This document shows positions 1 to 64,000 of a stretch of 64,000 nucleotides of DNA, piece by piece. The position numbers and the translations under genes were made by a program. Under the pieces are notes generated by a model that searched no databases, was not told the origin of the DNA, and saw nothing but the letters and a program-made list of their open reading frames with translations. The stretch is from Thermoproteota archaeon. Its GTDB lineage: Archaea > Korarchaeota > Korarchaeia > Korarchaeales > Korarchaeaceae. The stretch is taken from NCBI GenBank assembly GCA_027491395.1, contig JAOZFI010000006.1, positions 62,001-126,000 of the forward strand, in the 5' to 3' direction. Every line of letters begins with the position of its first letter. Position 1 is the first letter of the stretch.

Positions 1-153
1 GTCCATGCATATCTTGTTGGCTAGGGTGGTCTTCCCGGAGTTAACCGGACCGTAAATGCCCAGTATTATCCTCTTCCTTCTGCGAAAGAGCCTAGAAAAT
101 ATTCGAGAAAGAAACCCGCCACTCTGTTTCGGCTCCACGAGTCTAGCCAGCAT
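1..153 (-). CDS. Era-like small GTPase, N-terminal part (runs off window)
   Basis: The reverse strand reads from ATG at 153 to the window edge without a stop, giving 51 residues. A basic stretch is followed by a beta strand and a P-loop, GPVNSGKTTLANK, close to the GPPNAGKTTLANRI loop of the archaeal Era-like GTPases. The rest of the G domain lies outside the window, so the cellular role cannot be judged. A TATA-like element (TTATAT, 165 to 160) lies only about 7 bases from this ATG. An archaeal TATA box normally sits 25-27 bases upstream of transcription start, so an in-frame GTG at 138 could be the true leaderless start. Confidence 0.7.
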   Translation of the reverse strand, partial: MLARLVEPKQSGGFLSRIFSRLFRRRKRIILGIYGPVNSGKTTLANKICMD

Positions 154-228
154 TTTCCCATATAAGCAGCTTCCACTGCCGTTATAAAGGGCCTAACTGG
201 GATGTAATGCGCCTTAAATATCGGACTC

Positions 229-1536
229 CTAGCTCAGCTGGACTACCTCCCCTAACCTAGGAATGTAAGTCCTAATACCCCTCTTTTCCAGCTTCCTTCT
301 CAACTGACGCATCTTGTCTGGCTCTCCATGGACCAGAATAACTTCTCTAAGCTCGCTTTCACTTAACTTCGATACGAAATTTATCAGGTTTGGTTGGTCT
401 GCGTGGGCGGAGAAGTCAGCAAACTTGACATCTGCCTCTATGCGTATCGTACTGCCGTCGGGCATGGGTATGTCCCTCTCACCATCCATCAACAGCCTGC
501 CTCTAGTTCCCTTGACCTGATACCCTGTCAGATAGATCAGGTTCCCTCTCTTCGTCCCGAAGTGCTTCAAGTATGTGAGAACCGGGCCTCCTTGGAGCAT
601 TCCAGACGTAGTTACCACTATGAAGGGTTCACTGAGATCCAAGATCTCATCCCTGCTCCAGACCTCCTCTATCGCCCTGTGATCGAACAGGCCTTTCTTG
701 CTCTCTCTCACTCTCCTCTGCAGCTCAGGCCTCAGCCAGGACCAGTAAATGGTGTAGAATTTGGAGACCTCCCTGATCATGCCATCAACGAATATCGGAA
801 CCTCAGGGAGGAACCCGGACTCCATATAATGGATGAGCGTCAGAAGGACCTCTTGAGCCCTTCCTAATGCGAAAGCGGGGACGATCGTCACGCCACCTGA
901 CTGGATAACGGATCTTATGTCCTCGACGAACTTCCTCTCCACCTTCCTCCTAGAGGGGTGGACATCTTGGTCTCCGCCATACGTACTCTCTATTACGAGG
1001 TAATTCACTTCCGGAAGGTTTACATCTGCGCCCCTGAGCGTCCTAGTATTTGATGTGTTCAGATCGCCTGTGTACAGGAGGGAAATCCCGTCAGGCGATC
1101 TCAAGTATATCATCGCGGAACCCAGTACATGCCCCGCGTTGAAGGGGATGACCTCCCAGCCGTCCACTTGGGTGGACATGCCGAATCTGATAGACCTCTC
1201 TCTCTTCTTTAGCAACCCTATATCCTGATTAGTGAAGGGCTTCGGTTCATCCTCAGGAAATAGATTAAGGAAATCCCTCAATAGGATCTCGGACACATCT
1301 ACAGTGGGAGGGGTAGCTAGGAAGTCGCATCCCCATTTGGATACTACGGCGGGGGCGTACCCTGAGTGATCTAGGTGAGCATGGGTCAGCACTAGGGAGC
1401 TGACGTCACGCTGAGGATCCAAGGGGAATTTGTCCCTGCCCCTCCCTCCGAAATCGACACCGGAATCGAGTATGATCGACCCTTCCCTCCTGATCACCTC
1501 TAAGCTGGACCTCCCTACCCTCTCGGCGGCTCCCAA
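229..1536 (-). CDS. beta-CASP metallo-beta-lactamase ribonuclease, aCPSF2-like
   Basis: Predicted single-strand RNA nuclease of the archaeal CPSF2/RNase J-like group, acting in RNA 3'-end formation or 5'-3' decay. The zinc motif HAHLDH is at residues 52-57. GDLNTSN and the beta-CASP part with FALGRAQE and TTSGMLQGG follow, and HGEP lies near the C terminus. At 435 aa it lacks the N-terminal KH domains of aCPSF1. The start is uncertain. Homologues begin with a strand like KLRFLGG, and this window encodes the equivalent KLRF just upstream of the TTG at 1536, behind an ATT at 1551 that overlaps the purB stop. The gene is last in the GINS-MCM-Hel308-PurB run. Confidence 0.9.
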   Translation of the reverse strand: MGAAERVGRSSLEVIRREGSIILDSGVDFGGRGRDKFPLDPQRDVSSLVLTHAHLDHSGYAPAVVSKWGCDFLATPPTVDVSEILLRDFLNLFPEDEPKPFTNQDIGLLKKRERSIRFGMSTQVDGWEVIPFNAGHVLGSAMIYLRSPDGISLLYTGDLNTSNTRTLRGADVNLPEVNYLVIESTYGGDQDVHPSRRKVERKFVEDIRSVIQSGGVTIVPAFALGRAQEVLLTLIHYMESGFLPEVPIFVDGMIREVSKFYTIYWSWLRPELQRRVRESKKGLFDHRAIEEVWSRDEILDLSEPFIVVTTSGMLQGGPVLTYLKHFGTKRGNLIYLTGYQVKGTRGRLLMDGERDIPMPDGSTIRIEADVKFADFSAHADQPNLINFVSKLSESELREVILVHGEPDKMRQLRRKLEKRGIRTYIPRLGEVVQLS

Positions 1537-1546
1537 GAACCTGAGC

Positions 1547-2932
1547 TTAATCTCGCTCGTTCTTACGCACCTCCTGAATTAGTCTTTTAGCTCTCTCAAA
1601 TTCCAGACTTGCTATCTCATGTCCGGCCCCGATATATGTGTTCGGATCTCTCAAAGCCTCCACTTCCTCAGGAGTTAAGAGACCTCTTATGGTAGGGTCC
1701 TCCAAGGCGACCTTGAATAAGGGGTCTCCCCGCTCGTAGGATGTCATCGCTATCCTCCTCACTAGCTCGTGGGACTCCTGTCTTCCCAAGCCCTTCTTCA
1801 CTAGGGCTATCATCAACCTCTCACTCAAAGCTAGGTCAGAGTACTTTGAGAGGTTCTCCCTAATCCGGTCCTCATTGATCACCAGATTTCTAATCACATC
1901 GGTAAGAGAGATGAGTTGCTCTTCCAGCAGCAGGAAAGCTTCGGGCAGGAAACACCTTTCTGCAGAACTATTCGTTAGATCTCTCTCATGCTCGAGCACT
2001 ACGTTCTCGAGCGCTGTTATTGCGAGGGATCTCACCACCTTCGCTAGTCCGCAGACTTTCTCGCTCTTTATGGGATTTCTCTTGTGGGGCATGGTGCTGG
2101 ATCCGACCTGAGCGGTGGATTCGAAGTACTCTTGGATCTCTCCTATCTCCGTCCTGTGAAGGTTCCTTATCTCGTTAGCTATGGCATCTAAGGAGGAGGA
2201 CATTGCTGACATCGATGTGATTAACCGGGCTAACCTGTCCCTAGGAACTACCTGTGTGCTTATCTCTGCGGCTTTGAGGCCGAGCCTATCCAACACATCT
2301 TCTTGAAATTTTATGGGGTCCTCGACGCCCAGCTCCACGAGCGCGGCCATCGTCCCAACTGCGCCAGATATCTTGCCGACTGCAGCATCATTTAGGGCCT
2401 CTAATAGGCTTTCCAAACTCTTCCTCACGAAATACGACCACAGCGCGAACTTCATTGAGAGAGGGATCGGGTCCGCTATGACGCCGTGCGTCCTACCCGG
2501 AGCCACTATCATATTCTTCCTTACCTCCTCTCCCCTCCTGACAATTTCCTCTAGGAGGTTTATTGTCCTCCTCACGAGCAGAGATCCAGCTTCTCTGATT
2601 TGCAGGGCCATCACCGTATCGAGCACATCGTTGGAGGTTATCCCGAGGTGCACATACATACCGCTCCTCCCCGCCTTTCTAGCTAGGACCCTGACTAGAG
2701 CCATCGTCTCATGCTTCGTGATCCTCTCTTCCTTCCTCACCTCATCCCAGCTTACGGACTCAGCAGCCCTCGTCACATCCTCAACCGCCTCCCTGGGCAC
2801 TATCCCCCTGTCCGCAAGTGCCTCGAGTAGGGCGACCTCCACTCGGGCCATGAGCCTCACTCTGTTTTCAGGTTCGAAGACGCGCCTCATCTCGCTCGAT
2901 CCATATCTGTAATCAATCGGATGAACTGGCAT
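1547..2932 (-). CDS. purB: Adenylosuccinate lyase
   Basis: Cleaves adenylosuccinate to AMP and fumarate, and SAICAR to AICAR, in purine synthesis. At 461 aa it has the fumarase/aspartase-superfamily signature SSTMPHKRNPIKSEK in the middle. It also has the N-terminal motif HETMALV and the active-site segment GRTHGVIADP, which carries the catalytic histidine region. It overlaps the 3' end of hel308 by 20 bases, and its stop abuts the aCPSF2-like gene, so all three are probably on one transcript. No other purine gene lies nearby, so the enzyme may serve AMP synthesis from IMP rather than a full local pathway (inference). Confidence 0.95.
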   Translation of the reverse strand: MPVHPIDYRYGSSEMRRVFEPENRVRLMARVEVALLEALADRGIVPREAVEDVTRAAESVSWDEVRKEERITKHETMALVRVLARKAGRSGMYVHLGITSNDVLDTVMALQIREAGSLLVRRTINLLEEIVRRGEEVRKNMIVAPGRTHGVIADPIPLSMKFALWSYFVRKSLESLLEALNDAAVGKISGAVGTMAALVELGVEDPIKFQEDVLDRLGLKAAEISTQVVPRDRLARLITSMSAMSSSLDAIANEIRNLHRTEIGEIQEYFESTAQVGSSTMPHKRNPIKSEKVCGLAKVVRSLAITALENVVLEHERDLTNSSAERCFLPEAFLLLEEQLISLTDVIRNLVINEDRIRENLSKYSDLALSERLMIALVKKGLGRQESHELVRRIAMTSYERGDPLFKVALEDPTIRGLLTPEEVEALRDPNTYIGAGHEIASLEFERAKRLIQEVRKNERD

Positions 2933-5024
2933 GGATCATTGACCTCGCTTGTTCTATTATCTCCTTAGATAGGCACCTTCCTATCCCCGGCAACCTCTCA
3001 AGATCCCTTGGAGTCGCCTCAGCTATATCCTTAACGGTCCTGTACCCAGCCTCAAAGAGGACTTTGGCCCTTATCCTACCCACCCCTCTTATTGAGACGA
3101 GTTGGAGCATCTCCTCCGGTGTGCCGTGCTTCAGCCTCATGGACAGGGTGCCCAGCCAGTTAGCGAGCGCCTTCTTCCTCATTAATCTGGCTATCTCCGA
3201 GAAAGCGTAACAGAGCCAAGCACCTGTCTCAGCCAGTCCTCTCAGATCGCCCGGCTCTATTCCAATCCTCTCCTCGATATCTCCTTCAGCAACACCCTCG
3301 ATCCAAAGTTTCAAGGAGAGCGCAGCCTTGGTAATTTGAAGGAGTTCGTTCATTGAAGAGACGGGGATCTCCTCAATTGGAAGAAGGGGATCAACTTCGT
3401 CCAGTACCTCCTCTATCAGGGATCTACCGCCACGCTGGAGGGAAACCCTCGGCATGTCGGGAACCATTGAGATGAGGTGTAGGACGGGTAACTCTACGGA
3501 ATCGCCGGAGCCGAATCTCCGATCAAGCTCGCCCAAGGATCGAATCATTAGGTGAGCTGATGAAGGATCTACATAGAGCTCGGAGACCCTCTTACCAATC
3601 GAGGTAGCCTTGTAACCGTCGTGCTCGCTTACCAAGAACCCTTCCCGCTCCAGAGACGACAGGACGTAGGGTAAGGATCTCTCTATGAGCTTACTCCCGC
3701 CTTGGATATAAAGAAGAGTCCTTCCGAAGATTTCATCGAGATCAGACTTGCTCATATATCCCCGAGAAGATACAAGCGCCAAAACATGGTTCCTAAGCTG
3801 AGAGATATCGTAAAGCGACGAGGTTATCGGCTCAGGCTCCGATGAGAGATATCTCTTGAACACCCTCTCGGCATCACTCCCACTTCCAACGACCACGAAG
3901 GCCTCACCATAGGGATCGTATCTAGGTCGACCGGCTCTCCCAACCATCTGCCAGAATTCCATCACCGAGATGAGAGCCATTTTACCCAATCTCCTGTCGA
4001 ACCTCCTGTAGGAGCTTATGATGACGGTCCTAGCTGGCAAGTTCACTCCTGCTGCTAGGGTTGGAGTCGCAGTTATCACCCTGATCTTTCCAGAGCGAAA
4101 AGCGTTTTCTACAGCTTTCCTCAACTCGAAGGGTAATCCGGCATGGTGGAAGGCAACTCCCCTCCTCATGAAGAGGGCGAGCTTCTCCACGAGCTTGGAG
4201 GAGCTGTATCCGCCTAGACCTCCTTCAACCAACTCCCCCAACTCCACCCCTTCCAGATTCAACTTTGACGAGAGCTTCTCAGCCCAAGAGACCGCATCCA
4301 TCCTTCTGTTGTAGAATATTATGACCTGACCACCACTCTCCAAGCTCCTCACGACTAGAGGGAGGACCCCCTCCCCAGGCAGCGGTTCGATCTCTCCATC
4401 CTGAAATATCAGGTGTCCAGCGTGATACATGGCCACCCTCAAGGGAACGGGTCTCCAGTTAACTCTCAGGGGGGTAGCGCTCAGCCAAGATGAGATTTCC
4501 TCCAAGTTAGTGATAGTCGCGCTGAGGGCTATCCTCCTAGCATCGTCGTTATCGTGCATGAATTTGGAGACGGCCATCTCGAGAGTAGGTCCCCTGTAGG
4601 GATCTCCAACGTAGTGAACCTCGTCCAACACTAGGAGGGTCAGCTGCTCTAGCCAAGCGGCTCCATGCCTCTGAACCGAATCGAACTTCTCATACGTCAT
4701 CACTACGAGGTCGTACTGGGCCAGAGGCTCCTCGGACGAGTCGTAGTCGCCTATCGAGATTCTCACTCTATGACCGCTGAACACCCGAGAGAACTCCTCA
4801 TATTTCTCATAGGCCAAAGAACGCAGAGGTACTAGGTAGAGGACCTTTCCTCCCTTTTCTAGCTCTTCATTCATAACCATCTCGGCTGATAGCGTCTTCC
4901 CAGCCGCCGTGGGGGCAGCTAAAACGAAGTTCCCCTCCTCAAGCAAATTCCTATCTAGAATCACCCTCTGTGTCGGGTAAAGCTCCGTAACACCCAAACG
5001 CTCGAGGAGGTCCTCTATTCCCAT
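2913..5024 (-). CDS. hel308: Hel308-type DNA repair helicase
   Basis: Ski2-like superfamily 2 DNA helicase (Hel308/Hjm), a 3'-5' helicase for stalled forks. Walker A APTAAGKT is at residues 37-44 and the Walker B DEVH box at 134-137. Motif V ATPTLAAGVNLPA and motif VI QMVGRAGRPRYD follow. A winged helix and ratchet region follow, and the C terminus has helix-hairpin-helix motifs (VSIRGVGRIRAKVLF, LERLPGIGR). The length of 703 aa is typical. It lies 4 bases downstream of mcm, an arrangement that fits a replication-restart operon. Confidence 0.95.
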   Translation of the reverse strand: MGIEDLLERLGVTELYPTQRVILDRNLLEEGNFVLAAPTAAGKTLSAEMVMNEELEKGGKVLYLVPLRSLAYEKYEEFSRVFSGHRVRISIGDYDSSEEPLAQYDLVVMTYEKFDSVQRHGAAWLEQLTLLVLDEVHYVGDPYRGPTLEMAVSKFMHDNDDARRIALSATITNLEEISSWLSATPLRVNWRPVPLRVAMYHAGHLIFQDGEIEPLPGEGVLPLVVRSLESGGQVIIFYNRRMDAVSWAEKLSSKLNLEGVELGELVEGGLGGYSSSKLVEKLALFMRRGVAFHHAGLPFELRKAVENAFRSGKIRVITATPTLAAGVNLPARTVIISSYRRFDRRLGKMALISVMEFWQMVGRAGRPRYDPYGEAFVVVGSGSDAERVFKRYLSSEPEPITSSLYDISQLRNHVLALVSSRGYMSKSDLDEIFGRTLLYIQGGSKLIERSLPYVLSSLEREGFLVSEHDGYKATSIGKRVSELYVDPSSAHLMIRSLGELDRRFGSGDSVELPVLHLISMVPDMPRVSLQRGGRSLIEEVLDEVDPLLPIEEIPVSSMNELLQITKAALSLKLWIEGVAEGDIEERIGIEPGDLRGLAETGAWLCYAFSEIARLMRKKALANWLGTLSMRLKHGTPEEMLQLVSIRGVGRIRAKVLFEAGYRTVKDIAEATPRDLERLPGIGRCLSKEIIEQARSMIHASSSD

Positions 5025-5028
5025 TCTT

Positions 5029-7170
5029 TCATCCTTCTAACAGGCTGATTTTGTCCAGCTTGGGGAATATTATCAGACCGTCCTCGTTGAGCTTCTTCAG
5101 GATGTCCTCTATTACGTACTCCTTCCCCCTTAGATTGAGCTTCTCAGCAGCCAGTCTCACCACTACATCCCTATCAACAGTACCATCCTCAGATTCCTCC
5201 ACTAGCTGCTTGATCAGAGAGTAGACTATCTCCCTCCTCTTGACCACGGTGTAGGAGACACCAGTCATGAGCCCAGTGATATCCCTTATCCCAGATACTA
5301 CATCGTGAGCGGCCCCCTCCAGCATTATATTCACCAACTTGATAGACATCTCGGCATCCTCGGCCGTCACCTCCTTCCTGAGGTGCATCCTAGCCCTGGC
5401 CTCGCTGAGCCTTATGAGAGCCTCTAATTGCCTCGGGGTTATTGCGATGGTCTCGAAGAGGACATCCCCTCCCTCCTCGTCTCTGGCTATACCCTTCTTC
5501 CTCATCTCTACGTAAAATTCCTTTATCTTTCTGGCGGCCTCGTCGGTTAGCGTCGGGTCTATGTTCTGCTTCGCATACGCTATGTACTTCTTCAACAGAG
5601 TAGGATCTATCGGAGGCTTGGCTTCGGGGTTCCTCCCCATTCTGGTGATGAGTATGTGCTCGGCTACCATGCTGTCGGCTTCGGGGCTAGGCCTGTCCTT
5701 CATTATGAACACTAGGTCGAACCTGGAGAGGATCGTTGGTGGGAGGTTTATGTTCTCAGTTATGGAAACGTAGTCATCGTACCTACCCTTTTTCGGGTTA
5801 GCTGCGGCAATAATGGTGGTCCGCGCGTTAAGTGTAGCCACTATCCCTGCCTTAGCTATTGAGATAGTTTGTTGCTCCATGGCTTCATGTATTGATCTCC
5901 TATCGTCCTCGTTCATCTTGTCAAACTCGTCGATGCAAGCGACTCCCCTGTCTGCCAGTACCAGCGCACCGGCCTCTAGAGTCCATCCGCCCGTTGTAGA
6001 GTCCCTAACAACCGCAGCAGTCAGGCCTGCCGCGGTCGATCCCTTTCCTGTCGTGTATAAGCCTCGAGGCGCTAATTGCGCAGCGTATTTGAGAAGCTGG
6101 CTCTTGGCAACTCCCGGATCTCCCACCATGAGAATGTTTATCTCTCCCCTTACCTTAGAGCCGTCGGCTAGTATCTTGGTACTGCCTCCGAAAAGGGCAT
6201 AAGCTATCGCCCTCTTTACCTCTATCCAGCCGAACACGGAGGGGGCGATGGACTTGACGATGAGATCCTCTAGATCTTCCCTCTCAGCTAACCTCCAGAT
6301 CTCCTCCTCGTCCTCTGGAGTTATTTCAAGCTTCTCGTAGATTCTATTTGGAACCTCGACATGCACTATCTCCAAATAACGCTTATAGATCGGGCCTTGC
6401 CCCCTTCCCTCGTCCCTTCTAGCTGGTTTGATCCTTATTATTCCCGTGATCTTGACCCTATCTCCCGGCTTGACCTCATCCACTATATCATCCAAGAGGA
6501 TCCCGTCTATATGCTCAGGCATCATACCTGGAGGGAGATCCTCTGGCCTCTCTTGGATCCTTATAGTCCTCCATCTCACGAACTCGCTGAGCTCGTGATC
6601 AAATCTCATTGGCGCCCCGCAGTCGGGACATTTATCAGGAGGCCTGAATCTTCCACTGATTACCTCAATTTCCTCTACTCTACCACACATGGGGTTGGTA
6701 CACACGTACACAGCTCTCTCCAGCTTATCATAGATGTCCGATACCCTGGTGATTATCCCCTCTATCTCTATCAGTCTCCCTATTGAGAACTTGGTCACAT
6801 CTCTCAGGGTTGCCTTTGTAGGGACGTTGTAGAACCTGAGGTGGAAGTCACCCTCGCTGTAGATCCTGAACTTATCCTCCCTGACCAGATCACCTAAGAG
6901 CTCGCTTACAAGCTCCTTCAGTGCTCTTGAAGCTGCCTCTAAATGGAAAGTCGGATGAACTATGATATCCTCGGCTATCTCCCTGAATTCTGGGTTGAAA
7001 TTGTAAAGGTGGACCCAATTAACCTCTAGAGATCTCCTTTGATCCTCTATCATCTGAGCTAGTGCGTTGCTATAGATGGGCTCACCGCCCTCATCTAAGT
7101 AGAACCGTATGAACTCTTTATACTTCTCGGCGAGCTCGTCGGGAGACAGAAGAGGGGCCCTCTCCACCAT
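5029..7170 (-). CDS. mcm: Replicative helicase MCM
   Basis: Minichromosome maintenance helicase, the hexameric motor of archaeal replication. The N-terminal domain includes a C4 zinc site (Cys157, 162, 181, 184). The AAA+ core has Walker A GDPGVAKS (350-357), Walker B CIDEFDKM (412-419) and the arginine-finger motif LSRFDLVF. The C-terminal winged helix is recognisable. There is no intein, and 713 aa is usual. Its start codon overlaps the stop of the upstream GINS gene (TAATG at 7172-7168), so the helicase and its accessory factor are translationally coupled. Confidence 0.97.
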   Translation of the reverse strand: MVERAPLLSPDELAEKYKEFIRFYLDEGGEPIYSNALAQMIEDQRRSLEVNWVHLYNFNPEFREIAEDIIVHPTFHLEAASRALKELVSELLGDLVREDKFRIYSEGDFHLRFYNVPTKATLRDVTKFSIGRLIEIEGIITRVSDIYDKLERAVYVCTNPMCGRVEEIEVISGRFRPPDKCPDCGAPMRFDHELSEFVRWRTIRIQERPEDLPPGMMPEHIDGILLDDIVDEVKPGDRVKITGIIRIKPARRDEGRGQGPIYKRYLEIVHVEVPNRIYEKLEITPEDEEEIWRLAEREDLEDLIVKSIAPSVFGWIEVKRAIAYALFGGSTKILADGSKVRGEINILMVGDPGVAKSQLLKYAAQLAPRGLYTTGKGSTAAGLTAAVVRDSTTGGWTLEAGALVLADRGVACIDEFDKMNEDDRRSIHEAMEQQTISIAKAGIVATLNARTTIIAAANPKKGRYDDYVSITENINLPPTILSRFDLVFIMKDRPSPEADSMVAEHILITRMGRNPEAKPPIDPTLLKKYIAYAKQNIDPTLTDEAARKIKEFYVEMRKKGIARDEEGGDVLFETIAITPRQLEALIRLSEARARMHLRKEVTAEDAEMSIKLVNIMLEGAAHDVVSGIRDITGLMTGVSYTVVKRREIVYSLIKQLVEESEDGTVDRDVVVRLAAEKLNLRGKEYVIEDILKKLNEDGLIIFPKLDKISLLEG

Positions 7171-7724
7171 TATTCATCATCCCTTACTCCTAGGAAGGCG
7201 CTCATCCACCCATCTACAACCGCCCTCAGGGCATTATAAAGGATGAGTTCTTCAGGCAGGAGATTTTTGGGAGTTCTTTTACTCGTTAACGCTATCGAGG
7301 TCCTTATATGATTCAAGATCTTGGAAATCCTCTTATTTACTAGGGAAATCGCATCCCTACGTATCAGAGAATCTTCAGGGGAGTGCTCCAATATCTCCCT
7401 GATCAAGGGGTATGTGTAGGGAGGGAGTTCTAGGGGCATCAGGGACACTTTCTCCTTGTAAAGCTTCTCGCTGATGATCTTCCAGTTCACCTCCTCGACC
7501 TCAGCGAGTCCCTCCTCCGCTAGGATATCAGCCAACCACTTGGGTACTTCCACTTCCACATCCTTGAACAACCTGATTCCAAGCCTCTCCAATCCCAAAT
7601 CTCTTTTAGGTGTGATCCTAACCCGTTGTATCTCTTCTAAGACGCGAGCCATTCTCTTAGATATCACGGGAGGGCACCCATCTATTCCAGAAAGTATGTT
7701 AAATAAGCACGACTCCAAATTCAT
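7170..7724 (-). CDS. GINS complex subunit (Gins15/23 family)
   Basis: A 184 aa protein directly upstream of and coupled to mcm, the usual place of a GINS subunit in many TACK archaea. It has the small beta segment typical of the family (VEVEVPKWLADILAEEG, residues about 54-70), followed by a helical domain containing RISKILNHIR. The GINS complex joins MCM and the GAN nuclease/Cdc45-like protein in the CMG helicase. Assignment rests on weak motif resemblance plus context. The Gins15 versus Gins23 type is not settled. An internal ATG at 7652 would free room for the promoter of divergent nadK, whose start is only 3 bases from the ATG at 7724. Confidence 0.75.
   Translation of the reverse strand: MNLESCLFNILSGIDGCPPVISKRMARVLEEIQRVRITPKRDLGLERLGIRLFKDVEVEVPKWLADILAEEGLAEVEEVNWKIISEKLYKEKVSLMPLELPPYTYPLIREILEHSPEDSLIRRDAISLVNKRISKILNHIRTSIALTSKRTPKNLLPEELILYNALRAVVDGWMSAFLGVRDDE
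7699..7707 (+). promoter_or_regulatory. TATA-like element for nadK
   Basis: GTTAAATAA lies about 25 bases upstream of the nadK ATG at 7728, the spacing expected for a leaderless archaeal mRNA. It falls inside the annotated first codons of the divergent GINS gene. The reverse strand (TTATTTAAC) could equally serve that gene if its true start is the internal ATG at 7652. Inferred from spacing and composition only. Confidence 0.45.
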
Positions 7725-7727
7725 GCG

Positions 7728-8582
7728 ATGCTGGTAAAGGGCTCTCCAGCGAGCAGCGTAACGCTGATATACAATGACGGCAAGAAGAAGACGTTAAAGC
7801 TGGCCAAAAGGCTTGAGGATCTACTCAAAGAGTCTAAAATAAGGATCGTTGGACTGGAAGACGGTCCAGATGTGATCGTGGTCATCGGTGGGGACGGAAC
7901 ACTTCTCAGGGCTTTCCATCAGACCTTGGGTGGGATACCGATCTTGGGAGTGAAGGATGGGACGTACGGAACATTGCTGGAGGTCGATCCAGACGAGATA
8001 GAGTATATACCAGATATACTCTCGAGAGGAATGTACTGGCTCGAGGAGACGTCGACTATTGAAACTAGAGGTGATATAAGGCTCATAGCACTAAACGAGT
8101 TCTTGATAAGGAGTGGAAAGCTCGGTAAGTCGTCTAGGTTGGGAATAGCTGTTGATGGGATTCCAACTGGGGAGTGCATATGTGATGGGGTCATAATATC
8201 CACCCCAACCGGCTCCCTAGCTTATTCTCTTGCGGCTGGTGGTCCTCTAGTTGATCCCAGATCCAAGGACATGGTCGTGTCCTACGTAGCTCCGTGGCCA
8301 CCTAGCCTCACCCTCGCAGTCAAGTCATTCGTACTCCCCTTAGAGTCGGAGGTGGAGATATGGTCCCCAGATCCCCAAGCCTACATAGTAGCTGACGGTC
8401 TCACTCCACTGAAGATGAGACCCCCGATCAGAGTTTCAGGCTCGGATATCAAGGGCGTCTTCGTCCGATTGTCTTCCAACCCGGCCGACTTCTACAAGAG
8501 GATAGTCAAGAGGATGGTTCCAAGGAGGCTAACAGGCATAATGGACTACTTAGAAACAGGCATACTCCCGCAAAACCTTTAA
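7728..8582 (+). CDS. nadK: NAD kinase
   Basis: Phosphorylates NAD to NADP using ATP or polyphosphate. The diacylglycerol-kinase-like fold is shown by GGDGTLLRA (residues 54-62) and the NE/D region ALNEFLIR. The glycine-rich segment STPTGSLAYSLAAGGPLV follows. The length of 284 aa is normal. The first beta strand VTLIYND comes right after the chosen ATG, and there is no better start downstream. It is transcribed alone. The stop codon overlaps the TATA-like element of the following tRNA-Leu gene. Confidence 0.95.
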   Translation: MLVKGSPASSVTLIYNDGKKKTLKLAKRLEDLLKESKIRIVGLEDGPDVIVVIGGDGTLLRAFHQTLGGIPILGVKDGTYGTLLEVDPDEIEYIPDILSRGMYWLEETSTIETRGDIRLIALNEFLIRSGKLGKSSRLGIAVDGIPTGECICDGVIISTPTGSLAYSLAAGGPLVDPRSKDMVVSYVAPWPPSLTLAVKSFVLPLESEVEIWSPDPQAYIVADGLTPLKMRPPIRVSGSDIKGVFVRLSSNPADFYKRIVKRMVPRRLTGIMDYLETGILPQNL

Positions 8583-8585
8583 ATT
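8578..8585 (+). promoter_or_regulatory. TATA-like element of tRNA-Leu(CAA)
   Basis: TTTAAATT about 33 bases upstream of the mature tRNA 5' end. It overlaps the TAA stop of nadK, so the tRNA promoter is embedded in the end of the coding region. Call based on composition and spacing. Confidence 0.45.
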
Positions 8586-8613
8586 CCTGAGAATGGGAAG
8601 ACATGAACGCGGG

Positions 8614-8700
8614 GCGGGGGTGGCCGAGCCAGGTCCAAGGCGACGGACTCAAGATCCGTTGGGCGTCAGGCCCGCGTGGGTTCGAATCCCACCCCCCGCA
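8614..8700 (+). tRNA. tRNA-Leu(CAA)
   Basis: An 87-nt type II tRNA with the acceptor GCGGGGG paired to CCCCCGC and discriminator A73 at 8700. The anticodon stem ACGGA/TCCGT encloses the loop CTCAAGA, giving anticodon CAA (codon UUG). It has the long variable arm expected for leucine and the T arm GTGGGTTCGAATCCCAC. There is no intron and no encoded CCA: the next bases are CTC. It is nearly identical to tRNA-Leu(UAA) at 45468 apart from the anticodon, anticodon stem and D-loop bases. Confidence 0.97.
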
Positions 8701-8706
8701 CTCATC

Positions 8707-9852
8707 TCAAAGTTCTCCATACTCCTTGAACATCTCCACGAGAATCGGATTTATCTCAACTATTTTCGTTTTACCCACGGAGGTTCTCCTCACCACACCT
8801 GCCGAGTCCAATCGCTTCAAAATCCTAGATACCTTGCTTTTAGAGAAGCCCGTGAGTTCAGGGAGATCCTTCTGCTCGATTTTCCCCCCTTTCTCTAGTA
8901 TTATATCCAGTATACTGCGTTCATCCCTGTCAAGCCTCTCCACCAGCTCCTTGTACTGTTCCAATGTCTCATCATCTAAAACTATCTCCTCAGGCGAGGA
9001 ACCAGACCATCCCTCCAATTTGGGTTTCCTTGATGCTCTCTTGTAGAGCATGAATGCTGCCCCTCCCGTTATAGCGTTCGATCCTAGAATGGCCAACAGT
9101 AGCTCCGTGAGAGGTAGCCCTCTATCCACACCGTTTGACGGTGTAGTATTGGTGATGACTATCGTCTCTTCGCTTTTGGGAGGTAGAGTTTCTCCCTCTA
9201 CTCTAAATACTATGCTGAAGTCCCATGCGTTTCCTCTCGGTAGAGGGAAGGGTTTCCACAATGCTGTCAGCCTCTCCGATAGGGGATCCATCTCCACGGC
9301 ACCGGAAGTTCCTATCTTGGTTATGGCAGCTCCGTATGGAAGCAATATCCTCATCGTAGACCTGTTGTATTCTACGGTAGCATTGGGCATGTAGAATCGA
9401 TATACTAGCCTATACGTGTTGTCTTTAACCCTAACTAGTATGGTGTTCGGCTTGAACATGAAGGAGAATGTGATATTCCTTACATCACCTGGCCTCATCT
9501 CCTTTCCGAATTTTACCAGTATGACGTCGGCATAGGACTTCGTTTCGATCTTACTCACGGAGATGTCCCCTGAGAGCGGCCTCAGATTCTCTATGCCTTT
9601 ATACGGGTTCTCTATGACTATACCCACCGGAAGTACCGGGAACATTAGGGAGTTAACGCTACCATTGTACTCTTCATCGACAACGATCTCAGCAGTGATC
9701 GTTACCTTAACAGACGTATTCTCATAAAGCTCCGTGCTAACATTCATTTTATTTATAGTCACACCAGCGACGGGTCCTCCAGCGGAGTGGAAACTCAACT
9801 GGGCCATTATGAGTAGGAGTATTCCTGTTAGTATCGTTGCGTTTTGTTTCAT
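8707..9852 (-). CDS. Membrane-anchored winged-helix regulator (COG2512-like)
   Basis: A 381 aa protein with four visible parts. An N-terminal signal or anchor segment spans residues 1-24. An extracellular beta-rich region with several NxT/NxS sites spans about 30-235. One transmembrane helix lies at 248-270. A cytoplasmic tail ends in a winged helix-turn-helix (about 305-367) with LPELTGFSKSKVSRILKRL as the recognition part. This architecture is that of the archaeal membrane-associated transcription regulators grouped in COG2512, which may pass an outside signal to DNA. The target is unknown. It is monocistronic, with its stop only 7 bases from the end of convergent tRNA-Leu(CAA). Confidence 0.8.
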   Translation of the reverse strand: MKQNATILTGILLLIMAQLSFHSAGGPVAGVTINKMNVSTELYENTSVKVTITAEIVVDEEYNGSVNSLMFPVLPVGIVIENPYKGIENLRPLSGDISVSKIETKSYADVILVKFGKEMRPGDVRNITFSFMFKPNTILVRVKDNTYRLVYRFYMPNATVEYNRSTMRILLPYGAAITKIGTSGAVEMDPLSERLTALWKPFPLPRGNAWDFSIVFRVEGETLPPKSEETIVITNTTPSNGVDRGLPLTELLLAILGSNAITGGAAFMLYKRASRKPKLEGWSGSSPEEIVLDDETLEQYKELVERLDRDERSILDIILEKGGKIEQKDLPELTGFSKSKVSRILKRLDSAGVVRRTSVGKTKIVEINPILVEMFKEYGEL

Positions 9853-9940
9853 AAGCTCTTCACCTTTTTATGGCTACCTAAGGGGGAACCTAGGAAAACA
9901 TTATTAAACTATCACGGCTCTAGTCGATGGGAGACCTGAC

Positions 9941-10366
9941 TTGAAGACAAATCCCCCCATTTTTCAGCATGTAGTGGATTGGGTTAGGAAATTGAACTCT
10001 AGAGCGTCCTTTTCTGATGTAGAGGTTATAGTAGAGGGCCCACGGGATGAAGCTGCTTTAGAGGATATAGGTGTTCACGCTACCTTCACACACGCCTCTC
10101 GGCTGATCAGGGAAATCAGAGATCTGGGAGAGGCTAGAGTGATAGGCAGGACTTTTATCATACTCACGGATTTTGATACGGAAGGATCAGATTTACACGA
10201 TAGATTGAAGAGAATAATCACAGAAATGGGGGGAAAAGTAGATGAATTTCCCAGAAGCTACTATAGGTCTATAGGTCTGCCCCCTTTGGTGGAGGAGGTA
10301 AGTGGCTTCCTGAAGAGGAGGGTCGTGGATTGGAGTATACTAATCGAAGGTTGGCGATCAGAGTAA
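9941..10366 (+). CDS. Small Toprim-domain protein
   Basis: A 141 aa protein with the Toprim fold motifs. The first is VIVEGPRDEAAL with the conserved Glu at residue 32. The second is FIILTDFDTEG with the Asp-x-Asp pair at 77 and 79. Toprim domains bind Mg2+ in primases, topoisomerases and the 5S rRNA nuclease RNase M5. Stand-alone archaeal versions of this size are uncharacterised and may be nucleases. The start is TTG at 9941. A TTATTAAAC element at about 9901-9909 fits a short-leader transcript. It overlaps the following UPF0201 gene by 37 bases, so the two are coupled. Confidence 0.8.
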   Translation: MKTNPPIFQHVVDWVRKLNSRASFSDVEVIVEGPRDEAALEDIGVHATFTHASRLIREIRDLGEARVIGRTFIILTDFDTEGSDLHDRLKRIITEMGGKVDEFPRSYYRSIGLPPLVEEVSGFLKRRVVDWSILIEGWRSE

Positions 10367-10836
10367 CACTGGTAGCTGAAGTCTACCCGACTGAAGACAT
10401 CAAAAGAGTCCTCCAGGCTATGAACACCATAATCCCTTTCAGCGAGGAGGTCGATGATGTTGATATAGAGGAGGAAGGACGAAGGAAGCTGATAAAAGTG
10501 AGGAAGGAGGGTCATGAAGCGCTAATTAAGCTGAGATCGGCCTTTAGGAATAACAGGATACTAGATACTGCGAGAAGTCTGCTCATGACGAGGAGAGGAA
10601 ATCTAAGAGCCTTGAAATTCCACAAACAAGCAGCATACGTGGGTAAGGTGAGGCTTTGCGATGAGGACGAGATGTCTCCCCTGGGTGTGATATCTCTCAT
10701 CATAAATTACGAAGGAGACGCCCAAACACTGGCCGACTGGCTCGCTCCCAAAACGGAGAGGGGGAGGCCCATTAAGGAGGCCACCACTCACGAACTGCTC
10801 TACGGAAGAACTACCTCATCAGAGATCGACGGTTAG
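10330..10836 (+). CDS. UPF0201 family protein
   Basis: A 168 aa protein matching the archaeal UPF0201/COG1931 family by its N-terminal IRVTLVAEVYPTED strand, the central FRNNRILDTARSLL helix, the HKQAAYVGKV segment and the terminal DWLAPKTERGRPI. Known structures of the family resemble ribosomal protein L5, so RNA binding is possible, but function is not known. The TTG at 10330 is preceded by GAGGAGGG at a good distance. A second TTG at 10351 would begin nearer the conserved strand. It overlaps the Toprim gene upstream and the end of convergent RNase Z downstream by 18 bases. Confidence 0.8.
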   Translation: MEYTNRRLAIRVTLVAEVYPTEDIKRVLQAMNTIIPFSEEVDDVDIEEEGRRKLIKVRKEGHEALIKLRSAFRNNRILDTARSLLMTRRGNLRALKFHKQAAYVGKVRLCDEDEMSPLGVISLIINYEGDAQTLADWLAPKTERGRPIKEATTHELLYGRTTSSEIDG

Positions 10837-11727
10837 AAAATCCCGAGCAGCCATAACTTGTCCACTATAAGCTTTAGCGGCCTCCTCTTCGAACCTAACT
10901 AGATCTTCCTCCCTGTATCTGGCGCTGAAGTGCGTCAGGATTAACCTCTTGACGCCAGCAGCCTCCGCAATCTTACCAGCCTCTAGTGCGGTGCTATGCC
11001 CGGTAGCTACAGCCCTCTCCCTTAACTCATCGAGGTAGGTGGCCTCGTGTATCAAAGCATCAGCTCCCCTTGCCGCAGATATGACCGATTCGGTCGGTCT
11101 CGTATCGGATGAATATACGAGGATGGCTCCTCTGCGGGGCGGGCCCATAACGTCCTGGGGCCTCACAATCCTACCATCGGGTAGCTTTACAGAGAATCCC
11201 CTCTGGAGAACGCTTCTTAATACCAAAGGAACGCCGAGCTCATCTGCCTTCACAGGATCGAATCTCCCCGGTCTATCTCTCTCTCTGATCCTGACGCCAT
11301 AGGTCTCGAATCCAGCATGGTCGACGGGGAAGAACTCCACGGTGAACTTACCTAGTTCTATGGACTTGGAGATCTCTATCTCCCTGAATACCACCTTGAA
11401 CTGTGGTTTAGAGCCGGTCTTCTCCTCAACCTCCTCCAGTATGTAACGCAAATCCTTAGGTCCTATTACTAGGAGCTCAGAACCCTTTCGCAGTATGCTC
11501 AGTGACTGGATCATAGGCATAATCCCGAAAAAGTGATCTCCATGGAGGTGAGTTATGATCACCTTGTCTATCTTCATTAAGCTCTCTCTGGCCTTGATCA
11601 ACTGCCTCTGAGTACCTTCACCGCAGTCCAATAGAAGAGAATCTCCTGATGTCTTCACAAGGATGGCAGGCAATCCTCTGTCGTCCGTAGGTACCGCTGA
11701 ACTCGTTCCGAGGAACCTCACCTTCAC
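10819..11727 (-). CDS. rnz: Ribonuclease Z
   Basis: Endonuclease that removes the 3' trailer of pre-tRNAs. Metallo-beta-lactamase fold with KVRFLGTSSAVPT at the N terminus, the zinc motif HLHGDH at residues 60-65 from the chosen start, and the late motifs SSDTRPTE and LTHFSARY. GTG at 11727 was chosen because it forms a GTGA overlap with the stop of the upstream methyltransferase and places KVRFLG directly after the start, as in homologues. The length is then 302 aa. A longer form from 11748 is possible. It clusters with the tRNA-G10 methyltransferase, linking two tRNA maturation steps. Confidence 0.95.
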   Translation of the reverse strand: MKVRFLGTSSAVPTDDRGLPAILVKTSGDSLLLDCGEGTQRQLIKARESLMKIDKVIITHLHGDHFFGIMPMIQSLSILRKGSELLVIGPKDLRYILEEVEEKTGSKPQFKVVFREIEISKSIELGKFTVEFFPVDHAGFETYGVRIRERDRPGRFDPVKADELGVPLVLRSVLQRGFSVKLPDGRIVRPQDVMGPPRRGAILVYSSDTRPTESVISAARGADALIHEATYLDELRERAVATGHSTALEAGKIAEAAGVKRLILTHFSARYREEDLVRFEEEAAKAYSGQVMAARDFLTVDL

Positions 11728-12761
11728 TCTCCCATCCTCGCTACCCATATCCTCCTAACGAGGGACCTGTGCTCCCTCACATCAAAATATTCGACTACCT
11801 CAAATCCACTCCTGCTGAAATCGTCCTCACTCAGATGATTCACGGGGACTGAGATCGTCATCCATCCGTTCTCCTTCAGATATGCTGGGGCCTTTCTTAC
11901 AAAATCTTTGGCCAAATCTTCAGGCAATCTGCCCACAGCCGAGCTCATCCTCCCATAGGGCGGATCCGTAACTATGCGATCCGCCCTCTCCTCCAACGCA
12001 AGACTTAGCGCATCTCCGACCATCAGCTTGAAACCATCTAGGAAACCATAGGCTATGAGGTTGTTCTTGGCCTCTATAACTCTACTTTCGCTTATATCGG
12101 CACCTACCAAGCGAGCACCGATAGATAACACCTCAAGGGCTATGCCCCCAACCCCCAAGAAAGGATCCAGTACTAGATCTCCCTCACGAGTCCTCGCTAG
12201 ATTCACCATAGCCCTAGCTAGGGTAGGTCTCATGGAAGCCGGATGGACGAAAGGTCGTGCAGCAACCTCCTTTATCTTGAAAGATGTTCTGTCCACCTCG
12301 ACCTCCTTAACGTAGATCACCAGCAGCCCAGAGGTCATCACTATCACTACCTCGGAATTGGGGTTGGTGAGGTCTACCTTGGAACAGGGATTACCCCTCA
12401 GTACCCATCCACCGACCTCCCTCTCCACCTCCACACGTTTTAATTCGCTGCAGCATCCCTTTACCCTAATAGCAGTAGCTCTGAACCTCTTGCCGACTCT
12501 GGGCGGATCGATCCTCTTCAACTCCTGTGGAAAGTCGGCCGGGTTGAGAGCGGCTAAGAACCTTCCTATGGACCTAGTGTATGCGAGTCTAGCCGCTACC
12601 TTCCTCATGAGTGAGCTGGGGAGATCTCCCACATCTAAAACCAGCAGTGAGTCCAAGTCCAAATGGGTCTCGAACATTACATTGAACGATTCCAAGACAG
12701 CCTTTACCTCGGCCTTGGGAAGGGATGGGTGCTCACCTGACAGATGAAATGCTATCTTCAA
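11724..12761 (-). CDS. tRNA (guanine-N2)-dimethyltransferase, Trm-G10 type
   Basis: A 345 aa protein with an N-terminal THUMP-like RNA-binding region and a C-terminal Rossmann methyltransferase. It has VLDPFLGVGGIALE (residues 198-210) for SAM binding and DPPYG at 266-270 for N2-guanine chemistry. This order is that of COG1041, the archaeal Trm11-like enzyme that makes m2,2G10 in tRNA. It is coupled to rnz downstream by a 4-base overlap, and its 5' end overlaps nog1 by 29 bases. The short extra cysteines (Cys103, Cys104, Cys126) are unassigned. Confidence 0.9.
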   Translation of the reverse strand: MKIAFHLSGEHPSLPKAEVKAVLESFNVMFETHLDLDSLLVLDVGDLPSSLMRKVAARLAYTRSIGRFLAALNPADFPQELKRIDPPRVGKRFRATAIRVKGCCSELKRVEVEREVGGWVLRGNPCSKVDLTNPNSEVVIVMTSGLLVIYVKEVEVDRTSFKIKEVAARPFVHPASMRPTLARAMVNLARTREGDLVLDPFLGVGGIALEVLSIGARLVGADISESRVIEAKNNLIAYGFLDGFKLMVGDALSLALEERADRIVTDPPYGRMSSAVGRLPEDLAKDFVRKAPAYLKENGWMTISVPVNHLSEDDFSRSGFEVVEYFDVREHRSLVRRIWVARMGE

Positions 12762-13791
12762 TTTGCCTTCCTCCCAGCTTTGATCTAACGGTTCTCAACA
12801 GCTCCTCTATTCCGAAACCCTTCTCTGCAGATATCTCCATGAATTCGGCCCCCTCCCTTACCAAGAAGTTTCTAGTCTCGGAGAACTTATCTAGATAGTC
12901 ACTTTCCATATCTATCTTATTGATCACGGCAACTATCTCCCCAGAAAAGTTAGCCACGATGTCCTTGAACAGGGACCTCTGTTCGTCTAGCGCATAGCCA
13001 CAAGTCTCAGTGGGATCGAACAAATACAGGACCAAACCACTCACATGCTTAAGGGCCACTATAGCCTGCATCTCTATCCTATTTCTCTTGGAGAGAGGTC
13101 TATCCAACAAACCAGGGGTGTCGATGAACTGGACCCTCCCAACGCCCTCCAAATCCCGGTGTCCTATGATGATGCCTTTGGTGGTAAAAGGATATGGGGC
13201 TATCTCAGGTTCCTTGGTGGTAATCTTGGAAAGAAGTGTGCTCTTTCCCGTGTTGGGCATGCCAGCTATTATTACAGAGGGCAGAGCAGGATCAAAATCC
13301 GGTAGATTCCTGAGCTTCGGTGTTACTCCTCTCAAGAAGTCCAATTCGGGCTTGATCCTCTTCAATACGGACGATATTCTACCTGCCGCCTCCCTTCTGA
13401 GGGTCGCCATGCGTTCAGGATCCTCTGTCCAATTTATCTTGGAGATGTAGGATCTGGAGATCCTCGAGATTGTCTTAGAGGCCCATTTAACGGCGCCTAG
13501 AGCATGTCTCACTTGATCTACACCAGCCAAGACGTCCAAAAGTTCTCTATAGAAGGGATCTAACCTTTCCACGCTGGGGAAGGACTTCACCACCTTATCT
13601 AGCCTGCTAACCACCGTGTCGGAAATCGTCTGAATTCTAGATATTTCCCTAGATCTGTAAATCGCTATCCTGTCCCCTCTCCTTGACACAGGCTTGGGTT
13701 TCTTGAATGCCCTCCTGAAGGAGATGTCTAGCAGTTCATCCACGCTAAGAGGGACTACGGCCCTCCTGAAGGGATTAGGCAATTTTATCAA
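12733..13791 (-). CDS. Nog1-type GTPase, ribosome assembly
   Basis: GTPase of the NOG1/COG1084 family, whose eukaryotic member acts in 60S ribosome biogenesis. It has an N-terminal helical domain of about 150 residues, followed by the G domain with GMPNTGKSTLL (G1), PYPFTTKGI (G2), DTPGLLDRP (G3) and NKID (G4). The TTG at 13791 was chosen because it shares bases with the upstream stop (TTGA) and puts LPNPFRR near the N terminus, as in relatives. The length is 352 aa. It lies in the leftward tRNA/ribosome maturation cluster. Confidence 0.9.
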   Translation of the reverse strand: MIKLPNPFRRAVVPLSVDELLDISFRRAFKKPKPVSRRGDRIAIYRSREISRIQTISDTVVSRLDKVVKSFPSVERLDPFYRELLDVLAGVDQVRHALGAVKWASKTISRISRSYISKINWTEDPERMATLRREAAGRISSVLKRIKPELDFLRGVTPKLRNLPDFDPALPSVIIAGMPNTGKSTLLSKITTKEPEIAPYPFTTKGIIIGHRDLEGVGRVQFIDTPGLLDRPLSKRNRIEMQAIVALKHVSGLVLYLFDPTETCGYALDEQRSLFKDIVANFSGEIVAVINKIDMESDYLDKFSETRNFLVREGAEFMEISAEKGFGIEELLRTVRSKLGGRQIEDSISSVR

Positions 13792-14924
13792 CTCAGGAAG
13801 AATAAGAGGACATTGTATATCAGCATTAGCGCGATAGGCGCTGACATGGCCCATGTTAGCTTGCGGGCCAGCTCCTCATCGCCCAAATACATGGTAAGTA
13901 TCTCTGAGAGGACCAATCCCCCGTCCAAAGGTAACATAGGCAGGGCATTGAGGCCAGCCAGTCCCAGATTGAACATGATCAGGAACCCAAGCAGCTCTAT
14001 CAGCTGGATTGCTACCCCGGTCGGCATAGGGACTATGGGATCGAAGTAGGGCACCCTCGATAGCATCACCCCTAAGAAGGGTGAGCTCGGATCGTCAGGC
14101 CTAGATCCCAGCCTCACCCTGTAGGTGCCCCTATCAGTGACGACATCCACCTCCTGACCAGGTCTCAGCTTTTCAAGTGCCTTCACCAAACTAGAGAAAT
14201 CCCTAACCCTGTAACCACCTATCTGCCTTATGACAACTCCATCCGGGAGTATCCCGTGGGATGGTCCGTCCTCTATAACCTCCTGAACATACACACCAGA
14301 AGGATGGGACATCCCTGGGAATATCGAGAAACCCGGGAATATGATCATGGCCAGAAGGAGAGCCACGAAGAACGTAGCGAAGTTCATGAAGATCCCGGCC
14401 GAATAGACGCCCATCCTCTTAAGAGGCTCTAGTTTCTTGAGTATCTCCTCATCCGGCTCTACAAAGGCACCTAACAGGACAAATAGAACGAAAAAAGCTA
14501 TCTTCCTGATGGGGACCCCGAAGTACCAGCTGGCAGCAGCATGTCCAAATTCATGCACGGCTAATATCACGAATATGGAGATCAGGAGGGGAGCGGATAT
14601 GTCGAAGGTGACCCCCGGTATCACAGGGGCTATCTGGGCGACCTTCGGACCGAATAAGGTGTCTATGGTTATTTTGACGAGGAATATGAGGAATAACGAG
14701 GAGGAGATCAGGAGAGCACCAATCCCGACCTTATATAGGGGACCGACGAACCTAGCCAATCCTCCTATGATCCCCCTGAAGCTCTCCGGCTTGAAGGAGA
14801 ACTCCAAGTAGAAGACACCCATCTTAGCCCTCTCCCCTCCGAGATAACGGTTCAATAAGAGGCCAGCAAGGTAAGCCACAGCCCAAAATACGAGGAAGTT
14901 CACTAGGAAACCTTGGGATATCAA
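13788..14924 (-). CDS. Site-2-protease-like membrane metalloprotease (M50) with PDZ
   Basis: An intramembrane protease of about 378 aa with several hydrophobic helices. The zinc motif HEFGH is at residues 124-128. A PDZ-like domain lies in the middle (from about GVYVQEVIEDGPSHGILPDG). The second metal motif LPMLPLDGG lies in a C-terminal helix. Such enzymes cleave transmembrane helices of signalling or membrane proteins. The start is TTG at 14924, 7 bases after the preceding M20 stop. Its substrate is unknown. The two secreted peptidases in this window have anchors, but no link is shown. Confidence 0.88.
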   Translation of the reverse strand: MISQGFLVNFLVFWAVAYLAGLLLNRYLGGERAKMGVFYLEFSFKPESFRGIIGGLARFVGPLYKVGIGALLISSSLFLIFLVKITIDTLFGPKVAQIAPVIPGVTFDISAPLLISIFVILAVHEFGHAAASWYFGVPIRKIAFFVLFVLLGAFVEPDEEILKKLEPLKRMGVYSAGIFMNFATFFVALLLAMIIFPGFSIFPGMSHPSGVYVQEVIEDGPSHGILPDGVVIRQIGGYRVRDFSSLVKALEKLRPGQEVDVVTDRGTYRVRLGSRPDDPSSPFLGVMLSRVPYFDPIVPMPTGVAIQLIELLGFLIMFNLGLAGLNALPMLPLDGGLVLSEILTMYLGDEELARKLTWAMSAPIALMLIYNVLLFFLS

Positions 14925-14930
14925 GACGGA

Positions 14931-16055
14931 TCAACCCTTCAAGAGGTGCGCCAAGAACTCCGCCATCTCATACACGGAGGGGAGCTTGACGTACTCATCC
15001 GCTGAGTGGTGATTACCCCCCTCAGGCCCCAGTATAATGGGCTTAATGCTAGCCATCTTGTAGAGGTAATTGGCATCAGAGACCGTCCTGTAAACGTCCG
15101 TCTCAAGACGCCCTCCAAACACATTCTCTGCAACTTCTTGCACTTTCTTAACGAATTCATCATCCTCAGGAAGTTCATAGGGCTCCATGAAGGGAGTAGG
15201 CCTCTTCATTAGGGATATCTTGATTTTGGCCCTCAACTCAGGTGTCTTCCTTAGATGGTCCATGAACTTCTTTCTTATAACACCCGGATCGTTACCGGGC
15301 GGGTAATGCCTATCCAGCCTGACCAGACATCTGTCCGGATGGGCCATTACCAGCTCCGGAGACTTTATACTCAAGGGAGCTACGCTACCGCCTATTCCAT
15401 CGACCTTAGGCAGGTCCACAGCCCACAGAATGACCTTAGCTGCTTCTATGACGGCGTTTATACCGGCCTCCTCAGTCCCAGGCGCTGCCAATCCCTTTAC
15501 GTCGACATCGAATACGAACCTGCCGAATGCTCCCCTGAAGAGCTTCTTATTGGTCGGTCCGGCCACGATGGCCTCACTGACTCGCGGCAGGATACCACTC
15601 CTCAGGAGCTCGTAGGTCCCCCTGCTGAAACCCTCGGCATCGCATACAGCAGCAAAGACGACTCCCCTACTGTCATCCCATTTTGAGGCAGCTATGAAGG
15701 CCTCTATCATCGCAGCCAGCATTCCCTTGTCGTCAAAAACCCCCAGTCCATAGAGTTTGTCCTCCTCCAGCTCACCCCAGGGATTCTTGGTCCAATTGGA
15801 GTATATCTCGAATGTGTCGGTGTGGGCAAGGAACAGCAGGTTATCCTGATTTTTCACATTGAGGAAGGCCACGACGTTACCGGCACAATCTTTGACCGGT
15901 TGGTGGACTACCTTGTCAGCATACCTCGATAGAGTGTCTGTTATGTAGTAAACAGCCTCACCCTCCCTTCCCCTCAAACTCTTTATACCGACTAAATCTA
16001 TCAACAAATTGCGCGTCCTTTCCTGATCCGTAAGGCCCATCTGATCCCCCCTCAT
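14931..16055 (-). CDS. M20 family metallopeptidase/deacylase
   Basis: A 374 aa zinc hydrolase of the ArgE/DapE/CPG2 group. Metal and catalytic motifs are LAHTDTF, YGLGVFDDKG, CDAEGFSRGT and the C-terminal GGNHHSADE. A dimerisation insert lies between. The family contains peptidases, acetylornithine and succinyl-diaminopimelate deacylases, and LysK. The sequence alone does not choose among these, and no arginine or lysine genes are adjacent. ATG at 16055 overlaps the psmB stop (ATGA). A second ATG five codons later lies close behind GGGGGATC. Confidence 0.85.
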   Translation of the reverse strand: MRGDQMGLTDQERTRNLLIDLVGIKSLRGREGEAVYYITDTLSRYADKVVHQPVKDCAGNVVAFLNVKNQDNLLFLAHTDTFEIYSNWTKNPWGELEEDKLYGLGVFDDKGMLAAMIEAFIAASKWDDSRGVVFAAVCDAEGFSRGTYELLRSGILPRVSEAIVAGPTNKKLFRGAFGRFVFDVDVKGLAAPGTEEAGINAVIEAAKVILWAVDLPKVDGIGGSVAPLSIKSPELVMAHPDRCLVRLDRHYPPGNDPGVIRKKFMDHLRKTPELRAKIKISLMKRPTPFMEPYELPEDDEFVKKVQEVAENVFGGRLETDVYRTVSDANYLYKMASIKPIILGPEGGNHHSADEYVKLPSVYEMAEFLAHLLKG

Positions 16056-16648
16056 GCCGATCTCAGGGGGATATACAGCTGCCTAGCACCCGATTCGGTA
16101 ATCACCAGCAGGTCCACACCGTCTCCTGACAGGGCGTCCCTCGATATGGCCTCCTTCATTGCCTTCTCAGCTAAAGAAAGGGCTTCCTCTTCACTCAAGT
16201 CCTCCCTATATTCCCTCTCCAAGATACCCGTGGCTATCTGCGCTCCAGTACCTACAGCCGCGAACTTTTCCTCCATAAGCCCTCCAGCAGGATCTAAGAC
16301 TAATATCTTGGGTTCTCCGTCCTCTAAACCACCTACTATAAGCTCAGTGTAGTAAATTCCCCTAAACCTCCCCTGATAGAGAAGCAGAGATAGTAGCTTG
16401 GCGACATTCGTAGGAGAAGCCTTCTTATCCAAATCCAGCTCATACAGAGTCGTGTTGAACTTCACGACATCGACTAACTCTTGGAAGTCGCCAGGAAGTC
16501 CGGCAGTGGAAATACCGACCTTATCATTAACTAGGAACACTTTCTTGGCGGACTTACTGAGGACGAATGTACCGTAAGATACTCTCCTGTCCGCCGCGAG
16601 AACGACACCGCCCTTGAATTTCAAGCCCAGAGCAGTAGCCAGAACCAC
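16052..16648 (-). CDS. psmB: Proteasome beta subunit, Thr1 replaced by Ala
   Basis: N-terminal nucleophile hydrolase fold of the 20S proteasome beta ring. Aligning GLKFKGGVVLAADRRVSYG with active beta subunits puts Asp17, Arg19 and Lys33 (in SKSAKK) in place. Residue 1, however, is the first Ala of ATALG, where active subunits have TTTxG. The likely reading is a structural, non-cleaving beta paralogue. As I recall, one of the Sulfolobus beta subunits also begins ATAxG. GTG at 16648 follows GAGGGGTG and gives 198 aa. Longer frames run through tRNA-Thr and are not plausible. It sits 21 bases behind tRNA-Thr. Confidence 0.9.
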   Translation of the reverse strand: MVLATALGLKFKGGVVLAADRRVSYGTFVLSKSAKKVFLVNDKVGISTAGLPGDFQELVDVVKFNTTLYELDLDKKASPTNVAKLLSLLLYQGRFRGIYYTELIVGGLEDGEPKILVLDPAGGLMEEKFAAVGTGAQIATGILEREYREDLSEEEALSLAEKAMKEAISRDALSGDGVDLLVITESGARQLYIPLRSA

Positions 16649-16669
16649 TGTAACACCCCTCAAGTTAAA

Positions 16670-16747
16670 TGGAGCCCCGGGCGGGATTCGAACCCGCGAC
16701 CTCCGCCTTACCAAGGCGGCGCTCTAACCGAGCTGAGCTACCGGGGC
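16670..16747 (-). tRNA. tRNA-Thr(GGU)
   Basis: Cloverleaf with acceptor GCCCCGG/CCGGGGC, D arm GCTCAGCTCGGTTAGAGC, anticodon stem CCGCC/GGCGG around TTGGTAA (anticodon GGT), T arm CGGGTTCGAATCCCG, discriminator T, and an encoded CCA (16672-16670). There is no intron. A same-strand proteasome gene starts 21 bases after the CCA. Confidence 0.97.
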
Positions 16748-16772
16748 CCACCTCAAACTGTATCCTAATCTC

Positions 16773-16780
16773 TTTATAAA
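16773..16780 (-). promoter_or_regulatory. TATA element of tRNA-Thr (and probably psmB)
   Basis: TTTATAAA on the reverse strand lies about 29 bases upstream of the tRNA-Thr 5' end, just after the stop of the C25-like gene. No separate TATA element is visible between the tRNA and psmB. A shared transcript is therefore likely (inference). Confidence 0.5.
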
Positions 16781-16785
16781 TGCTA

Positions 16786-18438
16786 TCAGGTAATCCTCCT
16801 AGCTCTTATGAGGGCCGCTAAGGAGATGATCGCGACGAGCATGATGGCTAGGTATGGAATGTACTCTAGGTAGCCATGGCGCCTCCTGAGCTCGATTTTC
16901 ACGCTCGTGTCCTCCCTAAAGTACCCAGTAAAGCTCGAGGAGAGGGTTGACACATAGATGAATAGGCCTCCCTCATCCTCATACCACTTAAAGTAAACGG
17001 AGGGGAGGTCTACCTCCACATCGGGAAGGAAATTCCCTTCATCAGGCAATTGCAGTCGAAGGTATACAACTGGAGTGACCTTGGAGATGCTCACTCTGTA
17101 CATGTAACCATTCCTCTCTATGATATAGGGGGTCTGGTGAGATGCCAGACTCAAGGTAGGATCACCCAGCAGGACCTCATAAGCCGCCTCTTTGGGGCTT
17201 ATCCCTTTCTCCGTGGCCTCTTTTATGTGTAAGTTGTTCACCGTCATAACAGCCTCTCCCAACGTGCGACCCGTCAGGGCCATCATCAAGATGAGATCTG
17301 GATAGGAGGTACCCGCCTCAGATCCTATGCTGAACTCTACTCTCGTGGCTCCTATATATGCAAACGCTCCGGCTTCTAGAAACGAATAGGCTATGGAACT
17401 CTTGGGATCATCGAGATCTGAGAACCTCAGGGTATCGCATGACAGGGTGATCACTATAGCTCCCAACGGTCTAGCGGACCTCACTATGGAGGGTATGATG
17501 ACTACATGCCCCTCGGTCTTCAGGGCCATGGCGTAGGGGTTTCCGTGCAGGTTGAGATAGATAATACCATTTCTTGCCTCTCTGAGCATCTTAGCGGAGT
17601 CCTTCACCGTCAGATTGGAATACTCCACATCGGGGTGCAACACCTTCGTGCTCAATCCGTAGGATGATGCTATGAATTCCACTTTCCTAGCTAAAGGGAG
17701 ATCCTCAATGAGGGAGATACCTCTAAGTCTGTTGATCAAACCCATTGAAGCAGCATCGTCCGCGAGCAGCATCAGGAAGGGTGCAGCCACATCGGGACCG
17801 GTAAGGACTCCTAAGGAGGCGTCTAGATACGGATCATCGTCTATACAGGTTAGGAAGTCTATAACATTCAGATACCTCTCATAGTTTCGGGAGGTGAGGG
17901 GCTTGGTCAATAAGATGACGTACCTAACCCCCTTCAAGAGTTCCCGGCTCAGTTGAGCCGAATCCAAATCAATTAATTTAGCCTTTTTGAGAAAGGCTGC
18001 ATAGGCCGCCAGTAAAGAGTAATCCGGCCCATCCGAGCTGTAGAACAGGACTGCAACTTCACTCTCCATAGAAGATAGCTCTTGGGATATGAGATCCAAT
18101 TTCTTTAGGAGGGGTTCAAAGTCAGCCCCTTGAATACCCTTCTCTTTGGAGTAAAGTAGGAAATAAGCGAGTTCGTGAGGGGTCATCTCTCTAAGGATGG
18201 CTCCATATGATCCAACTTTTGCAGGGAATCCCATCTCCCTGAGCCGATCGCTCATATAGGAGGCGTTCCGGGCGACTACTATCCTCTCCTGCGGGCCCAT
18301 CGAGAGGAAGAATGCTGAAGCTGATCCGTAATCCTCGAAGACATGAACTAGGGGAAGGCTGCCGGCTTGAGCGGGTGTTAGGATCGAAACATCCGACATT
18401 ACCATCAGTGAAACGATGATGAGAAGAAAAGATCTCAA
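16786..18438 (-). CDS. Secreted, membrane-anchored gingipain-like (C25) cysteine protease
   Basis: A 550 aa protein with a signal peptide (about residues 1-26) and a C-terminal transmembrane helix (about 525-543) followed by a short basic tail. The central part carries the clan CD dyad in the C25/caspase layout. His298 lies in YLNLHGN after a hydrophobic strand, and Cys334 in IVITLSCDTLRFSD. The typical SIAYSFLEAGAFAYIGATR and GDPTLSL segments follow. A large N-terminal region and a beta-rich membrane-proximal region flank it. It should act on the outer face of the membrane. It starts in a 4-base overlap with the small gene upstream. Family assignment is from motifs only. Confidence 0.72.
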   Translation of the reverse strand: MRSFLLIIVSLMVMSDVSILTPAQAGSLPLVHVFEDYGSASAFFLSMGPQERIVVARNASYMSDRLREMGFPAKVGSYGAILREMTPHELAYFLLYSKEKGIQGADFEPLLKKLDLISQELSSMESEVAVLFYSSDGPDYSLLAAYAAFLKKAKLIDLDSAQLSRELLKGVRYVILLTKPLTSRNYERYLNVIDFLTCIDDDPYLDASLGVLTGPDVAAPFLMLLADDAASMGLINRLRGISLIEDLPLARKVEFIASSYGLSTKVLHPDVEYSNLTVKDSAKMLREARNGIIYLNLHGNPYAMALKTEGHVVIIPSIVRSARPLGAIVITLSCDTLRFSDLDDPKSSIAYSFLEAGAFAYIGATRVEFSIGSEAGTSYPDLILMMALTGRTLGEAVMTVNNLHIKEATEKGISPKEAAYEVLLGDPTLSLASHQTPYIIERNGYMYRVSISKVTPVVYLRLQLPDEGNFLPDVEVDLPSVYFKWYEDEGGLFIYVSTLSSSFTGYFREDTSVKIELRRRHGYLEYIPYLAIMLVAIISLAALIRARRIT

Positions 18439-18776
18439 TCATTACCCCCGCATTCCTTCTTGAACAGTATCTGATACTGCAAACTGGTAAACCCGTAGTT
18501 TTGAAGTACCCTTTCCAAGTCCGAGGAGAAACGACATGGGATGGAGCAAACCGGAGTTCTCTTCACATAATACGCTATGTATTTCCACTCTTGGTCCTCG
18601 TCATCTAGAAGATCTGCTAGGGACCTGAGCCTCCTCTTAGAGGAGAGCACAGATCTAATGAAGGCGAGAGTGAGGTCAACCGCTAAATCTAACGACTTAT
18701 CTGACTTGAACCCTTCCCTCCTCGCAAGCTCCCTTACTGCAGAAGAGATGACCTCCTCCAGTTCGTCCGCTGCCAA
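18435..18776 (-). CDS. Small hypothetical protein coupled to C25-like protease
   Basis: A 113 aa protein of no family I recognise. It is charged and mostly helical in appearance (ADELEEVISSAVRELARREG and following). Three cysteines lie near the end (TPVCSIPC and KKECGGND). It has no signal peptide or membrane segment. The TTG at 18776 is preceded by CAGGTG at a suitable distance. A longer frame to 18848 runs into tRNA-Gly and is rejected. The stop overlaps the protease start by 4 bases, so the two products are made together and may work together. It begins 20 bases after the CCA end of tRNA-Gly. Confidence 0.65.
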   Translation of the reverse strand: MAADELEEVISSAVRELARREGFKSDKSLDLAVDLTLAFIRSVLSSKRRLRSLADLLDDEDQEWKYIAYYVKRTPVCSIPCRFSSDLERVLQNYGFTSLQYQILFKKECGGND

Positions 18777-18796
18777 GACGCGACACCTGTATGTTA

Positions 18797-18873
18797 TGGT
18801 GCGGCCGCCGGGATTTGAACCCGGGTCTCCGGCTTGGAGGGCCGGCATCCTGTCCAGGCTAGACTACGGCCGC
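18797..18873 (-). tRNA. tRNA-Gly(UCC)
   Basis: Acceptor GCGGCCG/CGGCCGC, anticodon stem CCGGC/GCCGG around CCTCCAA (anticodon TCC), T arm CCGGGTTCAAATCCCGG, discriminator A at 18800, then an encoded CCA at 18799-18797. There is no intron. A TATA-like GTTTTTAGA lies about 30 bases upstream. Confidence 0.97.
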
Positions 18874-19011
18874 CAGCTGTCTATGCTGCCTTCTGGATCT
18901 AAAAACTTTAGCTCAGCACCCGCGCTGGGGGAGTTGCGAAACGAATTAGTAAATATATTTATTGATGATAACTGGTTATGCCATACCGAAACTAGAAGAA
19001 TCCGTCCACAG

Positions 19012-19023
19012 TAGTTTATTATA
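19012..19023 (+). promoter_or_regulatory. Upstream TATA-like element before TFB
   Basis: TTTATTATAACG, centred about 24 bases before an in-frame ATG at 19042. That spacing would suit a leaderless, N-terminally longer TFB. A second, stronger TATA element lies at 19086-19095, so two promoters may be present. Confidence 0.35.
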
Positions 19024-19085
19024 ACGCAGCGATCTTAGAGGATGAGTAGGGCTAGGGACCCGCTCATTGATAAGTTTAGCGAAAC

Positions 19086-19095
19086 TTTTATATAT
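19086..19095 (+). promoter_or_regulatory. TATA box of TFB gene
   Basis: TTTTATATAT, a close match to the archaeal TATA consensus, 34 bases before the ATG at 19129. Transcription would start near 19115, leaving a leader of about 14 bases. This is the main reason for preferring 19129 as the TFB start. Confidence 0.6.
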
Positions 19096-19128
19096 GCATA
19101 TAGGGGTCTACACTTCGGCAATTTACTA

Positions 19129-20154
19129 ATGGGGTGGTGGGTTTTCCTGTCTCGGGAGAAGAGAGATTATCCTAAGGCCGCCGAACCTTCCTCTCAAGAA
19201 GAGGAGGAGCTAAGGTGCCCTAGATGCGGGAGCACTAACATAGTGGAGGATCCTGAAACTGGGGACCTGGTTTGTCAAGATTGCGGCCTCATTATAGATT
19301 CAAGCGTCCTGAACTTCTCGAAGGACTGGCGGGCCTTCGATTCAGATGAATACATGGAGAGGGCTCACGCCGGTGCCCCGGTTACTCCATTAAGACCGGG
19401 CTTCGGTCTCGACACCGAGATAACTCTTACTAGAGGACTAAGCAAGAAATCCGTGAACCAATTGAAGAGGACCCAGAAGCATGTGGCGGACTCCAAGGAG
19501 AAGACCGTGGAACCTGCCCTAAGGAAGATAAGAGATGCTGCTGAGTCTCTAAACCTACCGCAAGAGACTGTCGAGGATGCAGCCACTCTCTACAGGATGG
19601 CCGCACGGGCTGGACTGGTTAAAGGGAGAAGCATGGATGCCATGGTAGCCGCGGTCATCTATGCCGCCTGTAGGAGAACAGATGTACCTAGGACCTTAGA
19701 GGAGGTATCGAGATACTTCTCTCTGGAGGAGAAAGAGGTTGGGAGGAGCTTCAGGTTCCTGTTCAGGAAGCTAGGGATACAGATACCTCCACCGAAACCG
19801 GAGAATTTTGTATATCTCATATGCTCCAAGCTGAACCTCCCTGAAGAGATCGCGACGCAAGCAATAAGGATAATCAAGATAGCCAAGAAGAACGGAGCTA
19901 CGATGGGAAGAGAGCCGGTAGGCGTGGCCGCAGCAGCAGTCTACATGGCCTGCCAAGAGTTAGGCATACACAGGACTCAGAGAGAGCTAGCTCAGGCAGC
20001 TAACGTTACTGAGGTCACCGTGAGGAATAGGTACAAGGAACTCATCCAGAAGGCCCGCAAAGAATGGTTAGATGAGATAGGAGAGGAAAGATTGAATGAA
20101 ATAAAGAAGAGAATAGCCGAGAAGGTGAAAGCAGCCTCACAGGTGAAAGAATAA
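19129..20154 (+). CDS. tfb: Transcription initiation factor TFB
   Basis: Archaeal TFIIB homologue that binds the TBP-TATA complex and recruits RNA polymerase. The N-terminal zinc ribbon uses Cys30, 33, 49 and 52 (CPRCG, CQDCG). The B-finger region with LNFSKDWRAFDSDE and two cyclin-fold repeats follow, the second ending with TEVTVRNRYKEL as the DNA-reading helix. The length is 341 aa from 19129. A longer frame from 19042 would add 29 residues that lie across the TATA box. rpoP, signal peptidase and tbp follow on the same strand. Confidence 0.95.
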   Translation: MGWWVFLSREKRDYPKAAEPSSQEEEELRCPRCGSTNIVEDPETGDLVCQDCGLIIDSSVLNFSKDWRAFDSDEYMERAHAGAPVTPLRPGFGLDTEITLTRGLSKKSVNQLKRTQKHVADSKEKTVEPALRKIRDAAESLNLPQETVEDAATLYRMAARAGLVKGRSMDAMVAAVIYAACRRTDVPRTLEEVSRYFSLEEKEVGRSFRFLFRKLGIQIPPPKPENFVYLICSKLNLPEEIATQAIRIIKIAKKNGATMGREPVGVAAAAVYMACQELGIHRTQRELAQAANVTEVTVRNRYKELIQKARKEWLDEIGEERLNEIKKRIAEKVKAASQVKE

Positions 20155-20193
20155 TCTTTTTATTCCCCTTCAACGGCTCCATGGTGAGTTGGA

Positions 20194-20337
20194 ATGTATC
20201 AGTGCCTAAGGTGCGGCTACATCTTCACTAAGGAGGAGATGGAGGAATACTTCAAGGACTTTAAATGCCCTAGATGCGGGTACAGGATCCTAAGGAAAGT
20301 GAGGAAAGAGGAACCCAAGGTGGTGAAGGCGATCTGA
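20194..20337 (+). CDS. rpoP: RNA polymerase subunit P (Rpb12-like)
   Basis: A 47 aa zinc-ribbon protein, Met-Tyr-Gln then CLRCGYIF and CPRCGYRILRKVR, matching archaeal RpoP, which contacts the D/L platform and is needed for open-complex formation. The ATG at 20194 is preceded by GGTGAG at 5 bases. The downstream signal peptidase gene starts 1 base after its stop. Placement directly after TFB groups three basal transcription genes within 2.5 kb. Confidence 0.88.
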   Translation: MYQCLRCGYIFTKEEMEEYFKDFKCPRCGYRILRKVRKEEPKVVKAI

Positions 20338-20338
20338 G

Positions 20339-20911
20339 TTGCCAGCCGATGAGGCGAACAAGTGGTTAACAAAGGAAATACTCACGCTGGCCGTATTATT
20401 CCTGATCTTTTTAGCATTCTTCAAGGTAGTCCTACCCCTGCTGACAGGTGTGGACTCCCCATTTACCGTGGTGACATCGGGATCGATGAGACCCACCTTG
20501 GAAGTGGGGGATCTACTCATAGTGGTGGGCGCTGACCCTTACAATCTAAAGGTAGGGGACATAATAGTGTTCAGAGTCCCTTGGTCGAGCTCGCTCATAG
20601 TCCACAGGATAATCAGAATAGACATGAGCATGAACGGGCCAGTCTTTTACACTAAGGGAGATAACAACGCGCTTCCTGATCCGGGTTTCAGGACCTCTAG
20701 GGACATATACGGCAAAGTGGTTCTCAGAATTCCCTACTTGGGTTCCGCTCTGGAGCTGCTCCAGTCGCTTCCAGCCAAGCTGGCGATTGTCGGAATTATT
20801 GCAGCCTATCTCCTCTATGAGTATTCCAAGGTATTAGGAAAGGAGAGTACCGATAATGAGCCTTATGAGCTTTACACAACCGAACAAGACGATAAATGGG
20901 AAGAAACCTGA
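20339..20911 (+). CDS. Signal peptidase I, archaeal/ER type
   Basis: Membrane serine protease that removes signal peptides outside the cytoplasmic membrane. It has an N-terminal transmembrane helix (about residues 15-36). The catalytic Ser49 lies in TSGSMRPTLEVGDLL and the general-base His89 in LIVHRI, as in Sec11-like enzymes that use His rather than Lys. The C-terminal segment KGDNNALPDPGF is followed by a second membrane helix (about 145-162) and an acidic tail. The start is TTG at 20339, immediately after rpoP. It could process the secreted proteases encoded in this window. Confidence 0.93.
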   Translation: MPADEANKWLTKEILTLAVLFLIFLAFFKVVLPLLTGVDSPFTVVTSGSMRPTLEVGDLLIVVGADPYNLKVGDIIVFRVPWSSSLIVHRIIRIDMSMNGPVFYTKGDNNALPDPGFRTSRDIYGKVVLRIPYLGSALELLQSLPAKLAIVGIIAAYLLYEYSKVLGKESTDNEPYELYTTEQDDKWEET

Positions 20912-20944
20912 AATTCTAGTGATTAGAGGTATCTAGTGGTAGAT

Positions 20945-20979
20945 CAAGTGGGGGAATAAAGGAGGCCCAAGTGGGGGAA
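20945..20979 (+). repeat. Tandem 12-bp direct repeat upstream of tbp
   Basis: CAAGTGGGGGAA occurs at 20945-20956 and again at 20968-20979, 23 bases start to start, about two helical turns. The second copy ends 16 bases before the tbp TATA element. Position and helical phasing suggest protein-binding sites on one face of the DNA; this is inference. Confidence 0.6.
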
Positions 20980-20994
20980 GGTAGCTGCCTCTCC

Positions 20995-21003
20995 TTTATA
21001 TAT
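20995..21003 (+). promoter_or_regulatory. TATA box of tbp
   Basis: TTTATATAT, a near-perfect archaeal TATA element. Transcription should begin near 21023, so the in-frame ATG at 21005 is probably not used and the ATG at 21041 is. Confidence 0.6.
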
Positions 21004-21040
21004 AATGGGCCACTCGGATAGTAGTGAAACGGGGAAAACT

Positions 21041-21676
21041 ATGTCATTCGACGATAGTGAAAGCGAAGTAATGGAAGAAAAATCCACAAAAAAGGAAGAT
21101 GTGGAAGAAATTTTAAGAAGGCTGAGGGAGCCCGAGATAACCATCCAGAACGTCGTGTCATCAGCTGACATAAGGCAGAGACTCGATCTACACGAGATTG
21201 CCAAGAAGATAAAGAAATCAAGGTATGATCCGGAGAAGTTCCCCGGACTAGTGCTCAAGCTAGATGAACCCAAGGCCGCCCTCCTGCTCTTCAGCAGTGG
21301 GAAGTTCGTATGCACTGGTACTAAGTCCGTAGAGGAATCGGCTAGAGCCATAAATGCGGCGATAGAGGTCCTCAAGAAGCATGGGATAGAGGTCAAAAGG
21401 AGGCCTCTCATCAAGGCAGAGAACATAGTTGCTTCCGCAAAGCTCTTCGTCAAGGTAGACATAGAGAAACTGGCTTTGGAGCTTCCTAACACTCTCTACG
21501 AGCCAGAACAGTTCCCAGGTCTGATATTCAGGATGAAGGATCCCGATGTAGTTTTCCTGATATTCGCCTCTGGAAGCCTAGTTTGTACCGGTGCGAAGAA
21601 GGAGTCTGATGTAAAGAGGGCAGTCTATAAATTGAGGAGGATCCTAGCTGAAGGCGGATATCTAGTTTTCGATTGA
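21041..21676 (+). CDS. tbp: TATA-binding protein
   Basis: General transcription factor with two imperfect repeats of the saddle fold. Repeat one is INRQ-like with ITIQNVVSSADI, FPGLVLKL and SGKFVCTGTKS. Repeat two has AENIVASAKL, FPGLIFRM and SGSLVCTGAKK. Before the core lies an acidic, lysine-rich extension (SFDDSESEVMEEKSTKKE), which most archaeal TBPs lack or have in shorter form. The length is 211 aa from 21041. A start at 21005 would add 12 residues but sits only 2 bases past the TATA box. It is preceded by its own strong promoter and a phased direct repeat. Confidence 0.96.
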   Translation: MSFDDSESEVMEEKSTKKEDVEEILRRLREPEITIQNVVSSADIRQRLDLHEIAKKIKKSRYDPEKFPGLVLKLDEPKAALLLFSSGKFVCTGTKSVEESARAINAAIEVLKKHGIEVKRRPLIKAENIVASAKLFVKVDIEKLALELPNTLYEPEQFPGLIFRMKDPDVVFLIFASGSLVCTGAKKESDVKRAVYKLRRILAEGGYLVFD

Positions 21677-21740
21677 ATGCCGGTTCTCTCGACTCCAGCT
21701 CTTTTTATTTTAGTCAGGCGCTAACTGTGGGGGTGGGTCC

Positions 21741-22838
21741 ATGGTAAAGACGACAGTCTCAGTCATCAAAGCCGATATAGGTGGTCTGGCCGGGCATCAC
21801 GTGGTTCACCCCAAGCTCAAGGAAGTAGCTGCTCAGGAGCTGTCTAAAGCCAAAGACTCTAGGCTTATAGAGGATTTCTACGTGACGGCAGTAGGGGATG
21901 ACCTTCAACTGATAATGACACACAGGAAAGGAGTAGAGAACCCCGAAATCCACGAACTGGCTTGGAATGTTTTCAAGAAAGGTACTGAGGTGGCGAAGGA
22001 GTTAGGACTCTATGGTGCGGGACAGGACCTCCTAAAGGATGCGTTCTCAGGAAATCTAAAGGGCATGGGACCTGGAGTGGCTGAAATGGAGTTCGAAGAG
22101 AGGCCATCTGATCCTTTAATTGTGTTCATGGCGGATAAGACCGAACCGGGCGCCTTCAACCTCCCCATGTTCCGGATATTCGCGGATCCCTTCAACACAG
22201 CCGGCTTGGTTATAGACCCTAGGCTCCACGACGGTTTCATATTCGAGATAATGGATGTGATGGAGAGCAAGGTCGTGGAGATGTCCTCTCCGGAGGAGAT
22301 GTACGACATCCTCTCCCTAATCGGTACTCCAGGCAGATATGTGATACGCAGGGTGTTTAGGAAGTCCGATAGAGAGATAGCAGCCGTGGTCAGTACAACT
22401 AGGCTGAACCTGATCGCTGGCAAGTATGTGGGTAAGGACGATCCCGTAGCTATAGTTAGGGCGCAAAGCGGATTTCCGGCGCTAGGAGAGGTGCTCGAAC
22501 CCTTCTCGTTCCCCTTCTTGGTAGCTGGCTGGATGAGAGGATCTCACCACGGTCCCCTCATGCCCGTCTCCGAGGCCGACGCGAGGCCCAGTAGATTCGA
22601 TGGCCCTCCCAGAATAGTCGCCTTAGGATTCCAAGTGCAGGACTCCAAGCTAATAGGACCGAGCGATCTCTTCTCTGATGTGGCCTTTGATGAAGCTAGG
22701 AGAATGGCCAACATGATAACTGACTACATGAGGAGGCACGGTCCCTTCATGCCACATAGACTCGGACCCGAGGAGATGGAGTACACGACATTGCCCAAGG
22801 TACTTGAGAAATTGAAGGACAGGTTCAGGCCCGAGTGA
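21741..22838 (+). CDS. fbp: Fructose-1,6-bisphosphate aldolase/phosphatase
   Basis: Bifunctional class V enzyme of archaeal gluconeogenesis that condenses the triose phosphates and dephosphorylates the product to fructose 6-phosphate. Family landmarks are KADIGGLAGHH near the N terminus, the GDDLQLIMTH motif, YGAGQDLLKDAFSGN, GMGPGVAEMEF, and SHHGPLMPV near the C terminus. The length of 365 aa is normal. GGGGGTGGG precedes the ATG. The 3' end overlaps convergent triosephosphate isomerase by 14 bases, so two consecutive enzymes of the pathway are encoded tail to tail. Confidence 0.97.
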   Translation: MVKTTVSVIKADIGGLAGHHVVHPKLKEVAAQELSKAKDSRLIEDFYVTAVGDDLQLIMTHRKGVENPEIHELAWNVFKKGTEVAKELGLYGAGQDLLKDAFSGNLKGMGPGVAEMEFEERPSDPLIVFMADKTEPGAFNLPMFRIFADPFNTAGLVIDPRLHDGFIFEIMDVMESKVVEMSSPEEMYDILSLIGTPGRYVIRRVFRKSDREIAAVVSTTRLNLIAGKYVGKDDPVAIVRAQSGFPALGEVLEPFSFPFLVAGWMRGSHHGPLMPVSEADARPSRFDGPPRIVALGFQVQDSKLIGPSDLFSDVAFDEARRMANMITDYMRRHGPFMPHRLGPEEMEYTTLPKVLEKLKDRFRPE

Positions 22839-23514
22839 TTTCCACGAAAGGCTCCACCAACTCTTCCATTTTTTCGTAAGGATTTGGACTTTTGGCTACA
22901 GCGGAGGCAACAAGCACACCATAGCTACCGAGCCTTATCGCAGCTCTTACATCTTCTCCACTGGTGATTCCTGCACCGCAGAGGAGATCAACGTTAGGAT
23001 TGACATCTATCACGGCCTTAAGCGAGTTCTGAACGACCTCCGGTTTGGCCTTTGATACCGGAATGCCCGTTCCGATGAGTTCAGGAGGTTCTATGGCGAC
23101 CGCGTCTGGGGATAAGGCCGCGACGGCTGCCGACTCTTGAGGCGTTGGAGCGCACACTATGGGAGAGAGACCCAATTCTTTCAGCTTTGTAACGGCCACA
23201 CTTATATGATGGAGCTCTATCTGCTTCTCAGAATGGTTCAACAGGGAACCTCTAGCACCAGACTTTTTTACGAGTTCAGGCGGAATATGACCCGTGTGGG
23301 CCCCCGGGTCTATGGGATCCACATGCTGGGAGTACACTGGGATATCAACGCTTTCCGCCACTACTTTCAAATCCAGTACATTCGGAGCAATGCCGATAAG
23401 AACCCCTGTTTCCCTCCAGACCTTCTCCGCTTGTCTAGCTATCTCCACGGCCTTCACTCCCGAAGCCTGTGAGTATGTCTTCAGGTTAACCAGCAGCCTA
23501 GGAACCTCTGTCAT
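22825..23514 (-). CDS. tpiA: Triosephosphate isomerase
   Basis: Interconverts dihydroxyacetone phosphate and glyceraldehyde 3-phosphate. It is the short archaeal form at 229 aa. It has the Lys in VNLKTY, the catalytic His in LLNHSEK, the catalytic Glu in VAIEPPELIGTG (the following loop 6 is IGTGIPVSKA) and the phosphate-binding GAGITSGED. It supplies substrates to the neighbouring FBP aldolase/phosphatase. It is divergent from the DUF89 gene, with 41 bases between start codons. Confidence 0.96.
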   Translation of the reverse strand: MTEVPRLLVNLKTYSQASGVKAVEIARQAEKVWRETGVLIGIAPNVLDLKVVAESVDIPVYSQHVDPIDPGAHTGHIPPELVKKSGARGSLLNHSEKQIELHHISVAVTKLKELGLSPIVCAPTPQESAAVAALSPDAVAIEPPELIGTGIPVSKAKPEVVQNSLKAVIDVNPNVDLLCGAGITSGEDVRAAIRLGSYGVLVASAVAKSPNPYEKMEELVEPFVEITRA

Positions 23515-23555
23515 AATTTAGTTGCTCTCCCAAATCTTAATCAGCTTTTTGTTAG

Positions 23556-24437
23556 GTGGGGATCCCGATTGAAATGAAGCTGGATTACAGGTGCCCCGCC
23601 TGTATATTTAAGGTGGCAGCTAGAGAGGCTAGGTATGTACCGACCGATAGGAGACTTCCCTTTGTCAGGGATGTAGTGCGGGCCCTCCACTCTATGATGG
23701 ACGAGGCTCCTACTCCCGCTCACATAGCGGCCGAGAGGGAGAAACTCCTCAAATCATACTCTGGATCGGAAGATCCCTATGCGACCAGAAAGGGGGAGCT
23801 AATAGAACTAGTCCTAAAGGATCTAGTTCCCCTGATAGAGGAAGAGCTAGTTAACCTACCTGAGGGCTACCACAGGTTCAGATGGCTTGCCCTGAACTCC
23901 GCATCGGCGAACGGATACGAAGTCCCACTAATGGGGGGAAAAGACCTCGTAGAGAGGTTCACCAAGGTGGTAGCTAGGGACCTAGAGATAGACGGCACTG
24001 AGGAGGCGTTCGATATAATAACTAAAGCCGGTCCGGGGGACATAATATCCTTCATCTTCGACAACGCCCACGAAGCCCCAATAGACTTAATCCTAGTCAA
24101 GTATCTAGAACAGATGGGCAAGACCGTATATCTGTTTGCGAAAAAGTCTCCCATGGCTGACGATCTGACTGTGGAGGAACTACGATCACTGCACAAGTCA
24201 CCCTACATCTTCGGTTTGAGTTCCCCGCTTGGAGTCATGCCTGAAAGGGAGACGGAGGTTAACATGAACATCCTTAGATCCTCGAAGCTTATCATAGCCA
24301 AGGGGATGGCCAGCTACGAGACCCTCACCGAGGTGGACTTAGGTGTAAAGGTATTACACTTGCTCACACTAAAATGCGAGGCCGTTGCAGAACATGCTGG
24401 TGGAAAGCTGGGGAGCCCAGTAGCCATAATGAGGTGA
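23556..24437 (+). CDS. DUF89/ARMT1-like metal-dependent phosphatase
   Basis: A 293 aa protein of the DUF89 family (COG1578 type). Characterised members are metal-dependent phosphatases that clear damaged or excess sugar phosphates and related metabolites. It has an N-terminal RCPACIFK cysteine pair as in archaeal members, and the metal-binding FIFDNAHEAPIDLI (GDNAGE-like) in the middle. A C-terminal SKLIIAKGMASYE completes the match. A role beside TPI and FBP in sugar-phosphate repair is plausible but unproven. GTG at 23556 could be leaderless; the in-frame ATG at 23574 begins closer to the conserved region. Confidence 0.82.
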   Translation: MGIPIEMKLDYRCPACIFKVAAREARYVPTDRRLPFVRDVVRALHSMMDEAPTPAHIAAEREKLLKSYSGSEDPYATRKGELIELVLKDLVPLIEEELVNLPEGYHRFRWLALNSASANGYEVPLMGGKDLVERFTKVVARDLEIDGTEEAFDIITKAGPGDIISFIFDNAHEAPIDLILVKYLEQMGKTVYLFAKKSPMADDLTVEELRSLHKSPYIFGLSSPLGVMPERETEVNMNILRSSKLIIAKGMASYETLTEVDLGVKVLHLLTLKCEAVAEHAGGKLGSPVAIMR

Positions 24438-24441
24438 TAGG

Positions 24442-25056
24442 ATGGCGGAGTTCTCTATGGGGGAGGGAGAATACCTAGTCAGGCTAGCTAGAAAATCTAT
24501 AGAGCACTACATGGAAAGGAGATCAGTTCTCGAGGTCGATCCTCCCTATTCCAAGCTGAAGATCCCTTACGGAGCCTTCGTAACCCTGAGCACATATCCT
24601 GAGAGAAATCTTAGAGGCTGCATAGGTTATCCGGAACCTATTCTGCCCCTTTACAAGGCCGTCATAAGGGCAGCCATAGCGGCGGCTTTCGAGGATCCTA
24701 GGTTCCCTCCTCTAGCTAAGGAGGAGCTTGATAGGGTCGCAGTCGAGGTCTCAATACTGACCCCTCCCGAGAGGATAGACGACAAAGTGGAGAGCAGGTT
24801 CGATCTACGGAGGATGGTGAAAGTGGGGAAACATGGACTGATAGTTCGCCGCGGTGTGTATTCCGGCCTCTTGCTTCCACAGGTCGCCGTGGAATACTCT
24901 TGGGACTCCGAAGAATTTCTAAGCCAGACTTGTATCAAAGCCGGAATGTGGGTGGACTGCTGGCTCAAGGAGGGAACTGAAGTATATAGGTTCACTGCGG
25001 AGATCTTTGAGGAAGAGAAACCCAGGAGACGGATCATCAGGAGAGAGATAGGATAA
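24442..25056 (+). CDS. AMMECR1 family protein
   Basis: A 204 aa protein with the family signature LRGCIGYPEP in the first third and the surrounding FVTLSTYPERN and AAIAAAFEDPRFPPL. EVSILTPPERI and the end segment WDSEEFLSQTCIKAG complete the match. AMMECR1 proteins occur in archaea, some bacteria and humans. Biochemical function is unknown, though a radical-SAM or Memo partner is common elsewhere and is not seen here. It starts 4 bases after the DUF89 stop with GGTGATAGG ahead of the ATG, so it is in the same operon. Confidence 0.92.
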   Translation: MAEFSMGEGEYLVRLARKSIEHYMERRSVLEVDPPYSKLKIPYGAFVTLSTYPERNLRGCIGYPEPILPLYKAVIRAAIAAAFEDPRFPPLAKEELDRVAVEVSILTPPERIDDKVESRFDLRRMVKVGKHGLIVRRGVYSGLLLPQVAVEYSWDSEEFLSQTCIKAGMWVDCWLKEGTEVYRFTAEIFEEEKPRRRIIRREIG

Positions 25057-25070
25057 GAAGGTTCGATCGC

Positions 25071-26252
25071 ATGCCGAGGGCCTACTTCTCACCCTTAGGT
25101 ATAGGATACGGACACGCGTCTAGATCCTTGAACCTAGCTAGAAGGCTTAAGAAAGAGGGATTCTCCATCTTCTTCTCAGCATACGGAGATGCCTCCTCTT
25201 ATCTGATGGGGGCGGAGGAAGTGGAGGTTGTGTATTGCGGTGAGGAAATGCTATGGAAGCAGAAGCCGGATGGAAGCCCTGACCTCTGGGGGACGCTCAA
25301 GAGTTTATCTGAACTGAGGAACTTCCTTCACCACATAAAGACCGAGAAGGAGAACATAGAGGCAGCATCTCCAGATGTCGTAGTATCCGACTCCAGAATA
25401 TCCACATTGATCGCAGCTCAGTACCTTGGAGTGCCCAGCGTCGTGGTGCTCAACCAACCTAAATTACTCCTCTCGCCCCTCATGAGGAGAAACACTCCTC
25501 CAGATGATCTAAGTGATAGCGAGGGTTACAGCGTACTATCCACAGTGGTGGAGAAGCTACTCAACACGGCGATAACTAGGTTCTGGGGGCTCTCCCAAGC
25601 ATCAATAATAGCGGATTTTCCTCCACCCTTCAGCATATCCAAGTACCATACCTCAGATCTCCCGAAACCTCTCATGGACAGGATAGTCTTCTCAGGCCCC
25701 CTGATAGAGCCTAACTGCAGACCGGGCAGGAAAGAGGACGTGATCCTGATAATGATATCTGGACCAGGCGCCGAGAGAAAGTCCTTGGCTGATGTTATAC
25801 TGAAACTCCTGAATGACATACCGAAGGATCTCAGGGACTACGAATTCATAGTATCCTTGGGTGAGCCGTCCAATTCCGGAGACGAGGAGGTCCGGGACAA
25901 CGTGAAGATATACAAGTGGCTGCCTGACAAGTGGAGCGTCTTGGAGAGGGCTAGGCTGGTGGTTTCCAGAGCTGGGCATACGACTATCACTGAGGCGCTC
26001 ATGTGCGGGAAGCCCCTCCTGTTGATACCCGTTCCGGGACAGACGGAAAAAATGGAGAACGCCCGCTCCATAGAAGAGATGGGTCTGGGCAGGATGGTCA
26101 GGCAGTCAGAGGTGGAGGCTAAGTTCTTTGAGGTGTTGAGATCCCTGCTTAAGCAAGAGTATGAGAGGAGGGTTAAGAGGTTCAGGGAGAGATTTAAAGA
26201 CTGGAATTTCCTAGATAGGGCAGCTGGGATAATAGAGTCAGTTCTCTACTGA
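25071..26252 (+). CDS. GT-B glycosyltransferase, MurG/GT28-like
   Basis: A 393 aa GT-B fold enzyme. The N-terminal domain begins AYFSPLGIGYGHASRSLNLA, matching the glycine-rich acceptor loop. The C-terminal domain has SRAGHTTITEALMCGKPLLLIP and QTEKMENA, the nucleotide-sugar binding part seen in MurG and related UDP-glycosyltransferases. No membrane helix is evident. The sugar and acceptor are unknown; surface glycans or glycolipids are likely. It is third in the DUF89-AMMECR1 operon, with its end overlapping a convergent gene by 7 bases. Confidence 0.82.
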   Translation: MPRAYFSPLGIGYGHASRSLNLARRLKKEGFSIFFSAYGDASSYLMGAEEVEVVYCGEEMLWKQKPDGSPDLWGTLKSLSELRNFLHHIKTEKENIEAASPDVVVSDSRISTLIAAQYLGVPSVVVLNQPKLLLSPLMRRNTPPDDLSDSEGYSVLSTVVEKLLNTAITRFWGLSQASIIADFPPPFSISKYHTSDLPKPLMDRIVFSGPLIEPNCRPGRKEDVILIMISGPGAERKSLADVILKLLNDIPKDLRDYEFIVSLGEPSNSGDEEVRDNVKIYKWLPDKWSVLERARLVVSRAGHTTITEALMCGKPLLLIPVPGQTEKMENARSIEEMGLGRMVRQSEVEAKFFEVLRSLLKQEYERRVKRFRERFKDWNFLDRAAGIIESVLY

Positions 26253-26737
26253 ACTAAAGATTTGGTTACCGCCCATCTCAGTGCTCTAAAGATTCTCTCC
26301 AAGTTATTCAGTTCATCGACTTGGATCCTTATTGCTCTGAGTCTGCCGTCAGGATATTCGTCGATCTCGCATCTCCCCCCGTACTCCTCCACTTTTCTCA
26401 TGAGGAACGAGCTTATGGGCCTCTCCCTGGCATCTACTACCACGTTTTCGGTCGGCACGAACGCAATACTGCCCGTTCTCTTGTTAACCCTGGCGATACC
26501 GATCAAAGTGCCGTCCTCCGAGGTGAGCCTCCTCTCCTCTACATCCCTAGGCTGCTGAATCTCAGGTTCCGACTTGAGTTGATCTGCAGTCACTAGGGTC
26601 TGCTCTAACAGGACCTGATCAAGGGCCTCGACCATTTCCCTCAACTGAAGGACTTCCCTCTCCAACTTCTCTATCCTCCTCTTCAGGAACTCCCTGAGCT
26701 TGAGTAAATTCTTTATCCTCTCACTCCTTTCGGACAA
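26246..26737 (-). CDS. Hypothetical protein with N-terminal coiled coil
   Basis: A 163 aa protein I do not recognise. Residues 1-50 form a charged heptad-like coiled coil (KLREFLKRRIEKLEREVLQL). A linker of about 25 residues follows. The C-terminal mixed alpha/beta domain starts near DGTLIGIARV and includes FVPTENVVVDARERPI. It has no signal or membrane segment and no cysteine cluster. The TTG at 26737 lies inside the 3' end of lysS behind GGAAGGTAGGA, so it is coupled to LysRS. Oligomerisation through the coil is likely; function is unknown. Confidence 0.7.
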   Translation of the reverse strand: MSERSERIKNLLKLREFLKRRIEKLEREVLQLREMVEALDQVLLEQTLVTADQLKSEPEIQQPRDVEERRLTSEDGTLIGIARVNKRTGSIAFVPTENVVVDARERPISSFLMRKVEEYGGRCEIDEYPDGRLRAIRIQVDELNNLERIFRALRWAVTKSLVQ

Positions 26738-28343
26738 TCCTACCTTCCTCCAAAGATTTCCTGTACAAGTCCTTAAATCTGTTCACGCCGACCCTCGAGA
26801 TGAGTGGGCCCAACTTGGGACCCTGTGGCTGACCCAGCAGTATCATGTATAGGGCCCTGAAGAACTCTCTTACTGGTACACCCTTGCCCCTAGCGGTCTC
26901 GAATGCTAGGTTCTGTATGTCCTCATCGACCATATCCTCAGAAAGACTCTCCACAAAGGAGTTCACGGCTTCGAGAACTTTACCATTTATCTCCACGATT
27001 CCGAGCTCTCTGCTGCCGAAGTTCTCCACGTAGTTCTTGGCATAGTACACGTATCTTCTGAAGATATCATCGTTCAGCAGGGAATCTGGATCCACGCCGT
27101 AATACTTTGAGATAAGGTCTGCAGCCAGCCTCAGCAACTCCTCGAAGCCCATATTTCTCGGAAGCATCGATACGACATTGAGGACCGCGGAGTACCTGTA
27201 AGGCCACGGCTCGGGGACGCCCTCCATCAGATAGGTGAACTCCATGAGTCTCTTCAAGGTGATGCGATCCCTTTCACTCCTTATTCTCTCCAAGTTGTGA
27301 TACTTCCTCACGTTGTTTTCCAGCTCGTTTATGTAGAGAGGAGAGCTCTGCAGGGATATGCTCCTAGTTCCGTGGTATCTCTTGAACATGAGCATCCTCA
27401 AGGCCTCAGGGGGAGAGAACTCCATCCACATCTGGGGCGTTATGACGTTCCCAGCGCTCTTACTTATCTTCCTCTTAGTAGAATCTAGGAACATCTCGTA
27501 CATCACCGTAAGCGGTGGCTCGTACCCTAAGACTTCCCTAGCTATCCTCTCGTTCACCCTGAACGAGTCGGTTATGTCCTTCCCGTGAGGTTCAAACACT
27601 ATCCCTAACGCGGCCCACCTAGCTGCGAACTCTCCCTTCCAAGAGAGCTTACCCTCTCCCTTCAGATATGAGGCCTCACCGATGTACCCGCACCCCTTCA
27701 TCCCCTTGAACTCCTGATCACAGGCGTAAATGACCTTGCCCTCCTCAGGAATGACCTTCAGCACCCTAGTTGTATATATCCTACCGCATCTCTCGCATCT
27801 AGGCCAGTAATGAATCCATCCCTCGGGTTTACTCGATCCCACCTCCTCTCTGATTATCCTGTCGACCTTATCGTTGTTCTCCAATAGTTTAGAGACCTGC
27901 TCGTCTAACAATCCGGATTTATAGGCCTCGGTCCCGGAGATAAATGTGAACTCTATGCCCAACTTCTCCAAGGCATCTATCAACATAGAGCTCATGTGTT
28001 CCCCGTAGCTGGAATGGCATCCCCAAGGATCGGGGATCTCGCTCACCGGCATTCCCAAATACTTGGAGTATTCCTCGGGCACTCCTGCAGGTACCTTTCT
28101 CAACCCATCTCTATCATCGCTGTACGCTATCAATTCACTCTTGTATCCCAGCTCCTCCAGAGCCAGCTTGACCCCGTAGGCCCTGAGCGAATCTCCCACA
28201 GAACCTATGTGAGGGAAGCCGCTTGCCCCTATCCCCGATTCAACCCTCAAAACATCTATCTTCCTTCCGAGCCCCTCCTCTCTCTCTATTATGTCCTTAG
28301 CTATTTTATCCAGCCAGAAATGAGGCCTCCTCTCCGAACCCAT
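26721..28343 (-). CDS. lysS: Lysyl-tRNA synthetase, class I
   Basis: Class I LysRS, found in most archaea and some bacteria, charges tRNA-Lys. The HIGH-like HIGS is at residues 45-48 from the chosen start and KMSKS-like KISKS lies in RKISKSAGNVI. A zinc-binding insert has CERCG and a CDQEFKGMKGCG stretch. ATG at 28343 puts FWLDKIAKDIIERE at the N terminus as in homologues and gives 540 aa. An upstream TTG at 28388 would add 15 residues. The length is usual for the class. Confidence 0.93.
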   Translation of the reverse strand: MGSERRPHFWLDKIAKDIIEREEGLGRKIDVLRVESGIGASGFPHIGSVGDSLRAYGVKLALEELGYKSELIAYSDDRDGLRKVPAGVPEEYSKYLGMPVSEIPDPWGCHSSYGEHMSSMLIDALEKLGIEFTFISGTEAYKSGLLDEQVSKLLENNDKVDRIIREEVGSSKPEGWIHYWPRCERCGRIYTTRVLKVIPEEGKVIYACDQEFKGMKGCGYIGEASYLKGEGKLSWKGEFAARWAALGIVFEPHGKDITDSFRVNERIAREVLGYEPPLTVMYEMFLDSTKRKISKSAGNVITPQMWMEFSPPEALRMLMFKRYHGTRSISLQSSPLYINELENNVRKYHNLERIRSERDRITLKRLMEFTYLMEGVPEPWPYRYSAVLNVVSMLPRNMGFEELLRLAADLISKYYGVDPDSLLNDDIFRRYVYYAKNYVENFGSRELGIVEINGKVLEAVNSFVESLSEDMVDEDIQNLAFETARGKGVPVREFFRALYMILLGQPQGPKLGPLISRVGVNRFKDLYRKSLEEGRIVRKE

Positions 28344-28417
28344 GTAGATCGGTCCTACCGGTCTGTGAGCAATAAGAAATTTACCCAAAAATTAGAGGGG
28401 GTTTTCTCCCCCCGGGC

Positions 28418-28699
28418 TCACACTTGGGTGAGCTCGATCTCTATTACGCTTATGTCCCTCCTGCTACCGTTCTCGTCGATGATTTCCTCAGTGCCAGTCC
28501 TGAGGTCGGTTATCTTGATCTTGCCAGGGAAGTACTTAAGCCTAGTTATCTCAGCCACATCGACGGCCCTGGATATAGACCTACCCCTGGCCTTCAGCAC
28601 GATCTTCTTCACACCCCTGTTTATCTGAAGGGTGGTAGCCATAACGTAGTTGATAGCAGGCTTCTTACCAACATAGACGATTCCCTCTTCAGCCACCAT
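28418..28699 (-). CDS. albA: Alba chromatin protein
   Basis: Small DNA/RNA-binding chromatin protein (Sac10b/Alba). Signature regions are VYVGKKPAINYVMA with the Lys that is acetylated in Sulfolobus, INRGVKKIVLKARGRSISRA, and VDVAEITR. The length is 93 aa from ATG at 28699, chosen because GAGGTGAT lies just upstream. It has its own likely promoter (CTTTTTTAATT) directly after the rpoK stop, leaving a leader of about 60 bases. Confidence 0.95.
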   Translation of the reverse strand: MVAEEGIVYVGKKPAINYVMATTLQINRGVKKIVLKARGRSISRAVDVAEITRLKYFPGKIKITDLRTGTEEIIDENGSRRDISVIEIELTQV

Positions 28700-28794
28700 G
28701 CGTATCACCTCTCTATCCTCTGTAGGCCCGCCTCTTTCACTGGGGAGCCTGGAGGGCGAGCTGTGTCTGACTCACCACTCAGCAATTAAAAAAG

Positions 28795-29055
28795 TTACTC
28801 TCGCTTCAGGAGCTTCCTAACATCTAGGAGGGAGATCTTCTCTCCTTCCCTCCTCTCCAAGATGAGAGGCAACTTTCCTTTCTCCAGCTCCAATTTAGCT
28901 AGCTCGACGGGATCGGTCAGACCTTCAGGTATCTCGTTCTCATCTAAAAAGAGGGGAGAGCCAGCCGCGATCTGCTGGGCCCTAATGGATATTATCCTTA
29001 TGCGCTCGAACTTGGTGAGCCTCTTGGGGCCCAACAGATCGCTATTAGCTGACAC
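28795..29055 (-). CDS. rpoK: RNA polymerase subunit K (Rpb6-like)
   Basis: Omega/Rpb6 homologue that helps assemble RNA polymerase. The core LTKFERIRIISIRAQQIAAG is diagnostic, followed by PLFLDENEIPEGLTDPVELAKLEL. GTG at 29055 was chosen because it lies just after the thermosome stop behind GGTGAGGAG, giving 86 aa. A start at 29082 would overlap the thermosome gene by 26 bases and is less likely. Confidence 0.93.
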   Translation of the reverse strand: MSANSDLLGPKRLTKFERIRIISIRAQQIAAGSPLFLDENEIPEGLTDPVELAKLELEKGKLPLILERREGEKISLLDVRKLLKRE

Positions 29056-29056
29056 C

Positions 29057-30688
29057 TTACTCCTCACCTTTGCCCTTTCCACCTTCGAATTTCTTGCCGG
29101 CAGCAGCTATTATATCATCGATCTTGAGCACAGTGGTCGCGAACTCAGCTGCGGACTCTACGGCCCTCCTGATCACCCTCTCAGGCTCTATTATGTCCTT
29201 CTCGTACATGTTCTCCACCTCTCCGGTGTATATGTTGAAGCCATACTCCCTCTTACCCTCGGCGTGCGCCTTCCTCAGTTCGGCCAGCTTGACTATCGGG
29301 TCGTGGCCAGCGTTCTCTATCAGAGTCTTAGGTATGGACTCGAGGGCCTCAGCGAACTTCTCCACCACGTTCTGCTCCTTTCCACCGAGCTGGACCGCGT
29401 AGTCCTTGAGCTTGAGCACTAGATCCGTCCAAGCGGCACCAGCGCCCACAACTATTTTCTCATCCTCTATGACGTTTCTGACCACGCTTAAAGCGTCATG
29501 CAGGTTCCTCTCAGCCTCATCTATGACCTGCTTCTCTCCACCCCTTATCAGTATGCTAACGGCCCTGGGATCCTTGCATCCCTCGACGAAGACCATCTTG
29601 TCCTCTCCGACCCTCCTCTCCTCAACTAGCTCCGCGTAACCGAGGTCCTTTTCAGATATCTCCTTAACGTTAACGATTATCTTGGCTCCAGTGGCCTTGG
29701 CGAGCTTCTCCATATCGGATTTCCTCACCCTCCTGACAGCTAGTATGCCGTGCTTCGCTAAGAAGTGCTGGGCGACGTCATCGATGCCCTTCTGGCAGAA
29801 CACCACGTTCGCTCCGGTGGCGGCTATCTTCTCAACCAACTCGGCCAGCATCTGCTTCTCCTGGTCCAAGAACTCCTTAACCTGAGTCGGTGAGGTTACC
29901 CTGATCTTAGAGGAGAGCTCAGGCTTCTTTATCTCAAGGGCGCTCTCTATGAGAGCTATCTTGGCGTTCTCTATCCTCCTAGGCATCCTAGGATGTACGA
30001 CCTCCTTGTCGATCACTATACCCCTGATGAGCTTTGTGTCAAACAGGGAACCGCCCTCCTTCTTCTCCAGCTTTATGTTATCGAGATCAACAATTCTCTT
30101 ACCGTCTCTCTCCTCCACGACCTGTAGAGCGGCATCGACGACGAGATCGGCCAGATAGTCCTGTGCCACCCGGGCGGACTTGCTGCTCATGGCTATCTTA
30201 GCTATCTTCTTCAGCAACTCTTTGTCGTTCCACGGGACCTTGATCGCTATCTCATTCAAGTACTCCACCGCCTTTTCCGCGGCCTTCCTGTACCCGGAGA
30301 TTACTACTGTAGGATGTATGCCTAGATCCAATAGGTCCTCCGCCTTGGCCAGTAATTCACCGGCTAGGAGAACTACGGTAGTTGTACCGTCTCCAGCTTC
30401 CTGCTCTTGGGATTTCGCTAAGTCCACCATCATCTTAGCAGTGGGATGCTCGACCTCTATCTCCTTCATTATGGTGGCACCGTCGTGTGTGATTATCACA
30501 TCCCCAAAGGGGTCGACGAGCATCTTCTGCATGCCCTTAGGACTGAGGGAAGTCCTTATGGTATCAGCTATGGCCTTTGCAACGGTTATATTCAACCTCA
30601 GGGCTTCCCTACCCTTGGTCCTTGAGGTTCCTTCTTTCAATATCAGAACGGGGATTGCTCCAGCTCCCTCGCCACCTTGAACGGCCAT
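29057..30688 (-). CDS. Thermosome subunit (group II chaperonin)
   Basis: ATP-driven protein-folding chaperonin subunit. It has LSPKGMQKMLVD, the nucleotide motifs GDVIITHDGATI and QEAGDGTTTVVLLAG, and the late GAGAAWTDL with the ATP-site region of group II members. The C terminus ends in a short Gly-Lys-Gly-Glu tail as usual. Length 543 aa from ATG at 30688, which is preceded by GAGGTGATATGT. It heads a run with rpoK and Alba. The 140-base region upstream, shared with divergent lhr, contains CTTTTTTAAC as a likely TATA element. Confidence 0.96.
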   Translation of the reverse strand: MAVQGGEGAGAIPVLILKEGTSRTKGREALRLNITVAKAIADTIRTSLSPKGMQKMLVDPFGDVIITHDGATIMKEIEVEHPTAKMMVDLAKSQEQEAGDGTTTVVLLAGELLAKAEDLLDLGIHPTVVISGYRKAAEKAVEYLNEIAIKVPWNDKELLKKIAKIAMSSKSARVAQDYLADLVVDAALQVVEERDGKRIVDLDNIKLEKKEGGSLFDTKLIRGIVIDKEVVHPRMPRRIENAKIALIESALEIKKPELSSKIRVTSPTQVKEFLDQEKQMLAELVEKIAATGANVVFCQKGIDDVAQHFLAKHGILAVRRVRKSDMEKLAKATGAKIIVNVKEISEKDLGYAELVEERRVGEDKMVFVEGCKDPRAVSILIRGGEKQVIDEAERNLHDALSVVRNVIEDEKIVVGAGAAWTDLVLKLKDYAVQLGGKEQNVVEKFAEALESIPKTLIENAGHDPIVKLAELRKAHAEGKREYGFNIYTGEVENMYEKDIIEPERVIRRAVESAAEFATTVLKIDDIIAAAGKKFEGGKGKGEE

Positions 30689-30841
30689 ACATATCACCTC
30701 TTTTACTGGGTCTCTCAGAACTTGTCGCTGGGATTACCCATGTTAGGGTCGATAACCGAGTTAAAAAAGCTTATCAATCTATCCAGCCCTCCCGTTAACT
30801 TGAGGAGCTCCAAGAGAGAGTAAAAATGGTGAAATATTTGA

Positions 30842-33736
30842 ATGATAGACGAGGATCTCTTCAATCTATTGCCTAGTTGCCTGAGATCAGCTATGAAAGA
30901 TAGAGGAATTGGGAGGCTAACGGAGATACAGGAGATGGCCATTCCACTCATCCTCTCAGGTAAAAATGCCCTTCTGATAGCTCCAACGGGTTCTGGAAAG
31001 ACTGAAGCAGCCCTTTGGCCCATCCTCACAATGATGAAGAGTGAAGGAATAGGAGAGGGATTTATCACGCTTTATGTGACCCCCTTAAGGGCCCTGAACA
31101 GGGACCTAGAGGAAAGGATAACCTACTGGTCCTCTAGATGTGGCTTCGATGTTGGAGTGAGGCATGGTGATACCTCCAAGGCGGAGAGGACTAGACAATC
31201 GAGATCTCCTCCTCATATCCTCATAACGACACCAGAGACCCTCCTGATTATAATGTCCGGACCTAAGATCTCTAAGTGGCTTAAAAACGTGAGGTATGTC
31301 ATTATAGACGAGGTTCACGAGCTACTGGACGACAAGAGGGGCACGCAACTCTCCTTATCCCTAGAGAGGCTTGAGAGGATACGGGGGAGGGCATTCCAGA
31401 GGATAATGCTCTCAGCCTCCCTAGGCAACCCCGCGATGGCCCTAGAATATTTCTCCTATAGAAGGGACGGGGAGATCTCATATTCGCGAGAGAGCCGCTT
31501 AATGAAAATATCAGTAGCCTATCCGGAGCCTTCTCAAAGGGACATCGAGCTATCTAAGGCCATGCTCCTAGAACCGGGGGTGATAGCTAGGATCAGAATA
31601 CTGGCGGATTTGATAAGGGAGGCCAGATCGGCCATAGTCTTCACGAACACTAGGTCCATGGCGGAGGCCCTTGGCTACAGGATGAGGAAAGCATTCGAGG
31701 AGCTGAAGATACATGTCCATCATAGCTCTTTATCGAAGGACGCTAGGGTGGAGAGCGAATCACTCCTCAAGAGGGGAGAACTCTCTGCGGTGATCAGCAC
31801 GAGCTCGTTGGAGCTAGGAATAGATGTAGGGTACGTAGATTTGGTAGTACAGTACGGTTCCCCTAGGCAGGCGATGAAGTTGCTTCAGAGGGTCGGCAGA
31901 TCTGGGCACGGTCCAGGCAGGGTGGCTAGAGGTGTAGTAGTTGCCCAGGACTCTGACGACTATCTGGAGTCGATAGTACTGGCTAAGAGGGCCCTCTCGG
32001 GCGATTTGGAGGAGCTAAGGCCTTTGGAGAAGTCCTATGATGTGCTCTACCACAGCACCATCGGACTGCTCTTGGGAGAGAGATCCGTCTCACTGCAGGA
32101 TCTGGTGGACATGGCCAAGCGATCATGGCCGTACAGGGAGATAACCATCGACGAGGTTAGGGGAATATTCTCCTTCATGTCCAAGGCTTGGCCCAGAATC
32201 ATCTGGTACGATGAAGTAGGGGATAGCGTCAAGAGGTATGGAGGCGGGCTAGCCCATGAGTACTTCTTCTCGAACATCTCCACGATACCCGACACCACAT
32301 CATACCCTGTCATAGATGACACCACGGGATTCTACATAGGCCAGCTGGATGAGACCTTCGTCTTGGAGTACCTGCTTCCCGGCGTTAAGTTCGTCTTCAG
32401 GGGATCGGTCTGGAAGGTCAAGAGGATAGAAGGCGGTCGCATTTTCGTGGAACAGGTCTTCGACCCGGTCGGTGCCATACCCAGCTGGATAGGGGAACAG
32501 TTACCCGTGGCAAGGGAGACTGCAATTGAGGTGGGAGCTATCAGGGGACTCGTGGAGGAGGCCATATCCGAGGACGCATTGGACGAGCTCGTAAATAATC
32601 TGGTGAGGGGGTACCCCTTCACAAAGTCTGAGGATCTCAGAAGAGCTCTAGCCACAGTAGTGGATCACGTGAAACAGGGTTATCCGCTTCCTACAGATCG
32701 GAGGATCGTGATAGAGGGTATAACTGGCTCAGGCGTCGTGATCCACTCCACTCAGGGTAGCTTGGTTAACAGGACATTAGGGAGAGGCCTGTCCTTCGTC
32801 ATCTCCAGGGACTTCAAGGTCGCTGTAAGAGTGACTGAGGATCCCTACAGGATAGTGATAATGGGTGTTGGTAAAGAGGCAGTGGCTGAGTCCCTACATC
32901 GCCTCTCTAGGGAGGGTAGGGACACTCTGGTGAAGGCCGTAGCCAACAGTTCATTCTTCAGGATCAGGTTACTCCATGTGGCTAAGAGGATGGGCCTGAT
33001 AAGAGATACGGCGAACTCTAGGATCGTGAGCTTGGTCAGGCTGGCCAAGGCATACGAAGGTACTCCCGTCTACGAGGAAGCTTTAAGGGAGTCCCTCACG
33101 AAGGATTTCGATGTTGATGGGACGCTGGACCTACTCAGGTCGATATTCTTAGGAAAGATAGAAGTGGTCATATCTGAGAAGCAGGGTCCGAGTCCCCTAT
33201 CTCTGCTAGGATTGGAGAGATCAGGTCTACCCCTAGAGATAATTCCTCCATCGGAATTGAGCAGGAGGCTGCTGGAGAGCTTCAAGTACAGGATACTTTC
33301 ACAGCAGATCACGCTGGTCTGCTCCAACTGTTGGAGATGGAGCATGGACACCACGGTATTGAGCCTCCTAGATTTGGGGAAAGTGCCCAAATGTCCTGTG
33401 TGTGGAAGTGATAGGGTAGCGGCCCTCTCCGGATACTGGGCATCCGAAGCCAAGGAATATGTGGAGGAATCTAAGAGGAGGGGGAGGCCCTCTGTACCCA
33501 ACTGGGAGCTCGCTAACAGGGTCTATGAACTCGGCTCACTCACCGAGAGGTACGGGCTACCAGCCGTAGTCGCGATGGCCGCTAGGGGGGTGGATCCAAT
33601 GGACATCGAGTGGCTGGTATCGAGGCGTACCGAGTTGGACGAGGATTTCATGGCCGAACTCGCTAAAGTTGAGACTGAGGCCGTAAAGAGGAGGTTGACC
33701 GGGAAGAAGAGGAGAAGGAGGAAGAGGTCTGGTTAG
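30842..33736 (+). CDS. Lhr-type superfamily 2 helicase
   Basis: Large helicase-related ATPase of 964 aa. The RecA pair has Walker A APTGSGKT (about 47-54), DEVH at 156-159, SSLELGIDVG and QRVGRSGH. A winged-helix/Lhr-core module follows. The C-terminal extension has a C4-like zinc site (CSNC and CPVC) and a basic tail (KKRRRRKR). Archaeal Lhr proteins act on DNA or RNA in repair and translation. The ATG at 30842 has no clear SD motif and the leader is short. The gene is monocistronic; its end lies 4 bases from convergent HPS. Confidence 0.92.
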   Translation: MIDEDLFNLLPSCLRSAMKDRGIGRLTEIQEMAIPLILSGKNALLIAPTGSGKTEAALWPILTMMKSEGIGEGFITLYVTPLRALNRDLEERITYWSSRCGFDVGVRHGDTSKAERTRQSRSPPHILITTPETLLIIMSGPKISKWLKNVRYVIIDEVHELLDDKRGTQLSLSLERLERIRGRAFQRIMLSASLGNPAMALEYFSYRRDGEISYSRESRLMKISVAYPEPSQRDIELSKAMLLEPGVIARIRILADLIREARSAIVFTNTRSMAEALGYRMRKAFEELKIHVHHSSLSKDARVESESLLKRGELSAVISTSSLELGIDVGYVDLVVQYGSPRQAMKLLQRVGRSGHGPGRVARGVVVAQDSDDYLESIVLAKRALSGDLEELRPLEKSYDVLYHSTIGLLLGERSVSLQDLVDMAKRSWPYREITIDEVRGIFSFMSKAWPRIIWYDEVGDSVKRYGGGLAHEYFFSNISTIPDTTSYPVIDDTTGFYIGQLDETFVLEYLLPGVKFVFRGSVWKVKRIEGGRIFVEQVFDPVGAIPSWIGEQLPVARETAIEVGAIRGLVEEAISEDALDELVNNLVRGYPFTKSEDLRRALATVVDHVKQGYPLPTDRRIVIEGITGSGVVIHSTQGSLVNRTLGRGLSFVISRDFKVAVRVTEDPYRIVIMGVGKEAVAESLHRLSREGRDTLVKAVANSSFFRIRLLHVAKRMGLIRDTANSRIVSLVRLAKAYEGTPVYEEALRESLTKDFDVDGTLDLLRSIFLGKIEVVISEKQGPSPLSLLGLERSGLPLEIIPPSELSRRLLESFKYRILSQQITLVCSNCWRWSMDTTVLSLLDLGKVPKCPVCGSDRVAALSGYWASEAKEYVEESKRRGRPSVPNWELANRVYELGSLTERYGLPAVVAMAARGVDPMDIEWLVSRRTELDEDFMAELAKVETEAVKRRLTGKKRRRRKRSG

Positions 33737-33740
33737 GTTG

Positions 33741-34367
33741 TCAAGTCAGGAGGCCCGCACCCCTCAGGATTCTAATGGCGGCACTCCTCGGATCGCTCGA
33801 CTTCGTTATTGCCCTTCCCACCATGACGAAATCGGCTCTTTTAGCTACTTCCCCTATGGTAGACTCATTTATACCACCGGCGACACCTATCTTGACTCCC
33901 AGCTCTTTAGCGGAGTCTAGCAACTCGTATTCGGAGAATACCCCCTCATCAACCCCCCTGTGCAGGCATATCCTGTGTATTCCGAACTCTATGATCTCTT
34001 TCAAACGGGGCACCACATCTCTTAGGCCTAAAGTGTCCACCAGTACCTCTCCCCCGGATTCTTCTGCTCTCCTGACCGCTTCCTTTATGGTTTCATCCGG
34101 TGACACAGCCATTACGCTCATCAGATCGGCGCCGGAGGAGAAGGCCAGATCCGCCTCTAGGTACCCCGTGTCCATGGTCTTAGTGTCAGCGAACAGCTTG
34201 ATCTCAGGAAATCTCTCCCTGAGCTTTCTCACGGATCTCATTCCTTCAGCCTTTATCAGTGGAGTTCCAACCTCAATCTCCCTGAAGCCGGCCCCCACCG
34301 CCAGCTCAGCTATCCTAATAGCCTCGTCCAAGGATGTCAGGTCGATTGACAGGAACACCTCTACCAT
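33741..34367 (-). CDS. 3-hexulose-6-phosphate synthase
   Basis: OMP-decarboxylase-superfamily TIM barrel of 208 aa. The metal and substrate motif ADTKTMDTG, the initial LSIDLTSLDEA strand, LHRGVD and VAGGINEST match HPS. In archaea without the oxidative pentose phosphate route, HPS with 6-phospho-3-hexuloisomerase runs the ribulose monophosphate pathway backwards to make ribulose 5-phosphate. The isomerase gene is not in this window. ATG at 34367 (behind GGGGGCTCGG) was chosen; it overlaps the upstream DUF131 stop by 7 bases. Confidence 0.88.
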   Translation of the reverse strand: MVEVFLSIDLTSLDEAIRIAELAVGAGFREIEVGTPLIKAEGMRSVRKLRERFPEIKLFADTKTMDTGYLEADLAFSSGADLMSVMAVSPDETIKEAVRRAEESGGEVLVDTLGLRDVVPRLKEIIEFGIHRICLHRGVDEGVFSEYELLDSAKELGVKIGVAGGINESTIGEVAKRADFVMVGRAITKSSDPRSAAIRILRGAGLLT

Positions 34368-34633
34368 TCCGAGCCCCCCATCCATCTCCTGACCACGTAA
34401 ATGAGTGCCAGAATTAAAACTAGCGAGATCAGGATCAGTGCCACAGTGATATGCAGGGGAATGTTCTCTCCAGCGGCGAAGATGAAGGGACCTATTATCA
34501 CCACGAAACCTCCACCGGAACCAGCTTCGGTGGAGTGGGAGATCATCAAGGCCATGAAGCCCATTATGATGAGGGACACTCCCATGAAGATCAAGAACAC
34601 TCTGACGAAAATCTTCTCATCTATCTCGCTCAT
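34361..34633 (-). CDS. DUF131 membrane protein (copy 2)
   Basis: About 90 aa with two transmembrane helices (FLIFMGVSLIIMGFMALMI and ITVALILISLVLILALIYVV). Between them is a glycine-rich loop, GGGFVVIIGPFIFAAG, the DUF131 hallmark. Function is unknown; the family is restricted to archaea. It follows a paralogue, with start and stop overlapping by 4 bases. It lies between the epimerase and HPS genes. Confidence 0.8.
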   Translation of the reverse strand: MSEIDEKIFVRVFLIFMGVSLIIMGFMALMISHSTEAGSGGGFVVIIGPFIFAAGENIPLHITVALILISLVLILALIYVVRRWMGGSEW

Positions 34634-34884
34634 GACCAAGCCCCCATGAGGACGATCATGGTCAGCATCAGCAGGACGGATATAGCTACTAGTACGATGA
34701 GGAGCGATGTCTTAATGTTCCTACCGAACACTATGGGGATAGGCCCTATCAGTATCACCCCACCGACGCTGTAGTCTCCGAACTTCCGGGATGGCAGTAG
34801 CAGCGCCAACGCGATTAACACAAGCCCCATAACTATTAGGAGAATTCCCATGAGGTCTAGAGGACTCAAGATCTCATCCCCCAA
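34630..34884 (-). CDS. DUF131 membrane protein (copy 1)
   Basis: An 84 aa protein with two transmembrane helices and the loop VGGVILIGPIPIVFGRN, a close DUF131 match. The neighbouring copy has lost the PIPIVFG form. Tandem paralogues suggest a hetero-oligomer in the membrane. It starts inside the last codons of the epimerase gene (11-base overlap), so the three are probably on one mRNA. Confidence 0.85.
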   Translation of the reverse strand: MGDEILSPLDLMGILLIVMGLVLIALALLLPSRKFGDYSVGGVILIGPIPIVFGRNIKTSLLIVLVAISVLLMLTMIVLMGAWS

Positions 34885-36244
34885 TCAACTTAGCGAGCTT
34901 GGGATAATTGGACGGATCCCCCCTGACCCTAACTATCTCCCCATCCATTAAAGGCGTACTTGGGCTAAAGGGAAGGGAGGAACCGGATGGATCGTATATG
35001 GCAATGACCTCGTATCCAGTAACCTCTATGAATTGGGAAACGGTCATTCCTCTGGACTTGGATCTCCCCTCTACCTTAAAAGCCACATAGTGCGGTGAAC
35101 CTCCCTTGAAGTGGGGTGATTCGTGCCTCAAGGACCTTAGATCCCAGATCCTCCAGAGGACCTCGGCTATCATCTTGGATGCCGTACCGTTCCCAAACGG
35201 ATTGGGAAGGCCCTCTATCCTCCTCCTAACCTCCTCCTCGTAGAGGAACCTTCTAACCGATGACACTATGGAGGAGGGATTGGCGCCCGCTACCTCGCCG
35301 AATCCCAGTTCAACTATCTCAGGCCTCTCCGTGTTATCCCTCAATATGATGCAGGGCTTCTTCAGGGTGGCCGACTCCTCCTGAACCCCACCGGAATCGG
35401 TAGCCACCACATCCGAGGCCGAGAGAAGTCTCAAAAAATCTATGTAGCCTAGAGGCTCGATCAACATCACGTGCTCTAACGTCCTCAATTCGCTCAACAG
35501 ACCGAAAGCCTTCAGCCTCTTGTAAGTTCTCGGATGCAGGGGCCACACTATGGTCAGCTCATCCAATTCCCTCAGGGCTTTCACTATCCCCAGCATTCTA
35601 TACTCCTTGTCGGCATTCTCCTTTCTATGAACTGTGATGGTCATGAGAGGCTCACCCTCTACTACACCCAATTCCTTTAGGATGTTAGATCGTCTAATGG
35701 TGCTCCACATCTTCTCGACGACGTCAACTATGGTATTACCGCTCAATACAATCCTCTCGGGGGGATAGCCCTCCTCATTGAGATTGGAGAATGCTCTGGG
35801 GGTGGGGGCGAAGTTCAGCGACGCGAGGTGATCAGCGACCCTCCTGTTTATCTCCTCCGGCATCGTGAAATCGTAGCTCCTGAGCCCCGATTCTATGTGT
35901 ATGAAGGGAACCTCTAGTTTGGAAGCAGCCAGAGCGGTTCCAAGTACGGAGTTCGTATCACCTACCGATAGGACAGCATCCGGTTCGTAGTTCTCCACAA
36001 CCTTTCCCATCTCATGTAGAACCCTAGCAGTCTGATCCACCTGATCTCCCGATCCTATGCCCAAGTTGAGGTCTGGCTCGTCGAGTCCAAGCTCGGAGAA
36101 GAATACATCGCTCATTTCCCAATCGTAATGCTGCCCAGTGTGCACTAGAAACAGCTCTACACCCTTTATACGCGATAGAGCCTCGTATACAGGCGCCATC
36201 TTGATGATCTCGGGTCTAGTGCCCACCGACAGAAGCAACCTCAT
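34874..36244 (-). CDS. wecB: UDP-GlcNAc 2-epimerase with C-terminal RCK-C-like domain
   Basis: The first 370 residues are a non-hydrolysing UDP-N-acetylglucosamine 2-epimerase making UDP-ManNAc. They show LSVGTRPEIIKMAPV, HTGQHYD, GDTNSVLG, HIESGLRS, PEEINR and TDSGGVQEESATL. The last 70 or so residues are extra. They read SRGMTVSQFIEVTGYEVIAI, then PSTPLMDGEIVRVRG, which has the pattern of the TrkA-C/RCK-C ligand-binding domain of potassium transport regulators. The family is usually about 370 aa, this one is 456. ATG at 36244 suits homologues; an earlier ATG at 36262 exists. Confidence 0.88.
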   Translation of the reverse strand: MRLLLSVGTRPEIIKMAPVYEALSRIKGVELFLVHTGQHYDWEMSDVFFSELGLDEPDLNLGIGSGDQVDQTARVLHEMGKVVENYEPDAVLSVGDTNSVLGTALAASKLEVPFIHIESGLRSYDFTMPEEINRRVADHLASLNFAPTPRAFSNLNEEGYPPERIVLSGNTIVDVVEKMWSTIRRSNILKELGVVEGEPLMTITVHRKENADKEYRMLGIVKALRELDELTIVWPLHPRTYKRLKAFGLLSELRTLEHVMLIEPLGYIDFLRLLSASDVVATDSGGVQEESATLKKPCIILRDNTERPEIVELGFGEVAGANPSSIVSSVRRFLYEEEVRRRIEGLPNPFGNGTASKMIAEVLWRIWDLRSLRHESPHFKGGSPHYVAFKVEGRSKSRGMTVSQFIEVTGYEVIAIYDPSGSSLPFSPSTPLMDGEIVRVRGDPSNYPKLAKLIGG

Positions 36245-36275
36245 ATCCCTTCGCTTCTCCATGACCTGTAATCAT

Positions 36276-36285
36276 TTTTAATAAA
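36276..36285. promoter_or_regulatory. Shared AT-rich promoter between wecB and atpI
   Basis: TTTTAATAAA reads as a TATA-like element in both directions. Rightward transcription would start near 36305 (leader with GGTGATC before the atpI ATG). Leftward it would start near 36256, supporting the later wecB ATG at 36244. Confidence 0.45.
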
Positions 36286-36323
36286 CGGAGGTGGACCTAC
36301 CAGACACCTGAAAGGTGATCTAC

Positions 36324-38732
36324 ATGCTCAAGCCGGAAAAGGTAGTCCGATTCTACGCTTACACAACTAAACTGCATGTGGACGATATGGCAGAGGCCCT
36401 CATGGAGTTCGATGATGTCCACGTAGAACCCCCAGAGGGACTTCCCGGCGTCAAACCTCCGGAGGGCCTAGAAACTCCAGATTTAGATGCTTACGAAGAA
36501 ATAATCAGGGCTTTAGAAAGAGCGAGCGCGTTAACTGGAATATCTCTAGAGGATATCTTGAATCAGGCTACTTCTAATAAAATTCCAGAGACCGTTGATC
36601 ACAAGGAGCTGATCTCGGAACTGGATGAATTGGTGGGAAAGTACCTCTCCTTGAGGAAAGAGCTTGAGCTAGCAAAGAAGGCGAAATCCTTGCTCAAAGA
36701 AAGGACTAATAGATTGAGGGAGCTAGAGGAGAAGCTCGAGGAGCTCGAGATGAAAATAAAGGAGTACTACGCGGCAGCTCTTGAGATAACTGAGGAAGAT
36801 CCCACAAAGCTGCGACTGGGAAGAATGCTGCTAGAAATAGATAGGGATCTCCTGAGGACTTCTTCGCTAGTAAATGCGGCCCTAAACCCCTCCATGTCCA
36901 TAAACGATATAAGAGAGATCCTGAGGAATCTACTGGAGTCCTTATCCGAGTTAGAGGCAAGATTATTGGCGGTACAAGATGAATTGAAGGAAGAGAAAGA
37001 GATAGAGGAAGTTAAACGAGGCATACAAGATCTCAAGGAGATTCTTGAAGAACTAAATAGAGAGATAGAAGGATACATGAGGAGGAAAGACAAATTATCC
37101 GAACTCAAAGCTGTGGAAAGTCTTTGGAATAGGATGAGAGATACCATAAGGAAGGTTCCGGAGCTGAGCCCTCTATTGGTTGAGAGAGAACCAGCGATAG
37201 CTAAGGTTACACAGCAGATAGCTGATCTAGAAAACGAGATAGGTAGAAGGGAGGGCATTATAAGGGAGAAGCTTCAGTTAGCTAAGAAACTCATCGCTAA
37301 TGTGAGAGAGGCCTTTATCAGGCTTAGAGATAGGATGCTTACTATTAAGGCGGTAGCAGCAGGAGAAGCTGAACAAAGGGTATCTGAGCTCATAGAGGGG
37401 GCTAAACCGATAATCTCTGAGAAAGGTAAGTTAGAGGAGGAGATCAAGAAACTAGAAGTACTCAGCAACAAAGAAGAGGTGGGCAAACTGAAGGAGGAGG
37501 CAGAAAAACTACTCTTAAAAGTGAGGGAAACCGCAGCCAAGCTCGCCTCGAAGGCACTCTCGGTGAAACCGAGGGCGATTCTACAGAAACTGAAGAAAAT
37601 GACCTACCTAGGTGAGGAGATAGCGGTGATATCAGGATGGGTCCCTTCATCTAAAATCGATGACTTCGAGAGGAGCATTAAGGATAAGCTGGGTAATTAC
37701 GTGGCTCTGGAGTTCGAAGAGCCGAAAAAGGGAGAAGGAGTCCCTTCCAAGGTCAAATTGCCTACAATACTAAGACCTGTCCGTCTACTAACTCACAGGC
37801 TTTACGGATTACCATCGATAAGGGAGCTGGATCCGACGCCAATAACTGCGATATTCTTCCCGCTGATGTTCGGGATGATGTACGGTGACGTAGGTCATGG
37901 TCTCACTTTAGCCCTCTTTGGTGCTCTGCTATGGAGTAGATCTAGAGGAGCAATGAAGGAACTGGCTGGTCTGTTAATCTACTCTGGAATGGCGGCAGCA
38001 TTCTTTGGCTATCTATATGGCATGATTTACTTCATAGAATTCACCGAACATCCTATACTCAGCCCTCTTCACGATACCATGAGGCTGATGGCTGTCGCTC
38101 TTCTATTCGGTGCTTTTGAACTAATGGTCGGCTTCATCATGAACACCATTAACAAATTGCTGGAGAAGGATATATTTGCTGCACTATTTGAATATAAAGG
38201 AGTTACGACGCTAATCATGTATGCAGGCGCTGTCTACGCAGTTGTGAGGAACAATGCCGACATAGTAGGTACAATAACTGATCCACTATTCATATCAATG
38301 GTAGTGCCTCTCCTTATAACAGCTATAGCTCCTGTAATAAGGGCTGCGAGGGAAGGACACGGTATAGGCGAAGGGATGTCCGAAATGATCGCAACATTAT
38401 TAGAGAGTGTGCTAGCTCTCTTCAGCAACTCACTGTCCTACATCAGGTTGGCTGCCTTCGCGGTGATTCACGAGGTCTTCGGGGTCCTAACGGCGCAGCT
38501 TATACTCGGTAAGGAGATCGCTACTATAGCCGATCTGGGATCTTTAATAGCTCCAGGGGCCCTAATAGGATTCGTGTTCATGAACATAGCCGTTATGGGG
38601 CTCGAAGGGATGCTCTCATTCATACAAGCCACTAGGTTGACATTCTATGAGTTCTTCTCGAAATTCTACAAAGCGGCTGGGAGGGAGTTCAAGTGCGTCT
38701 CCGAGCTTCTCGGACCCACTCTCTCATCATAA
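36324..38732 (+). CDS. atpI: V/A-type ATP synthase subunit I (a)
   Basis: Membrane stator and proton/sodium path subunit, 802 aa. The N-terminal cytoplasmic half is largely coiled coil (long Glu/Lys/Arg-rich heptads, about residues 90-450). The C-terminal half has about seven to eight membrane helices, with FFPLMFGMMYGDVGHG at its start and SNSLSYIRLAAFAVIHEVFG containing the key arginine. The ATG at 36324 follows GGTGATC. The A+T content and adenine-rich codons are higher than in neighbours because of the lysine and glutamate coil. Confidence 0.95.
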   Translation: MLKPEKVVRFYAYTTKLHVDDMAEALMEFDDVHVEPPEGLPGVKPPEGLETPDLDAYEEIIRALERASALTGISLEDILNQATSNKIPETVDHKELISELDELVGKYLSLRKELELAKKAKSLLKERTNRLRELEEKLEELEMKIKEYYAAALEITEEDPTKLRLGRMLLEIDRDLLRTSSLVNAALNPSMSINDIREILRNLLESLSELEARLLAVQDELKEEKEIEEVKRGIQDLKEILEELNREIEGYMRRKDKLSELKAVESLWNRMRDTIRKVPELSPLLVEREPAIAKVTQQIADLENEIGRREGIIREKLQLAKKLIANVREAFIRLRDRMLTIKAVAAGEAEQRVSELIEGAKPIISEKGKLEEEIKKLEVLSNKEEVGKLKEEAEKLLLKVRETAAKLASKALSVKPRAILQKLKKMTYLGEEIAVISGWVPSSKIDDFERSIKDKLGNYVALEFEEPKKGEGVPSKVKLPTILRPVRLLTHRLYGLPSIRELDPTPITAIFFPLMFGMMYGDVGHGLTLALFGALLWSRSRGAMKELAGLLIYSGMAAAFFGYLYGMIYFIEFTEHPILSPLHDTMRLMAVALLFGAFELMVGFIMNTINKLLEKDIFAALFEYKGVTTLIMYAGAVYAVVRNNADIVGTITDPLFISMVVPLLITAIAPVIRAAREGHGIGEGMSEMIATLLESVLALFSNSLSYIRLAAFAVIHEVFGVLTAQLILGKEIATIADLGSLIAPGALIGFVFMNIAVMGLEGMLSFIQATRLTFYEFFSKFYKAAGREFKCVSELLGPTLSS

Positions 38733-38802
38733 CAAATTTTTTATTAATGGTAATCATGAGCTCAGAGGTCTCCACAGATCGAGATATGCTACGGGTGATC
38801 GT
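38733..38802 (+). promoter_or_regulatory. atpI terminator-like T tract and atpK promoter
   Basis: Right after the atpI stop is AATTTTTTATTAATGG. The run of T can end transcription of atpI in archaea, and the same TTTTTATTAA can serve as TATA element for atpK, leaving a leader of about 30 bases with GGGTGATC. This would let subunit K be made at a different, higher level, as its ring stoichiometry needs. Confidence 0.45.
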
Positions 38803-39132
38803 ATGGTCAACATGAGGAAGAAGAAATTGCTGTCCTATGTGATATTAGGACTTCCCCTATTGCTCCTGCCCCTGTCAATTGTTGGCGCCGCTGCTGCATC
38901 TCCTGAGGAGGCTGCGGCTGGAGCCGGTGGTCTAAAGTTTATAGGAGCCGCCGTTGCCATTCTTGGAAGCACAATCGCCGCTGGAATAGCTCTGTACGGT
39001 GTAGCTATAGGTGGCAGCGCTCTCCTTGCTGAGAACCCGAACGCATTCACTCAAGTCCTTATACTAGGGGGTCTGGCAGAGGGAGTGGCAGTTTACGGTC
39101 TGCTAGTAGCCTTCCTCATACTGGGAGGCTAA
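38803..39132 (+). CDS. atpK: V/A-type ATP synthase subunit K (c ring)
   Basis: Rotor-ring proteolipid, 109 aa. After a hydrophobic N-terminal leader (LLSYVILGLPLLLLPLSIVG and AAAASPEEA) comes one two-helix hairpin. It has GSTIAAGIALYGVAIGGSALL, the polar loop AENPNAF and LILGGLAEGVAVYGLLV with the ion-carrying Glu93. Only one hairpin is present, so the ring is built of 8-kDa type subunits. The leader may be a removed signal peptide. Start by position after GGGTGATC; ATG at 38812 is an alternative. Confidence 0.92.
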   Translation: MVNMRKKKLLSYVILGLPLLLLPLSIVGAAAASPEEAAAGAGGLKFIGAAVAILGSTIAAGIALYGVAIGGSALLAENPNAFTQVLILGGLAEGVAVYGLLVAFLILGG

Positions 39133-39251
39133 GTCCTCCCCCTTTATTTATGTGAAAGCCTCTTTCTCTCTCCTAACTAGAGATCAACGTAGCGTCAGCC
39201 TTAAAAGGGTCTTGAGAAGCTTTAAAGAAGGAAAAGGGGAAATAGGAATCA
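39133..39251. other. Convergent intergenic region between atpK and atpC
   Basis: 119 bases between the two converging halves of the ATP synthase locus. It contains CCCCCTTTATTTA just after the atpK stop, usable as a T-rich terminator. I see no gene or strong hairpin in it. Confidence 0.4.
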
Positions 39252-40295
39252 TCACTCGATGGGAGGAGCTAGCAGCTCATACAGCACTTCGGGGCTTACT
39301 CCACTCATCCTCCCGAGTAGGACCGTCTTTATGCTCTGAGACTCCCACTCAGAGCCTATCAAATACATGAGTATATACGCTTCCGTCATCGATCCCTTCA
39401 AAGCTATTCTGAGCGAGTCTATGTAAGTCTTCTTAGTTAAGACATGCTCTATTACCCAAGGCTCTCCGATCTGCTTCATAGCTCTTTCTATCTCGATGGA
39501 AACGGGCCTATATGGAGCTAAGTTCACTAGTTCATCTAGAAATTCATTCAAGCTGTCTGTTTTAGTGGCGATATAAAGTAATTTTCTGAAGGGGAGCTTG
39601 GAGAATATCTTAGTGAGTACATCTTTCTTAACTCCTAGATACTTCGCCTTCAATAAGTCTCTCAGGAGCATATTTTCCATATAGGAATAGAGTAGCAAGG
39701 AGAGAGGGGATCTTTTACCTGCCTTCATAGTCTTAAGTTGGGCCTCAAGGCGGCCCATGTAGTACCTATCTAAGGCCAGATCCACCTCGGTGACATCTCT
39801 CTCACTGGAGGAGAGCCACGAGGATAGTAGCCTAACTAGTCCTCTATCCTCCAGCATCTCCAATAATGTCTCAAATCTATCTGCCTTAGACAGCTTTTCC
39901 ACATCAATTACATAGTGTTCCACGGGCAGAAGCCTCAGCTCCTTACCTCTACCTCCGAATAGCAGTGAGAAAACTATCCTCCTCAAGTTCTCTATGTCGT
40001 ACTTACTCATGAATGTCCTGATGAGACCCTCAATGGGTGTCCCTCTAGATAAGGAGATCAATCTCCTAGCTCTTATTGAGTTAACTCTCAAGCATGCTTC
40101 TTCTACCCTTGACACGTCGAGCAAATCTTCGGGTCCCTCGAAAAAACTTCCGTAAGCAGTAGGAGATAGCTTATCGAAGAGAGCCCTTTCATCCTCTAAA
40201 AACACCCAAGACCTTATGTCCTCCGGATCAGTCAAGTGAGAGGCTAAACCGTGCGTTCTTACAACTAGATACTTCCTCTTCGCACCTTTTAACAT
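39252..40295 (-). CDS. atpC: V/A-type ATP synthase subunit C
   Basis: Funnel-shaped subunit linking the central stalk to the K ring (V0 subunit d homologue). At 347 aa it is almost all helical. The conserved FMSKYDIENLRRIVFSLLFGG is followed by a second repeat-like section (RDLLKAKYLGVKKDVL). ATG at 40295 is preceded by AGAGGTG at the right distance. The earlier GTG at 40304 is part of that SD motif. It is last in the F-H-E-A-B-D-C operon. Confidence 0.9.
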   Translation of the reverse strand: MLKGAKRKYLVVRTHGLASHLTDPEDIRSWVFLEDERALFDKLSPTAYGSFFEGPEDLLDVSRVEEACLRVNSIRARRLISLSRGTPIEGLIRTFMSKYDIENLRRIVFSLLFGGRGKELRLLPVEHYVIDVEKLSKADRFETLLEMLEDRGLVRLLSSWLSSSERDVTEVDLALDRYYMGRLEAQLKTMKAGKRSPLSLLLYSYMENMLLRDLLKAKYLGVKKDVLTKIFSKLPFRKLLYIATKTDSLNEFLDELVNLAPYRPVSIEIERAMKQIGEPWVIEHVLTKKTYIDSLRIALKGSMTEAYILMYLIGSEWESQSIKTVLLGRMSGVSPEVLYELLAPPIE

Positions 40296-40296
40296 T

Positions 40297-40920
40297 TCAA
40301 ACACCTCTTTTCAGCTGTCTATACTTCTTTACACGAAGGAACTCCTCCAGAGCGTCCTCCTCCAGGGCTTCCTCGATGTACTTGATGGCGGCCTCGTGGT
40401 CAGGTATTATTATCTTCTCCAGAGCATTCACTTTCCTCATTGTATCTGCTAGAGCCGCAGCTAGCCTCTCGAACTTGGCCTCGGAGTTTACTAGCGGCAT
40501 CAACTCCTTTATTGCCTCTGAGAACTTTCTAGCGGCGGCTATCACCACTGCGTTTAAGGAGGGGGAAGTAGCCAAAGCGAACTCCCTTATCTCTATCTCA
40601 GGTATCTCCACGCCTATGACGCTCCGCACCTTCATTTCCGTGAGGAGGGGCATAGTCAGCAAGGCCGCTTTCCTCATCTCATCGGGTCCGGCGGCGGCAT
40701 AAGCCAGCCTTAGAAGCTTGTAGGCCTCCTCTAACTTCTTCTCGACCTCGCTCCTCCTCCTAAGGTCCGGAAGTAAGTTCTGACTCTCCTTGACCAGCTG
40801 ATCCCTCTTCATCTTGAGAGCGTCGACTCCCGAGCGGAGGAGGCGCGTTCTCTCCCTTAAGCGGATCAAAAATCCCTTGGTGGGGAGGACCCTCCCCACA
40901 GAGCGGAAGCTCAATCTCAC
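40297..40920 (-). CDS. atpD: V/A-type ATP synthase subunit D
   Basis: Central-stalk rotor subunit, 207 aa. Long N- and C-terminal helices form the coiled coil. Family marks are the basic N terminus followed by [20 protein letters not shown] and LKMKRDQL, and the C-terminal [29 protein letters not shown] at 40920 overlaps the atpB stop by 4 bases (GTGA). Confidence 0.93.
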
Positions 40921-42323
40921 TCACCCTCTGCCTGGGCTGCGATCCTCCTCTTAGGATGGAACTTGTTGAGGGTCTTCTCGCTTATCCTCGTCAGTTCGGC
41001 TTCAGGCAGTATGGACAATATGTCCCATGCTATGTTCAACGTCTCCTCTATGTTTCTTCTCTCCCTGAATCCCTGAGCCACGAATTCCCTCTCGAATCTC
41101 CTAGCGAACTCCAAGTACAACTTTTCCCTTGGGCTCAATCCCGCCTCACCCACGATCTGAACGAGTTCTCTAGCCTTGGTACCCTGACTATAGGCAGCGT
41201 AAAGCTGGTCTGAGACCTCCTTGTGGTCCTCTCTCGTCTTTCCTGGACCTATACCATCCTTCATGAGCCTGCTAAGGCTCGGCAGAACGTTGATCGGAGG
41301 ATAGATGCCCCTGTTGTGGAGATCCAAGTCCAAGAATATCTGGCCCTCGGTGATGTAGCCAGTGAGATCTGGTATGGGGTGGGTGAGGTCCCCACCGGGC
41401 ATCGTCAGTATGGGCATGAAGGTTATGGAGCCAGGTCTGCCGATTATCCTGCCTGCCCTCTCGTAGATGCTTGCTAGGTCGCTGTACATGTATCCGGGAT
41501 ATCCCTTCCTACTTGGTACCTCCTCCCTAGCGGAGCTGAGCTCCCTCAGCGCCTCGCAATAGTTGGTCATGTCCGTGATTATGACTAAGACATCCATACC
41601 CAAGTCGAACGCTAGGTACTCAGCAGCGGTCAAGGCAACCCTCGGGGTGGTTATCCTCTCTATGACCGGATCATTAGCTAGGTTTAGGAAGAGCACGGAC
41701 CTGCTCAGCGCTCCGAATTCCTCGAACTGCCTCCTGAAGAAGAGAACGTCATCGTACTTCAGACCAACTGCCGCGAAGACTATGGAGAATCTCTCAGCCT
41801 TTCCAGGGACGATCGCCTGCCTCGCCACCTGAGCGGCTACCTCGTTGTGAGGTAGTCCGGACTCGGAGAATATCGGAAGCTTCTGGCCCCTGACCAAGCT
41901 CAACATTCCGTCAATGGCGGATATACCGGTCTCGATGAACTCGTCCGGGTAGTCCCTCTTGGCCGGATTTATGGGAGCGCCGTTTATGTCCCTGTAGTCA
42001 TCAGCCCTTATCTTAGGGCCTCCATCTATCGGCTCACCTGCGCCGTTGAACACTCTACCGAGCATCTCATCCGATACAGGGATCTTTAAGGTCGAGCCGG
42101 TGAACTTGACCATAGCGTTGGAATCAAGCCCTTCAGTGTCTCCCAGCACCTGTATGACGACCTTATCCCTACCGGCCTCCAGCACCTGACCGAACCACTC
42201 CCTGCCATCTTCGGAGTATATTCTGACCACTTCCTCGTAAGCAGCCCCAGGGACACCCCTCATTATGACGAGGGGTCCCTTCACCTGATCAATCCCCTTG
42301 AAGGTCAGACCGTACACGGACAT
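40917..42323 (-). CDS. atpB: V/A-type ATP synthase subunit B
   Basis: Regulatory, non-catalytic partner of subunit A in the A3B3 head, 468 aa. It starts with a beta barrel ([20 protein letters not shown]). In place of Walker A it has the typical degenerate [49 protein letters not shown] and a C-terminal helical domain follow. One base separates it from atpA. Confidence 0.97.
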
Positions 42324-42324
42324 C

Positions 42325-44112
42325 TCATCTCACCTCCGCGAGAAGGGAGGATATCTCAGCCTCAAGTTGCGCTATAGCCTCCTTGACAGCGTTCTCGAAT
42401 TCCTCCTCAGGCACGAACTTGAGCCTCCTGAGGAGACCCAGTGATTTCATTTCAGCTATCCTAGATATGGGAACGCCCGCATCTATAATGGGTCTGGCTC
42501 TATCGTAGAACTCCAGTAGCGTCTTCAGGAGGAGGGCCTGCTTCTTCGGGGAGCAGTAGGTATCTACCTCGTGGTAGGCGTTCTGCACCAAGAATCCCTC
42601 CTTGATGAGCTCTGCAGACAGGAGGACGAGCCTGTTCTCATCGGAGAGAGCAGCCTCCCCCACTACTCTGGCCACCTCCTCCAAGCTGGAGGCCCTCTGC
42701 AGAAGGTCCATGGCCTTGTCCCTGTAAGCCATCATGTCATGTCCGGTGTTCTTGATCCACCACTCCTTCAATCCACCAGTATACTTTGAGAAGCTCCTCA
42801 GCCAGTTTATGGACGGGAAGTGCCTCTTGAACGCTAAGTCCTTGTCCAAAGCCCAGAAGGCGCCCACGTACCTCATGGTGTGCTGAGTGACGGGCTCGTT
42901 GAGGTCCCCTCCGGAGGGACTCACGGCCCCTATAACGGCGACGGACCCTAATTCGTCTCTCCTACCTCGGACCTTAATCCTACCAGCCCTCTCGTAGAAC
43001 GAGGCTATGTAGTCGGGTAGATAGGCTGGATACCCTCTCTCGGATGGTATCTCCTCAAGCCTAGAGCTGAGCTCCCTTAACGCTTCAGCCCACCTGGAGG
43101 TCGAATCTGCCGTGAGAACCACGTGAAGCCCCATATCCCTGTAGTACTCGGCGTAGGTGATTCCCATGAAGATACTGGCCTCCCTAGCGGGGACTGGCAT
43201 GTTGCTGGTGTTGGCAATGAGGACGCTCCTCTCCAGCAGAGGCTTCCCGCTCTTGGGGTCGACCAGCTTTGGGAAAGTGTGGAGCAGATCGGTCATCTCA
43301 TTACCTCTCTCCCCACAACCCACGTATACCACGACATCTGCGTCTGCCCACTTCGAGATTTGGTGAAGGGTCACCGTCTTACCGGTGCCAAAGCCACCAG
43401 GCACGGCGGAAGTGCCTCCCTTGACTATGGGGAAAAAGGTATCTATCACCCTCTGCCCGGTTACTAGAAGCTCTACGGGGGCTAGCTTCTCCTTGAAAGG
43501 TCTGGGCGTCCTGACAGGCCATTTATGATACATCTTGACCTCTTCCTTACCGCCTATGTGCTCTACCACGACTACAGGCTCCTCTATAGTGTAGTCTCCC
43601 TCAGGGAGGACCTCTATGACCTTAGCTTTCTCTATGGTCGGTGGGAGCATTATCTTGTGAGTGACGGAGCCCTCTGGGACGGTTCCTAGGACGTCTCCAG
43701 CGACGACATCGTCCCCAGGCTTGACCAAGGGAGTCCACTGCCACTTTTTATCTCTAGGGAGGGTGGGCGCCTTAATTCCCCTAGTGATGAATGGACCGCC
43801 AGCTTTCTCGGCTATGACTTCCAAGGGCCTGCCCAGCCCGTCGAGGACCTGCCCCAGTAGTCCCGGCCCTAATTCAGCTGAGAGGGGCTCTCCAGTCCTC
43901 TCGACGGGTTCACCCGCCTTCACTCCACCAGTAGGCTCGTAGACTTGTATTATCGCCTTGTCCCCCTCTATCCTGACTATCTCACCTATGAGTCTCTCCT
44001 CTCCGACGTAAACGACCTCCCTGATCTTAGCACCCCTCATTCCCTCGGCTTCTACTACGGGACCCTTTATGTGAACGATAATACCTTTACTCTCATAAAC
44101 TAACTCGGACAA
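42325..44112 (-). CDS. atpA: V/A-type ATP synthase subunit A (catalytic)
   Basis: Catalytic nucleotide-binding subunit, 595 aa. It has an N-terminal barrel, the non-homologous bulge region ([12 protein letters not shown]), Walker [24 protein letters not shown] with the catalytic Glu, and [22 protein letters not shown]. No intein interrupts the P-loop, unlike in several archaea. [13 protein letters not shown] and the C-terminal helices complete the family profile. Confidence 0.98.
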
Positions 44113-44114
44113 GC

Positions 44115-44732
44115 TTACACCCCCTCAAACAATCTCCCTATTATCTCTATCTCCTTGGTCTCTCTGTAGGCCCTCAGCCTACCATCGAAGGTGTTGTAGT
44201 ACCTCCTCTCATCCCTGCTGTCCCTCACCACGACCCCTCCGATGACCGGGACCGTTCTCTCGTCAACGGAGGCCTTTATATCTTCCTTCTCCAACTTCCT
44301 AGCCACCTTTTCGAGCAGGGATATATCCTTCTCCCTACCCATGAGGAATACCTCCTTCTCTCCTAGGACCTTCGCCCCCTCCAGCGAGTATCTCGTCAGT
44401 ATCTCCTCGTAGTTCCATCCCGGCTCTTGGCCATCGGCTATAGCGGCCAGCTTCTCGTGCACTCTCCTGAAGAATTCACTCAGCAGCTCGGATTTGGTCA
44501 TGAGAACTATTTGATTAGCCTCTACCTCAGCAGCGCTTCTCTTCCTCGCAATCTCCTCCCTCATCTCCCTCTCTGCCCTCTCCCTCTTGGATCTCAGTAT
44601 CTCCTCCGCCTCTCTCCGGGCTGACTCGATTATCTCCTTAGCTCTCTTCTCGGCCTCCTTCCTGATGGCATCAGCCCTATCCTCAGCCATCTTGAGGATA
44701 GCCCTGACGATAGCCTCGGAGTCCTTATCCAC
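44115..44732 (-). CDS. atpE: V/A-type ATP synthase subunit E
   Basis: Peripheral-stalk subunit, 205 aa. The N-terminal long helix is rich in Ala/Glu/Arg with coiled-coil spacing (KEAEKRAKEIIESARREAEE). The C-terminal globular head has VIGGVVVRDSRDERRYYNTFDGRL, typical of the family. GTG at 44732, after GGAGGAAG and just past the atpH stop, was preferred over an earlier ATG at 44783 that lies inside atpH. Confidence 0.92.
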   Translation of the reverse strand: MDKDSEAIVRAILKMAEDRADAIRKEAEKRAKEIIESARREAEEILRSKRERAEREMREEIARKRSAAEVEANQIVLMTKSELLSEFFRRVHEKLAAIADGQEPGWNYEEILTRYSLEGAKVLGEKEVFLMGREKDISLLEKVARKLEKEDIKASVDERTVPVIGGVVVRDSRDERRYYNTFDGRLRAYRETKEIEIIGRLFEGV

Positions 44733-44733
44733 G

Positions 44734-45045
44734 CTAACTACTTCCTCCCCACTCACCCTCGAGCACCTCCCTAACGACTTCATCGACGAGGGAACTCATC
44801 CTCTCGGATGCCACCCTCCTTAGCTCCTCAGCTTTCATCTTAGCCCTATCAACAATCTCCTTAACTTCCCTCCCGATATCTTCCATTACCGCCACCTCCA
44901 CCGGAGTGTTCCTGGCCTCCTCGATTATTTTCTTTGCCTCTTCCTCGGCTTCCTCGATCATTCTCTTGGCTTCCTCCTCGGCCTCCTGAATGATCTTGGC
45001 AGCCTCCTTCTCGGCCTCCATAATGGCCTCAACCAATCTCGGCAT
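44734..45045 (-). CDS. atpH: V/A-type ATP synthase subunit H (G-like peripheral stalk)
   Basis: A 103 aa protein with an 11-residue repeating coil (KEAAKIIQEAEEEAKRMIEE and so on), ending in a region that would pair with subunit E. It forms the EH (EG) stalk that holds the head against rotation. ATG at 45045 is preceded by GAGGTGA; the earlier GTG is inside that motif. Confidence 0.87.
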   Translation of the reverse strand: MPRLVEAIMEAEKEAAKIIQEAEEEAKRMIEEAEEEAKKIIEEARNTPVEVAVMEDIGREVKEIVDRAKMKAEELRRVASERMSSLVDEVVREVLEGEWGGSS

Positions 45046-45061
45046 TTCTCTCACCTCATAA

Positions 45062-45406
45062 TCAGAACTTCAGCTCCTCGCTACCTAAAGCTCTAGCCAG
45101 CAAGGATGCCAGCTCCTTCAACCTCACCCCCCTCGCACCTTCCATATCGGGCACTACCGCGAACACAGGGCTCACCTTACCCCTTCTGAGTAGATCCTCC
45201 CTGTAATCTCTGATCTCCTCAGCTACCCTCTCGTTGATGAATACCACATGAGGTAACTCGCTCTCATTGTCCCTGAAAAATTTTATCAGATTCCTGCGAC
45301 CCCTGATTACCTTCGCGGGCACTCCGACCATCTCGAATCCCAGCGCGAGCACTTCGTCGTCCGTTACAGCTATAGGGGAGCTGGCAATCCTCGTCCGTTC
45401 GCTCAC
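45062..45406 (-). CDS. atpF: V/A-type ATP synthase subunit F
   Basis: Small central-stalk regulator, 114 aa, Rossmann-like. It has AVTDDEVLALGFEMVG near the start and HVVFINERVAEEIRDY in the middle. VSPVFAVVPDMEG and a C-terminal helix complete the match. It is first gene of the leftward operon. GTG start; about 60 bases separate it from divergent tRNA-Leu(UAA). Confidence 0.9.
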   Translation of the reverse strand: MSERTRIASSPIAVTDDEVLALGFEMVGVPAKVIRGRRNLIKFFRDNESELPHVVFINERVAEEIRDYREDLLRRGKVSPVFAVVPDMEGARGVRLKELASLLARALGSEELKF

Positions 45407-45434
45407 TGAAGCACCCCATGCCCGAAAGTTGGAA

Positions 45435-45446
45435 AATTATAAAAAG
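45435..45446 (+). promoter_or_regulatory. TATA element of tRNA-Leu(UAA)
   Basis: AATTATAAAAAG about 27 bases upstream of the mature tRNA 5' end. It is the only TATA-like element before the downstream CYTH gene, which may share the transcript. Its reverse (TTTTATAATT) could act for the atpF operon. Confidence 0.5.
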
Positions 45447-45467
45447 CCATATAGCCCGCTTACCCTA

Positions 45468-45557
45468 GCGGGGGTGGCCGAGCTCGGACCAAGGCGGCGG
45501 ACTTAAGATCCGCTGGGCGTCAGGCCCGCGTGGGTTCGAATCCCACCCCCCGCACCA
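45468..45557 (+). tRNA. tRNA-Leu(UAA)
   Basis: Type II tRNA with acceptor GCGGGGG/CCCCCGC, anticodon stem GCGGA/TCCGC around CTTAAGA (anticodon TAA), a long variable arm and T arm GTGGGTTCGAATCCCAC. Discriminator A is at 45554, followed by an encoded CCA. There is no intron. A CYTH-domain gene starts 41 bases after the CCA on the same strand. Confidence 0.97.
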
Positions 45558-45598
45558 GGGCCCCGCCGCCTTTCACCCCTCATGAGGTGAGCATCTGC

Positions 45599-46168
45599 TT
45601 GGGAGTGGAAAGGGAGGTCAAGCTGAAGATCCCCCATAGCGAATTTCTGAGTCTCTTGAGGGGGAAGAAAATCTCCTTCAAGATACTGGAAGCGATAGAG
45701 CAGGAGGACTTCTATATGGACACTCGCTCCTGTGGCCTCCTCACCTCAGGAAGGGTATTGAGGGTGAGGATCATTGGTAATCTAGTCAGAATCACCTACA
45801 AGGGGAGGAGGAAGGGTGGAGGTATAGAGAAGGTCAGGGAGGAGATTGAAGGGGAATTGGGGGATGAGAAATGCGGGGAAGCCCTCTCCAAAGTAGGAAT
45901 AAACGTAAATTGCCCACCCGAACTCAACGAGCTGATGAACTTGCTCTCCAGTAGAGGTTATGAGGTGAAGATCGTGGTATGGAAGAGAAGGACGCCCGTT
46001 CTATTGGATGGATTCGATGTAGAGGTCACGCTGGACTACGTGAGAGATTTAGGAGAGTTCGTGGAGGTAGAGGGAGACGACGCAATGGATCTAGTTCGAA
46101 TACTCGGCATAGAGTGCAGAGCAGTCATACCCAGCTACGCTGATCTAATCCACGCCCTTAAGCAGTGA
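45599..46168 (+). CDS. CYTH-domain protein (class IV adenylate cyclase/triphosphatase fold)
   Basis: A 189 aa protein with the CYTH tunnel motifs. These are ExExK as EREVKLKI at the N terminus, EDFYMDT, LRVRI, ITYKG and the late EFVEVEG. Members hydrolyse inorganic or thiamine triphosphate or make cAMP with Mg2+. Archaeal members are mostly uncharacterised, so the substrate is open. TTG at 45599 was chosen because GAGGTGA lies 8 bases before it. An upstream frame to 45530 runs through the tRNA and is rejected. It overlaps the end of the convergent deaminase by 24 bases. Confidence 0.82.
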   Translation: MGVEREVKLKIPHSEFLSLLRGKKISFKILEAIEQEDFYMDTRSCGLLTSGRVLRVRIIGNLVRITYKGRRKGGGIEKVREEIEGELGDEKCGEALSKVGINVNCPPELNELMNLLSSRGYEVKIVVWKRRTPVLLDGFDVEVTLDYVRDLGEFVEVEGDDAMDLVRILGIECRAVIPSYADLIHALKQ

Positions 46169-47479
46169 TTTCACGCCTGATTTCTCAAGCAAGTCCAGGG
46201 AAGCCCTCTCTGCCTCAGCAAAGATATCCTCCTCGTCCCTCTTGGTGAATTTGCCGTCCCTCAAGATCACCTTACCATCTATCAGGACGTGCCTCACATC
46301 TGTAGATCTGGCGGAGTAGACCAGATGGGACACCACGGAGTGGAGAGGCACCCACCAAGGTACTTTGACGTTCAAAAGAACAATATCTCCCCTGTATCCC
46401 TTGCAGATCCTCCCGATCTTCCATCGGAGGAAATCTCCGGGTATTCTAGTGGCCATGTCCAGCGCCGTCTGAGCCGGTATTGCCTTAGGATCCCTCTTCG
46501 AGACCTTGTGAATGAGGGCGGTCACCTTCATGGTCTCGAACATATCTAAGGTGTTGTTGCTGGCCGGTCCGTCGGTTCCAAGGGAAACCCTAACCCCTTT
46601 CTCGACTAGGTCGGGTACTGGGGAGATTCCTGAGGCCAACTTAAGATTGCTCACGGGATTGTGAGATACTAAGGTGGATGTCTCCCTAAGGAGAGCGATC
46701 TCCATCTTGCTAGGCCAAACTACGTGCGCAGCGACCGTTCTATCACCCAATATACCGTATTCATGGGCCAGCTCTATCGCCCCCTTCCCGTACTTCTCTT
46801 TAATATCAGACACCTCCTTCTCGGTCTCCGCTAGGTGAATCTGGATGGTGGACCCATTATCCTCCGCCTTCTCCGAAATTTCCCTCATCCTCTCCGGCGA
46901 GACCGTGTAGGGAGCGTGAGGTCCATAGCCCGGCTCGATCAATGGGTGATCTCGCCACTTCTGGACGAACCGATCTGCTAAAACCATACACTCGTCTACA
47001 TTCTTGCATTCCGGAGTTCCAAAGTCTATTATCGCCTCGCTCAGCGCACCTCTCATCCCTAGATCGCTGAGAACCTCAGCTACGACGTCCTCGAAGAAGT
47101 ACATATCGAAGATCGTCGTGGTACCGGTTCGCACCGCTTCTAGCACTCCTAGAGCGGTTCCGGCCCTTATGTGATCTGGTCTCAGGTGAGATTCCATGGG
47201 CCAGATCTTCTCCTGCAACCACGGGAAGAGGTCCATGTCGTCAGCCACTCCTCTTAGAAGGGTCATCGGTATGTGGGAGTGCGTATTAATCAACCCGGGA
47301 ATCGCCACCATGCTGCTCCCATCGATCACCTCATCAACAGGTCCCTTCACATCACCCACATCCTCAATCTCCCCGTCCTTTATCAGGATGCTTGCCCCCC
47401 TCAGGACCCTCCTCTTATCGTCCTGAGTAACCACGTACTCCAGCCCCTTGATGAGCACTTCCAAGGGAATCCCCCTCAT
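46145..47479 (-). CDS. mtaD: 5'-methylthioadenosine/S-adenosylhomocysteine deaminase
   Basis: Amidohydrolase of 444 aa. Zinc ligands lie in NTHSHIPMTLLRG, GYGPHAPYTVS, IQIHLAETEKE, AAHVVWPS and SLGTDGPASNNTLD. The motif DDMDLFPWLQEKIWPME is typical of MTA/SAH deaminases (DadD/MtaD group), which turn S-adenosylhomocysteine into S-inosylhomocysteine in SAM recycling. Related guanine and chlorohydrolase enzymes share the fold, so the exact substrate is inferred. ATG at 47479; 53 bases separate it from the divergent protease. Confidence 0.88.
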   Translation of the reverse strand: MRGIPLEVLIKGLEYVVTQDDKRRVLRGASILIKDGEIEDVGDVKGPVDEVIDGSSMVAIPGLINTHSHIPMTLLRGVADDMDLFPWLQEKIWPMESHLRPDHIRAGTALGVLEAVRTGTTTIFDMYFFEDVVAEVLSDLGMRGALSEAIIDFGTPECKNVDECMVLADRFVQKWRDHPLIEPGYGPHAPYTVSPERMREISEKAEDNGSTIQIHLAETEKEVSDIKEKYGKGAIELAHEYGILGDRTVAAHVVWPSKMEIALLRETSTLVSHNPVSNLKLASGISPVPDLVEKGVRVSLGTDGPASNNTLDMFETMKVTALIHKVSKRDPKAIPAQTALDMATRIPGDFLRWKIGRICKGYRGDIVLLNVKVPWWVPLHSVVSHLVYSARSTDVRHVLIDGKVILRDGKFTKRDEEDIFAEAERASLDLLEKSGVKSLLKGVD

Positions 47480-47532
47480 CAGCAGCCGGATAAATTAAAT
47501 AGACGTTACTGGATTCCAGCTTGGTATCTTAA

Positions 47533-49167
47533 ATGAAGTGGAAGGCTCTTGTCCTATTGACGATTGTTCTAATGTTTCCTGAGATGATCCCCTCGGCTCA
47601 GCAGGAGGAGGGGAGTGGACATTACACTTACATATACACGGTCAAGGAGAGCGGTTGGATAGATATAGTGACTCGGTTCAACTCGACGGGGGAGGGAAGT
47701 ACCTGGGTCCTTGTGCCGAAATTCAGGGACTACAACTTCACGGTCCTCTCAGGGTCCATCAAGGATAAGGAGCTAATAAGGGACACGTCCTACTACTTCT
47801 ACTCGAACCTCACGTTCTCATACACACCAGAAACTAATGTGGAGATCTCGTGGAGTTATAGATTTGGCGCTCTCATCGTGGAACCCAACGGAGCGTTCTT
47901 CTCCACACAGATAGCCTTCTCTCGGGAGGATGATGCAACCATACTGGTGAAGCTTCCAAAGGGCTTCATCCCCCAGGGGATCGAGCCGAAGGGATACGAG
48001 CTTCGGAGAGAGGGGGAGTACAATGTGGTGAAGTATGACGTAGACGGGAGCAAGAACAATACGATGAGGGTCCTCATATCGTTCAAGGTGAAGGACGGTC
48101 AGGAGTTCAGTAAAAGGGAGGTCGGCAAGCTCACCATAAGCTACCCCCCCAGATACGAGGATGTCGTCGACAACATAACCAAGTACTACGAGGCCACTCT
48201 ACCCTTAATAGAGGAGTACACATCTGTTAGAGAGGAGATACCTGTAAAAGTCAATCTGTTCGTTCCAGGGACCATGGAGGAGATAACAACCTTGGGATAC
48301 ACGGGGCCTAGGTTCACATCTGATGTGATAACTCAGGGAGAGATAAATCTGAACATGATGCTGGTCAGAATGCCCGATTACGAGCTGCCGAACACCTTCG
48401 TGCACGAACTCCTCCATCAGTACATGCAGGCAGCAGGACTCAGTGTGGACCTGAGATGGGCCCACGAAGGTCTGGCCCAATATCTAAGCTCCGTGATAGT
48501 GGAGAAGGCGCTTAGATTCCATGTTCCCTACGATAAGGAAGCCGAAAGAGCCGTGATGATGCAAACCGGTGGAGACCTAAGTTTCATCTTAGGATGGAAG
48601 GGAGGGGGTCTCCCAGGCAACCCCGGTCTATACTACGCGGCTAGTGAGGTCCTGATAAGGAGGCTGGCGGACAAGTACGGAGGACCCGACCTCTACAAGA
48701 GGTTCTTCCAGCTCATCAGGAGAGACAGGGTCATCGTCAAGGAGCTAGGGGATTTCGTCAGGTACCTCAGCGAGGCAGCCGGTCAGGACATCTCCGACTT
48801 CCTCAAGTCATTCGGCATAGACGTAGAATCGATAGATGAGAGGACCTTAGCCCTAATGAAAACAGCTAGGGAGTATGCGGAGGCCACCTCGTGGTTCAAC
48901 CCGTTTTCAAAGGAGGCACTCGAGGTACTGAGCGAGAGCAGGACCAAAGAGGCGGCCATACAGGCAATGGCGATGGTGGCGCTCGGACTTGTCACCGAGG
49001 CCTTGACAGCCGCGGTGATAATCTCAGGCATTACATTCCTTCTAAGAGGCGGGAAAATTCCTTATGAACAGGGGTCAATCACGAACGAAAAGGAGGGGGG
49101 CGAGGAGGGTCTCAGAACACCCTCTCCGACTTCTCAAGGTGGAGCAGAAAATTCCACTTCTCCATGA
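47533..49167 (+). CDS. Secreted membrane-anchored gluzincin metalloprotease
   Basis: A 544 aa protein with a signal peptide (about residues 1-22). An N-terminal beta-rich region has several NxT/NxS sites. A thermolysin-like core has His291-Glu-Leu-Leu-His295 (VHELLHQY) and the third ligand Glu312 in RWAHEGLAQYLSS, as in M1-type gluzincins. A helical domain and a transmembrane helix (about 478-507) follow, ending in a Gly/Ser/Pro/Glu-rich cytoplasmic tail. It should cut proteins outside the cell. The exact family is not clear. The last 56 bases overlap porB antisense. Confidence 0.78.
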   Translation: MKWKALVLLTIVLMFPEMIPSAQQEEGSGHYTYIYTVKESGWIDIVTRFNSTGEGSTWVLVPKFRDYNFTVLSGSIKDKELIRDTSYYFYSNLTFSYTPETNVEISWSYRFGALIVEPNGAFFSTQIAFSREDDATILVKLPKGFIPQGIEPKGYELRREGEYNVVKYDVDGSKNNTMRVLISFKVKDGQEFSKREVGKLTISYPPRYEDVVDNITKYYEATLPLIEEYTSVREEIPVKVNLFVPGTMEEITTLGYTGPRFTSDVITQGEINLNMMLVRMPDYELPNTFVHELLHQYMQAAGLSVDLRWAHEGLAQYLSSVIVEKALRFHVPYDKEAERAVMMQTGGDLSFILGWKGGGLPGNPGLYYAASEVLIRRLADKYGGPDLYKRFFQLIRRDRVIVKELGDFVRYLSEAAGQDISDFLKSFGIDVESIDERTLALMKTAREYAEATSWFNPFSKEALEVLSESRTKEAAIQAMAMVALGLVTEALTAAVIISGITFLLRGGKIPYEQGSITNEKEGGEEGLRTPSPTSQGGAENSTSP

Positions 49168-49999
49168 CTATTTTCTCCAACTCCTCAATTTCCTCATCAC
49201 TTAACCCCCTGAATCTGTCCTGAAGCTCCAAGAACTCCTTAAGGGGCCTCTTCCTCGGTTTAACCGTTATTCTCAATTTCCCATTCTCTATCTCGTATAG
49301 AGGCCAGAAGTAGGTATCTACCGCGAGCTTGGCCACTTCAGCGGTTTTACTTACTGGGGAATTCCAGCCAGGCGGACAGGTAGAGAATATGTGAATGTAT
49401 CTGAATCCCTTTATCTTCTTGGCCTTCTCGAACTTGTTCGCTAGATCAAAGGGATATCCGACACTGGCGGTGGCTACGTAAGGAACCCTATGCGCCGCCA
49501 CTATCATGGGCATGTCCTTGGGCATCTCCCTCTTGCCGGTCGGAGTGGTCTTGGTCCAAGCCCTAAAGGGGGTGGCTCCTGACCTCTGAATGCCCGTATT
49601 CATGTATGCTTCGTTATCGTAACATACGTAGATTATGTTTTCTCCCCTCTCAGCAGCCCCTGATAGGGCCTGTATACCTATATCGACAGTCCCTCCGTCT
49701 CCCGCCCAGACGACAACATTCACATCCCTCCCAAGCATCTTATAAGCCCTGTACACTCCGGATGCCGTGGCAGCAGCTGCTGGGAATGCTATATTGTAGA
49801 GAGGTGCTGAGATAGCGCTCTTGGGGAACGGCGACTGAATGACACTGAAGCACGAGGCAGGAACCACGTACACGGTGTTAGGTCCCAGCACCCTAGAAGC
49901 TATTCTGAACGCTAAAGTCGCCCCACAGCCGGGACAGGCTGCAGATCCCGGAAGATAGGAACCAGATTCCTTCCTTAGATCGTGTATGGTCAAGGTCAT
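49112..49999 (-). CDS. porB: Pyruvate:ferredoxin oxidoreductase subunit beta
   Basis: The thiamine-diphosphate subunit of a 2-oxoacid:ferredoxin oxidoreductase, 295 aa. It has the proximal cluster cysteines in ACPGCGATLAFR, the ThDP/Mg motif VVWAGDGGTVDIGIQ and CYDNEAYMNTGIQRSGATP. Pyruvate is the likely substrate. It overlaps porA by 4 bases. It completes the D-A-B operon. Confidence 0.95.
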   Translation of the reverse strand: MTLTIHDLRKESGSYLPGSAACPGCGATLAFRIASRVLGPNTVYVVPASCFSVIQSPFPKSAISAPLYNIAFPAAAATASGVYRAYKMLGRDVNVVVWAGDGGTVDIGIQALSGAAERGENIIYVCYDNEAYMNTGIQRSGATPFRAWTKTTPTGKREMPKDMPMIVAAHRVPYVATASVGYPFDLANKFEKAKKIKGFRYIHIFSTCPPGWNSPVSKTAEVAKLAVDTYFWPLYEIENGKLRITVKPRKRPLKEFLELQDRFRGLSDEEIEELEKIVMEKWNFLLHLEKSERVF

Positions 50000-51225
50000 A
50001 ACCTCACCTCCTCCGAGAGTTCTATCTTCTCATACTCCGGCTTGAGCTTGTACCAGTAGTAGGGTCTCCTCAGTCGATCGGAGGTTATCCTCCCGATCCC
50101 ATCCTTGGTCATCTTAACTATGTCCTCGTAAGTTACATCCCTGCCTCCTAAACCCGTAACGTAGTTGACTATGGGAGGACTGCCAGATATGTTGTAGAGC
50201 GAAGATCTTACCTCTATCCCAATGGGACCGCCAGAGCTGAAGGCGATGCTCCTGTCTATGATGATCACTCCCTTCCTGTCCTGCAGAACCTCAGCCACGT
50301 CTCTGTGAGGGAACGGCCTGAACGCCCTTACCTTCAGGAGTCCGACCCTCATTCCCTCCTCCCTGAGCTCATCCACCGCCACTTCAGCCTCAGAGGCCAT
50401 AGTGCCAGCCGTCACTACGATGTAGTCGGCGTCCTCCACCTTGTACTTCCAAGTGGCCCCTCCGTGGTACCTGCCGAACTTCTGGAAGAACTCTTCAGCG
50501 ACATCCTCGATGAGATCGAGGGCTCTCCTCATTGAGAGATCCATGGACCACCTCATCTCCTGATACTCGTCAGGAAGCGCCAGATTGCCGAATGTTATAG
50601 GATTCTCAGGATCCAGCTTCCAGTGAGGTGGGCTGTACTCTGGGAGAAACTCATCGACATCCTCCTGCCTCGGGATATTGACAGGCATGTAGGTGTGACT
50701 GAGCACGAACCCATCCAAACACACCATGAATGGCAGGAGGACATCAGGATGTTCAGCCACCTTGTACATCATGAGTATGGTGTCCAACACTTCCTGATTG
50801 GACGATATGTAGACTTGGAGCCAGCCGGTATCCCTCTGGGACATGGCGTCTTGGTGATCGACATGAATGTTCCAAGGGGGACCCACCGCCCTATTGACGA
50901 CGGCCATTCCTATCGGCAGCCTGGAGCCAGCTGCCCAGTGGAGGACCTCTGACATCAGCAGTAACCCTTGACTGGCGGTGGCCGTGAAGGCCCTCACCCC
51001 AGCCGCCGACGCCCCTATGGCTGCGGCCATGGCACTGTGCTCGCTCTCAACCCTTATGTACTCAGCATCCATGTGCCCAGATTCTATGAATGAAGCTATG
51101 TACTCAACTATGGTTGTCTGAGGGGTAATGGGGTACGCTGGAACGACCTTAACACGAGCCAGCTTAGCTGCTATGGCTGCGGCCTGATTACCAGTTATTA
51201 TCTCCCAAGTTCCCTCGATCGCCAT
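49996..51225 (-). CDS. porA: Pyruvate:ferredoxin oxidoreductase subunit alpha
   Basis: A 409 aa subunit binding the pyrimidine end of ThDP. Family marks are GNQAAAIAAKLARVKVVPAY, the YPITPQTTIVEY motif, SEHSAMAAAIGASAAGVRAF, a SQGLLLMSEVLHWAAG segment and DRSIAFSSGGP. It starts 1 base after porD ends. Oxidative decarboxylation of pyruvate to acetyl-CoA feeds reduced ferredoxin to the cell. Confidence 0.95.
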   Translation of the reverse strand: MAIEGTWEIITGNQAAAIAAKLARVKVVPAYPITPQTTIVEYIASFIESGHMDAEYIRVESEHSAMAAAIGASAAGVRAFTATASQGLLLMSEVLHWAAGSRLPIGMAVVNRAVGPPWNIHVDHQDAMSQRDTGWLQVYISSNQEVLDTILMMYKVAEHPDVLLPFMVCLDGFVLSHTYMPVNIPRQEDVDEFLPEYSPPHWKLDPENPITFGNLALPDEYQEMRWSMDLSMRRALDLIEDVAEEFFQKFGRYHGGATWKYKVEDADYIVVTAGTMASEAEVAVDELREEGMRVGLLKVRAFRPFPHRDVAEVLQDRKGVIIIDRSIAFSSGGPIGIEVRSSLYNISGSPPIVNYVTGLGGRDVTYEDIVKMTKDGIGRITSDRLRRPYYWYKLKPEYEKIELSEEVRL

Positions 51226-51226
51226 A

Positions 51227-51496
51227 TTACTCCTCCTCCTTGATCATTTGTATGGCCTTCGTGGGGCACACGTCAGCGCATACGCCGCATCCTTTGCAGA
51301 AAGTATAGTCTATCTGTGGGAACCCGTTGGGCCCCTCGGTTATCACATCCTCAGGGCAGTAAAGCCAGCACAGCCAGCACTTTATGCACTTATCCTCGTC
51401 AACTACGGGCTTCTCGACCCTCCAGAGACCAGTTTTACCAGCCGCTCCTTTAGACGGCTTGGACACTGGGATAATGATCGGGACACCTAGGCCCAT
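51227..51496 (-). CDS. porD: Pyruvate:ferredoxin oxidoreductase subunit delta
   Basis: An 89 aa ferredoxin-like subunit with two [4Fe-4S] motifs, CIKCWLCWLYCPED and CKGCGVCADVCPTKA. The N-terminal GLWRVEKPVVDEDKC is characteristic of PorD. It is first in the operon, and a TATA-like TTTATAGG lies upstream near 51535. The gamma subunit, usually the neighbour of porD, is not found here. Confidence 0.93.
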   Translation of the reverse strand: MGLGVPIIIPVSKPSKGAAGKTGLWRVEKPVVDEDKCIKCWLCWLYCPEDVITEGPNGFPQIDYTFCKGCGVCADVCPTKAIQMIKEEE

Positions 51497-51597
51497 CTAA
51501 CAGGCACCAAGGACTCCTACAAGAAAACCCCTATAAACATTGTTAAGCATAGAACGGTCAAGGGGAGCCTCTACTAAAATAAGGAATTTGTAGGGGC

Positions 51598-51852
51598 TCA
51601 GTAAGCCCCCGCACCGGCTCTAGCAGGCCTCCTCTCGACGGCCTCCTCCTTTACTATGAGCCTCTTGCCCTCGAACTCGAGCTCGAGGGTCTCCCCAGCA
51701 AGAGCACCGGGCTTCACGCTCACCTCAATGGGCTGCTCGTCTCTCATGGGGTAAAAGATCTTCCAGACGTTGGCCTTGAGTCCAGGCCTCTTCTCCTCAA
51801 GGAATTCAAGTATCCGGTCCGTCATGGGAACTCCAACCCTTCTCGTTACCAT
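51598..51852 (-). CDS. Small conserved-looking hypothetical protein
   Basis: An 84 aa basic protein, not recognised. It begins VTRRVGVPMTDRILEFLEE, then a beta-rich middle (PIEVSVKPGALAGETLELEF), and ends in an Ala/Gly/Arg tail. ATG at 51852 follows a strong GAGGTGAGC motif, and the promoter region is well formed, so it is probably well expressed. It is monocistronic and divergent from speB. No nucleic-acid or enzyme motif is evident. Confidence 0.68.
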   Translation of the reverse strand: MVTRRVGVPMTDRILEFLEEKRPGLKANVWKIFYPMRDEQPIEVSVKPGALAGETLELEFEGKRLIVKEEAVERRPARAGAGAY

Positions 51853-51905
51853 ATTGCTCACCTCTCGCACTGCCCGTTATGGGGCCAGTCTACTCCCTCG
51901 TGCTA

Positions 51906-51951
51906 CTGTCCATTTAAAAATATAACTGCGAGAGTTATCCTGTCGGACAGG
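51906..51951. promoter_or_regulatory. Divergent promoter with palindromic operator, speB/hypothetical
   Basis: The AT-rich core TTTAAAAATATAA (51913-51925) can act as a TATA element in both directions. Around it are a palindrome CCTGTCGGACAGG (51939-51951) at the predicted speB start site, and another copy of the half-site, CTGTCC, at 51906-51911. A small inverted repeat TAACT/AGTTA (51923-51937) lies between. The palindrome would block or position RNA polymerase. A regulator is inferred, not identified. Confidence 0.5.
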
Positions 51952-52865
51952 TGGTTTCCCTGAGCGGTCTAGAGGGTAGTATTGTCCCGTATAGCTTCCT
52001 AGGAATTCAGGAGAGCTACGAGGATTCGAGTTATGTTATAGTGGGCGTCCCTTATGATGCGACCTCATCTTGGATGCCCGGTTCCAGAGCAGGACCCCTA
52101 GCCATAATCGAGGCATCTCGCTATATGGACCCTTACGACATGGAGCTGGGATGCATACCAGCTGAAGCTGGTCTGCACACCATTCCAGAGCTCTCAGTGA
52201 TGGAATCAACCCCAGAATCCATGGTGAGCACAGTTAGAGGGGCGGTAGGCAGGGTGATCGATGATGAGAAAGTCCCCATTTTACTAGGAGGAGAACATAC
52301 CCTGAGCTTAGGAGCCATACAGGGGGTTAAGGATAGGATCGAGGTTTATGTGACACTAGATGCTCACGCAGACTTTTACGACGAGTACGAGGGGCGAAGA
52401 ATATCTCACGCAACAGTCTCTAAGAGGATCAGCGAACTCGTAGGGGATGTAATCATTTACGGGGTAAGGACCTTAGGATGGGAGGAGAGGGAGGAACTAG
52501 ACTCCTTAGACAATGTAACCCTAATCCCTCTACTCGCTCGTGATGGTGAAGCTATGGGTGCACTCCTCAGAGGGATAGAAGGGAAAAATGTGTATCTGAG
52601 CGTGGATGTGGATGTGCTCGACCCATCTGCACTTCCATGCTTGGGAACACCGGAGCCCGGGGGGATGAGCTATAGAGACGTAGTAATGGTCCTCAGGGAG
52701 GTCTTCAGGAGGGCGAATGTCGTGGCGATGGACTTCGTAGAATTCTCCCCGTGCCCGGGCATGAGGTCCGATGCTTACACCGTGGCTAGGTTAGTCTACA
52801 AGTCCATAGGATATCATGTCCTTTACTCTGGGAAGCAGAACCTCAGATGCAGCGCCGATGAGTAG
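51951..52865 (+). CDS. speB: Agmatinase (arginase-family ureohydrolase)
   Basis: Binuclear Mn enzyme that would split agmatine into putrescine and urea, in polyamine synthesis. Ligand motifs are LLGGEHTLSLG, TLDAHADFYDEY and LSVDVDVLDPSALP. It has VGVPYDATSSWMPGSRAGP at the N terminus. The length is 304 aa. GTG at 51951 lies 30 bases past a TATA element, so the mRNA is probably leaderless. The last 24 codons beyond the usual end overlap the convergent membrane gene by 75 bases. Other ureohydrolase substrates cannot be excluded. Confidence 0.9.
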   Translation: MVSLSGLEGSIVPYSFLGIQESYEDSSYVIVGVPYDATSSWMPGSRAGPLAIIEASRYMDPYDMELGCIPAEAGLHTIPELSVMESTPESMVSTVRGAVGRVIDDEKVPILLGGEHTLSLGAIQGVKDRIEVYVTLDAHADFYDEYEGRRISHATVSKRISELVGDVIIYGVRTLGWEEREELDSLDNVTLIPLLARDGEAMGALLRGIEGKNVYLSVDVDVLDPSALPCLGTPEPGGMSYRDVVMVLREVFRRANVVAMDFVEFSPCPGMRSDAYTVARLVYKSIGYHVLYSGKQNLRCSADE

Positions 52866-53348
52866 GATCTCTATCCACGCCTTTATTAGAATCCCATAGA
52901 TCACCGCGTCGGTGATCCATCCCGATACTTGGGGGGCTATCACCGGGATCCACAGCTTGAAGCTGGCCCATGTGAAGAGGGACTCTGGGATATACCCCAC
53001 CAATAGGGCTAGGAGTGGGTGACTCGTTTTCTTGGCTAGTAGTCCAGTGAACAGACCAGTCAGGGCCTTCCCCGGGAATATCAGGGATCCAGCTAAAGGT
53101 CCCAACCCACCTAGCAGTCCGAATCTGACGAAGGGCACTAGGGAGATTGTTGCCCCCACTAGGGTAGCTTCAGCGGGGCCTAGCATATAGGCAGAAAATA
53201 CGGTAGCGATATGCGATAAGTCCACCGCTATCTGAGGATGTAAATTACCTAAAACCGTCGAAAATAGGGCAAGCACGTTCCCTAAAGCTCCAAACATCGA
53301 TACAGCGGCTATTCTCTTACTCGTATCATGGACCGCCAAGGTAGCCAC
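52791..53348 (-). CDS. ECF-transporter S-component-like membrane protein
   Basis: A 185 aa protein with five to six hydrophobic helices and few charges. It has MFGALGNVLALFSTVLGN and PQIAVDLSHIATVFSAYMLGP near the start, then GLLGGLGPLAGSLIFPGKALTG. These resemble the vitamin-binding S components of energy-coupling-factor transporters in length and pattern. No ECF ATPase or T component is adjacent, so it would have to share a module elsewhere. GTG at 53348 is behind TATTTTTGAAAATATAG. Ligand unknown; family call tentative. Confidence 0.65.
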   Translation of the reverse strand: MATLAVHDTSKRIAAVSMFGALGNVLALFSTVLGNLHPQIAVDLSHIATVFSAYMLGPAEATLVGATISLVPFVRFGLLGGLGPLAGSLIFPGKALTGLFTGLLAKKTSHPLLALLVGYIPESLFTWASFKLWIPVIAPQVSGWITDAVIYGILIKAWIEILLIGAASEVLLPRVKDMISYGLVD

Positions 53349-53393
53349 CGGTGCGGCTATATTTTCAAAAATAAAAATATTTCTAAAATGAAA

Positions 53394-54500
53394 TCACCCC
53401 GCTACCTCTAACTCCGGGGCCCGGACTATCGCTCTAACGAGTTCTCGGAGTCCTTCCCCACTCTTAGCCGATACTGGGATTATGGGGACTCCATCACCTA
53501 GCATTTCCCTAATGACTTCCTCTCTCTCATCGTACTCGTAGTCCTCTAGCCTGTCCACCTTGTTAGCAGCTACCACAAAAGTCTCCCTTCCTTTACCTAG
53601 TTCAGATAGAATCTTCAGACTCTCAGCGAGCTTGACCCTCATGAGGTCCAGCTTGTCGGATACGTCCACCACCAGCACCTGCTTATGGGAATGAGTTATG
53701 TCCAAGAGGTTCAACTGGAAGGAAGCTATCAGTCGCGGGTCCAGATCTAGAACGAACCCTATGGTATCCACTAAATATGTATTCTCTCCCTCTATTCCCC
53801 CGTACTTGGACGACAGGGTGGTGAAGGGCATGTCGCTGACGGGCTTCTCGAATCCCGTCAAAGCATTGAATAAGCTCGTCTTCCCCGCGTTGTAGTAGCC
53901 GGTCAATACGGCGATCCTCGCCCCTCCCTCGATCCTCTTCATTATTTCGAGCTCCTTCTGCCTGCTGAGCTTGTCTATCTTCCTCCTCAAGATCTTCATC
54001 CTCTTCTGTATGGCCCTGATCTGCTTGTGGTAGGCGTACTCACCTCCTCCCCTGAAACCTGCCCTCATCTTCTTGTACTTTATCGATGCCGACAGCTTTA
54101 CGTAGGGGAATGCCTTCTCTAGGGTGGCTAGCTCTATCTGGAGCTTCGATAGTATGTCACTGGCGGCCTCTCTGAATATCATCAGGGTGACATCGTACCT
54201 GTCTATGACCTCAACGCCCAGTTTCCTCTCCAAATTCCACTTCTGCTTGCTGGTTAGGGTGTTGTAGATCACAAATACGTCAGGATCTATCCTCTTGATC
54301 CTTTCACGTATCTCCTCGACCTTTCCCTTCCCGAATACATAGTCCACGGTCTCCTTGGGTCTCACCTGAATTATTCTCTCCACTATACTGTAACCGAGAG
54401 CCCTAAGTAGGGACTCCAGCTCACCTATCCTTATCTTGTACATGTGATGGTCGTGGACGTTAGTCTTGACCATTCCCGTTACGGCCCTGTATCCGGCCAC
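53394..54500 (-). CDS. hflX: HflX-type GTPase
   Basis: Ribosome-associated GTPase of 368 aa. It has the HflX N-terminal domain (VDYVFGKGKVEEI, VFVIYNTLTSKQKWNLE) and the helical linker with GFRGGGEYAYHKQIRAI. The G domain carries GYYNAGKTSLFNAL, MPFTTLSSKY, DTIGFV and NKVDRL. HflX splits stalled ribosomes in bacteria; the archaeal member binds the large subunit. GTG at 54500 has GAGGGGAGG in front; ATG at 54473 is an alternative. Confidence 0.93.
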   Translation of the reverse strand: MAGYRAVTGMVKTNVHDHHMYKIRIGELESLLRALGYSIVERIIQVRPKETVDYVFGKGKVEEIRERIKRIDPDVFVIYNTLTSKQKWNLERKLGVEVIDRYDVTLMIFREAASDILSKLQIELATLEKAFPYVKLSASIKYKKMRAGFRGGGEYAYHKQIRAIQKRMKILRRKIDKLSRQKELEIMKRIEGGARIAVLTGYYNAGKTSLFNALTGFEKPVSDMPFTTLSSKYGGIEGENTYLVDTIGFVLDLDPRLIASFQLNLLDITHSHKQVLVVDVSDKLDLMRVKLAESLKILSELGKGRETFVVAANKVDRLEDYEYDEREEVIREMLGDGVPIIPVSAKSGEGLRELVRAIVRAPELEVAG

Positions 54501-54563
54501 CTACTCTTTCCTCCCCTCTCTGTGCATCTTGGTATCGAGTAAATAAACTGTTCGCTCTCGAGG

Positions 54564-55889
54564 CTACAGGTATGGGTTACGAGGTCTCTCTGTAAGCTCC
54601 TTCGGACCCTTAACAGTGGCATCTATTATCATCTTGCCTTGAGGGAGCTTGATGAGTCTCTTTTCGCCATTCAATTCTATCTCCCTCAGGTTGCTGTGAT
54701 CTAGGGAGGACCCCTTAATCCCGGAGATCACCTTGAAATCGTCTGGTATGTGCGCCCTCTGCAGCACGGCCCTCATGACCTCAACGTAGTCCGATACATC
54801 CACATCATCATCGACCACGATGACCCTCTTCAGGCTTTTATGAGCCGCAATGGCCATCAACCCCGCTAAGGCAGGCTGATCAGGAGAGCTCTTCCTTATG
54901 GAAATCGCAGCCTCGATCCATCCGGCTCCACCGGGGGTAATGGCCACATCCACCACATCCGCCACCTCGGAGACCCTGTCCTCGATGAGCGGTTCCACAG
55001 GAAGGCCCATCAGGAGCTGATGCTCACTCCCAGCTGGAAGTATCGCTTGGTAGAATCCATCAGGCCTCGTATAGATTTCCTCCACTTCAAAGACCGGCTG
55101 CTGTCTAACGATGTCCTTTCCCAATATCTCGTAGAAGGGACCCTCGGGAGCCCTCTTCTTGGCCAGAATCTTTCCACAGATGACTATCTCTGATCTGGAG
55201 GGGGCCCGCGCTTCAACCTCTTCGCATTGGGAAATGCTTACGGGCTCTCCAGCTATCCCCCCAGCCAATGCTATTTTGTCTATGCTCTCCGCTGGCACCG
55301 CCGAGGCCAGCATTACCTCAAGAGGGCTTCCAATGGAGATCGCCGCCGGTAAGTCCTCACCCTTCTCCGAAAATCTCTCTATGGTTCTGCTGAGCTTTCT
55401 GCCCTCAACAGCCCTCAAAACGAGCTTTTTATCTCCGATAGGCATCATCCTGTGGTAAGATGATGAGAAGAGACCATCTTCATCCTTGAATACGACAATA
55501 GAGGCCGTCATGTAAGGACCGGGTTCACCTGTGTAGTGCTTCAGTATGGGAAGCTCTGATAGGGTTATACCTGCCCTAACCCATTCAGGATCCCCTTCCA
55601 CTGGTGGGATGGGATTCTTGAGGGCCCTCCTTATCCTGCCTCTCATCTCCCTCATATCAGAGATTTTGAAGGAAGTAAGGAGGGTCTCCCTTGACGTCGC
55701 CACACCACCCACTACCCGGAAAGCGCTCCTTCTCCCATCAACTAACAGAGGATTTTTGAAGAGGACCGCCTTCCTGCCATCCCATTTCTTCAGGTGAGCT
55801 GCCATCTCATACTCTACGGAGGTTTCCTTGTCGATTATGTGCAGAAGATCTCTTTCCTCCAGTCTTTTCAAGGCAAGCCTGAGATCCAT
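54564..55889 (-). CDS. UbiD-family decarboxylase (probable anhydromevalonate phosphate decarboxylase)
   Basis: A prenylated-FMN-dependent decarboxylase of 441 aa. Features are the N-terminal MDLRLALKRLEERDLLHI, the IPPVEG turn, GPYMTASIVVFKD, HRMMPIGDKKLVLR and EGPFYEILG. The catalytic region includes SLDHSNLREIE. In archaea with the modified mevalonate pathway a UbiD homologue decarboxylates anhydromevalonate phosphate to isopentenyl phosphate; that role is likely here but not proven. ATG at 55889 follows GGGGGAGG. It is divergent from asnS. Confidence 0.85.
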   Translation of the reverse strand: MDLRLALKRLEERDLLHIIDKETSVEYEMAAHLKKWDGRKAVLFKNPLLVDGRRSAFRVVGGVATSRETLLTSFKISDMREMRGRIRRALKNPIPPVEGDPEWVRAGITLSELPILKHYTGEPGPYMTASIVVFKDEDGLFSSSYHRMMPIGDKKLVLRAVEGRKLSRTIERFSEKGEDLPAAISIGSPLEVMLASAVPAESIDKIALAGGIAGEPVSISQCEEVEARAPSRSEIVICGKILAKKRAPEGPFYEILGKDIVRQQPVFEVEEIYTRPDGFYQAILPAGSEHQLLMGLPVEPLIEDRVSEVADVVDVAITPGGAGWIEAAISIRKSSPDQPALAGLMAIAAHKSLKRVIVVDDDVDVSDYVEVMRAVLQRAHIPDDFKVISGIKGSSLDHSNLREIELNGEKRLIKLPQGKMIIDATVKGPKELTERPRNPYL

Positions 55890-55960
55890 AAGCCTCCCCC
55901 TACCCGACCCTAACATCTTTTTATTCCCTACTCCGGATTCCCACCGAGGTGTCCTTCCCC

Positions 55961-57259
55961 ATGTGGAAATTCGGTGAAAAGACTCACTTCATAAGAGAGC
56001 TCCGAGATCTTCCTGAGGGAGAACGCGTTAGGATAGCGGGCTGGGTGTACAGAAAGAGCGAGCTGGGAGGCGTGGTGTTCATACGACTTCGAGACTCCAC
56101 AGGTGTTGTCCAAGTGGTGGTGAAAGAGGGAGAAGTTGGGCAAGACGATCTAGAGCGCGCCAGGAGCGCGGGCATCGAGGCATCCTTGGTTGTGGAGGGC
56201 AAGGTGAAGAGGGATCCGAGGTCCCCCACGGGGGTCGAACTTCTAGCCTCCAGCATCAAGATAGTCGGCTCCTCTCACGACTTCCCGATAAAACCTGACT
56301 CTGGTGAGGAGTTCCTGCTAGATAACAGGCATCTCCATCTCAGGACTACTAAAATGAGGAACGCCCTTTTGATCAGAAGGGAGGTCATGAGAGCCGTTGA
56401 GGAGTGGTTCATAACCAACGGCTTCGTCAGGGTTGAGGGCCCGACCTTCGTGGGAGCTGCGGTTGAAGGAGGGGCCACACTGTTCGAGGTACCTTACTTC
56501 AACAGGAAGGCATATTTAACCCAAAGCTCTCAATTCTACCTAGAGGCCGCCATATTCGCGTTCGAGAACGTGTATACAGTACAGCCTAGCTTCAGAGCAG
56601 AGAAGTCCAGAACTAGGAGGCATCTGACCGAGTTCTGGCACGCCGAGGCGGAGATGGCTTGGGCCGATCTCAAGGGCATGATGGATGTGGTCGAATCACT
56701 GCTCAAATATGTCTCCCAGAAGGTGGTGGAGAGAGCTGGTCATGTGTTAGAAGCCCTAGGCAGGAGATTCGAACCTTTGGAAGGAAACTTCCCGAGAATC
56801 ACGTACGATGAGGCATTGGACATAGCCAAAAGAAAGGGCGCATCCATAGAATGGGGGGAGGATTTCGGGACCGAGGTGGAGAGGGCCATCTCGCTCGAAT
56901 TCGATCTACCTGTATTCGTGACCCACTATCCGAAGCAGGCCAAGGCCTTCTACCACAAACCAGATCCTGAGAGGCCTGAAGTGGTCCTCTGCGCTGACCT
57001 ATTGGCACCAGAGGGAATAGGTGAAATAGTGGGAGGAGGTCAGAGGATAGAATCCGAGGAAGAGCTCCTCAAGAGGATTAGAGAGGAGGGGTTGAATCCT
57101 TCAGACTACAAATGGTACATAGACCTCAGGAAGTACGGCAGCGTACCTCACTCTGGCTTCGGCCTAGGAATAGAGAGGACGATAAGGTGGATAGCCGGCC
57201 TACCACACATAAGGGATGCGATACCCTTCCCGAGGACTCCGACAAGGCTCTATCCCTGA
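55961..57259 (+). CDS. asnS: Asparaginyl-tRNA synthetase
   Basis: Class IIb synthetase, 432 aa from ATG at 55961 (preceded by CGAGGTG). It has an OB-fold anticodon domain (RIAGWVYRKSELGGVVFIRLRD). The catalytic core has YLTQSSQFYLEAA, PSFRAEKSRTRRHLTEFWHAE, LAPEGIGEIVGGGQR and motif 3 GFGLGIERTIRW. The end reads HIRDAIPFPRTPTRLYP, the AsnRS form, whereas archaeal AspRS ends with LFPRD-type sequence. A nondiscriminating AspRS is less likely. It overlaps convergent XPF by 10 bases. Confidence 0.88.
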   Translation: MWKFGEKTHFIRELRDLPEGERVRIAGWVYRKSELGGVVFIRLRDSTGVVQVVVKEGEVGQDDLERARSAGIEASLVVEGKVKRDPRSPTGVELLASSIKIVGSSHDFPIKPDSGEEFLLDNRHLHLRTTKMRNALLIRREVMRAVEEWFITNGFVRVEGPTFVGAAVEGGATLFEVPYFNRKAYLTQSSQFYLEAAIFAFENVYTVQPSFRAEKSRTRRHLTEFWHAEAEMAWADLKGMMDVVESLLKYVSQKVVERAGHVLEALGRRFEPLEGNFPRITYDEALDIAKRKGASIEWGEDFGTEVERAISLEFDLPVFVTHYPKQAKAFYHKPDPERPEVVLCADLLAPEGIGEIVGGGQRIESEEELLKRIREEGLNPSDYKWYIDLRKYGSVPHSGFGLGIERTIRWIAGLPHIRDAIPFPRTPTRLYP

Positions 57260-57918
57260 TCCTCCACATCCTCCAACTTCGCCTCTTTCACCCGCTTGAA
57301 AGGCGTGTTCAGGACCTCTTGGAGTTTCCTAGCCTTGGCCTCGCCCACCACCCTCCTCAACCTATGGAAATCAGCACTAAAAACGTCTCTTAGCGTTCCA
57401 AACTCGTTTAACAACTTCTCGGCTGATTTAGGACCTATAGAGGGAAAGCTCACGAGGATCGCGTAGGCCTCCTCCCAAGACTTCGGCTTCCTCCTCTTTT
57501 TGACGGGTATTATAGAGGGTCTGTCCCCCTCAACCTTCTTGGATAGGTAGGCCAGAAACTTAGCCGTATCCTCGGGGGATGTGACGTGGATGACTGAGAC
57601 GCCTCTCAGGGCTAAGGAGGAGAGAGCCCCCAAGTAATGAGGGACAGCATTTCGTCTGATATGGAAATAGGGCTCCTCTATGACTATTACGATGATCTCA
57701 CAGTTAGTTCTCATTTGCTCAACCTGATCGAATAGTCTACCGTCGTAGATGGACTTGATGAAATCGTTCAGTGATTTTCTTTCGACGCAGACGTTGGTGC
57801 CAATCAGATAATCCGATACCTCTATTCTCCTCCTCTCAACGACCACCCCTTGCTTTCTAAGCAGTTTCTCTATTAGTTCTGGCTCTCTATCATCCATGAT
57901 TATCCTCAATGTCCTCAC
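57250..57918 (-). CDS. xpf: XPF/ERCC4-type structure-specific endonuclease
   Basis: Short archaeal XPF of 222 aa without the helicase part found in euryarchaeal Hef. The nuclease signature is ERKSLNDF (residues 46-53), with MDDREPE (8-14) earlier and SD in place of the usual GD of the motif. A tandem helix-hairpin-helix region follows (LVSFPSIGPKSAEKLL). TACK XPF normally needs PCNA; the C-terminal tail here is charged. It is coupled to RPA, whose 3' end it overlaps by 29 bases. Confidence 0.92.
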   Translation of the reverse strand: MRTLRIIMDDREPELIEKLLRKQGVVVERRRIEVSDYLIGTNVCVERKSLNDFIKSIYDGRLFDQVEQMRTNCEIIVIVIEEPYFHIRRNAVPHYLGALSSLALRGVSVIHVTSPEDTAKFLAYLSKKVEGDRPSIIPVKKRRKPKSWEEAYAILVSFPSIGPKSAEKLLNEFGTLRDVFSADFHRLRRVVGEAKARKLQEVLNTPFKRVKEAKLEDVEDQG

Positions 57919-59602
57919 CGCTGAGCCATACGCCCCTTATCTCCTTAATTAGTTCCCTACTCTCCTCAGCTGAGTCAGAGCCCTCCAGCTCATCTAATAC
58001 CATCCTAACGGCACCGCTCTCCAAGTAGGTGGCCCTTCCCCTGACTATCACTTCCCGACCTATCATCTCTCTCGCTATTTTATCAGTTGGTACGGAGTGA
58101 GAGGGCTCCCCCAACTCATCAGCTGCCTTTATCACATCCTCAGTGCTCATTCCCAGTATCCTCTCGGCCCTGTCCCTGAAGGCCACGACCCTTGCTATTC
58201 CCGTCCCATCATCTATTGTGAATGTGAGGTAGAGCAGCGGGGTGGCTCTCTCCAACTCACCGCAATTGGGACAGTGAAATCTACCATACTCAAACTCTAC
58301 ACGCGCACCGCAGTTAGGACAGTGCCAAGTCACTCTAGCAGTGTCGGAGAACGAGATGATTGTCCCCCTGAACTCCCTTAGGCCATCAGATGATTCGCCT
58401 ATCCACATCCTCCTATACTTTATCCTCTTAGCTGCCTTTTCCAGTTTGGGAGGAATTGGCTGCGCAATCTTCTCGAGAATTTCAACCGTTCCGGATCTAC
58501 TGAGGACGACTATTCCATCATTGTCAGTGTATACTGGCCCAAACCTGAGCCTAAAGGGAGGGGCCTCCTCGGCCAGCAGGTCAGCCCAATCTCCCCATAC
58601 TCTGAGGATCTCTAAAGAACCATCGACCTCGACCAGTAAGTCGAGGAATTTCCTACCCTTGGTTCCTATCTCCTCCAAGGGGAATGAGAAGAGAACCGTG
58701 CCCTCCAGCATTCCGCTGCTACCCTCTTCTGACACTTCCAATTTAGTGAGCGGCGTGGAGTGAAGCTCTAGTGAGTCGTCCCTCATGACTACTCTAGCAC
58801 CTGTGAGAATAACGGTAGATCCCTCCACGATCCCATCCGTCAGGGAGGCCTTATCTCCCCAGAGAACAACCCTAACCATATCTCCTTCCTCATCCCTTAG
58901 TAAGAAGGAACTCCTCCTCCCGATACTACCATCGCTTCTGGTGAATTCTGAGACAGGATAGACCCTAACAACCGTCCCCTTGAAATCAACAACATCACCA
59001 TCTTTATCGTAGAGCTCCCTCACCTTCAGGATTTTCCTCTCCTCTACTGGAAGATCCTCATAACCGCCGGGTAGGACCTCTATATCTGACCCGGAATCGA
59101 GATGCAGGGCCACCCTACCGAACCTCTCCGAGACCCGCGCGTTAGTCACCTTGATAACATCGCCCTCCCCTATCTCCCCTTTACGTATCCTGTCGACCAA
59201 GCTCTTTGACCAAACGATGACATCTATATGCCCGGTCTCATCTGCCAGTTTGAACTCCGCCCTCTCAGATGGCTCTCCTCTTCTGTTGATGTAGCTGAGT
59301 ATACCGTACATTCTCACTATCTTTCCTTGGACGGTGGCTTTCCTCATACCGGGAACTAGCTTGCTGATCTTGATTGTTGGGTAGTGGACCTGCTCGTCTT
59401 TGGTTACTTGACCCACATCGAGCTCAACGGCTATGAGGGAGAGGGCACCATCGGGCTTAACGAGACCCTTCATCTCCTCCACGTACTTCCTTACCCTCTC
59501 CAGCACCTCTTCCACTGTAAGGCCTGCCTTGGAAGCCACTAACCTCACTTTCTCCATGAACTCCTCGTCAAAGCCCTCATCGCGTCCAGCATCCAACCTC
59601 AA
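57890..59602 (-). CDS. Replication protein A, multi-OB single-strand DNA-binding protein
   Basis: A 570 aa RPA1-like protein with at least three OB folds (around VQGKIVRMYGILSYINRRGE, VDFKGTVVRVYPVSEF and the C-terminal FRGTIISFSDTARV). A C4 zinc ribbon inside the last OB fold carries CPNCG twice, about 17 residues apart. It binds single-stranded DNA at forks and repair sites. TTG at 59602 overlaps the rtcA stop (TTGA). The operon order rtcA-rpa-xpf links RNA end-chemistry and DNA repair. Confidence 0.9.
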   Translation of the reverse strand: MRLDAGRDEGFDEEFMEKVRLVASKAGLTVEEVLERVRKYVEEMKGLVKPDGALSLIAVELDVGQVTKDEQVHYPTIKISKLVPGMRKATVQGKIVRMYGILSYINRRGEPSERAEFKLADETGHIDVIVWSKSLVDRIRKGEIGEGDVIKVTNARVSERFGRVALHLDSGSDIEVLPGGYEDLPVEERKILKVRELYDKDGDVVDFKGTVVRVYPVSEFTRSDGSIGRRSSFLLRDEEGDMVRVVLWGDKASLTDGIVEGSTVILTGARVVMRDDSLELHSTPLTKLEVSEEGSSGMLEGTVLFSFPLEEIGTKGRKFLDLLVEVDGSLEILRVWGDWADLLAEEAPPFRLRFGPVYTDNDGIVVLSRSGTVEILEKIAQPIPPKLEKAAKRIKYRRMWIGESSDGLREFRGTIISFSDTARVTWHCPNCGARVEFEYGRFHCPNCGELERATPLLYLTFTIDDGTGIARVVAFRDRAERILGMSTEDVIKAADELGEPSHSVPTDKIAREMIGREVIVRGRATYLESGAVRMVLDELEGSDSAEESRELIKEIRGVWLSGEDIEDNHG

Positions 59603-60639
59603 ACACCCGAGCTCTCCACCTCAACAATCGACGGTCTATCTAACCCACCCTCCACTCTAAACTTAACCGGTAGGAATTTCTCCACCAGCCATATATTACT
59701 TTCAGCATGCAGGGTCAACCTTGAGATGCCTATTCTCGACCTTCCCGAGGCTATTGCCAAGTAGGGGATTATCATATCACCTGAATGATTGTCAAAAGCC
59801 ATCCCGGTATCTAACTCCTCCAGCAACTTGGTTGCAGCGTTCTTCCCGACTGCCTCACTCGGCTTACCCCTCTCTCCAAGATCGTCAGCGCCTATAACTG
59901 GCTTACTTTCGGTCCAGAGGACTATGCCGGCACCCGGACCGAGATGCCTGTCTTGAGACCAATCCTCCTCTATGAACACCTTGAACCCCTTGCCCTCCAA
60001 TAACTCGCTCGCTGCCCTGATCATCCTCTTCGTGATATGATTAGGTAGCTTGACCGCGTGCGCTCTTCCTCTGATTAGAGAGATGTCATCCCTCTTCACC
60101 CTACTGAGACCTGAGAGGTCCGATGGCCACACCCTCAGCTCCACCAGTCCGCCGCCCTTTGGATAGTGGCCCCTCCTGATCAGTCTAATTTCTGCATGAG
60201 CTCCCATCATGGTGAGATTCGGGAGAAAGACCTCTCTCATATAGTCGATGGGAGGTGCCATGGGGACATCCGTTCCCCCCCTAATGAGGAACCTCACATC
60301 ACTGTCAGATGTCAGGCAAGCTGGCAACAACGCTTGAATCACGAGAGTCACGCTTCCAGCTGTACCTATGTCTACCTCAAATGATCCCCCTCTCTTATTC
60401 TTGGGTACGAAGAGCACTCTAGTGGAACCCACCCTAGCTCCTTCCACGTGAGCTTCCGTTAGCTTAGCGAGGGCCATCACGGCATTGAGATGCTGCGGTC
60501 TGAGGCCTGGTTTCTTCCTCTTGGCCCTTATATTGTACACCTCAACAGGCTTGAGCGTGACGGCAGACAGGGATAAGGCGTATCTTAGTATGGATCCCCC
60601 ACCTTCTCCGTAACTTCCATCTATCCTTATCAGCTCCAT
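59599..60639 (-). CDS. rtcA: RNA 3'-terminal phosphate cyclase
   Basis: Converts RNA 3'-phosphate to 2',3'-cyclic phosphate with ATP. It has IDGSYGEGGGSILRYALSLS near the start and the conserved RAKRKKPGLRPQHLNAV. HYPKGGGLVELRVWP, LGPGAGIVLW and the catalytic His near DNHSGDMIIPYLA follow. The length of 346 aa is usual. It is first gene of the rtcA-rpa-xpf operon; RtcB is not nearby. Confidence 0.96.
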   Translation of the reverse strand: MELIRIDGSYGEGGGSILRYALSLSAVTLKPVEVYNIRAKRKKPGLRPQHLNAVMALAKLTEAHVEGARVGSTRVLFVPKNKRGGSFEVDIGTAGSVTLVIQALLPACLTSDSDVRFLIRGGTDVPMAPPIDYMREVFLPNLTMMGAHAEIRLIRRGHYPKGGGLVELRVWPSDLSGLSRVKRDDISLIRGRAHAVKLPNHITKRMIRAASELLEGKGFKVFIEEDWSQDRHLGPGAGIVLWTESKPVIGADDLGERGKPSEAVGKNAATKLLEELDTGMAFDNHSGDMIIPYLAIASGRSRIGISRLTLHAESNIWLVEKFLPVKFRVEGGLDRPSIVEVESSGV

Positions 60640-60706
60640 ACAGATGGGAAGGCCCTGTGTTCCCCTTTAAATAGCATTCCCTAGTCCTTTAGATCGGTGA
60701 AAGGGG

Positions 60707-61348
60707 ATGGCGGGGACGAAGATTAAGTTCGTCATAGAGGAGGTGGACGGTAGATACGTGGGAATTGGAGTTGGTGGAAGGGAGCTCTACTGCAATACGA
60801 TCCCCCTCCCCTCCAAAGAGGAGGCAGAGGCCGACCTGAGAGCTACCTGCTACTCGGCGTGGGGGGATTCATTGGATCTAGTGCCAGAGTATCACATACC
60901 CTCAGCTTACGGATTGGCCCTCCTTATAAGTAAGCTGTTCTCCGGCGAGAGTACAGATCTCTCCGGAATCAGACTGGCCCGCCATCCCCGGGACAAATTT
61001 TGGAACGCTATCTTGCTGATGAGCTCAATACCGAGGGGCATGGTAACAACCTACGGGGAGCTGGCGAGGGCCTTGGGCACGTCGCCGAGGGCCGCTGGAA
61101 ACTATGCCTCTCGAAACCCGTTTCCGCTCATAGTTCCCTGCCACAGGGTGATAAGGAGCGACATGAGGATAGGGGGCTACAGCTACGGTCCCATACTTAA
61201 AGCATCACTGTTAATTGCAGAAGGTGTGAAGGTGGACTTCGACACAGGTAAGGTAGATCCCTCAAGGGTGATCAGATCCGAGGATTTACTGTCCCTTAAG
61301 GAGGTGCAGGGAATTGTCAGTTACCACCAAACACGTCTTCGCATCTGA
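60707..61348 (+). CDS. ogt: O6-alkylguanine-DNA alkyltransferase
   Basis: Suicide repair protein moving alkyl groups from O6-guanine to Cys145 in the motif IVPCHRVI. The DNA-binding helix has the RAAGNYASRNPFPL segment with the arginine finger. VTTYGELARAL and GGYSYG are also family marks. The length of 213 aa includes an N-terminal alpha/beta domain. The 3' end carries GGAGGTG that serves as the SD for crenactin, whose TTG start lies inside this gene. Confidence 0.94.
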   Translation: MAGTKIKFVIEEVDGRYVGIGVGGRELYCNTIPLPSKEEAEADLRATCYSAWGDSLDLVPEYHIPSAYGLALLISKLFSGESTDLSGIRLARHPRDKFWNAILLMSSIPRGMVTTYGELARALGTSPRAAGNYASRNPFPLIVPCHRVIRSDMRIGGYSYGPILKASLLIAEGVKVDFDTGKVDPSRVIRSEDLLSLKEVQGIVSYHQTRLRI

Positions 61349-62597
61349 CTTCGGTACTTCATACTACAAGTTCGGGCCTTGGTGGCTCATGAAGACCGGT
61401 CCCGACATGGTAGAGAACAGGGGGTACTTTCCGAGGATATCGAAGCTCTCGGCCGAGGTCAGGGGCATAAAGTCTAGGGAAGTAGTGGTGGGTAACGAGG
61501 TAGCAGAGTACTTGGAGTCTAGAGCTGACCTATCTAGGCTATATTATCCCATGAGAAATGGCATAGTGGAGAGAGGGGATGAGAGGGGCTGGAAGGTTAT
61601 AAAGGAGCTCGTGAGATACGGGCTTCTCAAATACCATCCCGGAAGAACGGATTCTACTGGAGTTCCCTTCCATGGCTTCTTCGTAGTCGCATCGCTAGCT
61701 GCCCAAGCACCCACCTACATGTACGAGAGGATGTTTGAGATCCATAGGGAGGTGAACGCCGAGGAAGGAGGTGGCCTCGTGAGGGCGGTCACTATAATAC
61801 CACAGCCGCTAGCTGTTGCTATAGCGGAGAAGGCGGTAACATGCATCGTGGTTGAAGCTGGACATGGAAACACCCAGATAACGCCCATAAGCAGGGACGT
61901 AATCAAGGCCGCCTTGATTCCCCTCAACAGGGGAGGAAGCGACTCGGACAGGATCGCGGCCCAGATACTGAAGGATCTCGGTTACTCCGACTTAGCTAGG
62001 GAGGAGAAATTCGTCCGTATATTCAAGGAATCAGTGGGCCTCCTTCCCTTAGACGTAGATAAAGCCGTATCCTGGGCGAAGGATCATCCCAGCGCGTTGC
62101 AGTCGGTCTTCCGCATTCCCGGTACTACCGTGGAGGTGGACATGGGAGATAAAGCGTGGCAGAGGTTCCTCATCGGCGAGTTCTTCTTCAATCCCGGACA
62201 CGAGATCTTCGAGAGCTACTACTCTAGGGGCTTTACTCCCCCCAAGGACACTCTAGTGGGAGGTGAAGTAATCCCAGGGGATGTGAGCCTCGCCGAAGCC
62301 CTGAGGGAAGCCATTTCCAAGACCCCTGTTGAACTACAATCGTCCATAGTTAGGCACGTTATACTATCGGGAGGGGCCTTCAACTGGCAAGTCCCCAAAG
62401 GATTGGAAGGGATAGCTACGGACTCGCCGACCAAGCTTAAGGTGATGATGAAATCCGTGGGTCTGGAAACCGGTCCCAAGATGGTCTCAGACCCTCAGTT
62501 CAGCGTGTGGAGAGGAGCCGTAGTCTACGGATTGGCAGTCGGGGAAGGAATAAAGTGGGACTGGGGAAAAATGGAGGGCTGGTTCTACGTGGAATGA
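61314..62597 (+). CDS. Crenactin (archaeal actin homologue)
   Basis: Actin-superfamily filament protein of 427 aa, close to Pyrobaculum crenactin in length and motifs. Phosphate loop 1 DFGTSYYKFGPW starts at residue 12. LYYPMRNGIVERGDERGW, IIPQPLAVAIAEKAV and phosphate loop 2 VVEAGHGNTQITPIS follow. LNRGGSDSDRIAAQILKDLGYSD, LSGGAFNWQVPKG and DPQFSVWRGAVVYG complete the match. It probably forms double-helical filaments shaping the cell. TTG at 61314 has a strong GGAGGTG 7 bases upstream, within ogt. No arcadin-like gene is recognised beside it. Confidence 0.93.
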   Translation: MSVTTKHVFASDFGTSYYKFGPWWLMKTGPDMVENRGYFPRISKLSAEVRGIKSREVVVGNEVAEYLESRADLSRLYYPMRNGIVERGDERGWKVIKELVRYGLLKYHPGRTDSTGVPFHGFFVVASLAAQAPTYMYERMFEIHREVNAEEGGGLVRAVTIIPQPLAVAIAEKAVTCIVVEAGHGNTQITPISRDVIKAALIPLNRGGSDSDRIAAQILKDLGYSDLAREEKFVRIFKESVGLLPLDVDKAVSWAKDHPSALQSVFRIPGTTVEVDMGDKAWQRFLIGEFFFNPGHEIFESYYSRGFTPPKDTLVGGEVIPGDVSLAEALREAISKTPVELQSSIVRHVILSGGAFNWQVPKGLEGIATDSPTKLKVMMKSVGLETGPKMVSDPQFSVWRGAVVYGLAVGEGIKWDWGKMEGWFYVE

Positions 62598-63310
62598 ACC
62601 ATCTCTTGGAATTGGATGGCATTCTCGAAGCTAAAATAGGAGTTATTGAATAGTACGTAGTTCTCCCTCAAGGACCACTTCTCCACGATCTCCCTAAGCT
62701 TCTCTAATTCCTCCTGACCGTACTTGTGAGAGTAAACAATCTTCTTTCCCTCCTTCCTCCCATGCAGTCTATAATACCGAATCTTACCGTAAACAGGAAC
62801 TTCGTACATGGGGTCTACAACATGGGAGATACCTAGGTCCTCCAGCAGATCCCTGAACTCCGGGCTCTTGAACCAACCAGCCTCTCTGACCTCCCATGTC
62901 AGCAGGAAATCCCCTGATATGGCTGAGAAGAACTCTCGCGCGTTGGTGAGATTGACCTCGTTGAATTCGAAGGAGGGCGGGCTTTGAAAAACTACAATAT
63001 TAGCTCCGAGCTCCTTCACTAGAGTCCTGAATTCCTCCCAAAGGTCGAAGTTCTCCTTGGTGGGCTTTAGCGACCCGTAAGAGTCTTCCTTAGGAAGGCC
63101 CGTCTTATCCCATATCCTGCTCTTGGGATCGTGGGTGAAGGCCATCCAGGCCTTTACGGTGAATTCAAAGTCTTTAGGGGATTCTCCACGCCATTTTCTT
63201 AAAGTTTCAACCTTTGGAGGTTTATAAAATGTCTTTTGGATCTCCACCAACCTGAGTTTCTCGTAGTACTTCTTCCTAGAGACCTGAAACCCGCAGCAAC
63301 CCACCTTCAC
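62585..63310 (-). CDS. DUF72 family protein
   Basis: TIM-barrel protein of 241 aa in COG1801. It has VGCCGFQVSRKKYYEKL at the start, then FTVKAWMAFTHD, VVFQSPPSFEF, LTWEVREAGWF and RYYRLHGRKEG. Function is unknown. GTG at 63310 overlaps the upstream stop (GTGA) and begins directly on the first strand. A longer form to 63328 is less likely. Its 3' end overlaps crenactin by 13 bases. Confidence 0.88.
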   Translation of the reverse strand: MKVGCCGFQVSRKKYYEKLRLVEIQKTFYKPPKVETLRKWRGESPKDFEFTVKAWMAFTHDPKSRIWDKTGLPKEDSYGSLKPTKENFDLWEEFRTLVKELGANIVVFQSPPSFEFNEVNLTNAREFFSAISGDFLLTWEVREAGWFKSPEFRDLLEDLGISHVVDPMYEVPVYGKIRYYRLHGRKEGKKIVYSHKYGQEELEKLREIVEKWSLRENYVLFNNSYFSFENAIQFQEMVHST

Positions 63311-64000
63311 GGTAACAGATATCCCCATTTCTCCACTATCGCCTCCACATCCCTATCCCTTCTAATTACTGATAAGAGGTTTTCACCCCTCATGAAAGAG
63401 TCTAGCACCTCCCTCATGGATCTAACTCCAGCTAAGATCCCTCTGGGGTGATCATATATTCCTAGATCCCCGTTGAGGATCACCTGCAGGTCCTCAGGTA
63501 CGTTAGCGATGGCTATTCCCTGATGGACTTGGGGAGCAGTCAACGGCATCGCGGCGTCCTTCCCACCTCCTATGATTTCGTCTAGCTCCATAACGATTCC
63601 CAAATCTTCCCGCTTCCACGCCACGGGTCTCTCAATCAGATCAAAGCCACTAACCCTTAGGAGCTCGTAAGTGGCTTTAATTCCCAGACCTACCTCTCTA
63701 ATGAGGCAGTTCACCCCCCTCGCTGCTAAAAATATGTCATCTAGGAACTCGATCGCAAGCTCAAGCCTGCCTAAATCCCAGCACAGATGAACGTAAAATC
63801 CCCTCATCCCCAAGGAGATGGCGCGCTCTAGGTCTTCCGAAGATGTAGGAAGTCTCATGAAGTACAACACCCGCCTTCCTTTCTCCTCTTTTATTCTATC
63901 GGTGATTTCGACTATTTGATGAGCCCTATCTAGGTAGGGAGAAGCCTCCTTGTCCATTAAATTGAGAGGATCGAAGCCCACGTGAAGACCAGCTTTACAC
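63307..64000 (-). CDS. Unrecognised protein, 5' end beyond window
   Basis: The frame stays open to the right edge. The first possible start in view is GTG at 63981 without an SD motif, but the preceding codons (CKAGLHVGFDPLNL) look coding, so the gene likely begins outside. About 230 residues are visible. They alternate strands and helices in a barrel-like way (VLYFMRLPTSSEDLERAISL, REVGLGIKATYELL). Polar segments MELDEIIGGGKD and LTAPQVHQGIA may be functional. No signal or membrane segment is seen. I do not recognise the family. It is coupled to DUF72 by a 4-base overlap. Confidence 0.6.
   Translation of the reverse strand, partial: CKAGLHVGFDPLNLMDKEASPYLDRAHQIVEITDRIKEEKGRRVLYFMRLPTSSEDLERAISLGMRGFYVHLCWDLGRLELAIEFLDDIFLAARGVNCLIREVGLGIKATYELLRVSGFDLIERPVAWKREDLGIVMELDEIIGGGKDAAMPLTAPQVHQGIAIANVPEDLQVILNGDLGIYDHPRGILAGVRSMREVLDSFMRGENLLSVIRRDRDVEAIVEKWGYLLP

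Follow-up and report, generated by a model that had tools for sequence, protein, structure and literature searches.

The window, a stretch of 64,000 nucleotides analysed as a whole, carries a gene for a proteasome beta-type protein on its reverse strand, with a tRNA-Thr gene directly upstream and an M20-family peptidase gene downstream (Table 1). A Shine-Dalgarno-like GAGGGGTG precedes the GTG at 16648, a few bases past the tRNA gene, and translation from this codon yields an N terminus of M-V-L-A1-T2-A3-L4-G5. The (M)VL leader is common to most of the family, and the (M)VL-ATxxG start is found again in related genomes behind ATG, GTG or TTG, a recurrence that supports the GTG start. A longer open reading frame beginning with TTG at 16714 reads through the tRNA-Thr gene and was rejected as an artefact.

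The gene itself is ordinary for the window. Its stop codon overlaps the M20 gene by four nucleotides (ATGA), the two genes are probably translationally coupled, and the pair is kept in the other family members that were read. Four peptidase-family genes stand in a row on this strand between 13788 and 18438, and their order (C25-like, inert beta, M20, M50-like) is kept across the genus. The first of them encodes 550 amino acids with a weak match, over the cut-off, to Peptidase_C25 (gingipain-like; residues 248-431, 3.4e-08) and a hydrophobic segment at either end; its product is likely a membrane-anchored extracytoplasmic caspase-fold protease.

Table 1. Genes and individual codons at the proteasome beta locus, in window coordinates.
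Feature	Position	Strand	Remarks
C25-like peptidase	16786-18438	-	
tRNA-Thr(GGT)	16670-16747	-	directly upstream of the beta gene
Predicted non-catalytic proteasome beta subunit, crenarchaeal Saci0662 type	16052-16648	-	198 aa; GTG start at 16648, TGA stop at 16054-16052
Leader M-V-L	16640-16648	-	three residues; lacks Gly at -1, no real propeptide
Residue 1 codon, GCT (Ala)	16637-16639	-	position of catalytic Thr1 in active subunits
Lys33 codon	16541-16543	-	kept in 70/70 orthologues
M20-family peptidase (ArgE/DapE-like)	14931-16055	-	4-nt overlap (ATGA) with the beta stop codon
M50/site-2-protease-like peptidase	13788-14924	-	

Position 1 and the catalytic pocket

The protein matches the Pfam Proteasome family PF00227 above the cut-off (4e-51) and the archaeal beta model TIGR03634 with 210 bits (1.9e-62), just under the curated equivalog cut-off of 224 bits, a cut-off that the active beta of the same genome also misses with 204 bits. 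The TIGR03634 match spans positions 2-184 of 185, and a match over the whole domain places the protein among archaeal 20S beta subunits. Catalytic beta subunits of this family carry Thr1, exposed by cleavage between Gly-1 and Thr1; the window protein has Leu-1 and Ala1 behind its three-residue leader. Thr1 and any autolytic processing site are missing.

The first-pass annotation, which named no strand, had described a beta subunit in which Ala replaces the catalytic threonine (ATALG), and A1-T-A-L-G5 was indeed read here. The gap-free alignment to active subunits that it reported from Gly5 to Lys33 extends from residue 1 to residue 33, with Asp17, Arg19 and Lys33 all present as claimed. Its description of the pocket as intact apart from the nucleophile stands for Asp17, Lys33, Asp166 and Ser169, and Gly47 is also present, but it fails at the site of Ser129 (numbered as in T. 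acidophilum), which is occupied by Thr in the window protein as in 49 of the 70 inactive betas of the clade-wide alignment.

That alignment comprised 70 distinct inactive-type and 26 active-type genes, sampled from within the genus outwards to Bathyarchaeota, Nitrososphaerota, Methanomethylicota, Desulfurococcales and Sulfolobales (Sulfolobus). Residue 1 was Thr in all 26 active paralogues, and in the inactive type it was always a small residue (Ala in 64, Gly in 6, Thr in 0), in no case Thr, Ser or Cys. Within the same family, Ala occupied this position in the 22/22 other orthologues read (L005-L026), and across the clade it was written by all four GCN codons, indicating that the amino acid is kept and not the codon. 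Absence of Thr1 is a trait of the clade. The likelihood that a misassigned start, a sequencing error or a pseudogene conceals a true N terminus with Thr1 is therefore practically nil: a sequencing slip would not explain Ala in every other family orthologue read, or its encoding by four different codons across the clade, and the reading frame is unbroken and reaches 98% identity with its orthologues in sister species.

Lys33 is invariant in both the inactive and the active types, Asp166 is present in all 70 inactive orthologues, and Ser/Thr169 is nearly invariant. Outside Thr1 the pocket is conserved unusually well for a dead site, and a purely structural explanation leaves this conservation unaccounted for directly. 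The retained Lys33, Asp166 and Ser/Thr169 may be structural. It is rather unlikely that the inert pocket is under selection beyond scaffolding, for example by holding an N terminus, a product or a substrate segment beside the active sites, or by fixing how many active sites each ring contains.

Partner subunits and the inert Saci0662

The genome (1.72 Mb in 62 contigs, 98.4% complete) contains three PF00227 genes: the window beta, an alpha subunit (L003) and a second beta (L001). The alpha subunit lies on the same contig as the window beta, about 30 kb away (C26:48438-48965), and the second beta lies on another contig (C37:36941-37483), with a propeptide that ends in LLKG|TTTVG. The search that the first-pass annotation had proposed, for an alpha subunit and for a further beta carrying TTTxG, thus recovered both, and its scenario of a single beta gene is excluded by the LLKG|TTTVG subunit in the same genome. 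An alpha subunit and an active TTTVG beta are encoded elsewhere in this genome.

The closest chain in the PDB is 6z46_H, from a particle with 14 copies of one beta, and its sequence begins MTAIG. A natural gene (L104) is identical to this chain over 187/187 residues and reads ELP-ATAIG, which indicates that native Saci0662 has Ala1; the crystallised construct, judged by this comparison, is trimmed so that its chain begins Met-Thr2. The chain is labelled simply "Proteasome subunit beta"; we infer that 6z46 is Saci0662 from its assembly, in which one beta is present 14 times, and from its agreement with the construct that was published. With the S. acidocaldarius subunits, alpha and truncated Saci0662 formed a 28-mer without activity (Anjum et al. 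2015, PMC4569737), Saci0909 gave no stable assembly when combined with alpha only, and addition of Saci0909 to alpha and Saci0662 gave an active particle that contained Saci0909 at a lower ratio. The authors' conclusion was that Saci0662 seems to be an inert, structural subunit, and they credited both betas with an "equivalent threonine" (PMC4569737). By alignment, the equivalent threonine of Saci0662 is Thr2 and not Thr1, and this register would explain the missing activity.

These data bear directly on the proposal that Thr2 of the window protein becomes an alternative N-terminal nucleophile once Met-Val-Leu-Ala has been removed, making the subunit catalytic. Thr2 is invariant in 70/70 inactive orthologues, and Lys33, Asp17/Glu17, Asp166 and Ser169 are kept. 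However, Thr2 is equally invariant in the active subunits (26/26), so that its conservation needs no catalytic role, and as a nucleophile it would lie one residue out of register without any compensating gap. Truncated Saci0662, which starts with Met-Thr2, assembled with alpha and was inactive (PMC4569737), and an ordinary Thr1 beta is available in the genome. We regard catalysis by Thr2 as extremely unlikely, and the suggestion in the first-pass annotation that this residue may serve as nucleophile found no support. With an active beta present, that alternative has no foundation here. The mixed-ring arrangement is already known.

The window protein is very probably the non-catalytic structural beta of a 20S proteasome built from three kinds of subunit (alpha, active beta and inert beta), a type found across Thermoproteota-like archaea. 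By homology with Saci0662, the inert beta would share heptameric rings, stacked on alpha rings, with the active beta and would supply contacts within the ring and with the alpha ring. Cleavage would be left to the TTTVG subunit alone, which would be interspersed in smaller numbers. Its N terminus would need no autolytic maturation, because just three residues precede Ala1. The structural role in a mixed ring that had been suggested from the window is well supported by this analysis, given the TTTVG beta and alpha in the genome and the shared clade with the experimentally inert Saci0662. The inert beta could instead form separate, all-inert homomeric rings, as a non-proteolytic chamber or decoy particle, as Saci0662 does when expressed without Saci0909 (6z46, 14 copies; PMC4569737). 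We consider this very unlikely, as the mixed active 28-mer was formed when both S. acidocaldarius betas were supplied (PMC4569737), and we found no in vivo evidence for separate all-inert particles.

Distribution and comparison with known mixed rings

Of the 106 rows in the tree, the 71 of the inactive type, including the window protein and Saci0662/6z46, formed a single clade (SH-aLRT 100); the tree was built by a quick search and has long branches for the active subunits of several lineages. The window beta belongs to the Saci0662 clade, and this grouping, the missing Thr1 and the separate active beta and alpha in the genome together point to a Saci0662-type subunit. In a survey of another archaeal phylum (121 genomes, each at least 95% complete), the best match was of the inert type in 120 genomes, and at least three proteasome-family matches were found in 119. 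Residue 1 was read directly in the retrieved loci only, and the survey genomes were typed by score and by a match that began no later than query residue 4.

Two genomes, G100 (96% complete) and G123 (95% complete, 9% contaminated), show alpha and the inert beta and no Thr1 beta (loci L130, L134, L137 and L131). They were rejected as cases with only an inert beta, the Thr1 beta probably having been lost with missing contigs, since both are drafts and three matches are present in relatives of G100 from its own genus. An apparent lack of the inert beta in G148 was also rejected, the gene being split over two contig ends (L141, L144). G017 and G028 are only 71-78% complete and are uninformative on beta content.

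What the analysis adds is the conservation of the inert beta with Ala or Gly at position 1 in several archaeal phyla. A mixed beta ring that includes a subunit dedicated to an inert role is probably an old and stable arrangement in these phyla and not a peculiarity of Sulfolobus. Work by Tarrason Risa (Science, 2020) is said to be relevant to the S. acidocaldarius proteasome.

The window beta resembles Saci0662 (PDB 6z46 chain H) in its clade, native Ala1, Lys33 and short leader, and in that the genome also encodes an active beta as its partner and a single alpha. The two are about 49% identical (measured on the identical gene in G103) and differ at position 17 (Asp in the window beta, Glu in Saci0662), at position 129 (Thr and Ser) and in the leader, which is MVL in the window beta and a longer one ending in ELP in Saci0662. 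The active archaeal betas (the genome's own, A. fulgidus 1j2q and T. acidophilum 1pma) belong to the same fold family and have D/E17, R19, K33, G47, D166 and S/T169 in common with the window beta. Unlike it, they have a propeptide, Gly-1 and Thr1, and Ser129 with the following Gly-Ser is invariant in the active rows aligned, whereas the window beta has Thr at 129.

In eukaryotes, four of the seven betas of the ring are inert. These subunits, beta3, beta4, beta6 and beta7, are alike in working to the window beta as inert members of mixed rings, a likeness of role. In a BLAST search by Anjum et al., yeast beta7 was nearest to Saci0662 (PMC4569737). The archaeal mixed ring would offer a simple precedent for the ring of eukaryotes with its inert betas.
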